IMG/VR virus record: IMGVR_UViG_3300032046_000106
Span: 1 to 36,080 of that record
Reading direction: 5' to 3' (one strand)
Length of the DNA stretch: 36,080 bases
Origin: a virus
Shown: positions 1 to 36,080 of the stretch, piece by piece
Layout of the letters: each line of letters starts with the position of its first letter
Position numbering within the stretch: the stretch's first letter is position 1
The notes under the pieces: generated by a model
The model's database searches: none
What the model saw: only the letters and a program-made list of their open reading frames with translations
Told to the model about the DNA's origin: nothing
Position numbers and translations under genes: made by a program

Positions 1-361
1 CTAAATAATTACCGGGTTGGTTGAGATCACCCCAATGAGGAACCCCATTTCTTTTAAAACTATTTGATAGTCCAGGATTTGCATGATATTCTTTGTGTGC
101 GCCTCCACTACCAGCATAACTATCACCCAAATTCAGCCACAACGTCCCTTCCGTCTTCAAGACCCTCTTCACTTCCCTAAATACCTCAACCATCTTGGTC
201 GTGTATTCCTCTGGGGTTTTCTCAAGACCGAGCTGCCTTTCGACTCCATAATTTCTCAACCCCAAGTAAGGGGGACTTGTTATACAACAATCAACGCTTT
301 CATCGGGCATAGTCTTTAAAACTTCCAGGGCAGAACCACAGATGATTTTATTGACTTCCAT
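1..361 (-). CDS. DNA methyltransferase (N4-C or N6-A type), N-terminal part, cut by window edge
   Basis: The frame is open from the ATG at 361 down to base 1, 120 codons without a stop, so only the N-terminus is present. Residues 28-36 read TSPPYLGLR, the catalytic (S/D)PPY motif IV of amino-methyltransferases, here preceded by a short segment with no motif I. This order (motif IV first) is that of beta-class enzymes, which modify exocyclic amino groups of A or C. A second conserved stretch, LWLNLGDSYAGSG, follows near residues 79-91. The start overlaps the stop of the upstream glycosyltransferase gene by one base (TGATG), so the two are probably translationally coupled. Target base and sequence cannot be told from this fragment. 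Confidence 0.85.
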   Translation of the reverse strand, partial: MEVNKIICGSALEVLKTMPDESVDCCITSPPYLGLRNYGVERQLGLEKTPEEYTTKMVEVFREVKRVLKTEGTLWLNLGDSYAGSGGAHKEYHANPGLSNSFKRNGVPHWGDLNQPGNYL

Positions 362-1440
362 CACATAACCCCATCAACTGCTTTCCAGAACTCGAAAGGC
401 GCCTGTCTGAGTTTGCGCCGTAATCCTTCGGTATCCTCAAGATTTATGCCCCAACTCATGTGACCGGCGTGATTATCCGAGATCACTTTGCATCCGCAGA
501 GTGCTGCCTCAAAGATCACGCGCTCTCCTGCCCCATATTCATCCATAAGGTGAATCAGAAATTCGTACTCACTGTAGAGTGCGGACATCTCATCCACCTT
601 AACCATTGCCCTTGCCTTCACATTTGGTCCTGATACGGCAGGGTCGCTGTTATGCAAGACCGTGAACTCAATCTTAGGATGTGTATTAATGTAGTCCTGC
701 AACTTATTCCAAGTTTTGAAGTTACGGATATTGCAAACCAATGCAGTGTTTGGTTTTCTCTCTATCCCGAGGACTGGTTTGAATACATCCACATCAATGG
801 CCAGTGGTAGGCATATTCCATCGCAACCCAGCGCCTTCTTGTGATTCTCAAGATGTATGGGAGATAAAAAGACGTTGAGCCGTGATCCCTGAAAGAGTCG
901 GCGACTGAATTCTCGTGCCCGTTCAATTTCCCGGTGGTCGTGCTCATATTTAATATAGGGGATTCTCTGGCAGTAAATGGCCTCAAGGATCTCCCGCATC
1001 TGTCCCTGTTCAAAGGCAAAAAGATTGTTGAGAATGACAAGATCGGCCTTAAGGTCAGGTACATGGAAAGCAGTGGGGGTCATAACTGAAATATCAAATC
1101 CGCAGTCCATTCCTGTCTTTATGACTTCCTGACAACTCATCTCAGCGCCACCCATGATCGAACTATCCATTATCCACGCCACCCGTGTTTTTTTTTGAGC
1201 CCTGGATTTACCTTTGGTCTCATAGGTCTGTCCATCCGGGATTGATTGCCCATTCCTTGCGGTCATCATCCGTGTCTCATAGGTTCGACTTGGCTGGTTA
1301 TCTCTGACGATCTGCCAGATCCCTTTAGCCTCGCCCTTCTGAGCTTTTGACAATTCCTCATAGCGATAAGGGCCGTAAGACTTCAAGGCCGGATCGAGAA
1401 CCTTTACTTTGACTATTTTCACTTCGCTATCATCATCCAT
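361..1440 (-). CDS. Glycosyltransferase, GT4-like (GT-B fold)
   Basis: The protein has 359 residues. After about 85 unassigned residues it shows an N-terminal glycosyltransferase signature (VAWIMDSSIMGGAE, near 87-100) and, close to the C-terminus, GAGERVIFEAALCGCKVI, which resembles the nucleotide-sugar-binding E-x7-E region of GT4 enzymes. It should transfer a sugar from a nucleotide sugar to an unknown acceptor. It lies between the major capsid gene and a DNA methyltransferase gene, so capsid protein or modified DNA are the obvious candidate acceptors; that is inference. The start has only a weak ribosome site and sits right after a GC-rich hairpin. The extra N-terminal region may be an acceptor or capsid-binding part. 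Confidence 0.75.
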   Translation of the reverse strand: MDDDSEVKIVKVKVLDPALKSYGPYRYEELSKAQKGEAKGIWQIVRDNQPSRTYETRMMTARNGQSIPDGQTYETKGKSRAQKKTRVAWIMDSSIMGGAEMSCQEVIKTGMDCGFDISVMTPTAFHVPDLKADLVILNNLFAFEQGQMREILEAIYCQRIPYIKYEHDHREIERAREFSRRLFQGSRLNVFLSPIHLENHKKALGCDGICLPLAIDVDVFKPVLGIERKPNTALVCNIRNFKTWNKLQDYINTHPKIEFTVLHNSDPAVSGPNVKARAMVKVDEMSALYSEYEFLIHLMDEYGAGERVIFEAALCGCKVISDNHAGHMSWGINLEDTEGLRRKLRQAPFEFWKAVDGVM

Positions 1441-1449
1441 CTTGGTTTT

Positions 1450-1473
1450 GCCCCCGGTCTAACCGCCGGGGGC
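1450..1473 (-). promoter_or_regulatory. GC-rich hairpin before the glycosyltransferase start
   Basis: An 8-bp perfect stem (GCCCCCGG / CCGGGGGC) with an 8-base loop lies between the capsid stop and the glycosyltransferase ATG. No T-run follows on the minus strand, so it is not a classic intrinsic terminator. It could lower read-through from the highly expressed capsid gene or hide the ribosome site, whose Shine-Dalgarno match is already weak. Confidence 0.6.
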
Positions 1474-1496
1474 TTCGGGTTAATTGTTTAAATCAG

Positions 1497-2762
1497 TTAC
1501 GATTCGATTGCCGCTCTCAGGATTGCAAATGCAATCGGCACGCCGGGACAGCCGTCCATCCTCATGACGAAACGAAGAACCGTCTCATCATAGAAGAAGT
1601 AGGCGTCCTTGCTCATGTCGATGGTCATATCCTGTCTCAGCGCCCAGATGTAATATCCGAGGTCGCCAAGGATGATGTCGCCCTTGCTGCCAAGAGCCGG
1701 GCAATTCCGGGTCTTGATGACTGGATACTCGATGATCTGGGGACCGGTGCTGCCTGGAGGCCAACCATAGTTATAAACTGGTTGCCCGACCGTATCCTTC
1801 TCTTTCCGCAGAGTATTGGCCGTGAGTTTCCTGGTCAGGAACGTTAGATTCGCAAAATTCTCATCAATCGCTGAATCGAGATTGATGATGTCGTTGAACT
1901 TGACCAATCCGGTAGTCGTCCTATTGACGAAATTGATGCTTGGTTCGTTGATGATACCTAACATCTGTCCAGCATTTCCTGATCCACTAATTACCTCACC
2001 CTCGATTTTGTACTGGAATGCCCGTACAAAAAGTCCAGTGATGTAGTTGATGAGGTTAATGGCACTGTCTGCAATCACCTCGTCAGTCAGAGGAATAATG
2101 CCGATTAGCTTTTTTGCCGTGAAGGTTTTGTAACTGAATGTGGGCTTAGTCTCTTTTTTGACTTCCATCTCTTCGGGATGATAGAGTACGATCCCTCCGA
2201 AATACGATCCGGCGGCCTGAGAGAGTGTGGGCACTCTCATGGCGAGCGAACTCATCGGCATCCTCCAGAGCAGAGGCAATATTTTACTCTGTGCGGTTGC
2301 AAACTCGATTACCGTTGCGATAAACTCGATAGGAACCAGGGCGCCTGCATCGGTTGTGGTCAAGGCATCAGATGCGGCCTTCGTGTTCCATTCCCGGATT
2401 TCCTTATTATAGTCTTGGATGTTCATGCCTTTTGAGAGCATGGTGCTGGGGTTAAACCCGCACTTGCATCCTTCGGCGAACTTCTGCATGGCTGGTGAGA
2501 GTCTCTTCCAAGGGCCGTTCCCCCTCGCCAGAGTCAAGGCGAAATCCTTATCCTCCAACCGGTCATACCGCTTGGTGAAATACCTCTCATCGATCTCCGA
2601 CCCTTCCTTATTTTCAGAAGAGAAGATTTTCGCCCTTTCGGTCTCGACTACCTTATTGACTTCCTCCTTTATTGCCGTAACAGTTCCTTCCCTGATGGCC
2701 TTCTCAAGAGCATCGGTGTTGAGAAGAAACTTTCCTTCTTTTTCTTCCATTGCAATTTCCAT
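1497..2762 (-). CDS. Major capsid protein, HK97 family
   Basis: The protein has 421 residues, a usual length for a HK97-fold phage capsid protein. The first 50 or so residues are charged and helical, then comes the core with the conserved pattern of this family (around 135-200: an ALTTTDAGALVP start, a long region with LPLLWRMPM, and later LTFLTRKLTA and a C-terminal DGCPGVPIAFAILRAA). It assembles the icosahedral head shell. The gene directly follows the prohead protease, the standard order portal-protease-capsid. The start at 2762 is supported by AAGGAGAT seven bases upstream. The delta/scaffold function seems to be shared with the C-terminal extension of the protease. Confidence 0.88.
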   Translation of the reverse strand: MEIAMEEKEGKFLLNTDALEKAIREGTVTAIKEEVNKVVETERAKIFSSENKEGSEIDERYFTKRYDRLEDKDFALTLARGNGPWKRLSPAMQKFAEGCKCGFNPSTMLSKGMNIQDYNKEIREWNTKAASDALTTTDAGALVPIEFIATVIEFATAQSKILPLLWRMPMSSLAMRVPTLSQAAGSYFGGIVLYHPEEMEVKKETKPTFSYKTFTAKKLIGIIPLTDEVIADSAINLINYITGLFVRAFQYKIEGEVISGSGNAGQMLGIINEPSINFVNRTTTGLVKFNDIINLDSAIDENFANLTFLTRKLTANTLRKEKDTVGQPVYNYGWPPGSTGPQIIEYPVIKTRNCPALGSKGDIILGDLGYYIWALRQDMTIDMSKDAYFFYDETVLRFVMRMDGCPGVPIAFAILRAAIES

Positions 2763-2773
2763 TTGTTATCTCC

Positions 2774-3919
2774 TTAATTCACCTTCCCCCGCAGTCGGTC
2801 AAACTCTTCCTTGACGACTTGAGGGATGGTCTTTTTGATGATTTCTGTGATCTGGAGACTGACTTGCGCGGACATTTCAGCCCGGGCCGTCTCCCGATCC
2901 TTCGTGGTGCTGATTACTACAATCTTCTTGTTCGGGGGGTCTGGAGGTTCACCCTGTTCTTCCTTTTTCTCTGCCCCCGGTTGTGCAGAGAGGTTAGAGA
3001 GGGTGGTTTTGATCTCAGTGAGGACTTCTTTCAGGTCCTCAATTTCCGCTTGCAGGAATTCCAGGGCATGATTAACTTCCTTATTTTCTATGTCTTCTTC
3101 ATCCTTCTCACTCGCCGGCTCGAAAGGTTTACAGGTATAATCATGACTCTTACACCATGCCCTTGCTTCATCAGCCGTGAACTTATCCTTTGAGAACCGA
3201 AGTGCCTGAAGCTCGACTGAATCGTCTTCCTTCACACCCCAGATGGCATCTATGCCCTTGCCGAACTTGTCATTCTGCCTGCGAATGCGCTTGTATTGAT
3301 CAGGTTCGTTTATCCGGCAAGCGTGCTCAGATGGGTAGGGTTTGATCTCAATGGGATCTGAATCTTCGCAATCACAGGTTTCGGGTCCGCATTTGCCACA
3401 GTGTTTGATCTCAACACCAGGACTTATTACCTTAAAGCAGATATTCCCCTGCTGTTTTTCCACTGTTGATGCTTCGGGGTTCATGGGCACGCCAACCTGT
3501 GAATATTCAAGGAGGCGCCATTTTAAGATGTCCCGACCCCTGCCCTGGTCGATTTCCTTGTAATCATCTGCGATGTAACCGATGCTCCAATTCGGCATAT
3601 AACCCTCAACAGCCTTTTTCCATAGACGTTTACCCACTTCATCAGGGAAATACTGAGTCTTGGCCTGAACTCCCTTCTTGCCCTTGAACTTACCGGGTTG
3701 AATCCAGAGAGGTTTGGCAATAGGTTCGCTACCCATTAATCCAAATCCGTGAGAATGCAAGACAACGACCTTGCCGTCGATAGTCATGCCATTTGCCCGC
3801 ATGATGTCTCCACCCCGATCTGGGGTCTCGGTACTGATGAAGTGCACAACGGTCAGCTCTGCTTCGCTGCTTTCTTTTACTTCTGCTACAAAATCCTTAT
3901 ATTCAATCTGTCCTAACAT
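2774..3919 (-). CDS. Prohead protease, HK97 type, with Cys-rich insert and coiled C-terminal extension
   Basis: The start chosen is the ATG at 3919, with AGGAGG eight bases upstream; an in-frame upstream ATG would run into the terminator-like hairpin. The first 160 of 381 residues match a HK97-type serine protease: a His in VLHSHGFG (55/57) and a Ser in NWSIGY (112). It trims the capsid and scaffold during head maturation. About residues 170-280 hold a Cys-rich stretch (CGKCGPETCDCE) and a region like the substrate-binding tail seen in some phage proteases. The last 100 residues are strongly charged and predicted to be coiled coil, probably a scaffolding domain that is cleaved off. It is followed by the capsid gene after 11 bases. 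Confidence 0.85.
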   Translation of the reverse strand: MLGQIEYKDFVAEVKESSEAELTVVHFISTETPDRGGDIMRANGMTIDGKVVVLHSHGFGLMGSEPIAKPLWIQPGKFKGKKGVQAKTQYFPDEVGKRLWKKAVEGYMPNWSIGYIADDYKEIDQGRGRDILKWRLLEYSQVGVPMNPEASTVEKQQGNICFKVISPGVEIKHCGKCGPETCDCEDSDPIEIKPYPSEHACRINEPDQYKRIRRQNDKFGKGIDAIWGVKEDDSVELQALRFSKDKFTADEARAWCKSHDYTCKPFEPASEKDEEDIENKEVNHALEFLQAEIEDLKEVLTEIKTTLSNLSAQPGAEKKEEQGEPPDPPNKKIVVISTTKDRETARAEMSAQVSLQITEIIKKTIPQVVKEEFDRLRGKVN

Positions 3920-3944
3920 TTTCTTTCCTCCTGTGTTTCCCCAA

Positions 3945-3983
3945 CAAAAAAGCCCCTGGCCTACCACGTGGCTCAGAGGCTTT
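3945..3983 (-). terminator. Intrinsic terminator or attenuator between portal and protease genes
   Basis: On the minus strand AAAGCCTCTG pairs with CAGGGGCTTT (one G-T pair), extended inwards by GCC/GGC, and is followed by six T. It would stop or thin out transcription from the terminase-portal genes just before the protease and capsid genes. Bases just upstream (about 4003-4050) can form a second hairpin (TTTCCCT / AGGGAAA around GTCGCGAC). The T-run continues into GTTGGGG, the same tail as the terminator-like element at 14100. Confidence 0.7.
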
Positions 3984-4105
3984 ATGTTGCTATGTTGGGT
4001 TTCCCTTCTGGGTCGCGACTCCCGAGAGGGAAATGGGTTATCGGGTTATGTCATAGAATATTTAAACTTTTCCAGCATATTGAATGGCGAGGGTACGATT
4101 ATCCA

Positions 4106-6310
4106 TTATTTCTTCTCCACATACGCTACGACACATCGACAATTAATATTTTCCCCCGGATCTGTCCCATTCCCCGGAACCATCATGTGATCCTGCCCAA
4201 CCTCAAATTCTTCATTTATGGGAATACCTTTCCGATACTGTCTATCCGCCTCAAGATGTGTTGGCCTGCACGCCCCGTCCCTTGCCGACAACCAGAATTT
4301 ATTCAGTTCCTCATCTAACCCCGACTGCTTGACGCCCTCAAGGTCTGCCCAGTTTGAGGCTGCCATTACTTCAGTCCGAGCAATCAGGGGTGCTCGGTAC
4401 TTATCCCATGAATCGAACTTCTCCCGCAGAGTATCGCCTATTACACTCAAGGGTTGCCCCTCGGTGAACCCATCCCGGATAATTGCTTTGATGGCGTCAA
4501 ATGTCGTTCCGCTTACCTCTTTGGAAAACTGATCTAATCTACTGCCGATCCACTCAAGCACCCGGGGATCGTTCATGTTGAATCCGATACCCGCGCCAAG
4601 TTCTCTGAGTCGTGATAATGCTGCCTGATCAGCGATCCATGATATTGTGGGATGGAATAGAGTCTTCAGTCTTTTTGCCTCTTCCTCAACATCAATATTA
4701 ATGTCATTCAAGTCCTTCTTGCCATTCTCAGCTAGGTGTCTTTCAACTTTGGTCCGGTGCCAGCCTGCGATTCTCCCCTCAATCCGTCTTCCCTCCCGCA
4801 TGAGTCTGGTGATTACTTCCTCAAGTTGGCCTTTCCAGTAGGATTGCAGGGGTTTGATAATAAGAGATTCCCAATGGTCGGTTCGTCCCACGAATGCCTT
4901 CCAGTAGATGTCTTTCCGGTCTTCAGTCCAGAAGTCATCATTGAGTAATTTATTCTCAAATGAGGGCAATTCTTTAGGGAGCTCATTCGCCGGTGGGGTA
5001 GGTGGAGTCTTTCCCGGCTGCGCCAGGGTAAAGGGTATCCAAGGTATATCACCCCATGCAACAGGTTGCTTGCCTTCCTTCGCCCGCTCCTCGTTGATGG
5101 TAGAATAGGCGGTATTGAGGTTAGTTTGACGCTCACTTAACCGGAACACTTTGTCTTCAGTATCTGGTAGATCAAACTCAATGCTCAATCCCGTGTCATA
5201 TTTCGGCAACCAGAATGCCTCTATAGCTTCGGCAATCAACATACATCTTGGCTTTAAGCATTCCTGTACGTGGGTATGATCAAGTGCCTCTGCGTTCGCC
5301 CGGTTCACATCAGTCACGATGCCGAGTTTGCCCTTGCTCATATCATAAGCGGAGATAAGCCGTTCACTTACCCAGTCGGCTACATCCCTTACCATTGCCT
5401 CACGACCGGTCTGACCGCGTGGGGCAGATTTGAGACCTGAATGTAATATTCGTGTTTTTCCCGCCTTCTCTGCGCCACCATATTTCTCGTTGAGATAGGT
5501 AAGTAATTCATCAAGTTGCGCCGAGGTCAGTTGCTGGTCGGTCGTCAGATCGTCAACAATCGCTTGATTCTCAAAGAGGGCTTTCTGTTGCTTCTGGAGG
5601 TAGAGGTCGATGTCGTAAGGATAGACTTGCGCCATGAGAGGAGACATGCCTTCGTAGATGGATACTGGGGAGGGATACATTAAGGGGATAATCTCATTGG
5701 GTTGGAAGGTCTGCCTGATGTCGCCATCCTGATAAATCCATCCTTTCAAAATTTCTTGCTTGTCTGGTATGGCACGGATAGAGGCATACTTCGTGAGAGG
5801 TAAAGGCCACACCTCACGAGGGATACTGAGAACCTTATCTTTAGGTGTATAGAGGCAACACATTCCACCCAGTTCCAATCTGACCATAATGTTGTACCAG
5901 AGGGTAAACCGGTACATCATGATATTTGGTCGGTTCGTCACATCCAGGTAAGGATGTTCTGTAATCTCAACCTGTTCAAGATCAACCTGTTTAAGATAAT
6001 ATTTCTTCTCGGCCTTGGTGTTGATGGTATGAAGATAATGGAAAAGATTACCATCAATAATTTTCTTGCCCTGTCTACGGTAGATGAAGAGTCGTTGTGG
6101 GATCGAGGCCACGTCCTTGGCGATGCGGTCAATGCAGGTATAAACCCATCCTTTGTACGCATCTACCAGTTTTGACCATGGCCAGGGAGACATCACTCCA
6201 GATGCAGCCTGCCCGGAATAATAGGAACTGATTAAGGTCGCGATCTGATCCCGCTTTATATAGCCGAATCTATCTGCTAATTTCTTTGATATGGTTTCAA
6301 TGAGGTTCAT
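4106..6310 (-). CDS. Portal protein fused to a MuF (SPP1 gp7-like) head morphogenesis domain
   Basis: The protein has 734 residues. The first 430 or so match a HK97/SPP1-type portal: AYKGWVYTCIDRIAKDVASIP near residues 50-70 is the typical N-terminal portal helix, and INEERAKEGKQPV lies near the portal C-terminus. The last 170 residues match the MuF/gp7 head-morphogenesis domain: IARTEVMAASNWADLEG, then W.SARDGACRPTH and a final GENINCRC. The portal forms the dodecameric DNA channel; MuF proteins sit inside the head. They are usually separate genes, so this is a fusion, and twice the usual portal length. Its ATG overlaps the terminase stop by one base (TAATG). A 186-base structured gap follows before the protease gene. 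Confidence 0.85.
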   Translation of the reverse strand: MNLIETISKKLADRFGYIKRDQIATLISSYYSGQAASGVMSPWPWSKLVDAYKGWVYTCIDRIAKDVASIPQRLFIYRRQGKKIIDGNLFHYLHTINTKAEKKYYLKQVDLEQVEITEHPYLDVTNRPNIMMYRFTLWYNIMVRLELGGMCCLYTPKDKVLSIPREVWPLPLTKYASIRAIPDKQEILKGWIYQDGDIRQTFQPNEIIPLMYPSPVSIYEGMSPLMAQVYPYDIDLYLQKQQKALFENQAIVDDLTTDQQLTSAQLDELLTYLNEKYGGAEKAGKTRILHSGLKSAPRGQTGREAMVRDVADWVSERLISAYDMSKGKLGIVTDVNRANAEALDHTHVQECLKPRCMLIAEAIEAFWLPKYDTGLSIEFDLPDTEDKVFRLSERQTNLNTAYSTINEERAKEGKQPVAWGDIPWIPFTLAQPGKTPPTPPANELPKELPSFENKLLNDDFWTEDRKDIYWKAFVGRTDHWESLIIKPLQSYWKGQLEEVITRLMREGRRIEGRIAGWHRTKVERHLAENGKKDLNDINIDVEEEAKRLKTLFHPTISWIADQAALSRLRELGAGIGFNMNDPRVLEWIGSRLDQFSKEVSGTTFDAIKAIIRDGFTEGQPLSVIGDTLREKFDSWDKYRAPLIARTEVMAASNWADLEGVKQSGLDEELNKFWLSARDGACRPTHLEADRQYRKGIPINEEFEVGQDHMMVPGNGTDPGENINCRCVVAYVEKK

Positions 6311-7746
6311 TAATCACCTCTAAAAAAAGCTGTCATTCTCTGTTCCTGTGTTCGTTCACTTATTGGCCGGTAATTGCGGTCCACAACGGCGAGGCCGGGA
6401 GTGCCGCCCCGTGCCAGATATGATAATGCCTGACTTGTGCAGTCAGCATCCTCATCATGATCTGCGTTCGGGAAGGTTGCCATCTGATCAACGAACTCCA
6501 AAATCCACGAAGCATTTTCGGGCAGAAATACTTTACCCGCCTCACAAAGTGGCGTTACTGAATTTGCTCGTGCTACCTTATCGGCATCGGGATTAATGGC
6601 AAGTACGGGGATCTTCGTTTCCCGTTTCAACTCTTGAATAAGAGACTGGCCGCTTGCCTTATCTTCTACCAGAACGGCATTAGGTTTCCATATATTGTTT
6701 GCCTGCTTTGCCGTTCGCTTCAATTCAGGATACTCAACTCTTTGATTCCAGCGGTCGAGCAAGTAGTAACCGTTCTTTGCCTCACCCCAGGTCAGGCAGC
6801 ATGAAGGGTCATTCTCTTTCCCCTTCTTGAAGGCCGTATCCCAGGATTGAACGATACGACTGAACTCCGGGGCTTCACGGTAATACTGCCACCATTCCCG
6901 TTTAAAGATTGAACCCTCAATGGCTGTCGGTCTCTGCTGATAAAGTGCTTGGAATGCACTTCCCAACACTTGCTGAATAGCAAGTAACTCTTCCCGATTA
7001 AATCTATCTGGGCATAAAGCCTCCCCTTCAGCACGCCCCAAGGAATCATCGGCTTCAGCAAATGCAGGCAATGAAATAACTGTCCAGTTAGGACCATCCT
7101 CACTCGCAAGGATACGACCGGCGAGATCATCTTGATGCCAGCGAGTCATCTGCAACAATTCCCAGGCCCCAGGTTCTAACCTTGTGTAGAGATCTTCCTT
7201 ATACCAGTCCCAGCAGCGATCTCTATAGGTTTTACTATTTGCCTCTTCTCTGCTTTTAACTGGATCATCAATAATCAATCCATTTGCACCACGTCCGGTT
7301 ACACCAGACCCTACACCAACGGCCTTATAACCACCGTCGCTGACCGTTTCCCAGTCCTCGACAGCAGTGCGATCCTTACTAAAGGTTATCCTCCCCTCAC
7401 AGATCCGGCGCGTTTTACGGCTGAAGGTATTTGCAAGTTGCTGATTGTACGATCCTACAATAATGCGAGTGCTGGAATTACGTTCTAATAGCCAGGCGGG
7501 GAAACGAACAGAAGATAATTCACTCTTACCATGCCGGGGAGGTTCGAATATCATCAGCTTTTTAATCTCACCGGCTGCTAACTTTTCAAGTAGAAAAATC
7601 GTATAGACGATATGCGGCCATGTCCAGTTCCACTCCGGGGCCGGGGATATTTCCCGAAGCCAGGAATTAAACCTTGTCTTTTTTGTCAGTTCCCTTCGGC
7701 GGTCGTACTCTTGCAAGTATGACCTTAACTGCGGATTCAAGTTCAT
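6310..7746 (-). CDS. terL: Terminase large subunit
   Basis: The protein has 478 residues. It is the ATP-driven DNA packaging motor and genome-cutting nuclease. Walker A is PPRHGKSE (69-76), Walker B is GLIIDDP (156-162), and SGVTGRGAN precedes it as in other large subunits. The RNase H-like nuclease half starts with SWDTAFKKG (Asp 303), continues with VLVEDKASG (Glu 361, Asp 362) and ends with an Asp-rich DHDEDADC near 435. The start lies inside the 3' end of the small-subunit gene (80-base overlap); no later Met precedes Walker A except residue 65, so the long overlap seems real. The stop overlaps the portal start. Confidence 0.92.
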   Translation of the reverse strand: MNLNPQLRSYLQEYDRRRELTKKTRFNSWLREISPAPEWNWTWPHIVYTIFLLEKLAAGEIKKLMIFEPPRHGKSELSSVRFPAWLLERNSSTRIIVGSYNQQLANTFSRKTRRICEGRITFSKDRTAVEDWETVSDGGYKAVGVGSGVTGRGANGLIIDDPVKSREEANSKTYRDRCWDWYKEDLYTRLEPGAWELLQMTRWHQDDLAGRILASEDGPNWTVISLPAFAEADDSLGRAEGEALCPDRFNREELLAIQQVLGSAFQALYQQRPTAIEGSIFKREWWQYYREAPEFSRIVQSWDTAFKKGKENDPSCCLTWGEAKNGYYLLDRWNQRVEYPELKRTAKQANNIWKPNAVLVEDKASGQSLIQELKRETKIPVLAINPDADKVARANSVTPLCEAGKVFLPENASWILEFVDQMATFPNADHDEDADCTSQALSYLARGGTPGLAVVDRNYRPISERTQEQRMTAFFRGD

Positions 7747-8107
7747 CGTTTGACATTTCCTTTGCTGGGATTAAGGGCGCGCCATCCGCCCCGGTATTCT
7801 CTTGCCTCTCCACATACCCCCTATGTTTTGCCTGGGTCTTCAGGTAGAAGCACACTGCCCACGCTTCTCCGTTTAATACCGCCCGGTCAAGAACGCTCTC
7901 AGCAGTATCAATTTTTTCCTCTCGCAAATGATGAAGGACTTTCTCAATCGAAGGATGGGTCTGGATAAAGACGTAGAAGGTCTCTCTGCTCACCCCGCAC
8001 GCTCTGGAGGCTGCTGAGATGTTACCTCGCATCTCCCTTAGTTTGGCTGTTACCAACTCAGTATTGAGCTTCGGTTTTATAATGTCAGATTGTTTTTTAT
8101 ATCTCAT
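7667..8107 (-). CDS. terS: Terminase small subunit
   Basis: The protein has 146 residues. An N-terminal helix-turn-helix is visible at about residues 25-50 (GNISAASRACGVSRETFYVFI), the usual DNA-recognition domain of small terminases, followed by an oligomerisation helix region with KTQAKHRGYVERQ, a common small-terminase sequence. It binds the packaging start site and recruits the large subunit. It precedes and overlaps terL. A promoter with short tandem repeats lies directly upstream (8120-8179), which may also contain the packaging site. Confidence 0.85.
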   Translation of the reverse strand: MRYKKQSDIIKPKLNTELVTAKLREMRGNISAASRACGVSRETFYVFIQTHPSIEKVLHHLREEKIDTAESVLDRAVLNGEAWAVCFYLKTQAKHRGYVERQENTGADGAPLIPAKEMSNDELESAVKVILARVRPPKGTDKKDKV

Positions 8108-8119
8108 CTATACCCCCAT

Positions 8120-8147
8120 AGGGTACACTCATTCAGGCTGGTGTCAA
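8120..8147 (-). promoter_or_regulatory. Probable promoter of the terminase-capsid operon
   Basis: On the minus strand a perfect TTGACA (8147-8142) is followed after 16 bases by TACCCT (8125-8120), which keeps the key T1, A2 and T6 of the -10 box. It lies about 12 bases before the small terminase ATG, so the leader would be very short. The poor -10 box and the repeats just upstream suggest a promoter that needs an activator. Confidence 0.55.
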
Positions 8148-8152
8148 TATGC

Positions 8153-8179
8153 AGGATTTATAAGGATTTATAAGGATTT
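8153..8179. repeat. Tandem 10-bp repeat next to the terminase promoter
   Basis: The unit AGGATTTATA occurs twice in a row and then as a 7-base partial copy. It ends six bases upstream of the -35 box of the terminase promoter. A 10-bp period puts the copies on one face of the helix. It may be an activator site or part of a pac/cos site for the small terminase. Confidence 0.7.
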
Positions 8180-8188
8180 GACAGTATT

Positions 8189-8641
8189 TTACTTCAAAAA
8201 GGCTCGAAGGTCAGCTTTAATATAATGTGGTTTACCCAAACTTTCAAGAAGGGATATAGCGTCATTCCCAAACTTCTTCCAGTCGATTTCCCTGCTCAAT
8301 GGATGGTAATTAAGTTTTCCAACCTTAAAGAGATCAACAAAGTCATGAGTTCTAATATCAATCGCACTTCTTGTTATTTTATGCTCGACATCAAACGGTT
8401 GATAGGGGTCGCAAGTAAAGCTCAGGAGTATACGTTCGGTTGTTTTGAGTTTACTGCAATCACTGTCAAGATTTTTCAGAAAACCATCACGGAGTTTTGG
8501 CTTGTAAAATACTTCCCTTGTTTTAAACAGGGCATCCGGGGCGTAGCAATAAACGCACCCGTGATCACATCCAGCATAGACGTTACAGGCCAGGGCAGCA
8601 TACTCCCGGGCCTTGCCTTTGGGTTCATAAATTGCTTTCAT
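8189..8641 (-). CDS. Radical SAM protein of the spore photolyase-like group, internally deleted
   Basis: The 150-residue product begins like phage-borne radical SAM proteins of the spore photoproduct lyase type: the FeS-cluster motif CDHGCVYCY (Cys 25, 29, 32) and LSFTCDPYQPFD near 75-85. Its C-terminus (HDFVDLFKVGKLNYHP, then SREIDWKKFG) also matches that family, but the two parts meet at about residue 96. From memory of the family, about 120-130 residues of the barrel that should lie between are missing, and the frame is kept. The gene is therefore probably a remnant, or a minimal form without repair activity. Start ATG 8641 has GGAGG upstream. It lies between the RHH gene and the terminase promoter. 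Confidence 0.75.
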   Translation of the reverse strand: MKAIYEPKGKAREYAALACNVYAGCDHGCVYCYAPDALFKTREVFYKPKLRDGFLKNLDSDCSKLKTTERILLSFTCDPYQPFDVEHKITRSAIDIRTHDFVDLFKVGKLNYHPLSREIDWKKFGNDAISLLESLGKPHYIKADLRAFLK

Positions 8642-8665
8642 CAAATATTTTCCTCCGTCTCTTTC

Positions 8666-8821
8666 TCATGCTTTGGGTTTCGCCTTCTGGAGCAACTCGA
8701 TGATTAATTTCTCCATTGTTAGGCCACGATCCACCGCTTCATGTCGTAGCCAGTTATGGAGATCGGCGGGACAACGGCGGAGGATGATCTGGCGAGTAGT
8801 AGTTAATTTTGATTCAGCCAT
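8666..8821 (-). CDS. Small ribbon-helix-helix (Arc-like) protein
   Basis: The protein has 51 residues. The pattern RQIILRRCPADLHNWLRHEAV followed by GLTMEKLIIELLQ has the strand-helix-helix layout of Arc/ribbon-helix-helix DNA-binding proteins: a short strand with alternating residues, then two helices. Such proteins act as dimeric repressors or as antitoxins. It starts eight bases inside the end of the 72-residue gene upstream, so the two are translated together from the promoter at 9075-9103. Its target may be that promoter; that is inference. Confidence 0.7.
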   Translation of the reverse strand: MAESKLTTTRQIILRRCPADLHNWLRHEAVDRGLTMEKLIIELLQKAKPKA

Positions 8822-9032
8822 TGATTTTTCTCCTTTCGGCTTTGTTGTGGGAGTCTAAAACGATTTTGCCGCCATCAAATTTAAAAATACATTTATTCGC
8901 CGAATTTTTGAACACCACTCCCACAAAATCCCCTTTTGCGGCCATCGCAAACTCGACGGCCTTGTTGAGGTCGTCGGTTTTAAAGCTTGTTTCGGCACCT
9001 GGTGCCGATTGTCTTACTGTATATTTTTTCAT
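8814..9032 (-). CDS. Small protein of unknown function, partner of the RHH gene
   Basis: The protein has 72 residues. The start at 9032 is chosen for its strong ribosome site (GGAGGAAGG five bases upstream); the longer frame runs through the promoter. The sequence has an N-terminal beta-like stretch (KKYTVRQ), a helix (DDLNKAVEFAMAAKG) and two more strands (DFVGVVFKN, CIFKFDGGKIVL). I do not recognise a family. It is the first gene after the promoter at 9075-9103, and its 3' end overlaps the RHH gene by eight bases. Confidence 0.65.
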   Translation of the reverse strand: MKKYTVRQSAPGAETSFKTDDLNKAVEFAMAAKGDFVGVVFKNSANKCIFKFDGGKIVLDSHNKAERRKING

Positions 9033-9074
9033 TTTCCTTCCTCCTTGGTTAATGGTTAACTGCATCATGCTATA

Positions 9075-9103
9075 TATATATATCAGGCTGTATGGCTTGT
9101 CAA
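9075..9103 (-). promoter_or_regulatory. Strong sigma70-type promoter
   Basis: TTGACA (9103-9098), 17-base spacer, TATATA (9080-9075) on the minus strand, a near-consensus promoter. It would drive the 72-residue gene, the RHH gene and perhaps the radical SAM gene. Sequence upstream of the -35 box is very A/T-rich, and a hairpin element shared with the region at 20969 lies 39 bases upstream. Confidence 0.75.
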
Positions 9104-9142
9104 GGATTATTTTTAATAATAAATGTAATAAAATCAATAAGT

Positions 9143-9170
9143 AACAACATTAAGAAAAATTAATGTTGTT
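9143..9170. promoter_or_regulatory. Perfect palindrome, candidate operator (copy 1 of a shared element)
   Basis: AACAACATTAA and TTAATGTTGTT form a perfect 11-bp inverted repeat around GAAAAA. No T-run follows in either direction, so a plain terminator is unlikely. Twenty bases of it (9149-9168) recur exactly at 20974-20993, beside another promoter. A dimeric repressor site is the simplest reading. Confidence 0.65.
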
Positions 9171-9222
9171 TAAACTAAGACTTTTGCTCTGAGCTTGATG
9201 TAATGTCCGCCTGCGTGGGGCA

Positions 9223-10236
9223 TTAGTTTTCTAATAACCTCGGTTCTTTCCCCGTCACATTAATTAAATTTAAGATATTTACTTTAATATATTCTGCTAT
9301 TGCCTTCATGAGGTTTGGTAGGACGCTGTTGCCGATCCTTGCTGTTATGGAAACATAGTCACCTACAAAGTCAAAACTGTCGGGATAGGAGTGGCACCTG
9401 CATAGTTCACGGGTAGATAGATTGCGACTGCCATCTGGTAAGAATAAAAAACCAAGTTTGCCAAATGTTGTACTTTTGCTAATTGTCGGGCACGGCTGAT
9501 TACCATCACAGCGAATCCAATTAAAACCATGACCAAATAATTTGCCGATATTCTGCCCCGGCTTTAATAACTGAATACGCTTTACGTAAGTATGATCGGG
9601 GGCAATACGGGGTAATACATCATTGCCTGTAAGATTGGCGATCGCTTGGTTTAAGGTAACTGGCCTTCCCTGTGGTTTTGGGTGACTTGGTTCAACCCCC
9701 AAATCTTCACGGACTCCGATAATGATCACCCGTTCCCTTGACTGAGGGACGTTAAAATACATGGCGTTTAAGACTTCGCCTTTTGCCTTGTAACCGCAAT
9801 CCCTCAGGGTCTTGATGATTTCAAGGTATGCCTGTTTCATGCAGCCTTTTACCATGCCGGTGACGTTTTCCATGACAAACGCCTTCGGTTGCAATTCATC
9901 CAGAAGGCGAGCAAATTCCTTGAAAAGAGAGTTGCGCGGGTCATCCCATTTCCGCTTTCCGGCGGTACTGAATCCCTGGCAGGGCGGTGAACCGTCCAGA
10001 ACATCAAGGACGCCTTTCTTAATTCCGGCAAGCCTCATGCATTCAGCGCCGGTCAGCTTTGTAATATCCCCATGATAGACAGGGACATCCGGGAAGTTAA
10101 GCCGGAAAGTTTCGATGGCATTATCATCCCATTCAACGGCCAACAGTTCCTTGAATCCGGCCATCTGATAACCGAGGCTACTACCCCCACAACCAGCGAA
10201 CGTGCTCACTACTGTTGGTTTTTCAATGCCTTTCAT
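9223..10236 (-). CDS. dcm-like: C5-cytosine DNA methyltransferase (complete)
   Basis: With the start at ATG 10236 (AGAGGT upstream) the enzyme has 337 residues. All main motifs are visible in order: motif I FAGCGGSSLGYQMAG, motif IV DGSPPCQGFS with the catalytic Cys, motif VI VMENV, motif VIII QSRERV, and motifs IX/X RELCRCHSYPDSF ... ARIGNSVLPNLM. It methylates C5 of cytosine, probably to protect phage DNA from host restriction. The open frame continues upstream for at least 59 more codons, but that part is the C-terminus of another methyltransferase (see 10237-10448), so the apparent 396-residue protein is a false fusion. It follows a ParB-like gene, a pairing often seen in phages. Confidence 0.88.
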   Translation of the reverse strand: MKGIEKPTVVSTFAGCGGSSLGYQMAGFKELLAVEWDDNAIETFRLNFPDVPVYHGDITKLTGAECMRLAGIKKGVLDVLDGSPPCQGFSTAGKRKWDDPRNSLFKEFARLLDELQPKAFVMENVTGMVKGCMKQAYLEIIKTLRDCGYKAKGEVLNAMYFNVPQSRERVIIIGVREDLGVEPSHPKPQGRPVTLNQAIANLTGNDVLPRIAPDHTYVKRIQLLKPGQNIGKLFGHGFNWIRCDGNQPCPTISKSTTFGKLGFLFLPDGSRNLSTRELCRCHSYPDSFDFVGDYVSITARIGNSVLPNLMKAIAEYIKVNILNLINVTGKEPRLLEN

Positions 10237-10448
10237 GAAGGGTACCTCTCTGATATTTTCTGCAATCGCTCGCATTAAATTAGGCGGAACCGAATTTCCG
10301 ATCCTGTCTTTTATCTGCTTATAAGTTCCTGAAAAAATATAATCATCTGGAAATGATTGAATCCGTTTCATCTCTGAAATCAAGACAGGTCGGGGATGTT
10401 CATAATGAAACATTGAATAAGTCGCATCCCCGTTTTTTGTAAAAGCCG
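10237..10448 (-). pseudogene. C-terminal remnant of a second C5-methyltransferase
   Basis: Read in frame with the complete enzyme, this stretch encodes HYEHPRPVLISEMKRIQSF, then PDDY and later DRIGNSVPPNLMRAIAENI, which are motifs IX and X, the end of a C5-methyltransferase. No motif I, IV, VI or VIII precedes them. The frame stays open up to about 10449, where the HNH gene begins on the other strand. The matching first eight residues are found at 10983-11006. The middle of the gene, including the catalytic Cys, is gone. Confidence 0.8.
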
Positions 10449-10985
10449 GTGATGGTTTATCTGGATCAAGCCTTTCGCAGGCGATCCCGGTTTTGTTCTA
10501 ATCTTTGCAGTGCCCAATGGCATTATGAACGAAAGAATAAAGTCCAGAGGGAAAGGCCATGCAGGGAATGTCAAACCGTTTTTCCTTATGACGGAACGGG
10601 ACATCTTAACTTTTGCTCTGATAAATGCGCGAGCACCGCGGCCTCTCGCGTCAAGGTTGCTAATGCTCGAACCGCCGCCCAGTGGCGGAATGATCATCCG
10701 AATGAAACGGCGGGATATAGAGAAGTTCAAAAAGAAAGGAATCCTGAATCCATCAAGAGTGGAATTACTCAAAGATTTTTTGTCAAATATCCTCATATTC
10801 CGTATCAATGCCAAGTCTGCGGAGAAAAGAGAATCGTTGAACTTGCTCATAAAGTCGCCCGGAATGGTGCATGGCGCACGTTCGGAAACACTGGCGAAAA
10901 AGATGTCTGGATTCTCTGCCCTACCTGCCATCGATTGCTTGACCTCGGTATCTGCACCAAAAAACAGTTGAACCTTATCCCTTGA
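10449..10985 (+). CDS. HNH endonuclease, homing type, inserted in a methyltransferase gene
   Basis: The protein has 178 residues and is on the opposite strand to nearly all other genes. Two treble-clef-like Cys clusters (RFCSNLCSAQWHYERK near 14-29; CRECQTVF and FCSDKC near 38-60) precede an HNH-like core: CQVCGEKRIVELAHKVARNG, then ILCPTCHRLLDLG. It should cut DNA to spread its own gene. The GTG at 10449 is a poor start without a clear ribosome site. A TTTTGTAAA just upstream in another frame could encode the usual first Cys, so the 5' end may carry a small deletion or frameshift. Its stop codon abuts the eight-codon methyltransferase remnant at 10983. Confidence 0.75.
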   Translation: MMVYLDQAFRRRSRFCSNLCSAQWHYERKNKVQRERPCRECQTVFPYDGTGHLNFCSDKCASTAASRVKVANARTAAQWRNDHPNETAGYREVQKERNPESIKSGITQRFFVKYPHIPYQCQVCGEKRIVELAHKVARNGAWRTFGNTGEKDVWILCPTCHRLLDLGICTKKQLNLIP

Positions 10986-11006
10986 TATTACAGTCGGTTT
11001 CACCAT
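10983..11006 (-). pseudogene. N-terminal remnant of the interrupted C5-methyltransferase
   Basis: ATG at 11006 starts MVKPTVIS, which matches EKPTVVS just before motif I of the complete methyltransferase. The match stops exactly where the HNH gene ends on the other strand. The ATG overlaps the end of the ParB-like gene, as expected for the original start. Reading on in this frame gives only antisense of the HNH gene. Confidence 0.7.
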
Positions 11007-11512
11007 CTAAATCCACAAGAAGGGCATTTATTTTTCGTGTTAATCATATCTTCTTCATTAATAGATTTATTTTCTATGGGAATAAAAATCTGTTCCTTCT
11101 CCGCAATCTCCTTCAGCATCTCCAGCACAACCTCATCTTCAGTTTGAATATCCTTCATCAACTCATCGAGCTTTTCTTTGTCTGTAACAGCCATTGCTGC
11201 CAGCGGATCAAGAGAGGCCAGCACCAAGGCTTCTTCCTGCGGAGAGAGATCAACATAAACAACGGGAATCGTCTGCTCATGCTTTCTTAGCGCCAGCGCA
11301 ACCCGCAGATGTCCATCAATGAGATGTCCGGTCTGCCGATTGACGATCACGTTCTGGACCCAGCCTACTTCACTAAGCACGCCCTCGAGAGCGTCCTGTT
11401 GGCTCTTCGGATGAATGCGCCAGTTGGCTGGGTTAGCAAGCAGTTGATCCGGAGCTTCTTCACCGTGACCAACGATGCGGTTTTTGTAATTAATGGGTTT
11501 GCTCTTTTTCAT
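11000..11512 (-). CDS. ParB-like nuclease-domain protein
   Basis: The protein has 170 residues. The N-terminal half has the ParB/Srx-like pattern: LLANPANWRIHPKSQQDAL, then VGWVQNVIVNRQTGHLIDGHLR, where GHLIDGHLR is the family's signature loop. The C-terminal part is helical and ends in CPSCGF. In many phages a protein of this kind precedes a DNA methyltransferase and is thought to help it or to bind DNA; chromosome partition is not implied. Here the next gene is the broken C5-methyltransferase. Its start overlaps the stop of the HTH gene upstream by four bases (ATGA). Confidence 0.8.
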   Translation of the reverse strand: MKKSKPINYKNRIVGHGEEAPDQLLANPANWRIHPKSQQDALEGVLSEVGWVQNVIVNRQTGHLIDGHLRVALALRKHEQTIPVVYVDLSPQEEALVLASLDPLAAMAVTDKEKLDELMKDIQTEDEVVLEMLKEIAEKEQIFIPIENKSINEEDMINTKNKCPSCGFRW

Positions 11513-11694
11513 CTCTTCCTCTCTTCCTGAAATTCTATCACCGCCTCTCTGGGTATCCTCTTCGTTCCAGACCCCAACCTCACAAAATCGATAATCCCCT
11601 TCTTCATCCAGTTATACACCGTCTGCCTCTTGACTTGTAAGAGGGTTGCAACCTCCGCCGGACTGAATGATGGTTTATCGGGGATGTGAATCAT
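11509..11694 (-). CDS. Small helix-turn-helix protein (MerR/excisionase-like, HTH_17 type)
   Basis: The protein has 61 residues. FSPAEVATLLQVKRQTVYNWM is a textbook winged helix-turn-helix of the MerR/Xis group, followed by GIIDFVRLGSGTKRIPREAV, the wing. It is likely a DNA-binding regulator; with no integrase in the window an excisionase role is unsupported. No usual ribosome site precedes its ATG. The nearest purine stretch, AAGGAT, belongs to the last unit of GGCNN array A, nine bases before the ATG, so the array may supply the ribosome site. Confidence 0.8.
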   Translation of the reverse strand: MIHIPDKPSFSPAEVATLLQVKRQTVYNWMKKGIIDFVRLGSGTKRIPREAVIEFQEERKR

Positions 11695-11700
11695 GGGTTA

Positions 11701-11760
11701 AATCCTTGCCTCGCCGAGTCACGCTTTACCACGCCTTGCCAAGCCCGGCCGAACCCAGCC
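11701..11760 (-). repeat. GGCNN pentamer array A
   Basis: Exactly 12 pentamers in unbroken register (NNGCC on the plus strand, GGCNN on the coding strand), starting next to the HTH gene with the conserved end AATCC-TTGCC and ending in GAGTTAA. Four inner units are degenerate (GACTC, AGCGT, GGTAA, GGTTC on the minus strand) but keep the 5-base spacing, so this looks like the oldest copy. It fills most of the gap between the 193-residue gene and the HTH gene. Confidence 0.9.
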
Positions 11761-11772
11761 GAGTTAATCTTT

Positions 11773-12354
11773 TTAAAACTCAGCAATAAATCTTCCAAAT
11801 CTTGGTCTATATGTTCCAAATCCAATTTCAGTACCCCCCTTAGAGAACCAATCTTTGATTACATCAACAGTTATTAAGGGATTTTTAAAAACTGTTACAT
11901 TGAAAATAAGTTCCCATGGAGTCTCAAGCATAGGTCGAATCTTAGGGGATGGTATAATAAGCCTTCCTTTTTGTATCATGGCTTTGTGGTGCATCACTCT
12001 GATTTTCCCTATAGAATCGTATTCATTTTTAAAACCATGAAAAACTATTGGCTTATCCTCCCTCAAAAATGGAATGAATTCCGGTTGTACCGAAACATAA
12101 GACATACCTATCATTTTATATTCTTTCCATTTTTTCTTTTCAAATCTCATGGCACATCCACCTGGTTTCTCCCCAAATAAAAACGAATAAATATTCTCCG
12201 ATGGTAAATACAATTCATTATCTGGGGTGAGGTACATCTTATTTTCTGGCGGTCTATCATTTTCTGACATATCAATGAACCGATCAAAAAGAATACTAAC
12301 CATACCTTTTGTTTTCATTGTTATTGTTTCACATCCCTCTTCCTTTTTTTTCAT
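11773..12354 (-). CDS. Phage protein of unknown function, possibly RAMP-like fold
   Basis: The protein has 193 residues. The end (GGTEIGFGTYRPRFGRF) and a middle stretch (NELYLPSENIYSFLFG) resemble a conserved phage protein group, in which a similar glycine-rich G-x-G-x-(W/Y)RP-x-(F/Y)GRF ending is seen and which I associate, with low certainty, with RAMP-like (Cas7-like) folds. No catalytic residues can be named. It begins with a clear ribosome site (AAAGGAG, six bases upstream), directly after GGCNN array B, and is followed by array A. Codon use and A-rich coding suggest no difference from neighbours. Confidence 0.65.
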   Translation of the reverse strand: MKKKEEGCETITMKTKGMVSILFDRFIDMSENDRPPENKMYLTPDNELYLPSENIYSFLFGEKPGGCAMRFEKKKWKEYKMIGMSYVSVQPEFIPFLREDKPIVFHGFKNEYDSIGKIRVMHHKAMIQKGRLIIPSPKIRPMLETPWELIFNVTVFKNPLITVDVIKDWFSKGGTEIGFGTYRPRFGRFIAEF

Positions 12355-12372
12355 CTGTTCTCCTTTTTTTAA

Positions 12373-12442
12373 AATCCTTGTCTTGCCAGGCCGTGCCGAG
12401 CCTCGCCTTGCCCCGCCGCGCCTTGCCTAGCCATGCCACGCC
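12373..12442 (-). repeat. GGCNN pentamer array B
   Basis: Fourteen pentamers in perfect register; 12 are exact GGCNN, the last two on the coding strand are GACAA and GGATT. The dinucleotide NN differs from unit to unit (GT, AT, TA, AA, GC, GG and so on). The upstream flank is TAAACCG, whose TAA is the stop of the preceding gene. The downstream end, GGCAA-(GACAA)-GGATT, is followed by an A-rich stretch and the ribosome site of the 193-residue gene. Confidence 0.95.
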
Positions 12443-12446
12443 CGGT

Positions 12447-12734
12447 TTATTTATTTTTTTCCATCAACATACCTTTCATTACGGGATTGGTAAGTTCGAT
12501 ATATTTCTTTCTGAGTTTTTCATCTTTTGGTAGATACTGAATAAGCCTTAAGGAAAATGAACGGTCTGTATTGTTTTGTATCTGTCGAATATGATGAGCT
12601 TTCAACCCTCGTGAAACTGCCTTATCTGCAATCTTAATCATATCCGTTCCCGCCCGTTTTCCCTCAAAATATTCAGTTAGAATACTCAATGCTTTGTCCC
12701 CTTGAACGATTACTTTTTCAACAAAATCTTCCAT
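12447..12734 (-). CDS. Helical protein of unknown function
   Basis: The start chosen, ATG 12734, has GGAGGA six bases upstream and gives 95 residues. A longer frame from TTG at 12803 would translate array C and is probably not used. The product is charged and almost wholly helical (FVEKVIVQGDKALSILTEYF, DMIKIADKAVSRGLKAHHI). I recognise no family. The stop codon lies in the flank of array B, and array C lies just upstream, so the gene is framed by two arrays. Confidence 0.65.
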   Translation of the reverse strand: MEDFVEKVIVQGDKALSILTEYFEGKRAGTDMIKIADKAVSRGLKAHHIRQIQNNTDRSFSLRLIQYLPKDEKLRKKYIELTNPVMKGMLMEKNK

Positions 12735-12756
12735 TTCTTCCTCCTTTTTTTTTATT

Positions 12757-12811
12757 ATCCCTTGCCATGCCATGCCTAGCCACGCCTTGCCGTGCCCTGC
12801 CAAGCCCTGCC
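12757..12811 (-). repeat. GGCNN pentamer array C
   Basis: Eleven pentamers in perfect register: ten exact GGCNN and a closing GGGAT. Upstream flank TTAACCG, downstream A-rich tract with nine A and then GGAGG and the ATG of the 95-residue gene. Translation of the array gives a repeating MAGHGKAWLGMAWQG-like peptide that should not be taken as protein. Confidence 0.95.
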
Positions 12812-12842
12812 CGGTTAAACATTACGACGATCAAAGCGGCAC

Positions 12843-13295
12843 CTATGCCGGTATTGCCCTGGTTACTACTTTACCTATTGGTTCGGGACCTGACTCCTTA
12901 CTGTCCAAATCCATATCCGGTAATGGCATTAACCTTCTCATCCTCTCTCTTTTCACATTATCCTGATTCCAGGATATGTTCTCCCACTTCGTAACCTCGA
13001 TCTTCCTACCACCCTTATCATACCCCTGGACATGGCATATCCCACCACCCGGCCATTCGATTGCCTTTTTACCTTCTTCCAGTAGCTGAAATACTCTCTC
13101 CCTCGCCTTTTTAAATGCCTCATTAAAATTGTCTCTCATGTTCCTGGGGATAATCTCCCGTTCCTCGCTATTCAGCGCACCAAAATATCTCTTAAAGAGT
13201 TTCAGATCGTCAAGGGTAATCTCTGCCTGGTTTAGATACTCTACGCGTTCGACGAACTCACGTTCATTCTTCTGTAATCCTCTGTATCTTTTCAT
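12843..13295 (-). CDS. Phage protein of unknown function
   Basis: The protein has 150 residues, mostly charged helices in the first half (KNEREFVERVEYLNQAEITL, FNEAFKKARERVFQLLEEG), then a Trp/Gly-rich stretch (IEWPGGGICHVQGYDKGGRKI) and a tail rich in Pro. I recognise no family. It starts four bases inside the end of the replication-initiator-like gene and is followed after about 30 bases by GGCNN array C. Its position suggests a role in replication or its control; that is inference from context only. Confidence 0.65.
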   Translation of the reverse strand: MKRYRGLQKNEREFVERVEYLNQAEITLDDLKLFKRYFGALNSEEREIIPRNMRDNFNEAFKKARERVFQLLEEGKKAIEWPGGGICHVQGYDKGGRKIEVTKWENISWNQDNVKRERMRRLMPLPDMDLDSKESGPEPIGKVVTRAIPA

Positions 13296-14080
13296 CCGTT
13301 ACCTCTTCCTATTTTATCTAAAATGGACTGTGGGATTTGATCACCTTCATCATCTTTAATCTCATCCTCCCATCGTTCACCATGTAACCAGGTTGTCGGG
13401 TGTGGGATGAACTTAGTCTCGGTACTATTCCATTTCTCCTTATTCTGCTCTTTTATTGCCTCAATGATCTGCTGATGTTTTTCAGGTCCTATCTTTTCCC
13501 ATGCTTTTCTTGCATGACCTTTTCCTATCTTCCGAGGGTATTCTTTCCAGAAAAGATCAAACTCGCTGTCAGACGGCGGCACCTTCGCCGTTCTGACTGG
13601 GGTTTGTATTAGGGTTTGTGATGGGGTTAGGGATAGGAGTTGGGATAGGGATGGGTTGTCAGATTGCGGCGAAATGTCCGCAGATTGTCCGCACTTTGAC
13701 AGCGGACTGTCCGCACTATTTATATATGGTGGATAAGTGCTCGGAAAATAACGGTCTTTTCTTATCTTCTGCTTTTCTTCATTTTTAATTATCTGAATAA
13801 ATCGCTCAGAATCTACCTCATACCAGATTATAAGAGTTACACGATGCAGTTCAGAGAGTATTTTTTCGAGTTCAGACTTTAAAAATCCATCGTGGGGAAA
13901 TATGTTTTCGATCAACCAACCCGGATCTCCCCTAAGCCTTCCATCATCATCCCCCCAGGAGATTAACCAGGTAAATACCAGATGGCAATCACGTTTAAAT
14001 CTGGATGTACCCCGAATCTCTCTTATTTTTTTTGATCTACTCAATCCACTCCATAACAATCTATACTGACCGTCTCTCAC
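13292..14080 (-). CDS. Replication initiator-like protein (phage O / DnaD-like layout)
   Basis: The protein has 262 residues with a GTG start at 14080 (GAGGT upstream). The N-terminal 100 residues look like a winged-helix domain (TSRFKRDCHLVFTWLISWGD, DDGRLRGDPGWLIENIFP), followed by a Ser/Pro-rich linker (125-165) and a C-terminal domain with FDLFWKEYPRKIGKGHARKAW and FIPHPTTWLHGERWEDE, a stretch common at the end of phage replication proteins. Such proteins bind the origin and load the helicase. The linker is encoded by DNA full of short repeats, as in lambda O, where the origin lies inside the gene. Confidence 0.75.
   Translation of the reverse strand: MRDGQYRLLWSGLSRSKKIREIRGTSRFKRDCHLVFTWLISWGDDDGRLRGDPGWLIENIFPHDGFLKSELEKILSELHRVTLIIWYEVDSERFIQIIKNEEKQKIRKDRYFPSTYPPYINSADSPLSKCGQSADISPQSDNPSLSQLLSLTPSQTLIQTPVRTAKVPPSDSEFDLFWKEYPRKIGKGHARKAWEKIGPEKHQQIIEAIKEQNKEKWNSTETKFIPHPTTWLHGERWEDEIKDDEGDQIPQSILDKIGRGNG
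13598..13660. repeat. G-run array in the initiator gene linker
   Basis: On the plus strand runs of two to four G recur every five to seven bases (GGGG, GGG, GGGG, GGG, GG, GGG, GGG, GGG) with A/T-rich gaps such as GGGATAGGGATGGG. It encodes the Ser/Leu/Pro-rich linker. The strand is able to form a G-quadruplex by pattern (four G3 runs within 25 bases). Confidence 0.6.
13675..13735. other. Candidate replication origin: TGTCCGCA iterons and A/T-rich stretch
   Basis: TGTCCGCA occurs at 13675, 13686 and 13708, that is with steps of 11 and 22 bases; a weak copy (TGACAGCG) sits at 13697, filling the gap. The last copy overlaps a 13-base palindrome GCGGACTGTCCGC (13702-13714). An A/T-rich tract (13716-13727) follows at once. 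Steps of 11 are not a multiple of three, so codon repetition does not explain them. The site lies inside the initiator gene. Confidence 0.55.
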
Positions 14081-14099
14081 ACCTCACCCCCCCCCCAAC

Positions 14100-14163
14100 A
14101 AAAAAGGGCTTGAAGCGTGATCAGGTTTCCATCTCTGGAACAGGGTGAACTCACTTCAAACCC
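14100..14163 (-). terminator. Structured terminator/attenuator before the initiator gene
   Basis: On the minus strand GGGTTTGAAG pairs with CTTCAAGCCC (10 bp, one T-G) and is followed by six T. Inside the loop GTTCCA-GAGA-TGGAAAC forms a second small hairpin with a GNRA-type loop. It sits between the membrane-protein genes and the initiator GTG, in a 241-base gap without a convincing gene. After the T-run comes GTTGGGG, extended here to a run of ten G, just as after the element at 3945. Confidence 0.65.
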
Positions 14164-14321
14164 AAATTTTGCTGAGGTTATATTCTGTTGGTATCTGATC
14201 ATACATTCACCCTATCCCCCACCCCATACCTTACCTTTCTCCATGTCAAGCCTTTTCTCCAACCACTGCCCTATACTCAACGATTACCTTTTCCATCGCC
14301 TCACTTAACGGCTTGCCTCTG

Positions 14322-14585
14322 TCATTTCTTCCTCTCCGGTTTCTGTATCTCAATCTTCATGTTTAATCCTTTTTCCTTTACCACTTCGCCAGCCCGCATT
14401 AAACTATCAATATACGGCTCTTTCTGTTGGTTCTTCTCAAGGTAAGAGTATTGCGAACAGAAGAACCCGATTACCCCGAAAAGGATACAATGCAGGATGA
14501 CAAGCAATACTCTTTTCATGTGCTTTAAGATATGTTTCCAGTCTGCTTCCCATATAGCATGAAGGGGACGGAGCCAGTCAATCAT
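14322..14585 (-). CDS. Small single-span membrane protein
   Basis: The protein has 87 residues. One clear transmembrane helix lies at about 25-45 (VLLVILHCILFGVIGFFCS), followed by a charged C-terminal half ending in KPERKK. It begins MIDWLRP, nearly the same as the start of the next membrane protein upstream (MIDWMRYP), and its ATG overlaps that gene's stop (ATGA), so the pair is translated together. Function unknown; a holin-like or superinfection role cannot be judged from this. Confidence 0.65.
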   Translation of the reverse strand: MIDWLRPLHAIWEADWKHILKHMKRVLLVILHCILFGVIGFFCSQYSYLEKNQQKEPYIDSLMRAGEVVKEKGLNMKIEIQKPERKK

Positions 14586-14791
14586 CTTAAAATCTCCTTA
14601 AGTAAACAGAGGGCTGAATAAAACGCAAAAGAAAAAGCAGCAACCAAAAGTGATATGATTATAATTGCCTGAATTACAGTTGAAACTTTTCCCTCATGCT
14701 CTTTTGACATGAAGTCCGCAAATAACATCAACAGTATTGCTCCAACTGTAACCATTAAAAATGCTATTGGATAGCGCATCCAGTCAATCAT
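14582..14791 (-). CDS. Small two-span membrane protein
   Basis: The protein has 69 residues when started at ATG 14791, which overlaps the stop of the zinc-ribbon gene (ATGA). A GTG at 14797 is a possible but less likely start. Two hydrophobic segments are visible: IAFLMVTVGAILLMLFA (about 9-25) and IIIISLLVAAFSFAFYSALCL (about 45-65), joined by a charged loop. No family recognised. It shares its first four residues and 12 bases of DNA with the following gene. Confidence 0.65.
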   Translation of the reverse strand: MIDWMRYPIAFLMVTVGAILLMLFADFMSKEHEGKVSTVIQAIIIISLLVAAFSFAFYSALCLLKEILR

Positions 14792-15075
14792 TTCCACACC
14801 ATATTTCCCTTTTTGGTAATCTTCATTTTCAATAATTTCCCTGTTTTCAGGTTAATCCTATCAAACGAAACACCTAACATCTTTGATACCTCAAGGGGTA
14901 TTGGGCCGTCAAAGATTCCTCCGGTTCCGGGAGTGTCTTTCTTGCAGTCGTAACACCATATCTGACCGTAAAATTCACTCCAATCCAAATTATCACCATT
15001 ACATAAATCACATTTTATTTCATAAGAACTGGGTTTTTGGGCATAACACCAAGTTCTTAGTTTTTTCTTTTTCAA
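14788..15075 (-). CDS. Small zinc-ribbon protein
   Basis: The protein has 95 residues. Cys pairs in IKCDLCNGDNLDWSEF and IWCYDCKKDTPGTGGIF form a zinc ribbon; FDGPIPLEVSKMLGVSFDRI follows. I know similar small phage proteins with a CY(A)Q-P-x-x-Y-x-I-x-CD start; the function is unknown. The start is a TTG overlapping the stop of the GIY-YIG gene, with GGAAGAG upstream. A 24-residue N-terminal relative of this protein lies on the other side of the GIY-YIG gene (15842-15916), so the endonuclease has invaded this locus. Confidence 0.75.
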   Translation of the reverse strand: MKKKKLRTWCYAQKPSSYEIKCDLCNGDNLDWSEFYGQIWCYDCKKDTPGTGGIFDGPIPLEVSKMLGVSFDRINLKTGKLLKMKITKKGNMVWK

Positions 15076-15842
15076 TTTCTCTTCCTATTTTTAGCCGAAA
15101 TACTCATTTTAAAGCGAGCTTCTTTTGATCTTTGTTTTCCCTTCCAATAAGAAAGTTGTCCCTTTTTAGATTCGGATATTTTCTTTTTTGTTTCTTCTGA
15201 AACCACATGTCCCCTTAAGGAATTACTTATTTTTTGTTTTGAATTTTCCGAATGATGCAAGCCTGTCCAATTATGATTTGGGCGATTCTTGGCAGCTATA
15301 CTCAGTTTAATTTTAGTTTCATAAGAACGCTTTAGGCCTTTTTGCCCATTCGGTTTTCCCTTCCTACTTAAACTCAATTTTTCCTTGTGTATGTCGGAAA
15401 AAACTCTGCCTTTCAGAGTTCTACTTCTATTCTCCCTTTCAGATATAGATTGGATTCTTCCCTTATTAGCTTTACTAATTTTATTTCGTGTTACTTCGTT
15501 CACCCCGTGTCCTTTTAGGCTTTGGCTTATCTTACTCTTGGTCTCTCCCGAAAGTTTTTTGTGCTTATTGCCACCAGACTCCAAGTTATATCCATTGTTA
15601 ATTGAATCCAACAGTAAGATGGTTTCGGATTCAACCGAATCTAAATTACAATTTTCAACGTAAAAAAATGACATTTCGAAATTATCTCTTCCGTATTTAT
15701 TGATGGCTCTACTGATAGGCATATTATTTCTATGTCTGCATGTATATAAGTGATGATTGAACCTTTCCCTAACAGATTGTTGGGTCTGACCTACATAGCA
15801 TTTTTCGTTTATTTTATTTCTTAAAATATAAATAAATCCCAT
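15072..15842 (-). CDS. GIY-YIG homing endonuclease (SegA/Mob type)
   Basis: The protein has 256 residues. The GIY-YIG core is at the start: GFIYILRNKINEKCYVGQTQ, then RFNHHLYTCRHRNN and, later, the catalytic Glu in ESETILLLDSINNGYN. The remaining 150 residues hold four to six NUMOD3-like DNA-binding repeats (KISQSLKGHG, KISKANKGR, KLSLSRKGKPNG, KISNSLRGHV, KISESKKGQ). It cuts DNA at its insertion site to spread itself. Its ATG overlaps the stop of a truncated zinc-protein reading frame (TAATG), and its stop overlaps the start of a related zinc-ribbon gene. A/T content is higher than in neighbours, a sign of transfer. Confidence 0.88.
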   Translation of the reverse strand: MGFIYILRNKINEKCYVGQTQQSVRERFNHHLYTCRHRNNMPISRAINKYGRDNFEMSFFYVENCNLDSVESETILLLDSINNGYNLESGGNKHKKLSGETKSKISQSLKGHGVNEVTRNKISKANKGRIQSISERENRSRTLKGRVFSDIHKEKLSLSRKGKPNGQKGLKRSYETKIKLSIAAKNRPNHNWTGLHHSENSKQKISNSLRGHVVSEETKKKISESKKGQLSYWKGKQRSKEARFKMSISAKNRKRN

Positions 15843-15916
15843 TATTCTATCATCCTATCACAGGCAATATCGTAGGCATAAGGAGGCTGACAATATATCC
15901 ATTTACGATGTTTCAT
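15842..15916 (-). pseudogene. N-terminal remnant of a zinc-ribbon protein
   Basis: The 24-codon frame MKHRKWIYCQPPYAYDIACD-RMIE ends where the GIY-YIG gene starts. It aligns with residues 6-26 of the zinc-ribbon protein at 14788-15075 (RTWCYAQKPSSYEIKCD): same Trp, Cys, Gln, Pro, Tyr, Ile and Cys-Asp spacing. It is the leftover first part of the invaded gene and now serves to start translation of the endonuclease. Confidence 0.65.
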
Positions 15917-16268
15917 CAAACATTCTCGCCTGTCCGTAAACATCCTCTACCGCCACCTTTTGTAATTTCCCTATCCTCCTTGACAACTTCACCAACCTGC
16001 CCATGAGTGGCCTACACGCCTCCTTGACCTCATCCGGTGTAACGGGGATGTAGTAACCGTTGCCACAAGAACCAATTAATTTTTCGTGCTTTAAAATGAG
16101 ATGACTAATCGTAGCCTGGACGGTCTTATAGGGGATACCGGTTATTATTTCAATGTGTTTACCTGTGATAGCATTATCTCTGCCATATCGGGGGAAAATC
16201 CACTCCCAGATATTTAATTCAATATCGGTCATTTCGGGCGATGAGAAGTTGAGATTAATTTGATTCAT
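15903..16268 (-). CDS. Winged-helix DNA-binding phage protein
   Basis: The protein has 121 residues. The central part, DNAITGKHIEIITGIPYKTVQATISHLI followed by KLIGSCGNGYYIP, has the shape of a winged helix: two helices, recognition helix, then a two-strand wing ending in a G-YY motif. A helical C-terminal tail (RRIGKLQKVAVEDVYG) may be for dimerisation. It is likely a regulator or a replication accessory protein of the early operon. It overlaps the zinc-protein remnant by 14 bases. Confidence 0.65.
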   Translation of the reverse strand: MNQINLNFSSPEMTDIELNIWEWIFPRYGRDNAITGKHIEIITGIPYKTVQATISHLILKHEKLIGSCGNGYYIPVTPDEVKEACRPLMGRLVKLSRRIGKLQKVAVEDVYGQARMFDETS

Positions 16269-16276
16269 GCTATTTC

Positions 16277-16477
16277 CTATTCCGGCGTGGGGAGCGTCTT
16301 TCCTTCATCAAAAATAGGGTCAATTCTTCTTATTGCCTCTATTCCCACATATTGGTTTTTGTCTTTTAAATTCCATTCCTCTTCAATTATTTGAATCATT
16401 CTGCCATAACCAATTTCTTTGTTATTTCTAACAAATCGTAGGAAGTCTCTTTCCCCTGGAAATTCTATGTGCATCAT
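16277..16477 (-). CDS. Small protein of unknown function
   Basis: The protein has 66 residues with two possible starts (ATG 16477 or the next codon but one) after AAGGAG. It is charged, with a helix GYGRMIQIIEEEWNLKDKN and an acidic end (RRIDPIFDEGKTLPTPE). I recognise no family. The 66-base gap upstream is G/C-rich with short inverted repeats but no T-run. Confidence 0.55.
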   Translation of the reverse strand: MMHIEFPGERDFLRFVRNNKEIGYGRMIQIIEEEWNLKDKNQYVGIEAIRRIDPIFDEGKTLPTPE

Positions 16478-16543
16478 TTCTCCTTACCCCGGCGTGGGGA
16501 CGAACCACACGCCCCCACTCGAAGGCTGGCCGGGCAGCCCACG

Positions 16544-17341
16544 CTAAACCCTCACCGATATATTCCTTCTCCATTCCACCTTTACCCCGGGAACAAAAAC
16601 CCCTGCTTTTATGAGCTTCTTAATGTTGCCCATATTCCAGTCAATCACCGATAGAGGCACATCTTTATCTGCAATCGCCCTGACAAGAGCCATCGGGTCA
16701 ACCACTGCCGGCACCGGGTCTTTCCTATCGCTCATCCCCTCCACCTTCGGCTTATTGTCAACGGTAATGATCTCCGGCATTGTGACTTCCTCAACCTTTT
16801 GTTCCTGAACCTGGATCCGCTCGGTGGTAATCTGTAGTTTGGCATTGAGAACGTTTATCTGTGTTCTGATGGCCTGGGCCTCTTCCTCGCTCTCAGAGGC
16901 ATCCAGGGCAAGGGTAAGAACCTGCAACTGTTCTCTCAAATCCCCTTCCTTGCCCATTAACGCCTCGATCTTCCTGTCAATGGCTGCCAGCCTCTTGTCC
17001 CGGTCTTTAGCGGCTAAGTCTTGCAACCTTTCCTCTTCTGCCCGTCTCTGTCGTTCAAGCTCATTCAGATAACCGCCCATTTTGCCCTTGATAATGCCTT
17101 CGGCAGTGTCCAGGGGGCCGAGGTATCGTTTCTCCTGGGCAACGGCCTCCTTGTGGGCAGCAAAGGCCTTCTCGATAATCGGCCTGAATGTTCCCTTGAT
17201 CTTTTCTCGCAATCCCTTGATCTGTCCCACCATGCCCTTTGCCAATGTGAGCGTGTCCTGGCTATCAACCACAAGCTGACCGGCCAGCATTTCAAAGGGC
17301 TGCATCTCCTTTTCTATGGTTGCTACTGCTACGGTTTCCAT
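16544..17341 (-). CDS. Coiled-coil phage protein of the recombination cluster
   Basis: The protein has 265 residues. A helical N-terminal part (TLTLAKGMVGQIKGLREKIK, IIEKAFAAHKEAVAQEKRYL) is followed by a long coiled coil at about 85-185 (RQRRAEEERLQDLAAKDRDK, LREQLQVLTLALDASESEEE) and a C-terminal globular piece with PLSVIDWNMGNIKKLIKAG and VPGVKVEWRR. Proteins of this type, often found beside phage recombinases, lack a known activity. The start overlaps nothing but lies two bases after the stop of the 47-residue zinc protein. It probably acts together with the nuclease and annealing-like proteins upstream. Confidence 0.7.
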   Translation of the reverse strand: METVAVATIEKEMQPFEMLAGQLVVDSQDTLTLAKGMVGQIKGLREKIKGTFRPIIEKAFAAHKEAVAQEKRYLGPLDTAEGIIKGKMGGYLNELERQRRAEEERLQDLAAKDRDKRLAAIDRKIEALMGKEGDLREQLQVLTLALDASESEEEAQAIRTQINVLNAKLQITTERIQVQEQKVEEVTMPEIITVDNKPKVEGMSDRKDPVPAVVDPMALVRAIADKDVPLSVIDWNMGNIKKLIKAGVFVPGVKVEWRRNISVRV

Positions 17342-17342
17342 G

Positions 17343-17486
17343 TTATTCCCCCTTTTCTAAATCCTTAATTTGTGCTTTCAAATCTTCAATTTCTTTTTGT
17401 GCTTCTGCCATTGCTTCGCATACCGGACATTTTGTGCGATTCCCTTCAAAACAGACTTCATCATGACCATCATCGCAAATTTGCAT
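17343..17486 (-). CDS. Very small zinc-finger and coiled-coil protein
   Basis: The 47-residue protein was found by reading the minus strand. It has CDDGHDEVC and KCPVCEA, a Cys/His set able to bind zinc, and then a short coiled coil (AQKEIEDLKAQIKDLEKGE). I know similar small phage proteins of unknown function. Its ATG overlaps the stop of the nuclease gene (TGATG) and its stop is followed after one base by the next ATG, so it sits tightly inside the operon. Confidence 0.7.
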   Translation of the reverse strand: MQICDDGHDEVCFEGNRTKCPVCEAMAEAQKEIEDLKAQIKDLEKGE

Positions 17487-18103
17487 CACTTTCTTCTTTC
17501 GTATTTATGACAATTCAGCCTGCTCAGAAAATAGTTCCAAGCATCCTTGTCGTTCACAACCTCAAACTTATAATCCCCGCCGTCTTTTGGCAGGTAGAGA
17601 ACATATTTCTTAACGATTCTCCAACCGCCACTACTCCTATAATTCTCATTGTAAAGTTGCTCATATCCGGCAAGTTGCGCCGCCCCCTGTCCATAATCAC
17701 CCGTCTTTACATCAACCAGAATCTTCCCGTCGGCTTCCCCAATAATGTCCGGTGTCCCAGCGTATCCGTATCTCTTTGAAAACATCGAATGCTCACAGAA
17801 TATCAATTTGAGGTTGATGTCCTTTCTCCATTGCTCAAACTGTTTAAGCGGCGGAATAAGGGCCGGGTCAAGACCATCCCAGTTTAAGCCGGTGGTAAAC
17901 AGGTATTTGATGGCAAGATGAATCGCTGTACCAAAATCTCCACTGGCCTCAAATACTTCCTTGTCGATAACCACGCCGGTAATGGTATTGACGTAACCGG
18001 AGTAAGTGAGAATCCAAGTGTTTAAGACCTGGGAAACCGAAGGCAGGCGGATACCATCAATGCTATACTGATGTGTGGAGGCGTCAAAAATCAGATCCGT
18101 CAT
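17486..18103 (-). CDS. RecB-family PD-(D/E)XK nuclease
   Basis: The protein has 205 residues, started at ATG 18103, which overlaps the stop of the upstream gene (ATGA). The motif set of RecB/Cas4-like nucleases is complete: GTAIH near 58-62, GTPDIIG (Asp 119), ILVDVKTG (Asp 131, Lys 133) and QLAGYEQ (Gln 143, Tyr 147). It is expected to be a metal-dependent DNA exonuclease that makes single-stranded ends. Next to the annealing-like protein it forms a likely phage recombination pair like Exo/Beta. The annealing gene comes first and this follows at once. Confidence 0.82.
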   Translation of the reverse strand: MTDLIFDASTHQYSIDGIRLPSVSQVLNTWILTYSGYVNTITGVVIDKEVFEASGDFGTAIHLAIKYLFTTGLNWDGLDPALIPPLKQFEQWRKDINLKLIFCEHSMFSKRYGYAGTPDIIGEADGKILVDVKTGDYGQGAAQLAGYEQLYNENYRSSGGWRIVKKYVLYLPKDGGDYKFEVVNDKDAWNYFLSRLNCHKYERRK

Positions 18104-19035
18104 TTCTTCTCTTTCACCCACTTATCATATTCCGCCTGTAATCCTTCGATGGCCTTGCTTGCCTGGGGTTTAGTCAGTGTAGACAGGGAGGCCGGCACTT
18201 CTTTTAACCCCACAATCACAGCCACGGTTTGATGGCGTTCCATGTCGTCTGTTATCTCCATTTTGGTTAAGATTGTGTTGATCGCCTTCAATTGGTTAGG
18301 GTTAGCGAGTTCATCGGCGGATTGGGCGCTGCCGTTGGTTTGCGGTGCAGGTTGGACGGTAGAGGTCTTTTTGGATGTCTCAGACTTCACATCAATAACC
18401 CCATTCTCGGCCATTTCTTCAATGTCCTGAGTGAAAATATCCGATGCAGCAGTTACGGTAAGAACAGCGTCCACTAAAGCCCTTTTCTTCGCCATCTTTA
18501 GACAGGTATTGTAATAATCGGCGGGATTATCATGTTCAACCCGCTCACCCTGTCTGGCGATTTCCCATTGACCGTTATCAGGATTTTTCTTTACGACAAA
18601 CCCCTTCCCTCCGAGAAGTTCAGGCTTTCGGCTATCCCAGTATTCTTTCGGGACTGGCTTTCCGATAAAATCAACGGGGCCGCTTCGATACCTCCACTTT
18701 GTTTCCATAGTGCTGGCACTTCCTACCCCAGCCCCTAATCTTTTGCGGCTGTTGATGGAGTAAAGGACACACTTAACCTGATATTCACGATGTCCTTCTC
18801 CCAGATTGGTGACCTCAATCTCTATATCTGGATCCATTCTGAAGGTTAGATTGAGTTTCTCTGCCCCTGCCTTTAAAAGCGTTGGCTTATCTCCACATCC
18901 GGGGATTGTGCCGTAATGTTCGCCTTTAATCATCGCATCCTTCATAATTTCTTGAATTAGATTGATTTGCTTGCGCACCTGAATGGCAGATAATGGAACC
19001 TCTTCTCTTGTTTCGATTGTCTCTAAATCACTCAT
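18100..19035 (-). CDS. Phage recombination-associated protein, candidate single-strand annealing or binding protein
   Basis: The start at ATG 19035 has GGGGAAG upstream and gives 311 residues; the frame continues upstream without purpose. The N-terminal part reads MKDAMIKGEHYGTIPGCGDKP, then TLLKAGAEKLNLTF, and later DYYNTCLKMAKKRALVDAVL, TAASDIFTQD. This conserved phage family often precedes RecB-type nucleases. The activity is not known to me; annealing or single-strand binding is inferred from the pairing. The C-terminal 90 residues look like a small helical domain (NPNQLKAINTILTKMEITDD) after a Ser/Thr/Gln-rich linker. First gene of the four-gene recombination block ending at 16544. Confidence 0.68.
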   Translation of the reverse strand: MSDLETIETREEVPLSAIQVRKQINLIQEIMKDAMIKGEHYGTIPGCGDKPTLLKAGAEKLNLTFRMDPDIEIEVTNLGEGHREYQVKCVLYSINSRKRLGAGVGSASTMETKWRYRSGPVDFIGKPVPKEYWDSRKPELLGGKGFVVKKNPDNGQWEIARQGERVEHDNPADYYNTCLKMAKKRALVDAVLTVTAASDIFTQDIEEMAENGVIDVKSETSKKTSTVQPAPQTNGSAQSADELANPNQLKAINTILTKMEITDDMERHQTVAVIVGLKEVPASLSTLTKPQASKAIEGLQAEYDKWVKEKK

Positions 19036-19109
19036 CTTTCTTCCCCTTTCTTGATGGGAGGCACTATCACCTCCCGCCGTTGTGGTCATCCTTTCGGATG
19101 TCCGGTTGC

Positions 19110-19316
19110 TTATTCCTTCCAAGTATATATTCCAAGTAATCTTCCTCTTTTTGTAAAAACAAAACCTATTTCAACATTCTCTATTCTTAATGTAATATCA
19201 AATTCTTTGAGGTCTAACGAATCTTCTTTGTAATCTAATCGTTTCCAATCACCAGATTTAATTCCTCTTTCAGCCTGATTATTCAAAATTTCTTTGAGTT
19301 TAGTTAAGTCAGACAT
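19110..19316 (-). CDS. Small protein of unknown function
   Basis: The protein has 68 residues: a short helix (LTKLKEILNNQAERG) and four beta-like stretches (FDITLRIENVEIGFVFTKRG, RLLGIYTWKE). No family recognised. Overlaps the upstream zinc-finger gene by eight bases, so it belongs to the same operon. A 74-base gap follows before the recombination genes. Confidence 0.6.
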   Translation of the reverse strand: MSDLTKLKEILNNQAERGIKSGDWKRLDYKEDSLDLKEFDITLRIENVEIGFVFTKRGRLLGIYTWKE

Positions 19317-19506
19317 TCTTCACCTTCCCCTTAAAAAATTCTCTGTATGGGCTTTTCATCCCGACTTCGCTTTCCATCCATTTCTTAGTCCCCGGCGCAC
19401 ACCGCTTATGGCGAAATATCCCTTCGCCGATATGTACCGGGTTCTCTGCTATATTTTTCTTGCATACATAGCACGGGAACTCTAAAATACCGGGATCATG
19501 TTTCAT
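19309..19506 (-). CDS. Small zinc-finger protein
   Basis: The protein has 65 residues. FPCYVCKK and, 20 residues on, IFRHKRCAPG give a C-x2-C ... H-x3-C set that can bind zinc; VHIGEG lies between. The C-terminal half is basic. Similar small treble-clef-like proteins are common in phage early regions; function unknown. It overlaps both neighbours by a few bases. Confidence 0.65.
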   Translation of the reverse strand: MKHDPGILEFPCYVCKKNIAENPVHIGEGIFRHKRCAPGTKKWMESEVGMKSPYREFFKGKVKNV

Positions 19507-19951
19507 CTTGCTTGCCCTCCGTCAATGCCTTAAATTTCCCCGCCTGAATTTTCTCAAACAGAGTCTCATTTATGCCGACCTGCATATAGGGAAGAAACAC
19601 TTCCTCAACCTTAACCATACCAGTTTCGACTATCGCCATTTGAGCTTCTATCCATCTCAATATCTGTCTCCATGCAACCCTTTTAGATTGCTCTTCAACA
19701 CAATTATAATCCCTGATACGTTTGTGTTTGCGGCACATGAAATCGTAAATAACCTTCCATCTGCAAGGCAATCGGAAAGGAATCTCAGCTTTTTCAATTT
19801 TTATTTTAAATGAAATGGATGAAACTTCACTGTTCTCATATTCAATAAGAATAGCTGAGGCTTTGTAAAAACCGAGGATTCTCTGTATTTGAGAAACGGT
19901 TTGATCGGTGGATATTTTCGTTGTTTCCATGAAAATTTTATGATTTTTCAT
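19496..19951 (-). CDS. Conserved phage protein of unknown function
   Basis: The protein has 151 residues. METTKISTDQTVSQIQRIL, then ASAILIEYENSEVSSISFKI and EIPFRLPCRWKVIYDFM is a sequence type I have seen repeatedly in phage early regions without a known activity. A helical middle (VAWRQILRWIEAQMAIVETG) and VFLPYMQVG complete it. The ATG at 19951 has GAGAG upstream; a second ATG seven codons later is also possible. It overlaps the zinc-finger gene by 11 bases. Confidence 0.7.
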   Translation of the reverse strand: MKNHKIFMETTKISTDQTVSQIQRILGFYKASAILIEYENSEVSSISFKIKIEKAEIPFRLPCRWKVIYDFMCRKHKRIRDYNCVEEQSKRVAWRQILRWIEAQMAIVETGMVKVEEVFLPYMQVGINETLFEKIQAGKFKALTEGKQDET

Positions 19952-20044
19952 TATCTCTCTTATGGAGTTTTAATCCTCTATTTGAATTATTTTCTATTGA
20001 TTTGAGATAAAATCGGTATCTGATTCAACATTTGCGTAGATCAT

Positions 20045-20155
20045 TTAATTTCCACCCCCCCCCCTTCCTCTCCACCATACCCCCAAAACAAATCCCATAA
20101 GAAAGGAAAGCCAGCAAAACACAAATGTAAATAAAATACGTAACCAAATGGTCAT
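20045..20155 (-). CDS. Very small membrane protein
   Basis: The 36-residue protein has one hydrophobic helix (about 5-27, ILFTFVFCWLSFLMGFVLGV) and a Gly/Arg tail. It starts at an ATG overlapping the stop of the next small gene (ATGA) with GGGGAGGA upstream. The tail codons contain a run of ten G, a tract prone to slippage. A 16-codon frame follows (20044-19994) that I do not count as a gene. Confidence 0.55.
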   Translation of the reverse strand: MTIWLRILFTFVFCWLSFLMGFVLGVWWRGRGGGGN

Positions 20156-20262
20156 TTCAATCCTCCCCTCCTTCTCCTTCTGTTCAGGATTTTTTCAAAT
20201 TCAATCCCACACCAGAACACGCAGGCAAAGCAGAGGATAGCAACGATTGTTATTTCAATCAT
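20152..20262 (-). CDS. Very small membrane protein
   Basis: The 36-residue protein has one hydrophobic helix (about 3-20, EITIVAILCFACVFWCGIEF) and an Arg-rich end (NRRRRRG). A GGGAG ribosome site lies nine bases before its ATG, just after the stop of the zinc-ribbon gene. Such single-span peptides are common in phage early operons, often affecting host membrane functions, but no activity can be assigned. Confidence 0.55.
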   Translation of the reverse strand: MIEITIVAILCFACVFWCGIEFEKILNRRRRRGGLK

Positions 20263-20264
20263 CT

Positions 20265-20516
20265 CTATGTTCTCCCTTTACTTTCCCGATATACTGGCCT
20301 TCCGCAAACCATACACCGCCAGATTTCGATACTCTCGGTCACATCTCCAGTCTTTTTCATGTAACCGATATTACACTTAGGACATTTTTTATCTGTCGCC
20401 TCCACGGGTTGTTCATCCCTCGGCAGCATCCCCATAATTGCCATCGCTGTTTTGACGATAAGCGGATCCTCCCCATAAAGATGGATACAATCTTCGTAAC
20501 TGAGATTTTTAGGCAT
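20265..20516 (-). CDS. Small zinc-ribbon protein
   Basis: The protein has 83 residues. A helical N-terminal half (YEDCIHLYGEDPLIVKTAMA) precedes a zinc ribbon made of KKCPKCNIGYM and IWRCMVCGRPVY. A good ribosome site (AGGAGG) lies nine bases before the ATG. Probably a DNA- or protein-binding accessory; no family identified. Confidence 0.68.
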   Translation of the reverse strand: MPKNLSYEDCIHLYGEDPLIVKTAMAIMGMLPRDEQPVEATDKKCPKCNIGYMKKTGDVTESIEIWRCMVCGRPVYRESKGRT

Positions 20517-20575
20517 TCCCTATTACCTCCTGGGGACGGAGTTGATTATTCCCGTCCCCGTATGCGTAACCGTTA

Positions 20576-20890
20576 TTAACTAACAACATCACCGCAGCCA
20601 TGATTCTTCCCCCTCGCTGGCAATAACCCTTTGGTGATTGCAAGCTCATCCATTCTGTTGAAAAAAGTGAGATTCCACTTATAGGGATATTTCTTGCCAT
20701 CAACCTTCTCGCTGGCGTATTTTTTTGCTTCGGGGATGAGTAGATTACGGACTTTGATGTATTCGAGGTCAGCGGAAAGATGAGGCGGAAAAGATTGGAG
20801 TGAGCCTTCAGCACACAAAGGAGTATCCTTCAAATGCCTGTGGTTCTCTTCTCCGCCTCTATTGATTTTTTCTTGGTTGCTATGTGTCAT
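20576..20890 (-). CDS. Protein of unknown function, first gene after an early promoter
   Basis: The start at ATG 20890 has AAGGAGTG upstream and gives 104 residues. The only conserved-looking part is the C-terminal half, LEYIKVRNLLIPEAKKYASE then YKWNLTFFNRMDELA, a helical stretch with aromatic residues. No family recognised. It follows the promoter at 20931-20958 directly, so it heads this part of the early operon. A frame overlapping its 3' part (20509-20814) is a shadow. Confidence 0.62.
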   Translation of the reverse strand: MTHSNQEKINRGGEENHRHLKDTPLCAEGSLQSFPPHLSADLEYIKVRNLLIPEAKKYASEKVDGKKYPYKWNLTFFNRMDELAITKGLLPARGKNHGCGDVVS

Positions 20891-20930
20891 CGGCTCACTC
20901 CTTTTGTTAACCATCCATTTACTATCCCCC

Positions 20931-20958
20931 ACAATATACCCATCCAAAAGGATGTAAA
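20931..20958 (-). promoter_or_regulatory. Early-region promoter
   Basis: TTTACA (20958-20953), 16-base spacer, TATTGT (20936-20931) on the minus strand, 40 bases before the start of the 104-residue gene. The hairpin element shared with 9143-9170 ends ten bases upstream of the -35 box. Confidence 0.55.
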
Positions 20959-20968
20959 GTGATATTTT

Positions 20969-20994
20969 CCAAGATTAAGAAAAATTAATGTTGG
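20969..20994. promoter_or_regulatory. Hairpin element, copy 2 of the shared candidate operator
   Basis: CCAAGATTAA and TTAATGTTGG form an inverted repeat around GAAAAA with one mismatch. The 20 bases at 20974-20993 are identical to 9149-9168, 11.8 kb away. Both copies lie just upstream of promoters reading in the same direction. Confidence 0.65.
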
Positions 20995-21070
20995 GTAGGG
21001 GGAAAGGGCTAAATCCCCGTTTCCCGGTCAGGGGGTGTGCAAGATGGGTAGGGGAAGGGGTTTAACCCTC
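20993..21070. repeat. Two imperfect G-rich repeats with palindromic centres
   Basis: GGGTAGGGGG-AAAGGG at 20993 and GGGTAGGGG-AAGGGG at 21046 are 53 bases apart. Each runs into an A/T centre and a C-run (CTAAATCCCC; TTTAACCC), so each can fold on itself. The 174-base gap between ruvC and the 104-residue gene holds these repeats, the hairpin element and a promoter, and no gene. Confidence 0.55.
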
Positions 21071-21121
21071 ATTTGCCCCTGTAGCGGTTAAATCTACCCC
21101 TGTCTGGGGGTCAGTCCGGGA

Positions 21122-21640
21122 CTATATTCTCACGTTGGAAAGAATCTTGGTCTGGGGGATTTGCTTACTCTCTTGTTCCATCGCAAAATGCAATAGCAAT
21201 ATGGCATCGGCAATATTATCGTCATTCCCTTCATAACCATATCTACGACTTGTTTTTTTCATCTCATCTTTGTCAGCATTTCCTTTTCCTGTTGCCCACC
21301 GCTTCAGGTCTTGCGGTTGAACCTCTGTCACGGGAATATCGTTGAGGCTTGCCCAGAGAAGGATGACAGCCCGGAACTGATGAGAGGATTCAACGGCGGA
21401 TTTTCCCCGCATGAAACCGGCAGCGCCTTCAAAGATAATCCGGTCCAATGGTTTTGTATTTTGATCTTCGTACTCAAACAATTTCCAGTAAAGTTTTTCG
21501 AGGCGATAATATTTATGTTCTGCTGGTTGTTTTTTTGTGGCTTTGCGGGGAGTCAAATCCCATACGCCGGATTCAATTATTTTTCCATTCTCTCCGAGGG
21601 CGTAGCCGGTTTTGAGGGCGGGGTCAAGTGCTAATAGCAT
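21122..21640 (-). CDS. ruvC-like: RuvC-like Holliday junction resolvase
   Basis: The protein has 172 residues. The RNase H-fold catalytic residues are visible: Asp 6 in LLALDPALKTGYA, Glu 71 in RIIFEGAAGF, and Asp 141/145 in NDDNIADAILLL. QPQDLKRWATGKGNADKDEM is the usual DNA-binding stretch of this family. It cuts four-way junctions made during phage recombination and clears branches before packaging. GGAGATAAGCT precedes the ATG. It is next to other DNA-processing genes in the early operon. Confidence 0.88.
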   Translation of the reverse strand: MLLALDPALKTGYALGENGKIIESGVWDLTPRKATKKQPAEHKYYRLEKLYWKLFEYEDQNTKPLDRIIFEGAAGFMRGKSAVESSHQFRAVILLWASLNDIPVTEVQPQDLKRWATGKGNADKDEMKKTSRRYGYEGNDDNIADAILLLHFAMEQESKQIPQTKILSNVRI

Positions 21641-21643
21641 AGC

Positions 21644-21775
21644 TTATCTCCGATGTTCATTGTGGTGTTTCTTGCACCTGGTATGCCCCTTCCATACCTT
21701 CCTTTTGCAATGGACACACAAGTCTGCTTTTTTGTGCCAGTCACGGTATTTTTGGAGTTTAATTGGTATGGTCAT
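21644..21775 (-). CDS. Very small zinc-binding protein
   Basis: The 43-residue protein was read from the minus strand: YRDWHKKADLCVHCKRKVW, then GHTRCKKHHNEH. The CVHC ... C-x2-H set can bind one zinc ion. It is highly basic, so a nucleic-acid-binding role is likely. Its stop lies three bases before the resolvase start and its start overlaps the preceding gene by 17 bases. Confidence 0.65.
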   Translation of the reverse strand: MTIPIKLQKYRDWHKKADLCVHCKRKVWKGHTRCKKHHNEHRR

Positions 21776-22346
21776 TTCGGATACCAAAAAGTGTTTCTTG
21801 TTTTATCTTTCGATGTCTGTTTCTTAAAAAGGAATCCATTAATAAGGATGGGTGATCTGGCCTTCGGTGAAATGATAAAATTTCCGTCAAAGTCTGCTCG
21901 CTGATTATTTTCCTTTGCCACTTGATCCATCTCGAATCCTGCGGATTTGTTTTTTCAAATTGCAAAAGAAATACGCCGAAATTTCTTACCAATACGTTTC
22001 TGCCAAGTATTATTGACTTTAAACGTAATGATTTAATTGTTTCTGCATGATGCATATTTCTTCCTTTAATAATCAGACTTTGAGAAATAAATGATAGAAT
22101 ATCTCTTTGTGATTGGTCTGGTTCTGATCCAAATTCTTTTACTTCAACAATCATCATTAATTGAAATTCTCTTCCGTCCGTGTTTGTTTTATAGCGGCAA
22201 ATAATGTGGTCACAATCTGTTCGCACTATTCCACTGCCCGAATCTAACCGGAGATTGTTTCGCATCCATCTTCCGAATCCGGTTTCTGCCGTGGTCCGCC
22301 CCCCGCAATGTTTACAGGTATAATTGACCTTAAAACTCTTGGTCAT
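21759..22346 (-). CDS. Phage protein with probable PD-(D/E)XK nuclease core
   Basis: The protein has 195 residues. A Cys pair (YTCKHCGGRTTAETGFGRWM) is followed by RLDSGSGIVRTDCDHIICRY and GREFQLMMIVEVKEFGSEP, and then SQRDILSFISQ. The Asp in DCDHI and the E-V-K in IVEVKEF fit the D-x(n)-ExK core of restriction-like nucleases. This type of protein is frequent in phages and has no assigned role; the nuclease idea is inference from the motif. Its ATG overlaps the stop of the adenine methyltransferase (ATGA), which suggests a functional link such as a modification-linked nuclease. Confidence 0.6.
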   Translation of the reverse strand: MTKSFKVNYTCKHCGGRTTAETGFGRWMRNNLRLDSGSGIVRTDCDHIICRYKTNTDGREFQLMMIVEVKEFGSEPDQSQRDILSFISQSLIIKGRNMHHAETIKSLRLKSIILGRNVLVRNFGVFLLQFEKTNPQDSRWIKWQRKIISEQTLTEILSFHRRPDHPSLLMDSFLRNRHRKIKQETLFGIRNDHTN

Positions 22347-23410
22347 GCACTAACTCTTTTCATGGCAATTTTCGCTGTTTCTGGATTTATTTCAAATCCT
22401 ATCCATCTGCGATTTAGCTTAATTGCCGCTGCCGCCGTTGTTGCGCTTCCGAGAAACGGATCACAAACAATCCCGTCTTTCGGGCAAAGGCTTTCAATCC
22501 AATACATAGCCTCGGACTTCGCTTGCTGCCAGTCGTGATCGTCCTTCTCTTTTCCACCAGAAATAGTGTCGAAAACGATTTTATTTATTTCGTCTCTCGT
22601 TCCCTTAACAAACCATAACATGGGTTTCCATCCTACACGGATTCCATATTCACGCATTAAAGCTTGTTGTCCTGAATGGATGCAGGCACAAGTCCACCAG
22701 TACCTTAACTTGCCATGAAATGCTTTGAAGATTGAGGGGAGTTGAAGGTGGCCAGCATAGAAGATTATAGACCCACCGTCTGCCAACTTAGATTTAGCAA
22801 ACTCTGCCAGCCCTTCAAAAAGTTCTTCTGATTTTCTATCGTAAGGCGGGTCGGTGAATATCAGAGACAATGAACCATCTGCCACCTTCTCGGAGTGCTT
22901 TCGGAAGTCACCAATAATGATACGGTCATCAAATTTATAGTCATTCGAAGCCTCGGTACGTTTTTTCTTGCGGTCATTTCTCTGCCGATTCTCCTTAACC
23001 TTCTTGACAACCAGGTTGTGATTCAGTTCTTTGCCAGGTTCTACCACCAAAGCCGCTTCAAACTCCGCTTCTGGGACGGCAGCCAATTCCTGTGACCGGC
23101 TGCTTTCCTTCTTCGTTATGCCTTGATCTTTGATAAGTGGGGTTCCATTTGGGAACTCCACTTTTTTACCTATGCCTCTCGCACCTTGCTGTTTCGGCAT
23201 TTTCTCCAGCATTTCCCCTAGTCGGCGTTCGGCACGCAGGCGAATCTCGGCGGCGTAGTTTTGCGTCTCTATCGTTGCACCGATTTGTTTGCCGTAAACG
23301 GCAGCAGCATCAGCTAATGCGATTACTTGCTTCACTTGCTGAAGGTCTTTAGCCTCTGCTAAAAATAATCGAGCTTTATCAATTTTAACAAGAACAAGAT
23401 CAGTATTCAT
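22343..23410 (-). CDS. N6-adenine-type DNA methyltransferase with N-terminal helical domain
   Basis: The protein has 355 residues from ATG 23410. The first 150 residues are helical and charged (AEIRLRAERRLGEMLEKMP), a domain often found before phage methyltransferases. The catalytic half has motif IV LIFTDPPYDRKSEELFEGL and then motif I/X at the end: VCDPFLGSATTAAAAIKLNR, WIGFEINPE. DPPY with this order marks a beta-class enzyme, most likely N6-adenine. It is the first gene of the early operon; its promoter lies so close that the transcript probably has no leader. An upstream TTG start would be part of the -35 box and is rejected. Confidence 0.85.
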   Translation of the reverse strand: MNTDLVLVKIDKARLFLAEAKDLQQVKQVIALADAAAVYGKQIGATIETQNYAAEIRLRAERRLGEMLEKMPKQQGARGIGKKVEFPNGTPLIKDQGITKKESSRSQELAAVPEAEFEAALVVEPGKELNHNLVVKKVKENRQRNDRKKKRTEASNDYKFDDRIIIGDFRKHSEKVADGSLSLIFTDPPYDRKSEELFEGLAEFAKSKLADGGSIIFYAGHLQLPSIFKAFHGKLRYWWTCACIHSGQQALMREYGIRVGWKPMLWFVKGTRDEINKIVFDTISGGKEKDDHDWQQAKSEAMYWIESLCPKDGIVCDPFLGSATTAAAAIKLNRRWIGFEINPETAKIAMKRVSA

Positions 23411-23417
23411 AGGTGAT

Positions 23418-23446
23418 AACTTACTGCTACCAGAAAAAGTTGTCAA
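23418..23446 (-). promoter_or_regulatory. Early promoter for the methyltransferase operon
   Basis: TTGACA (23446-23441), 17-base spacer, TAAGTT (23423-23418) on the minus strand. The ATG of the methyltransferase is at 23410, seven bases after the -10 box, where transcription should begin. It follows the lysis-group terminator, so it opens a new unit. Confidence 0.7.
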
Positions 23447-23466
23447 GATAATTAATTACGGGAAGA

Positions 23467-23502
23467 GAAGGGCGGTAGAGAAAAGGTAAGCTACCGCCCT
23501 TC
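23467..23502. terminator. Strong hairpin between lysis genes and early operon
   Basis: GAAGGGCGGTAG and CTACCGCCCTTC make a perfect 12-bp stem with a 12-base loop, nine bases after the stop of the XhlA-like gene. The minus-strand tail (TCTTCCC) is pyrimidine-rich but not a T-run, so termination may be partial or protein-assisted. Confidence 0.65.
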
Positions 23503-23510
23503 GATGAGGG

Positions 23511-23750
23511 CTATTTAAATTTAGTAATAAACCCAAATAACAGGTTGAATACGAACCCGATGCAGGTAACAAGCAGCAGAATGATGATTTTATCCAGTTT
23601 CCCTGATTGTCTCTCCACAATTATTTTTAATTCATCTATCATTTTCTCTTCCCTCTCATGGCGTTCTTTGCATGATTTTACATCAACATAATGATCGTTG
23701 ATTTCTTCCCATACAATCAGACGTGCTTTATCCTCAGTGAGTTCAGTCAT
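23511..23750 (-). CDS. XhlA-like membrane protein, possible holin
   Basis: The protein has 79 residues. A charged coiled-coil half (CKERHEREEKMIDELKIIVE, ERQSGKLDKI) leads into one transmembrane segment (IIILLLVTCIGFVFNLLFGF) and a short basic tail. This is the layout of XhlA/haemolysin-type phage proteins that help holins. It overlaps the M15-peptidase gene by four bases, fitting a lysis cassette. A structural membrane role cannot be excluded. Confidence 0.7.
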   Translation of the reverse strand: MTELTEDKARLIVWEEINDHYVDVKSCKERHEREEKMIDELKIIVERQSGKLDKIIILLLVTCIGFVFNLLFGFITKFK

Positions 23751-24094
23751 GTTTTCTTCTCCGAAATCTGAAAATGATCAGCGTCCCATTCAATCATCGG
23801 ATCGCCACCAAGTATTATCCAATGTTCATGTGCTTTTTTATACACATCCTTATTATTAATATTACCAGTGCCATCATCAATAAGAATGTCTTTAGCAAGG
23901 CAATGAGGACTACCCTCATATTGGTGCGGGCTTATTTTTTTATATCCATCACACTTAGACTTTCCAAGTAAAAATTGTTCATGCTGACCTGCTGCTGTCC
24001 GCTTGGAGAAATCCTCGATAGGCTTCCACCCCTGAGAATCAATCCAGATTACTTCCTCTGCCCATTTATAGGTGCAAAATGAACGAAAGCCCAT
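23747..24094 (-). CDS. M15-type D-Ala/L-Ala-D-Glu peptidase, probable endolysin
   Basis: The protein has 115 residues. DFSKRTAAGQHEQFLLGKSK is the common start of phage M15 peptidases; SPHCLAKDILIDD holds the first zinc ligands (His, Asp) and WIILGGDPMIEWDADHFQI the catalytic Asp/Trp and the last His. It would cut cell-wall peptides at lysis. Small size fits the single-domain endolysins of this family. It lies between the YiiX-like gene (one-base overlap) and the XhlA-like gene. The first 20 residues contain extra Cys and may be a phage-specific addition. Confidence 0.78.
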   Translation of the reverse strand: MGFRSFCTYKWAEEVIWIDSQGWKPIEDFSKRTAAGQHEQFLLGKSKCDGYKKISPHQYEGSPHCLAKDILIDDGTGNINNKDVYKKAHEHWIILGGDPMIEWDADHFQISEKKT

Positions 24095-24678
24095 TAGATC
24101 ACCTGATTTCCAATAATATCAAAATCCGCTGTCCACTTCCGGTAACAGTCAAAGAGATTATCTGGGGTTACTCCCCAATAATGTATCCAATCTTTTGTTT
24201 CCTTTCCTGTCTTTCTATTTTTAAATGTAGAATTGGTGCGTACAAAATCCAATTCCGATCCCTCAATGGAGTAATGGAGAAACTTCGCTACCAACTCAGC
24301 ACATACCGGAACGCTCCAATGGATGATTTTTTCTGTTCGGGTAATGTAGGCTGCAAACCGCCATACTGGATATATCTTTCCTTCGTCCTCTTTAACTTTT
24401 GCTAATCCTCTCTCAAAGCGTTCAGAAGTCATCAATTTATGGCGGGCAATTAAAATCTCATGCCCTTTCTTCTGCCAGAGATTATATGAACCAATCTTTG
24501 GCCAGGTACTCTCAAATGTATTTCCTGCTTCGTCAATGATGATACCAGCATGAGAATAGTAAGCGTTATAGTCAATCGAGCCGAGTTTTGTAAACCAGAG
24601 AATACCTTTGCTCACAAAATCAGGATTGACCTCGCGGGTAAGAAAGAGATCACCTGGCTTGAGTTTTTGCAGATCCAT
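24094..24678 (-). CDS. YiiX-like permuted NlpC/P60 (papain-fold) protein
   Basis: The protein has 194 residues. LKPGDLFLTRE and, further on, YYSHAGIIIDEAGNTFES carry the His, and VCAELVAKFLHYS carries the Cys; His before Cys is the permuted order of YiiX/DUF830 proteins. These are thought to cleave amides of cell-wall or lipid substrates. A second papain-like protein of the usual order is present in the tail module (30124). Starts one codon-step from the 51-residue gene and belongs to the lysis-like group. Confidence 0.72.
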   Translation of the reverse strand: MDLQKLKPGDLFLTREVNPDFVSKGILWFTKLGSIDYNAYYSHAGIIIDEAGNTFESTWPKIGSYNLWQKKGHEILIARHKLMTSERFERGLAKVKEDEGKIYPVWRFAAYITRTEKIIHWSVPVCAELVAKFLHYSIEGSELDFVRTNSTFKNRKTGKETKDWIHYWGVTPDNLFDCYRKWTADFDIIGNQVI

Positions 24679-24833
24679 TAATCCCTCGGTTCAATGATAA
24701 TATGCCATGATCCCTTCTCGTCCGGTCCCATTGCGTCAATTTTGAATTCCCTCATAATCTTAATAGCGGTAGGAATGGCTTCGGGAATCTCTTTGATAAC
24801 AGAGAAAAACATTTTTATTTTACTGAGATCCAT
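24678..24833 (-). CDS. Small protein downstream of the IS element
   Basis: The 51-residue frame (MDLSKIKMFFSVIKEIPEAI ... GSWHIIIEPRD) ends one base into the YiiX-like gene start. It is helical at the start and beta-like at the end. No ribosome site is visible before its ATG at 24833; the left end of the IS element begins a few bases upstream, so the original ribosome site or even the 5' part of the gene may have been displaced. The open frame continues into the IS as antisense of tnpB, which is not coding. No family recognised. Confidence 0.55.
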   Translation of the reverse strand: MDLSKIKMFFSVIKEIPEAIPTAIKIMREFKIDAMGPDEKGSWHIIIEPRD

Positions 24834-24912
24834 TTCATAAAATTTCGGGCAGGATACCCCATCTGCTTGCAGTGGGGAGGAATGCCCGTTCTCCTTTCTT
24901 GAAAGATTTTTC

Positions 24913-24941
24913 TTGACATATTCTAATATTTGAGATAAATT
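24913..24941 (+). promoter_or_regulatory. Promoter of tnpB
   Basis: TTGACA (24913-24918), 17-base spacer, TAAATT (24936-24941) on the plus strand, only six bases before the tnpB ATG, so the message would be nearly leaderless; no Shine-Dalgarno sequence is present. Confidence 0.65.
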
Positions 24942-24947
24942 GCAATT

Positions 24948-26057
24948 ATGAAACTTACCTTGCAGATAAAACTTTTGCCTTCCGATGAACAGGCTAAATT
25001 TCTTCTGACAACTCTTAAAGAAGCTAATATTGCCTGCAATCAGATTTCCGATGTGATATGGAAAGAAAAAGTTTTCAATCAATTTAAAGCTCACCATCTT
25101 GTTTACCACCCCTTGAAAAAGGCTACCCGGCTTTCTGCTCAGATGCTTGTCAGATGTATTAGTAAAGTAGTTGACGCTTATAAACTTGACAAGAAAGTCC
25201 AGAGAAGGTTCAAGCCTTTTGGTGCAATAACATACGATCCTCGCATTCTTTCCTATAAAGAAACCTCTGTTTCTATCTGGTCTATTGATGGCAGATTGAA
25301 AATCCCCTTTGTTTGCCATAACCCTAAATATCTGCCTTATATCAAAGGTGAGGCTGACCTTATTACAAAGAAGGGCAAGTTCTATCTTTTTCAGACGGTT
25401 GAAATTCCCGAAGAGGATGTTAAGGATATTGAGGAATTTATAGGGGTGGATTTTGGAATAAATAATATTGCCACGCTCTCCGATGGAACAAATTTCGGCT
25501 CTGAAAAGTTGAATCAAGTTAGAGATAAATATTTCAAGGTGCGTAAATCTGTTCAAAGCAAAGGCACTGCAGGAAGCAGAAAGCTTCTGAAACGGCTCAA
25601 AGGTAGAGAACGGAGATTTGCCACTATTACCAATCACACCATAGCAAAGCAAATTGTAGAAAAAGCCAAAACAGAGAGTAAAGGGATTGCTATTGAGGAT
25701 TTGACCCATATCAGGAAAAGAACCACTGTTAGGAAAGCACAAAGACGAAGACATCACTCTTGGGCTTTTGCTCAACTCCGTTCTTTCCTTGAATACAAGG
25801 CAAGGCTTATTGGCATTCCCCTTGTTACAGTTGACCCTCGCTATACGAGTCAGACCTGCAATGTGTGCAAGTGTATTGGCAATAGAAATGGCAAGCACTT
25901 TAGCTGTCCAAACTGCGGCAATATTGCAGATGCCGATATAAATGCGGCTCAGAATATTGCTCAGTTGGGGATCGCTGTAACCGATCCCGAAAAGGTGAAT
26001 ATGTTTAGTTCTCTTATCCATGTTCCCTTAATGCCCCGTCAGCTTGCTGCGGGGTAG
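24948..26057 (+). CDS. tnpB: TnpB, RNA-guided nuclease of IS605-type elements
   Basis: The protein has 369 residues, the usual full length. The RuvC-like catalytic residues are intact: Asp 168 in IGVDFGINNIA, Glu 250 in GIAIEDLTHI, and DAD (328-330) before INAAQN. The zinc finger CNVC (304/307) and CPNC (320/323) precedes the last Asp, as in ISDra2-type TnpB. These enzymes use an omega (re) RNA made from the 3' end of the element to cut the empty donor site, which keeps the element in place. Here the RNA should span roughly 25900-26058 with its guide in the bases right after the element (inference). Its 3' end runs into the right-end hairpin. Confidence 0.9.
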   Translation: MKLTLQIKLLPSDEQAKFLLTTLKEANIACNQISDVIWKEKVFNQFKAHHLVYHPLKKATRLSAQMLVRCISKVVDAYKLDKKVQRRFKPFGAITYDPRILSYKETSVSIWSIDGRLKIPFVCHNPKYLPYIKGEADLITKKGKFYLFQTVEIPEEDVKDIEEFIGVDFGINNIATLSDGTNFGSEKLNQVRDKYFKVRKSVQSKGTAGSRKLLKRLKGRERRFATITNHTIAKQIVEKAKTESKGIAIEDLTHIRKRTTVRKAQRRRHHSWAFAQLRSFLEYKARLIGIPLVTVDPRYTSQTCNVCKCIGNRNGKHFSCPNCGNIADADINAAQNIAQLGIAVTDPEKVNMFSSLIHVPLMPRQLAAG

Positions 26058-26058
26058 T

Positions 26059-26391
26059 TTACTTCCCCTGAGCTTTTGCTACTTGCTCCGCTACCTGCCT
26101 TTTAATCTCAGCATCTATCTGTTCCTGCGTCATGGGTGGGGGCACAACCAATGTACTTACTGCCTGTGTAACTTCGACCTTCTGCTTCGGAGGATTCATT
26201 AAGTAGAGAGCGAAACCACCTATAGCCCCAGCTATTGCTGCCCCCTGAATCGCCGATGAATCCGGCATACTTCCATTATTCATCTGTTGCATGGCTACAG
26301 TGCCAACAGAAGATGCAGTTCCACCACATACGGCAGCTAATAATCCCTTCATCCAGACTGCACCACTTTTAAACCATGTTGGTATTTTCAT
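26059..26391 (-). CDS. Small membrane protein, possible holin
   Basis: The protein has 110 residues. Two hydrophobic Gly/Ala-rich segments are seen (about 15-35, MKGLLAAVCGGTASSVGTVA; about 47-65, IQGAAIAGAIGGFALYLM), then a Pro-rich and charged tail (PPPMTQEQIDAEIKRQVAEQ). This is compatible with a class II-type holin or a tail-tip membrane protein. AAGGAGG precedes the ATG. The stop codon lies against the right end of the IS element. Confidence 0.6.
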   Translation of the reverse strand: MKIPTWFKSGAVWMKGLLAAVCGGTASSVGTVAMQQMNNGSMPDSSAIQGAAIAGAIGGFALYLMNPPKQKVEVTQAVSTLVVPPPMTQEQIDAEIKRQVAEQVAKAQGK

Positions 26392-26413
26392 TTTCCTACC
26401 TCCTTGTTAATGT

Positions 26414-27928
26414 TTATACTTCTTTTTTAACTGTTATCGAACCGCTTACAAATGGAGTCCCACCTGAAACTGGTTCCACGATAAAGGTTATCTCATCAGG
26501 AAATTCATCAGGAGAATAAACACTAAAATCAATCCTGAGACGTGCCATCGTATATATCCAGTGCTTATATTTTTCGTTGTCCTCTATCAATCCAACCGCA
26601 ATATATCTGTTCTGAATGATTACCTGGCCATCTGCATTTCGGACTCCCTTTACGTAGATGTTATAGGAAAACGAACCAGAGGGAGCTGGTACTGCATCCT
26701 GCCAGGCAAGTTCGATTGCATATCCAGGGGCACCATACGTTGGATAATCGGGTTCATCATTTGCCATCAAACTCTCAATATAATACTTATTATAATCTGT
26801 CAGTGCCTTCCCTGTGTTCACTTGGATAGCATCTGCATCACTAATATCTAACTCGTTTCCTCCACTATAAGGTAATAGTTTAAATTTATACTTGCCCCCC
26901 TTATCTACCTCAAAAAGCGTCTCTCCACCCAGAGGCTCGAAAATAAATATTCTCGTAGGATTATCACCAGCAGGCCAGTCTTGTATTTTAGTCCCATACA
27001 ACCCCCTCCATATTCTTTGTAGGTGCCAGGTATCCTCTGGAATCCCGGTGCCTTCAGGGATGCCATCAATCTTTTGAAATCCAATTATTTCTGTTTTAAG
27101 ATTAGCCTGGTCATCGGGATTGTTGACTAACAGCGCAAGGTTTTTATAGGCAAAAAGTTCCTCTTCGGTAATGGTCACTACCTGATCGATATTGACTGAT
27201 TGAGAGGTGAAATATATTCCTATCCCACTATTTATATCTGCTGATAATCTTGGATCATACCAATCATAGGGAACAGGTGCTACATTAAATGGCTTCAGCA
27301 GAACACCTCCTGCACAGAAATCTCCGTCAACATCAGTAATCTGATAACTTCCATCTTCAATCTTATACTGAAGATGATAGCCGCTTTCATCTCCTGTCCT
27401 CGGCAGGGCGAAGATATAAAACTTGAACTTATTGGAATCCGTAGAATCATTAATCGCTATTATCCTTGTCTTTCCTGTTGGGATTTTCTTGATCTTTCCT
27501 TCTTTCCCACCAACATCAAGAACAGGGTTTGTCGGTTGTTCAAGATCGTAAATATCTATGAGGTATTCATATCCGCCTGCAAAATAATAGAGGTCTTCAA
27601 TCGCGTCTATGGTCAATTTCTCGGAATCCATCGCGTCTTCTTTAATCTTGAGGATACGGAAGACTTTTGGCTCGACTATCCCGTACTTTTTCCAGGTAGT
27701 CTTAAAGACATCGCCGACCTCAAATTTAAATCCACGGCGGTTGACAGCAAACGTAATGGGGGCATAGGGATAGGACTTGCTTCTGAGTAATCTTCCTCCC
27801 ATTCTTGCGGTATTTAATCGGTCACAAAATCCACGCAGATTTATTTCTTCTGTAATGACTTCTTGTTGAATCATCCAGTTGGCTTGATTCTTAATTGACA
27901 TCACTCTATTGGTTACATCTACCGCCAT
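26414..27928 (-). CDS. Tail-tip protein, C-terminal half of a J-like protein
   Basis: The protein has 504 residues. Residues 28-120 (ITEEINLRGFCDRLNTARMG, YPYAPITFAVNRRGFKFEVG, DVFKTTW, later KLTIDAIEDLYYF) match the part of phage J-like/GTA tip proteins that normally follows the NEVKVTF-type stretch. Here that stretch is in the separate gene upstream. The rest contains fibronectin-like beta segments. It is likely the lower part of the tail tip that contacts the cell. Split from the upstream gene by only nine bases, so the two products probably assemble as one. Confidence 0.68.
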   Translation of the reverse strand: MAVDVTNRVMSIKNQANWMIQQEVITEEINLRGFCDRLNTARMGGRLLRSKSYPYAPITFAVNRRGFKFEVGDVFKTTWKKYGIVEPKVFRILKIKEDAMDSEKLTIDAIEDLYYFAGGYEYLIDIYDLEQPTNPVLDVGGKEGKIKKIPTGKTRIIAINDSTDSNKFKFYIFALPRTGDESGYHLQYKIEDGSYQITDVDGDFCAGGVLLKPFNVAPVPYDWYDPRLSADINSGIGIYFTSQSVNIDQVVTITEEELFAYKNLALLVNNPDDQANLKTEIIGFQKIDGIPEGTGIPEDTWHLQRIWRGLYGTKIQDWPAGDNPTRIFIFEPLGGETLFEVDKGGKYKFKLLPYSGGNELDISDADAIQVNTGKALTDYNKYYIESLMANDEPDYPTYGAPGYAIELAWQDAVPAPSGSFSYNIYVKGVRNADGQVIIQNRYIAVGLIEDNEKYKHWIYTMARLRIDFSVYSPDEFPDEITFIVEPVSGGTPFVSGSITVKKEV

Positions 27929-27937
27929 CAGTTCTCC

Positions 27938-30121
27938 TTACACATCCAAGGCGTACCTCATGCAACATACATCCTTGATAAGAGCATCACTGCCAAGAGG
28001 GAGATACCCCATATAGTAAGTACCCCCATACTCATCAGCAATCATATCTTCGGTATCAACAGCGTTGTTCTTTTTTAAATCAATAAATATCCCATACGTC
28101 TCTTCGCAGCAAAAATATTTTTTACTATTAAAAGCAATGTGCATTGATACATCTATAGGGATAGAGGGACTTCCCTCAATGGGAATCTGTGCCGGAATAT
28201 CGCTTTCTCGCAAGAGATTGACGTGATTATCCTCATCCAACTGGGTGGAATACACAGCAAGTTTGTTATAACCACCTACCGCAACAAAGTCGCGGCCGTT
28301 AAAAACCATTGCAGAAGGGGGATATAATCCATCCATAGCTTGACTGTACTCACCCTTGAGTTTCCCAGTCCCTGAAATCATCCTGATATACTGGGGTAAA
28401 TAACCAATAAGATAATTACTACCATCTGAGGCAATCGCCCTGACACGAGGATTAAGTACGTCAATAAGAACATTCGTAAAGGTAACAGCAGTTCCCACTA
28501 TATTGTTTTCCCGATCAAGACGAATTGCTTTTAAATCTGCCAGCACTAAATCAGTGCTAATGGCAGTAATCAAATAATAATCACCGTTGCAGGCAATTTT
28601 CGGGACTCGATATCCCTCCCATAATAACTTCTCTGGATACAGAATAATACCATCCTGATAACAGATAGCAGTATATATTTTACTGCTAATGGGATTACAC
28701 CCCACTATCATAAACGTATCCCCATCAGAAGCTATACCGACAACCTCAACCCCACTTGTGGTAAAAATTTCAGTGGCGGGTTCTCCGAGAGCAGGGTAGC
28801 CAGCCAATTCATTATCATCATCAACATATAGCATCCTGACCTTCTGACCACCACCAACCAAGAGAGTATTGAGCCCGTGAGCAATGGTTTGACAAGATGT
28901 AAGGGCACCGAGCACATCCTCCAATCGTTCTCCCACAAAATCACCGTTATTAGCAATGCGCTGAACTCTTCCCCCAGTCCCAACTACTACAAAATCTGCT
29001 CCCTCTGGACGTTTTCTAATCACTCGTGGGCAGAAGGTTGCTTTGACTTCATTTATGGTCTGTGAGAAATCCGCCCTTGAGAAGCCAGGGACCTCGAGAA
29101 CATCTGTCTCGGCAATCTCGGGGATGTCCTCAACATCCAGATTTTTCCTGAATAACTTGAGTCTGAATGTGCTGTCGATAGAAAAATCAATCATTCCATC
29201 AATATGCTGAAGCACTTCTGCAAGAATACTTTCCGTAGAATGATCTCCAGTAAAAAGAGTATTCATCATCATATTTTCCACCCAGAGATCATCCTCGACA
29301 GACTGCCATGAGGGGATATCAAATCCACTTTCAGGAAGTTCAGAAGCCATCATAATACCCGCAAGAATATGGGCGGGATTCATTCCCTTTCGAGTCCAGG
29401 TTTTCTTTGCATCAAAGAGTTCACTACCAGGGACTGAATACCTGCCGATTGTAAACTTGTACGTGGGAGATATGGGAGCTTGCCCGATATGCACTTTATC
29501 AAAAACAGCGTAGCAGAGGCCGTTTAAATGAGGCGTCATTGTACCGACAAACTCACTAATTACGGGGTCTTGTCCTTGGTCGTAATCAGGAATGCCCCAG
29601 TAGAAATGAACCCATCCTCTATCAGTATCAATCTCGGAGTAACGTTTCTCCCCCACTGCTCCTGTATAAACTGGTCTCTTCAGGTAGTCATCCCAGATCA
29701 CTTTCTCATTTTCGTAAATTGTGTAAATCTCATCAACAGGCCCCATACACAATCCAACTGCCTGTGCTAATCGGTATCGTCTTCCAACGGTGGTACTTTG
29801 ACCACCCATCATGGTCCCTTTTCCACCACCCTTTTTAATCTTGGTAGAACTAAATCCGCCATACCAGAAAATATTTCCAATAACTTTACTAACCCCGAAC
29901 AATTCTGCAATCTGCATCCCTTCTGCACATTGAGAGATTTGTAACTGTTCATTACGGGACATTCCTGTCATGCCTGGAGCGGTAAGGGCGGAATATAAGC
30001 CATACCCCATTATTCCTATTGTAGTGACATAAGACATTACTATTCCGGCAGTTGTTGAGGCGGCAAAACTCATTCCGATTGTGTCAAAAATCCACCAAAA
30101 AATGGGGGCGAATAAACTCAT
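27938..30121 (-). CDS. Tail-tip protein, N-terminal half of a J-like protein with propeller-like insertion
   Basis: The protein has 727 residues. A hydrophobic start (1-45) and 75-366 match the N-terminal part of J-like/GTA-type tip proteins (QTINEVKATFCPR ends at 366). Residues 367-727 do not: they repeat a beta-strand motif of the kind IASDGDTFMIVG (461), IACNGDYYLITA (508), IASDGSNYLIGY (562), MVFNGRDFVAVG (604) and IAFNSKKYFCCE (661), and probably QTIAHGLNTLLVG (411), spaced about 45-55 residues. This is what a six- or seven-bladed beta-propeller looks like. It could be a receptor-binding domain. Following gene holds the rest of the J-like protein. Confidence 0.72.
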   Translation of the reverse strand: MSLFAPIFWWIFDTIGMSFAASTTAGIVMSYVTTIGIMGYGLYSALTAPGMTGMSRNEQLQISQCAEGMQIAELFGVSKVIGNIFWYGGFSSTKIKKGGGKGTMMGGQSTTVGRRYRLAQAVGLCMGPVDEIYTIYENEKVIWDDYLKRPVYTGAVGEKRYSEIDTDRGWVHFYWGIPDYDQGQDPVISEFVGTMTPHLNGLCYAVFDKVHIGQAPISPTYKFTIGRYSVPGSELFDAKKTWTRKGMNPAHILAGIMMASELPESGFDIPSWQSVEDDLWVENMMMNTLFTGDHSTESILAEVLQHIDGMIDFSIDSTFRLKLFRKNLDVEDIPEIAETDVLEVPGFSRADFSQTINEVKATFCPRVIRKRPEGADFVVVGTGGRVQRIANNGDFVGERLEDVLGALTSCQTIAHGLNTLLVGGGQKVRMLYVDDDNELAGYPALGEPATEIFTTSGVEVVGIASDGDTFMIVGCNPISSKIYTAICYQDGIILYPEKLLWEGYRVPKIACNGDYYLITAISTDLVLADLKAIRLDRENNIVGTAVTFTNVLIDVLNPRVRAIASDGSNYLIGYLPQYIRMISGTGKLKGEYSQAMDGLYPPSAMVFNGRDFVAVGGYNKLAVYSTQLDEDNHVNLLRESDIPAQIPIEGSPSIPIDVSMHIAFNSKKYFCCEETYGIFIDLKKNNAVDTEDMIADEYGGTYYMGYLPLGSDALIKDVCCMRYALDV

Positions 30122-30123
30122 TT

Positions 30124-30573
30124 CTATACCTCAAGCACAAAAGAATCGGTTAATCCACGTTTCCAGAATAAATCACGCAAGTTCGATACCTTCACTCCAT
30201 GTTCGTTCTCACCATGAATGAATTGCTTATTCCCGTAATAAAACCCGGCATGGGATTGAGTCTTTTTCACTTTAAAAGCCAACAGGTCACCGACCTGTAA
30301 TTCTGACCGGAGAATTCTTCTTAAGCGCAGATATTTGTTGAATTCCTGCAACATCAGGGAATAATCGTGATCGATCATATAATCAATCGTGTAATCTACT
30401 ATTCCCGGAAAAGGAATCTTAGGCGGATATTTGAGTTCAGAAAGAACGCCCTCAATAAAGTGAACACAATCAACCCCAATTCCCTTCACGCCGCTATGAT
30501 GCCTGAAGGGTGTCCCTTTCCATGAGTCCACAACGGCTAAGAAACTCTGCGGGTCTGTAATAAATCTGTTCAT
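30124..30573 (-). CDS. NlpC/P60 family tail-tip peptidase
   Basis: The protein has 149 residues from ATG 30573 (GTG at 30579 is also possible). Catalytic Cys in GIGVDCVHFIEGVL, His in KKTQSHAGFYYG and the third polar residue in QFIHGE form the papain-like triad. In lambda-like and GTA-like phages a protein of this kind sits between the tail-tip baseplate proteins and J and opens peptidoglycan on infection. Context agrees: BR0599-like gene before it, J-like after it. Confidence 0.85.
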   Translation of the reverse strand: MNRFITDPQSFLAVVDSWKGTPFRHHSGVKGIGVDCVHFIEGVLSELKYPPKIPFPGIVDYTIDYMIDHDYSLMLQEFNKYLRLRRILRSELQVGDLLAFKVKKTQSHAGFYYGNKQFIHGENEHGVKVSNLRDLFWKRGLTDSFVLEV

Positions 30574-30575
30574 AA

Positions 30576-31457
30576 TCACCCCAATAAAGAGAGATCGGTT
30601 ATCACTGGATTGGAGATGGGGATGTTTGGAAATCCCAAGAAATTAGAAAAGTTCTGGAACTTACGGAAACACGTACCTGCAGAACCGTCGCATCCGGGGT
30701 AAAGGGTAACTGCCGCCCCAATCTCAAAGGGGTTTCCTTCGGGGAGGGTATAGAACGGATAGAATAATCTTATTTCTATTCCTTCATGGGAAATTATCAT
30801 CCGCCACTGATTTCCCCATTTAACCATCCCACCATTAAACCAGCCATCATCATAAGAAACATCAAGCGCTAATAGGTTCTGGAACCTCAAGGTAAAACCT
30901 TCATTTGTAATCATAGATACTTCAGCATTGACGCCCCAGTCTTCCTTATCAAGACCACACGCCCACTTATGGTAATCGTTCGGCTGTGAAAATAAGAAGT
31001 GATTGCAGTTGACCTGATATTTGAAGCGAGGGAATTTCTTATTAAATAAGTTTACTCTATTCGTAACCGTTGCCTTCAAAGCAAGTCCTAAAACAGACGT
31101 ACCAATAATCTTTCCGCCAAAAATTATCACGCCCTCTACCGGGTCTTGATCTGCAAAAATCCGAATCACCCAGATAGAGACAGGTTCAAGAGGTCCCTGA
31201 ACTAACATCTCCAAGACAGTAGTTGTGGTGGCGGAGATGGTAATATCCATCGTGGCGGGTTTAAGTTCGGTCTCATGATCTATCCCTCCCCTACTGATAG
31301 GAGCCGGGGTATAAACCTCACCCAGATAGGTTACGGGTTTTCCATGTGAGGTAACGTACCAGGTCATGCCCATAGATAGAATTACATATAACTCTATGGG
31401 CTTTCGGGATTCCGCCTCTTCTCTTTCTGCATACGAAACGGGCAAATCTTTAGGCAT
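30576..31457 (-). CDS. BR0599/DUF2163-like tail-tip (hub) protein
   Basis: The protein has 293 residues. The first part is beta-rich (TYLGEVYTPAPISRGGIDHE, TELKPATMDITISATTTTVL) as in DUF2163; the C-terminal part VTLYPGCDGSAGTCFRKFQN-F, followed by NFLGFPNIP, is the BR0599 signature of GTA gp13-like hub proteins with a metal-binding Cys set. It forms the tail hub above the tip. Next to the NlpC/P60 gene (short overlap), the standard order in this module. Confidence 0.8.
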   Translation of the reverse strand: MPKDLPVSYAEREEAESRKPIELYVILSMGMTWYVTSHGKPVTYLGEVYTPAPISRGGIDHETELKPATMDITISATTTTVLEMLVQGPLEPVSIWVIRIFADQDPVEGVIIFGGKIIGTSVLGLALKATVTNRVNLFNKKFPRFKYQVNCNHFLFSQPNDYHKWACGLDKEDWGVNAEVSMITNEGFTLRFQNLLALDVSYDDGWFNGGMVKWGNQWRMIISHEGIEIRLFYPFYTLPEGNPFEIGAAVTLYPGCDGSAGTCFRKFQNFSNFLGFPNIPISNPVITDLSLLG

Positions 31458-31467
31458 TATTTATCCT

Positions 31468-33252
31468 TTATCCGGGACCCGGCGTAACATCTTCTTCAAT
31501 CGCTTCCACCTCTTTAAAGGTTAACTGCGTATTAGCACGTCTATTTGTCTGGTAACTCCATTCAAGTTCATCCTGATCAAACCTTACCGGGTATAGAAGA
31601 GAGATTAGGGTATCTTCCGAGAGATCCTCACCAACTGCTTCATCTAATGTTACTGTATCAGCGGTGCTGGCTATAATCTGTCTAATGATATAGGATGGAT
31701 CAAGTGTATCCCCACCATAGATCAAGGCAATAAAGCAGTCCTTTTCCTCTTCCAGGTATTGTTCAATTATCCTCGCATTCTCAACATCCAGAATTGTATC
31801 TTCGGCAGAAATAGGTTCTCTCAATTTCAAATCCTGCTTCCAGGACGGGACTTTAAAATCGCTTTTCAATCTGCCCATCTTCGACTTGAAAAACTGTTCG
31901 ATATACCAGATGGTATCGGGGTCATCCGAGAAGTTAAATTTGAAAGTCATTTTAGGCCATAGTTCGTTGATACCAATCTCTCTTCTGTTACCAAGTTCAA
32001 GAATTTCTGCATTCTGATCCATCTTGAACTCTGGCGGTTCTTTCCAGTCCGGCGGTATCATAAACACGGGATCATCAATAAGAATCTTATCTTCATAAAC
32101 TTTACCCGGATCTTCCTCGAAAGTTATCTCCATTTCATGCACGGTGTCAGTCAGACTCTTAATCCAATCCATATTACTAAGATAACCATTAAATCCGGGG
32201 AAAAGAATGGTAGTGCTTTTATTCCACGGATGCTCTGTCGGTTCGGTCAGTGTAATGGTATTCTCTGTAAAACTATCTATTGTTTTCGCCTCGAAGGTAT
32301 ACTGGTCTTTCACGAAAAATAGAAGACCGCCTTTTCTGACCCTCTTCATTTCCGTGGTGGACACGTTAATAACCGTGTCACTGGCTATAACATTAACAGT
32401 CAGGGTAATATCGTCAGTCCATATCGGAACCCTCCAGTTTTGCTTCAATCCTCTTCTCAAACCCGATAAATACAAACTGTGCATCTCAGCCGTTGAGATA
32501 AGGGTAATGTAGGAGGTCTTATATCGCTGTTGTGCAACGGTGGTCGTCCTTTGCTCTCCACCCTGCAATGCAGATAGAATACCTGTTCTATATGAGAGAG
32601 ATAATCTGACTGGCTCCCTCCAGTTCGGCATAAGCAAAAGGTCTTCCTTATATATGATGTCCGTCTGAACGGTGGACAAGAAAAATTTATAGACAATCGG
32701 GTCAACTACAACAATTCCGTAGCCGCTTTCTGAACCTGCTAAATCAAGAGAAAAGATAAACTCAATAGGGGCAACAACCACAGTTATGATAACTTCCTGA
32801 GATTGTCCTTCGTCAAGATACTGCAATCTGGCTTTTATCCAGGAACGGACTCCACCCCAGAATATCTTGAACTCTTCGATGTCCATAAAGTCGGAGAAGG
32901 TCAATCTAAGTACCTGACCATCCGTTTGAATGAGACTTGCCCATCTAGTCTCCAAAGCCCCATCCTTAGCAAGCGCAGCACCATAACCCTCCCCTTCTGA
33001 GGTTGCAAATGCCACAGCCGTTAAGGATAGATTTTCTGAATCTCCTCTCCAACATTGAAATTCTGCGACAGTGGGCATTAAATTTCGAGGTAATACTCTT
33101 AATACCTCAATCGCAATTTGGGTTACTCGACCTTTAGAGGCATCATCACCACGCAATACCTCAGTAGCAATCTGTGTTACTTTTGCGTTAGAGGCATCAT
33201 CACCACGCAATACCTCAGTAGCAATCTGTGTTACTTTTGCGTTAGTTGCCAT
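31468..33252 (-). CDS. Large virion protein with N-terminal repeats and discoidin-like domain
   Basis: The protein has 594 residues. It starts with three tandem 18-residue repeats (NAKVTQIATEVLRGDDAS, the third diverged). Residues about 60-150 look like a F5/8-type C (discoidin) carbohydrate-binding domain: ALAKDGALETRWASLIQTDG, VLRLTFSDFMDIEEFKI. The rest, with repeated beta-rich segments (RTSYI-like and ADTVTLDEAVGEDLSED), resembles tail proteins that make contact with the baseplate. Role: tail-tip or fibre structure. It contains a segment (ITVVVAPIEFIFSLDL) also seen in the 60-residue protein at 34325. Confidence 0.68.
   Translation of the reverse strand: MATNAKVTQIATEVLRGDDASNAKVTQIATEVLRGDDASKGRVTQIAIEVLRVLPRNLMPTVAEFQCWRGDSENLSLTAVAFATSEGEGYGAALAKDGALETRWASLIQTDGQVLRLTFSDFMDIEEFKIFWGGVRSWIKARLQYLDEGQSQEVIITVVVAPIEFIFSLDLAGSESGYGIVVVDPIVYKFFLSTVQTDIIYKEDLLLMPNWREPVRLSLSYRTGILSALQGGEQRTTTVAQQRYKTSYITLISTAEMHSLYLSGLRRGLKQNWRVPIWTDDITLTVNVIASDTVINVSTTEMKRVRKGGLLFFVKDQYTFEAKTIDSFTENTITLTEPTEHPWNKSTTILFPGFNGYLSNMDWIKSLTDTVHEMEITFEEDPGKVYEDKILIDDPVFMIPPDWKEPPEFKMDQNAEILELGNRREIGINELWPKMTFKFNFSDDPDTIWYIEQFFKSKMGRLKSDFKVPSWKQDLKLREPISAEDTILDVENARIIEQYLEEEKDCFIALIYGGDTLDPSYIIRQIIASTADTVTLDEAVGEDLSEDTLISLLYPVRFDQDELEWSYQTNRRANTQLTFKEVEAIEEDVTPGPG
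33083..33244 (-). repeat. 54-bp tandem repeat coding for three 18-residue units
   Basis: The 54-base units at 33191-33244 and 33137-33190 are almost identical; a third unit at 33083-33136 has diverged. Each encodes one N-terminal 18-residue unit of the 594-residue protein. The identity of two copies points to a recent duplication. Confidence 0.9.
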
Positions 33253-33255
33253 TCT

Positions 33256-34302
33256 TTATCCATTGCTGGTTAATTTAACGCCCCACTTGGAGGCATTGAA
33301 TTTAGTTTCATCCCAAGCAGAATCATCATCGGGGTCAGCTTTCTTAATAGATTGATAAACCTTATAGTTTTGAGTCAATGTCACTTCTGGAGTAAGATCA
33401 TTCGTGGTACTCTTTTTATGAACTGGTTTTATCTTGATTTCATCTGACCCCGCATCTTTCTCCGCACAGATATTAATAGCAACGGCGTGGATAAGGTATC
33501 CGGTGAGGGCGGCCAAGTCTTCAAAGTTGAAGATGTCATAATCATTTACAGTTGGAGATTCAATATAGGTTGTATCGTCGTCTATATCACCGCTTCCGGA
33601 AGCCCCATCATCAATCTTATCGAAGTGGGTTGTGGGAGAAGCAGGATAGACAGTATCCCATTGAGCGGTATCATCTGGAGTGACAGCGAAAAGGGTATCA
33701 ACCCTGCAATCACCGAGATAGTCGTCAGCATCGTAACCATCATTGGTGGCGAAGTAGAGATCGTCTAAACACACATTGTTGTATCCTGTGGGATTGAGCG
33801 AAATATTCGTTATGCCCGCAGTTGATTGATCTTGTATATCTACTGTCTCCTGAGGTATGATTATTTTCTCATTCAATCTCACTGCGATTGATCCAGCGTT
33901 TGCCACACTCGCCATAACCTCCAAGTGTTGCCAGGTATTGAATAAAATTACTCCTGGTGCTGTCTCGGTAACAACTGTACCGCTACCTCTCTTCACTTGT
34001 AATTTCCCATCGGAGGAAACCTCAATGCAGAATTGCCTGCCCGATGAATCGTAAAAAGAAATTACATGGCTGTTGGCTGGTATATAAAAAGCTACACCGA
34101 AAATGATGTGAGTATAATTGGCGTCGAGGTTTTTCTGCGTATTGTAAGATGCGGGTTTAAGATATTTTGTGCCTACTCTCCTTGGGCTGGGATTTGAATT
34201 TTGGATAGAATTGTTTCCATTAAAAATATCCCATTTCTTATCCCCATCCGTCGTTGCGTAATGGTCGAACCCGTCTATGAATCTAATTACTTTATTTGCC
34301 AT
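33256..34302 (-). CDS. Virion protein with concanavalin-like (LamG) fold
   Basis: The protein has 348 residues, starting with ANKVIRFIDGFDHY, a start common in phage virion proteins with a lectin-like (concanavalin A/LamG) fold. Beta-rich segments such as YTHIIFGVAFYIP, FCIEVSSDGKLQVKRG, NTWQHLEVMASV and GSIAVRLNEKII follow, the layout of a LamG domain to about residue 190. The C-terminal part contains acid-rich loops (SGSGDIDDDTTYIE). A sugar-binding tail decoration or fibre is likely. Confidence 0.72.
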   Translation of the reverse strand: MANKVIRFIDGFDHYATTDGDKKWDIFNGNNSIQNSNPSPRRVGTKYLKPASYNTQKNLDANYTHIIFGVAFYIPANSHVISFYDSSGRQFCIEVSSDGKLQVKRGSGTVVTETAPGVILFNTWQHLEVMASVANAGSIAVRLNEKIIIPQETVDIQDQSTAGITNISLNPTGYNNVCLDDLYFATNDGYDADDYLGDCRVDTLFAVTPDDTAQWDTVYPASPTTHFDKIDDGASGSGDIDDDTTYIESPTVNDYDIFNFEDLAALTGYLIHAVAINICAEKDAGSDEIKIKPVHKKSTTNDLTPEVTLTQNYKVYQSIKKADPDDDSAWDETKFNASKWGVKLTSNG

Positions 34303-34324
34303 TTATTTTATCCTCCTTAATTCC

Positions 34325-34507
34325 CTATACATGTTCAAATTTCAATCTTACTTTTCTTGCCCTGATATTGATTACCTGGTCAAAATCCACCGTATGTGGA
34401 ATACCAACCACCAAATCAGTCCATCCCTCTTCCTCCTGTTCCTCTGTAAGGTCCAGATCAAAGGAGAGTAAGAATTCTATGGGGGTGACTACTACTGTAA
34501 TAGCCAT
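34325..34507 (-). CDS. Small protein related to part of the 594-residue virion protein
   Basis: The protein has 60 residues. The first 17 (AITVVVTPIEFLLSFDL) are close to a segment of the large protein at 31468 (ITVVVAPIEFIFSLDL), and the following LVVG-IPHTVDFD resembles its IVVVDPIVYKF. It could be an assembly partner or leftover of a duplication. It is flanked by structural genes with tiny gaps. Confidence 0.6.
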   Translation of the reverse strand: MAITVVVTPIEFLLSFDLDLTEEQEEEGWTDLVVGIPHTVDFDQVINIRARKVRLKFEHV

Positions 34508-34508
34508 A

Positions 34509-35162
34509 TCATGCTATCAAGCATTTAATTCCGGTGACTGCCAGTGTCCCGCCAGCCGGGATTGTTTTTATTGCGGGGAACTCATAGTAGCCCATGATGA
34601 TATCATCATTTGGATCGCCACCAAGCGCATCTATCAGGATAGCACCGGGAGTCGGCCCTATTGATCCGCCAATTGCAAGCCATGATTCATCGTCCCACGT
34701 CAGGATAGCCCGGGCATAGGTGTCATTTTCAGTAATGACCAGATTCTCTAATGTCACTCCTCCTTGAGTATATCCGTAACCAGTTGGGAGTTCATCATCT
34801 GCGGTTATAGTACAGGTGACAGTTCCAGCAAATATATTTGGAGTAGATATTACCAATCGTAACTCCTCTACAGAATAGATAAGAAAAGGTCCTGGATTAT
34901 TTTCAGAAGTGGTCGTAATTATACTTCCGGAAGCAAATCCATCAGTTATAAAACTGCCTGTAATTCTTGTTATTGCACTGGCCGGTCCCATGGGGGAAAA
35001 GGTTACTGAAATCGACCCGGTAGTTGCCTTAAGATTTAATCTTTTGTCATATTCATTTGGATTTAAGAAACCAAAACCGGCTTTCATCAACAGCAATTTG
35101 AATGTCCTCCCTGTGAAATAATCATCCGCTATCTGATATTTTGCATGGGTTGAAGCTGGCAT
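34509..35162 (-). CDS. Phage virion protein, beta-rich, with an inserted domain
   Basis: The protein has 217 residues. Its start (THAKYQIADDYFTGRTFKLL) and its end (GYGYTQGGVTLENLV, WDDESWLAIGGSIGPTPGAI) match a conserved phage tail-associated protein type. Between them, at about 50-115, lies an extra Ser/Thr/Gly-rich beta segment (TGSFITDGFASGSIITTTS). It follows the tape-measure gene and precedes the fibre-like genes, so a tail-tip or decoration role is likely. Upstream gap is 13 bases with a ribosome site (AAGGAGGA). Confidence 0.7.
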   Translation of the reverse strand: MPASTHAKYQIADDYFTGRTFKLLLMKAGFGFLNPNEYDKRLNLKATTGSISVTFSPMGPASAITRITGSFITDGFASGSIITTTSENNPGPFLIYSVEELRLVISTPNIFAGTVTCTITADDELPTGYGYTQGGVTLENLVITENDTYARAILTWDDESWLAIGGSIGPTPGAILIDALGGDPNDDIIMGYYEFPAIKTIPAGGTLAVTGIKCLIA

Positions 35163-35175
35163 TTTTATATCCTCC

Positions 35176-36080
35176 TTATCTAATTATTCTTTTAATTTTA
35201 GCTGCCTTCGATGAAATGATATTCAAGACCGCATCATGCCCTTTCGCAGATGCAAGGTAACTATCAATCTCGCGGGGGTCGACAATGTTGAACATATTTA
35301 TAGGTTGTTGATTGTCTCTTCCAGATGTACTTCTGCGGGGAGGGGTTATATCGCCTACCATTCCACCGGAAGCAAAAGCAAAGGATGGCATATTAGGCAT
35401 AACCAGTTGACTAAGGAAGGGCGCAAATACTTCACGGGGGATTAATTGTCTGCGGAGTAATTCCATAACAGTTCGCCCGTAGAAGCGTACTGCCGGAACC
35501 GGCTGCATAAACTCATCTTTCTTAGCAAGGATATGTACGTCATCCTTTATTCCAGATCCCTGGGTTATTGGACCACCTTCTTCTAATCCGATGAATCCTA
35601 AGAGGCCGCCAAGCATCGGGCCGATAGATGAGAATAAACCTGAAAGCATCGGCATAATAGAGGATATAAGAGAGGACAGTAGTGGTTTAATAAAATCTAT
35701 TATTCCACCCATAGCTGATTTCAACATTCCACCAATCCCGCCTTCTCCGAAAAGACTGAGTATGTCGGAGAACATACCGCTAATCCCTGCACCCGGTATG
35801 CCCATAGCCTCCGCCTCTTCAACCGTCTTGCCCACCAATTCAGGGTGTTCGGTTGTCCGTCCCCATGCCCCGATTCCTTCATTCCATGTCCACCCTTCAC
35901 CTGTTGGCTTAGTTGCAGCAATTTCTGGCGGCAATTCCGATGTTGCCTTTTCTCCCGTCTTCGGAACCGCCCCTCTATCCCTGTCTCTAATCCAAATGGG
36001 GCTGTCATAAGTTCCCTTTGGTTTTGCTTCCGGGGTCTTCATATCGGGGAAAAGGATTTTTACTATACTGAAAATGCCCT
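35176..36080 (-). CDS. Tape-measure protein, C-terminal part, cut by window edge
   Basis: The frame is open from base 36080 to the stop at 35176; an ATG at 36042 is internal, without a ribosome site. The visible 301 residues contain a long hydrophobic Gly/Ile/Leu-rich stretch (GGMLKSAMGGIIDFIKPLL, SSLISSIMPMLSGLFSSIG) typical of tape-measure proteins and a C-terminal EGGPITQGSGIKDDVHILAK, the TMP_C-like end. The protein sets tail length and helps DNA pass into the cell. It places the window's right edge at the start of the tail-tip module. Confidence 0.82.
   Translation of the reverse strand, partial: GIFSIVKILFPDMKTPEAKPKGTYDSPIWIRDRDRGAVPKTGEKATSELPPEIAATKPTGEGWTWNEGIGAWGRTTEHPELVGKTVEEAEAMGIPGAGISGMFSDILSLFGEGGIGGMLKSAMGGIIDFIKPLLSSLISSIMPMLSGLFSSIGPMLGGLLGFIGLEEGGPITQGSGIKDDVHILAKKDEFMQPVPAVRFYGRTVMELLRRQLIPREVFAPFLSQLVMPNMPSFAFASGGMVGDITPPRRSTSGRDNQQPINMFNIVDPREIDSYLASAKGHDAVLNIISSKAAKIKRIIR

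Follow-up and report, generated by a model that had tools for sequence, protein, structure and literature searches.

Among C5-methyltransferases (C5-MTases), M.AquI is a split enzyme, a laboratory permutation pathway of M.HaeIII is said to have been described by Peisajovich in 2006, and the phage enzyme M.phiBssHII, by Sethmann et al. in 1999, reportedly carries TRDs at separated locations, one of them at the N-terminus besides the usual place. Naturally permuted C5-MTases and a permutation-by-duplication model are described in PMC5944983; the natural cases are M.BssHII, M.Alw26I, M2.Eco31I, M.Esp3I, and M2.BsaI, with the new end always in the variable region. Likewise, PMC2988022 describes free-standing phage homing genes that split nrdA (Aeh1 mobE) and gene 60/topoisomerase (T4 mobA), with co-conversion of the flanks. 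Finally, the phage cytosine carboxymethyltransferase CmoX needs Arg350 where M.HhaI has Asn304 (PMC12783734).

Here, we compare with these systems a methyltransferase locus in IMG/VR virus record IMGVR_UViG_3300032046_000106 (36,080 bases, positions 1 to 36,080; "the window" below is this whole stretch). Like the free-standing phage homing endonucleases (T4 mob/seg) described in PMC2988022, the locus has an HNH gene lodged inside a conserved phage gene, at a site critical to it, and flanking sequence appears to travel along with it. Unlike the homing genes described there, the HNH gene of the window is antisense, its target is motif I of a DNA methyltransferase, the recipient start stays as a stub with a complete enzyme carrying its own start on the opposite side, and the case is known from sequence. 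We consider it fairly probable that, in a homing-like event, an HNH gene entered a ParB-linked C5-MTase gene at motif I, in antisense orientation and with an intact MTase alongside.

Below, N denotes the catalytic half of a C5-MTase (motifs I-VIII) and C the TRD-IX-X half. On the minus strand, from 11512 downward, the locus runs from a ParB-like gene through a stub, the plus-strand HNH gene, and C1 to N2-C2 (Table 1). Elsewhere, the window encodes a GIY-YIG endonuclease with NUMOD3 motifs (15072-15842, minus), a second homing-type nuclease in this phage; a TnpB-like gene (OrfB_IS605, Cas12f1-like TNB; 24948-26057, plus) on the strand opposite to most genes; and a second DNA methyltransferase of the N6/N4 type (22343-23446, minus). 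Between the small ORFs of 11700-12815, the intergenic stretches are rich in CCTTGCC/GCCATGCC-like repeats.

Table 1. Positions of features at the methyltransferase locus of the window, and contigs of relatives with modular C5-MTases.
Feature	Location	Strand	Basis
ParB-like gene, upstream of C5-MTase in the phage family	11000..11512	-	ORF; PHROG 620/498
8-codon stub MVKPTVIS, canonical C5-MTase start severed before motif I (TFAGCGG)	10983..11006	-	
HNH endonuclease gene, antisense to the operon, without ~20 N-terminal residues; stop overlaps stub	10485..10985	+	
Part of the HNH frame antisense to the C1 module, holding the only early start codons of that frame	10443..10484	+	
C1, TRD 3' part and motifs IX-X, in frame with the complete MTase	10243..10491	-	profile search
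AGAGAGG, Shine-Dalgarno-like, 8 nt ahead of the ATG of the complete MTase	10245..10251	-	sequence
Complete C5-MTase (catalytic half N2, 9691-10224; TRD2-IX-X, 9268-9690)	9223..10236	-	PF00145
C-N-C in a single frame (8 contigs)	L122, L123, L125, L126, L127, L128, L138, L338		
C-N-C with broken frame	L124, L140, L176		
Split operon	L318 2908-4980		
Split operon	L321 818-2734		
Split operon	L324 628-2102		
Split operon	L327 3004-4471		

The stub, ATGGTGAAACCGACTGTAATATCA, is read from 11006 down to 10983; its ATG overlaps the stop of the ParB-like gene, whose product ends in CPSCGFRW-stop. In an IMG/VR scan that used another protein as query, so that the peptide itself was not selected for, 5 of the 44 starts among the matches listed (L133, L139, L141, L144, and L145) read MVKPTVIS straight into motif I, and in these five the start overlaps a ParB gene. 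A second scan, with the pattern MVKPTV, returned 87 stretches that are mostly chance readings. The pattern fixes the first six residues and imposes none of ParB overlap, Ser8, or motif I; in 12 distinct readings a ParB 'CxxCxxxW-stop' frame lies upstream, and all 12 continue into motif I. Because the unselected starts and the ParB-linked readings alike run on into motif I, a chance match is ruled out, and MVKPTVIS is the start of a ParB-linked phage C5-MTase severed just before motif I; the preliminary description of the window had read the stub correctly as a methyltransferase start. Its likeness to the canonical starts extends over all 8 residues, which excludes the start of a permuted gene (FHPKAQTKPI...). 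An intron or intein is ruled out as well, in line with that description: the codons after MVKPTVIS are not continued in C1, no frame runs on across the insert, and the HNH gene is antisense.

The HNH gene is inserted relative to the HNH-free alleles L139, L133, and L141, the kind of allele that the preliminary description had suggested looking for. Across the window's MTase family, 101 of 104 locus rows (some of them from a shared contig) have a gap of at most 120 nt between ParB and MTase, too short to hold a gene, and no HNH gene was seen between ParB and MTase in the three rows with a longer gap. In one of these three, L347 (2659-3001), a Vsr-like mismatch endonuclease gene, recognized by eye from its translation, lies between ParB and MTase. 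A relative with the same short remnants and no HNH gene, the case that was to speak against the earlier reading, was not found. A ParB-linked MTase of the same subfamily in L281 (2792-3212; contig shared with L213) has its middle deleted and no HNH gene, while L271 is an intact sibling of it; from its sequence, it shows only that internal deletions can arise without HNH.

The HNH assignment of the plus-strand gene between minus-strand MTase remnants, made from the letters alone, is borne out by PHROG HNH families, which match the ORF (10449-10985) at 6e-7 and 4e-5; Pfam gives no match at 1e-3. The HNH catalytic motif and zinc-binding residues are present, with conserved ELAHK...N...LCPTCHRLLD in the alignment, and the HNH core is 53% identical to that of L359. 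At its 3' end the gene is complete, its stop codon overlapping the eighth codon of the stub. At the other end, which the earlier account had taken as it stood, the gene's own 5' part is missing. The three best PHROG matches begin deep inside their profiles (189/361, 94/183, and 70/138; the first two are the HNH families, and the third is without a named function), and homology to relatives begins in the middle of the first zinc finger. The relatives carry this finger in full; the window copy lacks about 20 residues at its N-terminus, and with them the start codon and the first CxxC. The frame opens at 10443, its only early starts are GTG 10449 and ATG 10452, and the next is TTG 10935, with none between 10453 and 10934. 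Since those early codons lie antisense of C1, the apparent start of the ORF is probably accidental, and the window copy is not the complete gene with its own start that defines a free-standing HNH homing endonuclease. The HNH gene and C1 are thus each cut short at a shared border, near 10473-10491.

A scan of IMG/VR with the HNH core matched 20 stretches, of which 7 were confirmed as relatives (L359-L365); in a first, weak scan none of 5 stretches was confirmed. At the limits used, 50,697 phage records and 72,556 plasmid records yielded no HNH relative (one scan of those records gave 2 matches, only at E 0.3-0.4), and neither did 3 genomes or 398 genomes of one phylum. All seven relatives adjoin a C5-MTase of a distant subfamily with a PCQPFSAAG-type motif IV, and in six the HNH gene is divergent from it. 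Four of the seven (L360, L361, L363, and L362) repeat the layout of complete MTase (minus), HNH (plus), and N-terminal MTase stub (minus), with the stub in the same subfamily as its complete neighbor; these four represent two distinct sequences, as L360, L361, and L363 are near-identical. Their stub breaks off at the FA of motif I and shares bases with the stop codon of the HNH gene; that of the window ends two or three codons earlier. No stub accompanies L359, L364, or L365, and in L359 the MTase follows HNH on the same strand. The gene order of the window thus appears to be the outcome seen in HNH relatives, arrived at in another MTase subfamily.

Compared in 60-nt steps, L362 and L360 are 0.73-0.98 identical over HNH (lowest at its 3' border) and 0.68-0.88 over the first ~350 nt of the complete MTase, about 0.67-0.73 over the stub, 0.13-0.47 over the TRD, and 0.3-0.5 in the DNA past the stub. 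Such a profile would be expected after co-conversion around a homing gene, and in these relatives the HNH gene seems to travel together with the 5' part of the neighboring C5-MTase.

The complete MTase, recognized as such in the preliminary description, is matched over its whole length by PF00145 (E 4.5e-78). Motifs I, IV, VI, VIII, IX, and X are present (FAGCGG, PPCQ, ENV, QSRER, and GNSV), and motif X is GNSVLPNL, against GNSVPP in most relatives. It belongs to the subfamily of the stub: two trees (support 97/81 and 99/78) place N2 as sister to L139, a canonical HNH-free gene whose product starts with MVKPTVIS, and the two are 93% identical in amino acids. The gene has its own ATG (10236), with AGAGAGG eight bases before. 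The locus therefore holds two native-looking starts, MVKPTVIS in the stub and MKGIEKPTVVS in the complete MTase; the KPTVVS codons differ from those of the stub, which shows that the target was not freshly duplicated. In both sequence and fold, the closest solved structure is CmoX (PDB 8YF3). Carboxymethyltransferase identity is ruled out by motif X, where the window MTase has Asn (GNSV) at the position of the Arg350 that CmoX needs for its use of carboxy-SAM (PMC12783734); with Asn there, ordinary SAM methylation is expected of the predicted enzyme. Among relatives, a C5-MTase lies with an annotated tRNA (cmo5U34)-methyltransferase and an asparagine synthase in L116 (2081-6044) and with an asparagine synthase in L113 (2138-4068), neighborhoods that resemble the CmoA-CmoX-ligase clusters described in PMC12783734.

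Between the complete MTase and the HNH gene lies C1, which aligns to positions 54-137 of the 142-position C-half profile (104.9 bits, i-Evalue 3e-31). Motifs IX-X had been placed at 10237-10448; the identification is correct, but the fragment spans 10243-10491. Its nearest relatives are the C-halves of canonical genes (L137, 55%; L139, 51%), and within 10498-10982, where profile scores stay at chance level, nothing else of a first catalytic half was found. C1 continues without a stop, in the same frame, into the complete MTase. The resulting 396-residue ORF had been described as a false fusion; the in-frame continuation is real, and since C-N-C and C-N sequences occur without this HNH gene, the ORF looks like a real arrangement that has decayed, and not simply like an artefact of annotation. 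With C1 partial, the window itself does not have a complete TRD-IX-X on both sides in one frame, as C-N-C enzymes do; C1 is consistent with a TRD-IX-X module joined to the front of the catalytic half, of the C-N-C or C-N type.

N and C profiles run over 107 distinct N-domain DNA sequences gave 86 N-C, 10 C-N-C (one with C2 in another frame), and 5 C-N arrangements, 4 in which N precedes two or three separate C genes, and 2 that have only N. Seven C-N-C loci hold both modules in full, and in these the identity between C1 and C2 is 21-38% in the TRD part and 41-65% in the IX-X part; the corresponding values for L338, in which C1 is partial, are 15% and 37%. The two modules are therefore expected to recognize different sequences. 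In the larger tree (bootstrap not settled, 0.837; L324 is labeled N-C there, though it is a split operon with a frame break), C-N-C rows do not group together but fall among N-C rows, requiring 10 changes, at least 5 of them forced by supported branches; C-N needs 3 changes, at least 2 of them forced.

The circularly permuted C-N group comprises L004, L120, L331, L333, and L349, in which IX-X precedes I-VIII, nothing follows VIII, and every catalytic motif is kept; four of them (L331, L349, L004, and L120) fall in one 29-row clade. Right after ParB, L004 encodes an enzyme of 342 residues ordered TRD-IX-X-I-VIII, whose C-N junction coincides in position with that of the window; L005 has the same sequence, and L006 agrees within the reach of its contig. 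These proteins resemble the natural permuted C5-MTases of PMC5944983 in having TRD-IX-X before I-VIII and a new N-terminus in the variable region, and are unlike them in being phage genes, mostly beside ParB, with C-N-C forms in the same family. The split arrangement is clearest in L318, an operon of ParB, N alone (207 aa), and three C-half genes (157, 146, and 182 aa), each overlapping the preceding gene by a few bases. L321 agrees with L318, L324 has a frame break, and L327 has two C genes; such operons may form a subunit kit for several specificities.

The modular architectures receive supportive evidence at most from structure models. A model of the C-N-C enzyme L126 reached pLDDT 80 (about 85 for the N-terminal IX-X and about 40-80 for the N-terminal TRD), that of the permuted L004, built from 5 sequences, reached pLDDT 73 and pTM 0.70, and Foldseek matches did not single out the extra TRD-IX-X module. 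Of earlier work, M.phiBssHII is the nearest relative of the C-N-C idea: the C-N-C proteins share with it the N-terminal TRD that it reportedly has besides the usual place, and they differ in carrying a TRD with motifs IX-X on both sides, in one frame in 8 contigs, and in being known from sequence.

On this basis, we propose the following course for the window. A free-standing HNH gene, carried with the 5' end of a C-module-first MTase, would have entered a ParB-linked N-C gene at motif I, presumably by cleavage there. Recombination within N would have produced a complete MTase, chimeric or donor, on one side and left the resident start as an 8-codon stub on the upstream operon on the other. 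A later deletion at the C1/HNH border would have removed the start of both HNH and C1, and the in-frame IX-X fragment would be what remains of a TRD-IX-X module ahead of the catalytic half. Stub, HNH, and complete MTase would lie side by side because HNH seems to move, through co-conversion, with the 5' part of the MTase. The enzyme, if active, would survive through the neighboring complete MTase, as this has its own start and a ribosome-site-like sequence. Against this course stand the three stubless relatives, the stub cases that amount to two distinct sequences plus the window, the cut points that differ by 2-3 codons between subfamilies, and the HNH of the window, which is only 35% identical to that of L362 over its length.

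Alternatively, the locus may once have been a tandem, N1-C1 followed by N2-C2, in which HNH landed in the first copy, most of that copy was deleted, and the second keeps the function. This origin, close to the hollowed-out first MTase of the preliminary description, is not supported as it was stated, and we regard it as unlikely, if a serious contender. The two native-looking starts with different codons are in keeping with it, C1 and N2 come from the same subfamily, and the kinship of C1 with canonical C-halves fits a lost tandem copy equally well; together with a report that a phage homing endonuclease drives segments to amplify in tandem (PMC13096335), this kinship keeps the tandem in consideration. 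However, no full N1-C1-N2-C2 was found among viral loci of this clade, and the four NCNC arrangements found are bacterial contigs whose catalytic halves are only 31-44% identical. Moreover, a tandem requires the loss of ~225 codons, if a full first copy existed (the earlier figure of ~250 is not required), and of the stop codon of C1, whereas the C-N-C/C-N architecture directly explains the in-frame C1-N2 junction, and C1-N2 in frame without N1 is in part already seen in the C-N members of the 29-row clade.

A decayed restriction-modification module, with HNH as the nuclease paired with the neighboring C5-MTase, would account for the constant and mostly divergent adjacency in the HNH relatives, but is improbable: it leaves the stubs severed at motif I unexplained, the partner MTases belong to different subfamilies in the window and in the relatives, and the HNH of the window is truncated. 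That illegitimate recombination simply set an unrelated HNH fragment beside MTase fragments can be given very little credence, as, despite the truncation of both genes at the C1/HNH border and the rarity of the HNH family, HNH is intact on the stub side and ends directly against motif I, just as in L360 and L362, a coincidence hardly to be expected twice.

Overall, the insertion account makes the window look like a decayed case of an HNH family landing at motif I, combined with a reshuffling of TRD-IX-X modules round one catalytic half. Searches of the open-access literature gave no description of C-N-C phage C5-MTases, of operons with one N and several C genes, or of this HNH family, which does not prove that none exists. 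More tentatively, and as a possibility we hold well short of conviction, the small HNH family may be specialized on motif I of C5-MTases across distant subfamilies and move with their 5' ends, while the phage MTases that it meets form an interchangeable kit in which one catalytic half takes TRD-IX-X modules before it, after it, at both ends, or as two or three separate subunits. If this is true, each C-N-C enzyme would have two specificities, and such enzymes would be natural intermediates on the way to circular permutation.

Finally, what the locus suggests is an element of homing type whose target is the conserved core of a DNA methyltransferase that the phage itself encodes, and this is seen in two distant subfamilies of MTases. 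The natural C-N-C enzymes are of the kind that the permutation-by-duplication model asks for, namely duplicated, 5'-truncated intermediates, and operons pair one catalytic half with three specificity halves. With these, both the permutation of C5-MTases and the widening of methylation range in phages become directly testable.

Follow-up and report, generated by a model that had tools for sequence, protein, structure and literature searches.

The window analysed here, 36,080 bases of a virus record read on one strand, contains phage genes for a terminase, a portal protein (Phage_portal) and replication initiation, together with three arrays of GGC-type pentamers encoded on the minus strand. The arrays occupy the gaps between genes of a minus-strand run, which comprises, in order, a 150-aa ORF, array 3, a 95-aa ORF, array 2, a 193-aa ORF, array 1, a 61-aa helix-turn-helix (HTH) gene and a 170-aa ParB-like gene. 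The 193-aa ORF is flanked by arrays on both sides, with gaps of 12 nt (array 1) and 18 nt (array 2), while arrays 2 and 3 stop a few bases 5' of the ribosome-binding sites of the next genes. The same region is neighboured by a C-5 cytosine DNA methylase gene and a homing-endonuclease-like gene (9223-10413 and 15072-15842, both on the minus strand). Farther away lies a gene for a TnpB-family RNA-guided endonuclease (24948-26057, plus strand), which is 59% identical to Bacteroides fragilis plasmid copies and has the opposite orientation to the majority of the phage genes.

This organisation matches that of VIPR (Viral Interference Programmable Repeat), which a 2026 preprint introduced as a phage-encoded system for RNA-guided binding of DNA (PMC13142463). 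Its guides, the vrRNAs, are composed of 9-16 YNNGG repeats in which GGY is conserved and NN is hypervariable, and the vrRNA tracts sit in intergenic regions flanking vipr, which encodes Vipr, a RAMP homologue of ~20 kDa with an RRM core and a glycine-rich loop (PMC13142463). The NN bases specify the target DNA with one base skipped (NNx), the targets being competing phages and satellites; the systems are mostly phage-encoded and possess accessory vap genes (PMC13142463). The window displays the same traits, namely a RAMP-fold Vipr of the ~20 kDa class, GGY/NN arrays flanking vipr, and phage encoding. The features of the region are as follows:

11509-11694, minus strand: 61-aa helix-turn-helix gene (HTH_17, excisionase-like), directly after array 1; Pfam HTH_17, E 3.7e-13; PHROG 66, excisionase and transcriptional regulator
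11701-11760, minus strand: array 1, vrRNA candidate 1, between vipr and the 61-aa HTH gene; GGY/NN array of 11 units followed by GGATT (12 pentamers)
11773-12354, minus strand: vipr, 193-aa RAMP-fold protein with the C-terminal glycine-rich loop GGTEIGFGTYRPRFGRF; HMM, PDB 36pp match, AlphaFold/Foldseek, alignments
12373-12442, minus strand: array 2, vrRNA candidate 2, directly 5' of the vipr ribosome-binding site; 12 GGC units, then GACAA and GGATT (14 pentamers)
12447-12734, minus strand: 95-aa ORF, candidate VIPR accessory gene; homologue adjoining vipr in L271
12757-12811, minus strand: array 3, vrRNA candidate 3, directly 5' of the ribosome-binding site of the 95-aa ORF; 10 GGC units, then GGGAT (11 pentamers)

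The 61-aa HTH gene possibly encodes a DNA-binding accessory or an ordinary phage regulator. A homologue of the 95-aa ORF (29% identity over 75 aa) accompanies vipr only in L271, on the downstream side; the ORF has no match in Pfam or PADLOC, and its AlphaFold model is of low confidence.

Anatomy of the arrays

A preceding sequence-only reading of this DNA had reported three arrays of 12, 14 and 11 pentamers, and both their coordinates and these counts were confirmed on the minus strand. Its five-base register without a slip is unbroken in all three arrays, and no comparable run occurs in 100 dinucleotide shuffles: a six-unit GGCNN pattern with up to two mismatches has 20 matches in the window versus 0 in the shuffles. 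The view that every unit carries GGC is nearly right for arrays 2 and 3 and breaks down in array 1, the least regular, which has 9 GGY pentamers out of 12 (7 of them GGC), two damaged units, GGT units that fit GGY, and the exceptions AGCGT, GACTC and terminal GGATT. Over the 33 core units (11 + 12 + 10), the triplet is GGC or GGT in 31, and the column entropies are 0.20, 0.20, 0.33, 1.75 and 1.91 bits. GGC is nearly fixed and the NN bases are near maximal entropy, varying as freely as had been noticed. The TTAACCG-like 5' flanks (TTAACTC, TAAACCG and TTAACCG) and the shared 3' ends (GGCAAGGATT, GACAAGGATT and GGCAAGGGAT) were also recovered; a 5' AACCG flank joined to GGCNN is not a general marker.

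The NN dinucleotides follow each other in these orders:

Array 1: TG TC CG TT AA GT AA GT TC GA AA
Array 2: GT AT TA AA GC GG AA GA TC AC CT AA
Array 3: AG TT AG AC AA GT TA AT AT AA

In register, any two arrays share at best 2-3 NN units, which is the level of shuffled orders. Since the dinucleotide orders are unrelated, the arrays cannot be regarded, as had been supposed, as one element copied with differing numbers of units; they represent three different messages in one format.

The Vipr protein and its linkage to arrays

An HMM seeded only with MakoManhole gp78 and the protein presumed to be SUSP1 Vipr (KT454805, 28474-29061), whose gene has GGY arrays on its flanks, matches the 193-aa ORF with E 9.5e-5 (Z=10000) before the addition of window-like sequences, and the ORF scores 74 bits when this HMM is iterated on sequences other than the window. 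The profile of the window clade, compared with PDB, has as its top match 36pp, “SUSP1 Vipr protein” (E 2.5e-7); the single sequence again finds 36pp first, but with E 0.46. The AlphaFold model of the protein reaches a pLDDT of 92.8, and all 50 matches listed by Foldseek against PDB are CRISPR effector complexes, mostly of type III (Csm/Cmr) and type VII (best E 9.8e-6). The glycine-rich loop is visible in the Vipr alignment. The HMM, the profile match to 36pp and the predicted fold clearly indicate that the 193-aa ORF is Vipr. The same gene (11773-12354) matches PHROG 4652, the function of which is not annotated (E 4.8e-8), and judging from this sequence match PHROG 4652 may be a Vipr family.

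In a scan of IMG/VR, at least 119 stretches contained ten perfect GGCNN units. Among the matches listed, the NN bases of phage contigs are nearly always diverse (mostly 2.4-3.8 bits) and the arrays lie on one strand per contig, whereas the same scan of GTDB genomes gave mostly uniform NN (mostly 0-2 bits), that is, slippage repeats. The phage-linked element can therefore be told from ordinary microsatellites by its NN diversity. Among the loci listed, Vipr is present, after HMM iteration, in 97 of the 128 high-entropy array loci and in 0 of the 110 low-entropy ones; the first-pass SUSP1 and MakoManhole HMM had matched 84/128 of the high-entropy loci listed. Vipr and array share one strand in 96/97 loci, mostly within about 100 nt of each other. 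This linkage is not circular, because the loci were picked by the DNA pattern alone (GGCNN with high NN diversity) and not by the protein. The idea that the arrays track with phage genes is supported, and the suggestion of a “protein with repeated modules” came close to the truth, as RAMP-fold proteins oligomerise along guide RNA.

The remaining 31 high-entropy loci (including L040, L048, L052, L070, L076, L082 and L087) have no Vipr in the fetched stretch. At least some of them may be an effect of locus ends, since one, L168, has a Vipr-like match elsewhere in its genome; guides without a nearby Vipr, or other Vipr types, are possible readings too.

Several observations concern the collected arrays themselves. 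L026, L035 and L054 carry near-unbroken arrays of 71 to 140 units, far above the length of a single vrRNA, which may represent overlapping or fused guides. In L042, L096 and L272 (MakoManhole), T-arm-like GGTTCGACTCC or GGTTCGACCCC motifs with flanking complementary bases occur 3' of the arrays, and the vrRNA tail may there imitate part of a tRNA; in L096, a tRNA-Pro predicted by ARAGORN overlaps an array. Many Mycobacterium phages match the array DNA of L030 over hypothetical-protein or feature-less stretches (INPHARED matches H1-H27, e.g. NC_051648.1 36889-37233), which suggests unannotated vrRNA arrays in these phages.

Alternative readings of the arrays

The arrays might be functionless microsatellites produced by slippage, since GGCNN runs do exist as slippage repeats in cellular genomes. 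However, the cellular runs are mostly of low NN entropy and the phage arrays mostly of high entropy with one strand per contig, and the contrast in Vipr content between the two classes of loci is complete on the low-entropy side; this origin has a negligible probability, in accordance with the earlier rejection of plain slippage. Another alternative is a regulator or recombination site that acts through DNA or RNA structure, be it two-layer G-quadruplexes, R-loops or a folded leader. It would fit the G-rich coding strand, and in RNA folding arrays 2 and 3 surpass most shuffles (z -2.0 and -3.2). Yet array 1 folds no better than shuffles, RNA folding revealed no fold or hairpin common to the arrays, and such an element would leave unexplained both the fixed register with free NN and the linkage to a RAMP gene. 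We consider it extremely unlikely, and the structured-leader and G-quadruplex interpretations proposed from the sequence are unnecessary. Searches of Rfam around the arrays returned nothing credible.

The sites of the TRAP protein consist of (G/U)AG triplets placed 2-3 nt apart. The window arrays are similar in that their triplets, about 11 in number, stand two variable bases apart and near ribosome-binding sites, which arrays 2 and 3 abut, so a TRAP-like ring protein could be imagined to bind them as leader elements, with the GGC triplets and their 2-nt spacers 5' of the ribosome-binding sites acting as translational operators. The window differs from TRAP sites in its GGC triplets and linked RAMP gene: GGC or GGT, not (G/U)AG, fills all but two core units, so a TRAP binding site as such was rejected. 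Against a TRAP-like leader in general also stand the spacers, which are hypervariable as for a guide, and the arrays of relatives, which also occur downstream of vipr, in clusters and with up to 140 units. This explanation is therefore very improbable. A CRISPR-Cas array was rejected as well: the repeat is a pentamer with three of five bases conserved, not identical repeats with unique spacers, and no CRISPR array or cas gene was recognised near the arrays, the Pfam and PADLOC searches of the surrounding genes giving no cas match. The literature on pentanucleotide repeats yielded human disease repeats and unrelated motifs only.

Proposed guide function, target searches and relation to known systems

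We conclude that the arrays very probably encode three vrRNAs, the guides of a VIPR system carried by this phage, in which the 193-aa ORF codes for Vipr. Counting against this reading are the two damaged units of array 1, the missing SUSP1-like structured 3' tail and target searches that led to no assignment. The window almost certainly holds a new natural example of this recently described system, not a new kind, and the earlier statement that no named family has these features is superseded, the VIPR vrRNAs being that family (PMC13142463).

By analogy with the described VIPR, we infer how RNA production and trimming, complex formation, the pairing code, targeting and the role in this phage would proceed. 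The minus-strand operon would be transcribed and vrRNAs of about 55-75 nt released. Several Vipr subunits would line up along each vrRNA, with the GGY triplets held by the protein and the NN dinucleotides free to pair with DNA of the form NNxNNxNNx, leaving one skipped base, and the complex would block transcription of a gene belonging to a competing phage, satellite or prophage. Because a search of the array strand revealed no adjacent sigma-70-like promoter, excision from the operon RNA is the probable source of the guides. A further, rather unlikely proposal is that this clade uses tail-less vrRNAs embedded in mRNA leaders directly 5' of the ribosome-binding sites of vipr and its neighbours, in which case guide excision or binding would alter vipr translation and couple guide supply to the Vipr level.

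Under the one-base-skip rule, the array 2 target would read GTNATNTANAANGCNGGNAANGANTCNACNCTNAA. The full-length NNx targets of arrays 1 and 2 have 0 exact matches in IMG/VR, and that of array 3 has 1, in L274; this one lies out of frame, in a contig of low GC content, and was put down to chance. For array 2, an in-frame match of its last nine units was obtained in the DUF4055 portal genes of the related contigs L275 and L276, the skipped base falling on the codon wobble position; the first nine units have no match. Since about one such match is expected by chance (18 fixed bases, search space roughly put at 1e11 bases, both strands searched), the portal match is suggestive as a lead only. Within the window, self-targets do not rise above shuffled guides, and in 16 relative records no array 2 target was found with 3 mismatches allowed. 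In an underpowered comparison of 334 guides with 2.2 Mb of sequence, the 1-nt skip gave no more matches than other skips or shuffles did.

VIPR has been proposed as a forerunner of CRISPR, and its pairing code is non-contiguous. With the window, VIPR gains a member whose clade is remote from the characterised SUSP1 type and whose three guides can be read. Simply looking for GGCNN arrays of high NN diversity leads to Vipr genes in about three quarters of the loci listed, which makes it an easy way to chart VIPR systems and guides among uncultured phages. Should targets be found for the window clade, the pairing rule could be examined outside type II.

In the tree, the window Vipr falls into a 16-member clade (support 0.997) far from SUSP1, the other deep nodes being poorly supported. 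Its closest relative in IMG/VR is L271, with 65% identity of Vipr and arrays on both sides of the gene; in genomes of one phylum, Vipr of this clade gave 1 match in 395 genomes. VIPR is divided into seven types (PMC13142463). The studied systems are those of the Escherichia phage SUSP1 and a Pseudomonas fulva prophage; a structured 3' tail follows the repeats in the SUSP1 clade (type II), and architectures vary between types (PMC13142463).

Like the window, the SUSP1 and P. fulva systems are phage-encoded and combine GGY/NN arrays of 10-15 units with a ~20 kDa RAMP-fold protein possessing a glycine-rich loop, the guides being on the vipr strand. Identity between the window Vipr and the SUSP1-like group is about 16-23%, the window units are mostly GGC whereas those of SUSP1 are mostly GGT, and the small candidate accessory ORF is a different one. 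In the window, unlike in SUSP1, the arrays border vipr on either side and sit immediately 5' of ribosome-binding sites; nothing like a structured 3' tail was seen after them, arrays 2 and 3 being followed by A/T-rich sequence and the ribosome-binding site. With the effector RAMPs of Class 1 CRISPR (type III and type VII subunits), the window Vipr has the RAMP fold in common, whereas the window system is distinguished by a single small RAMP and by repeats that are pentamers with variable dinucleotides.
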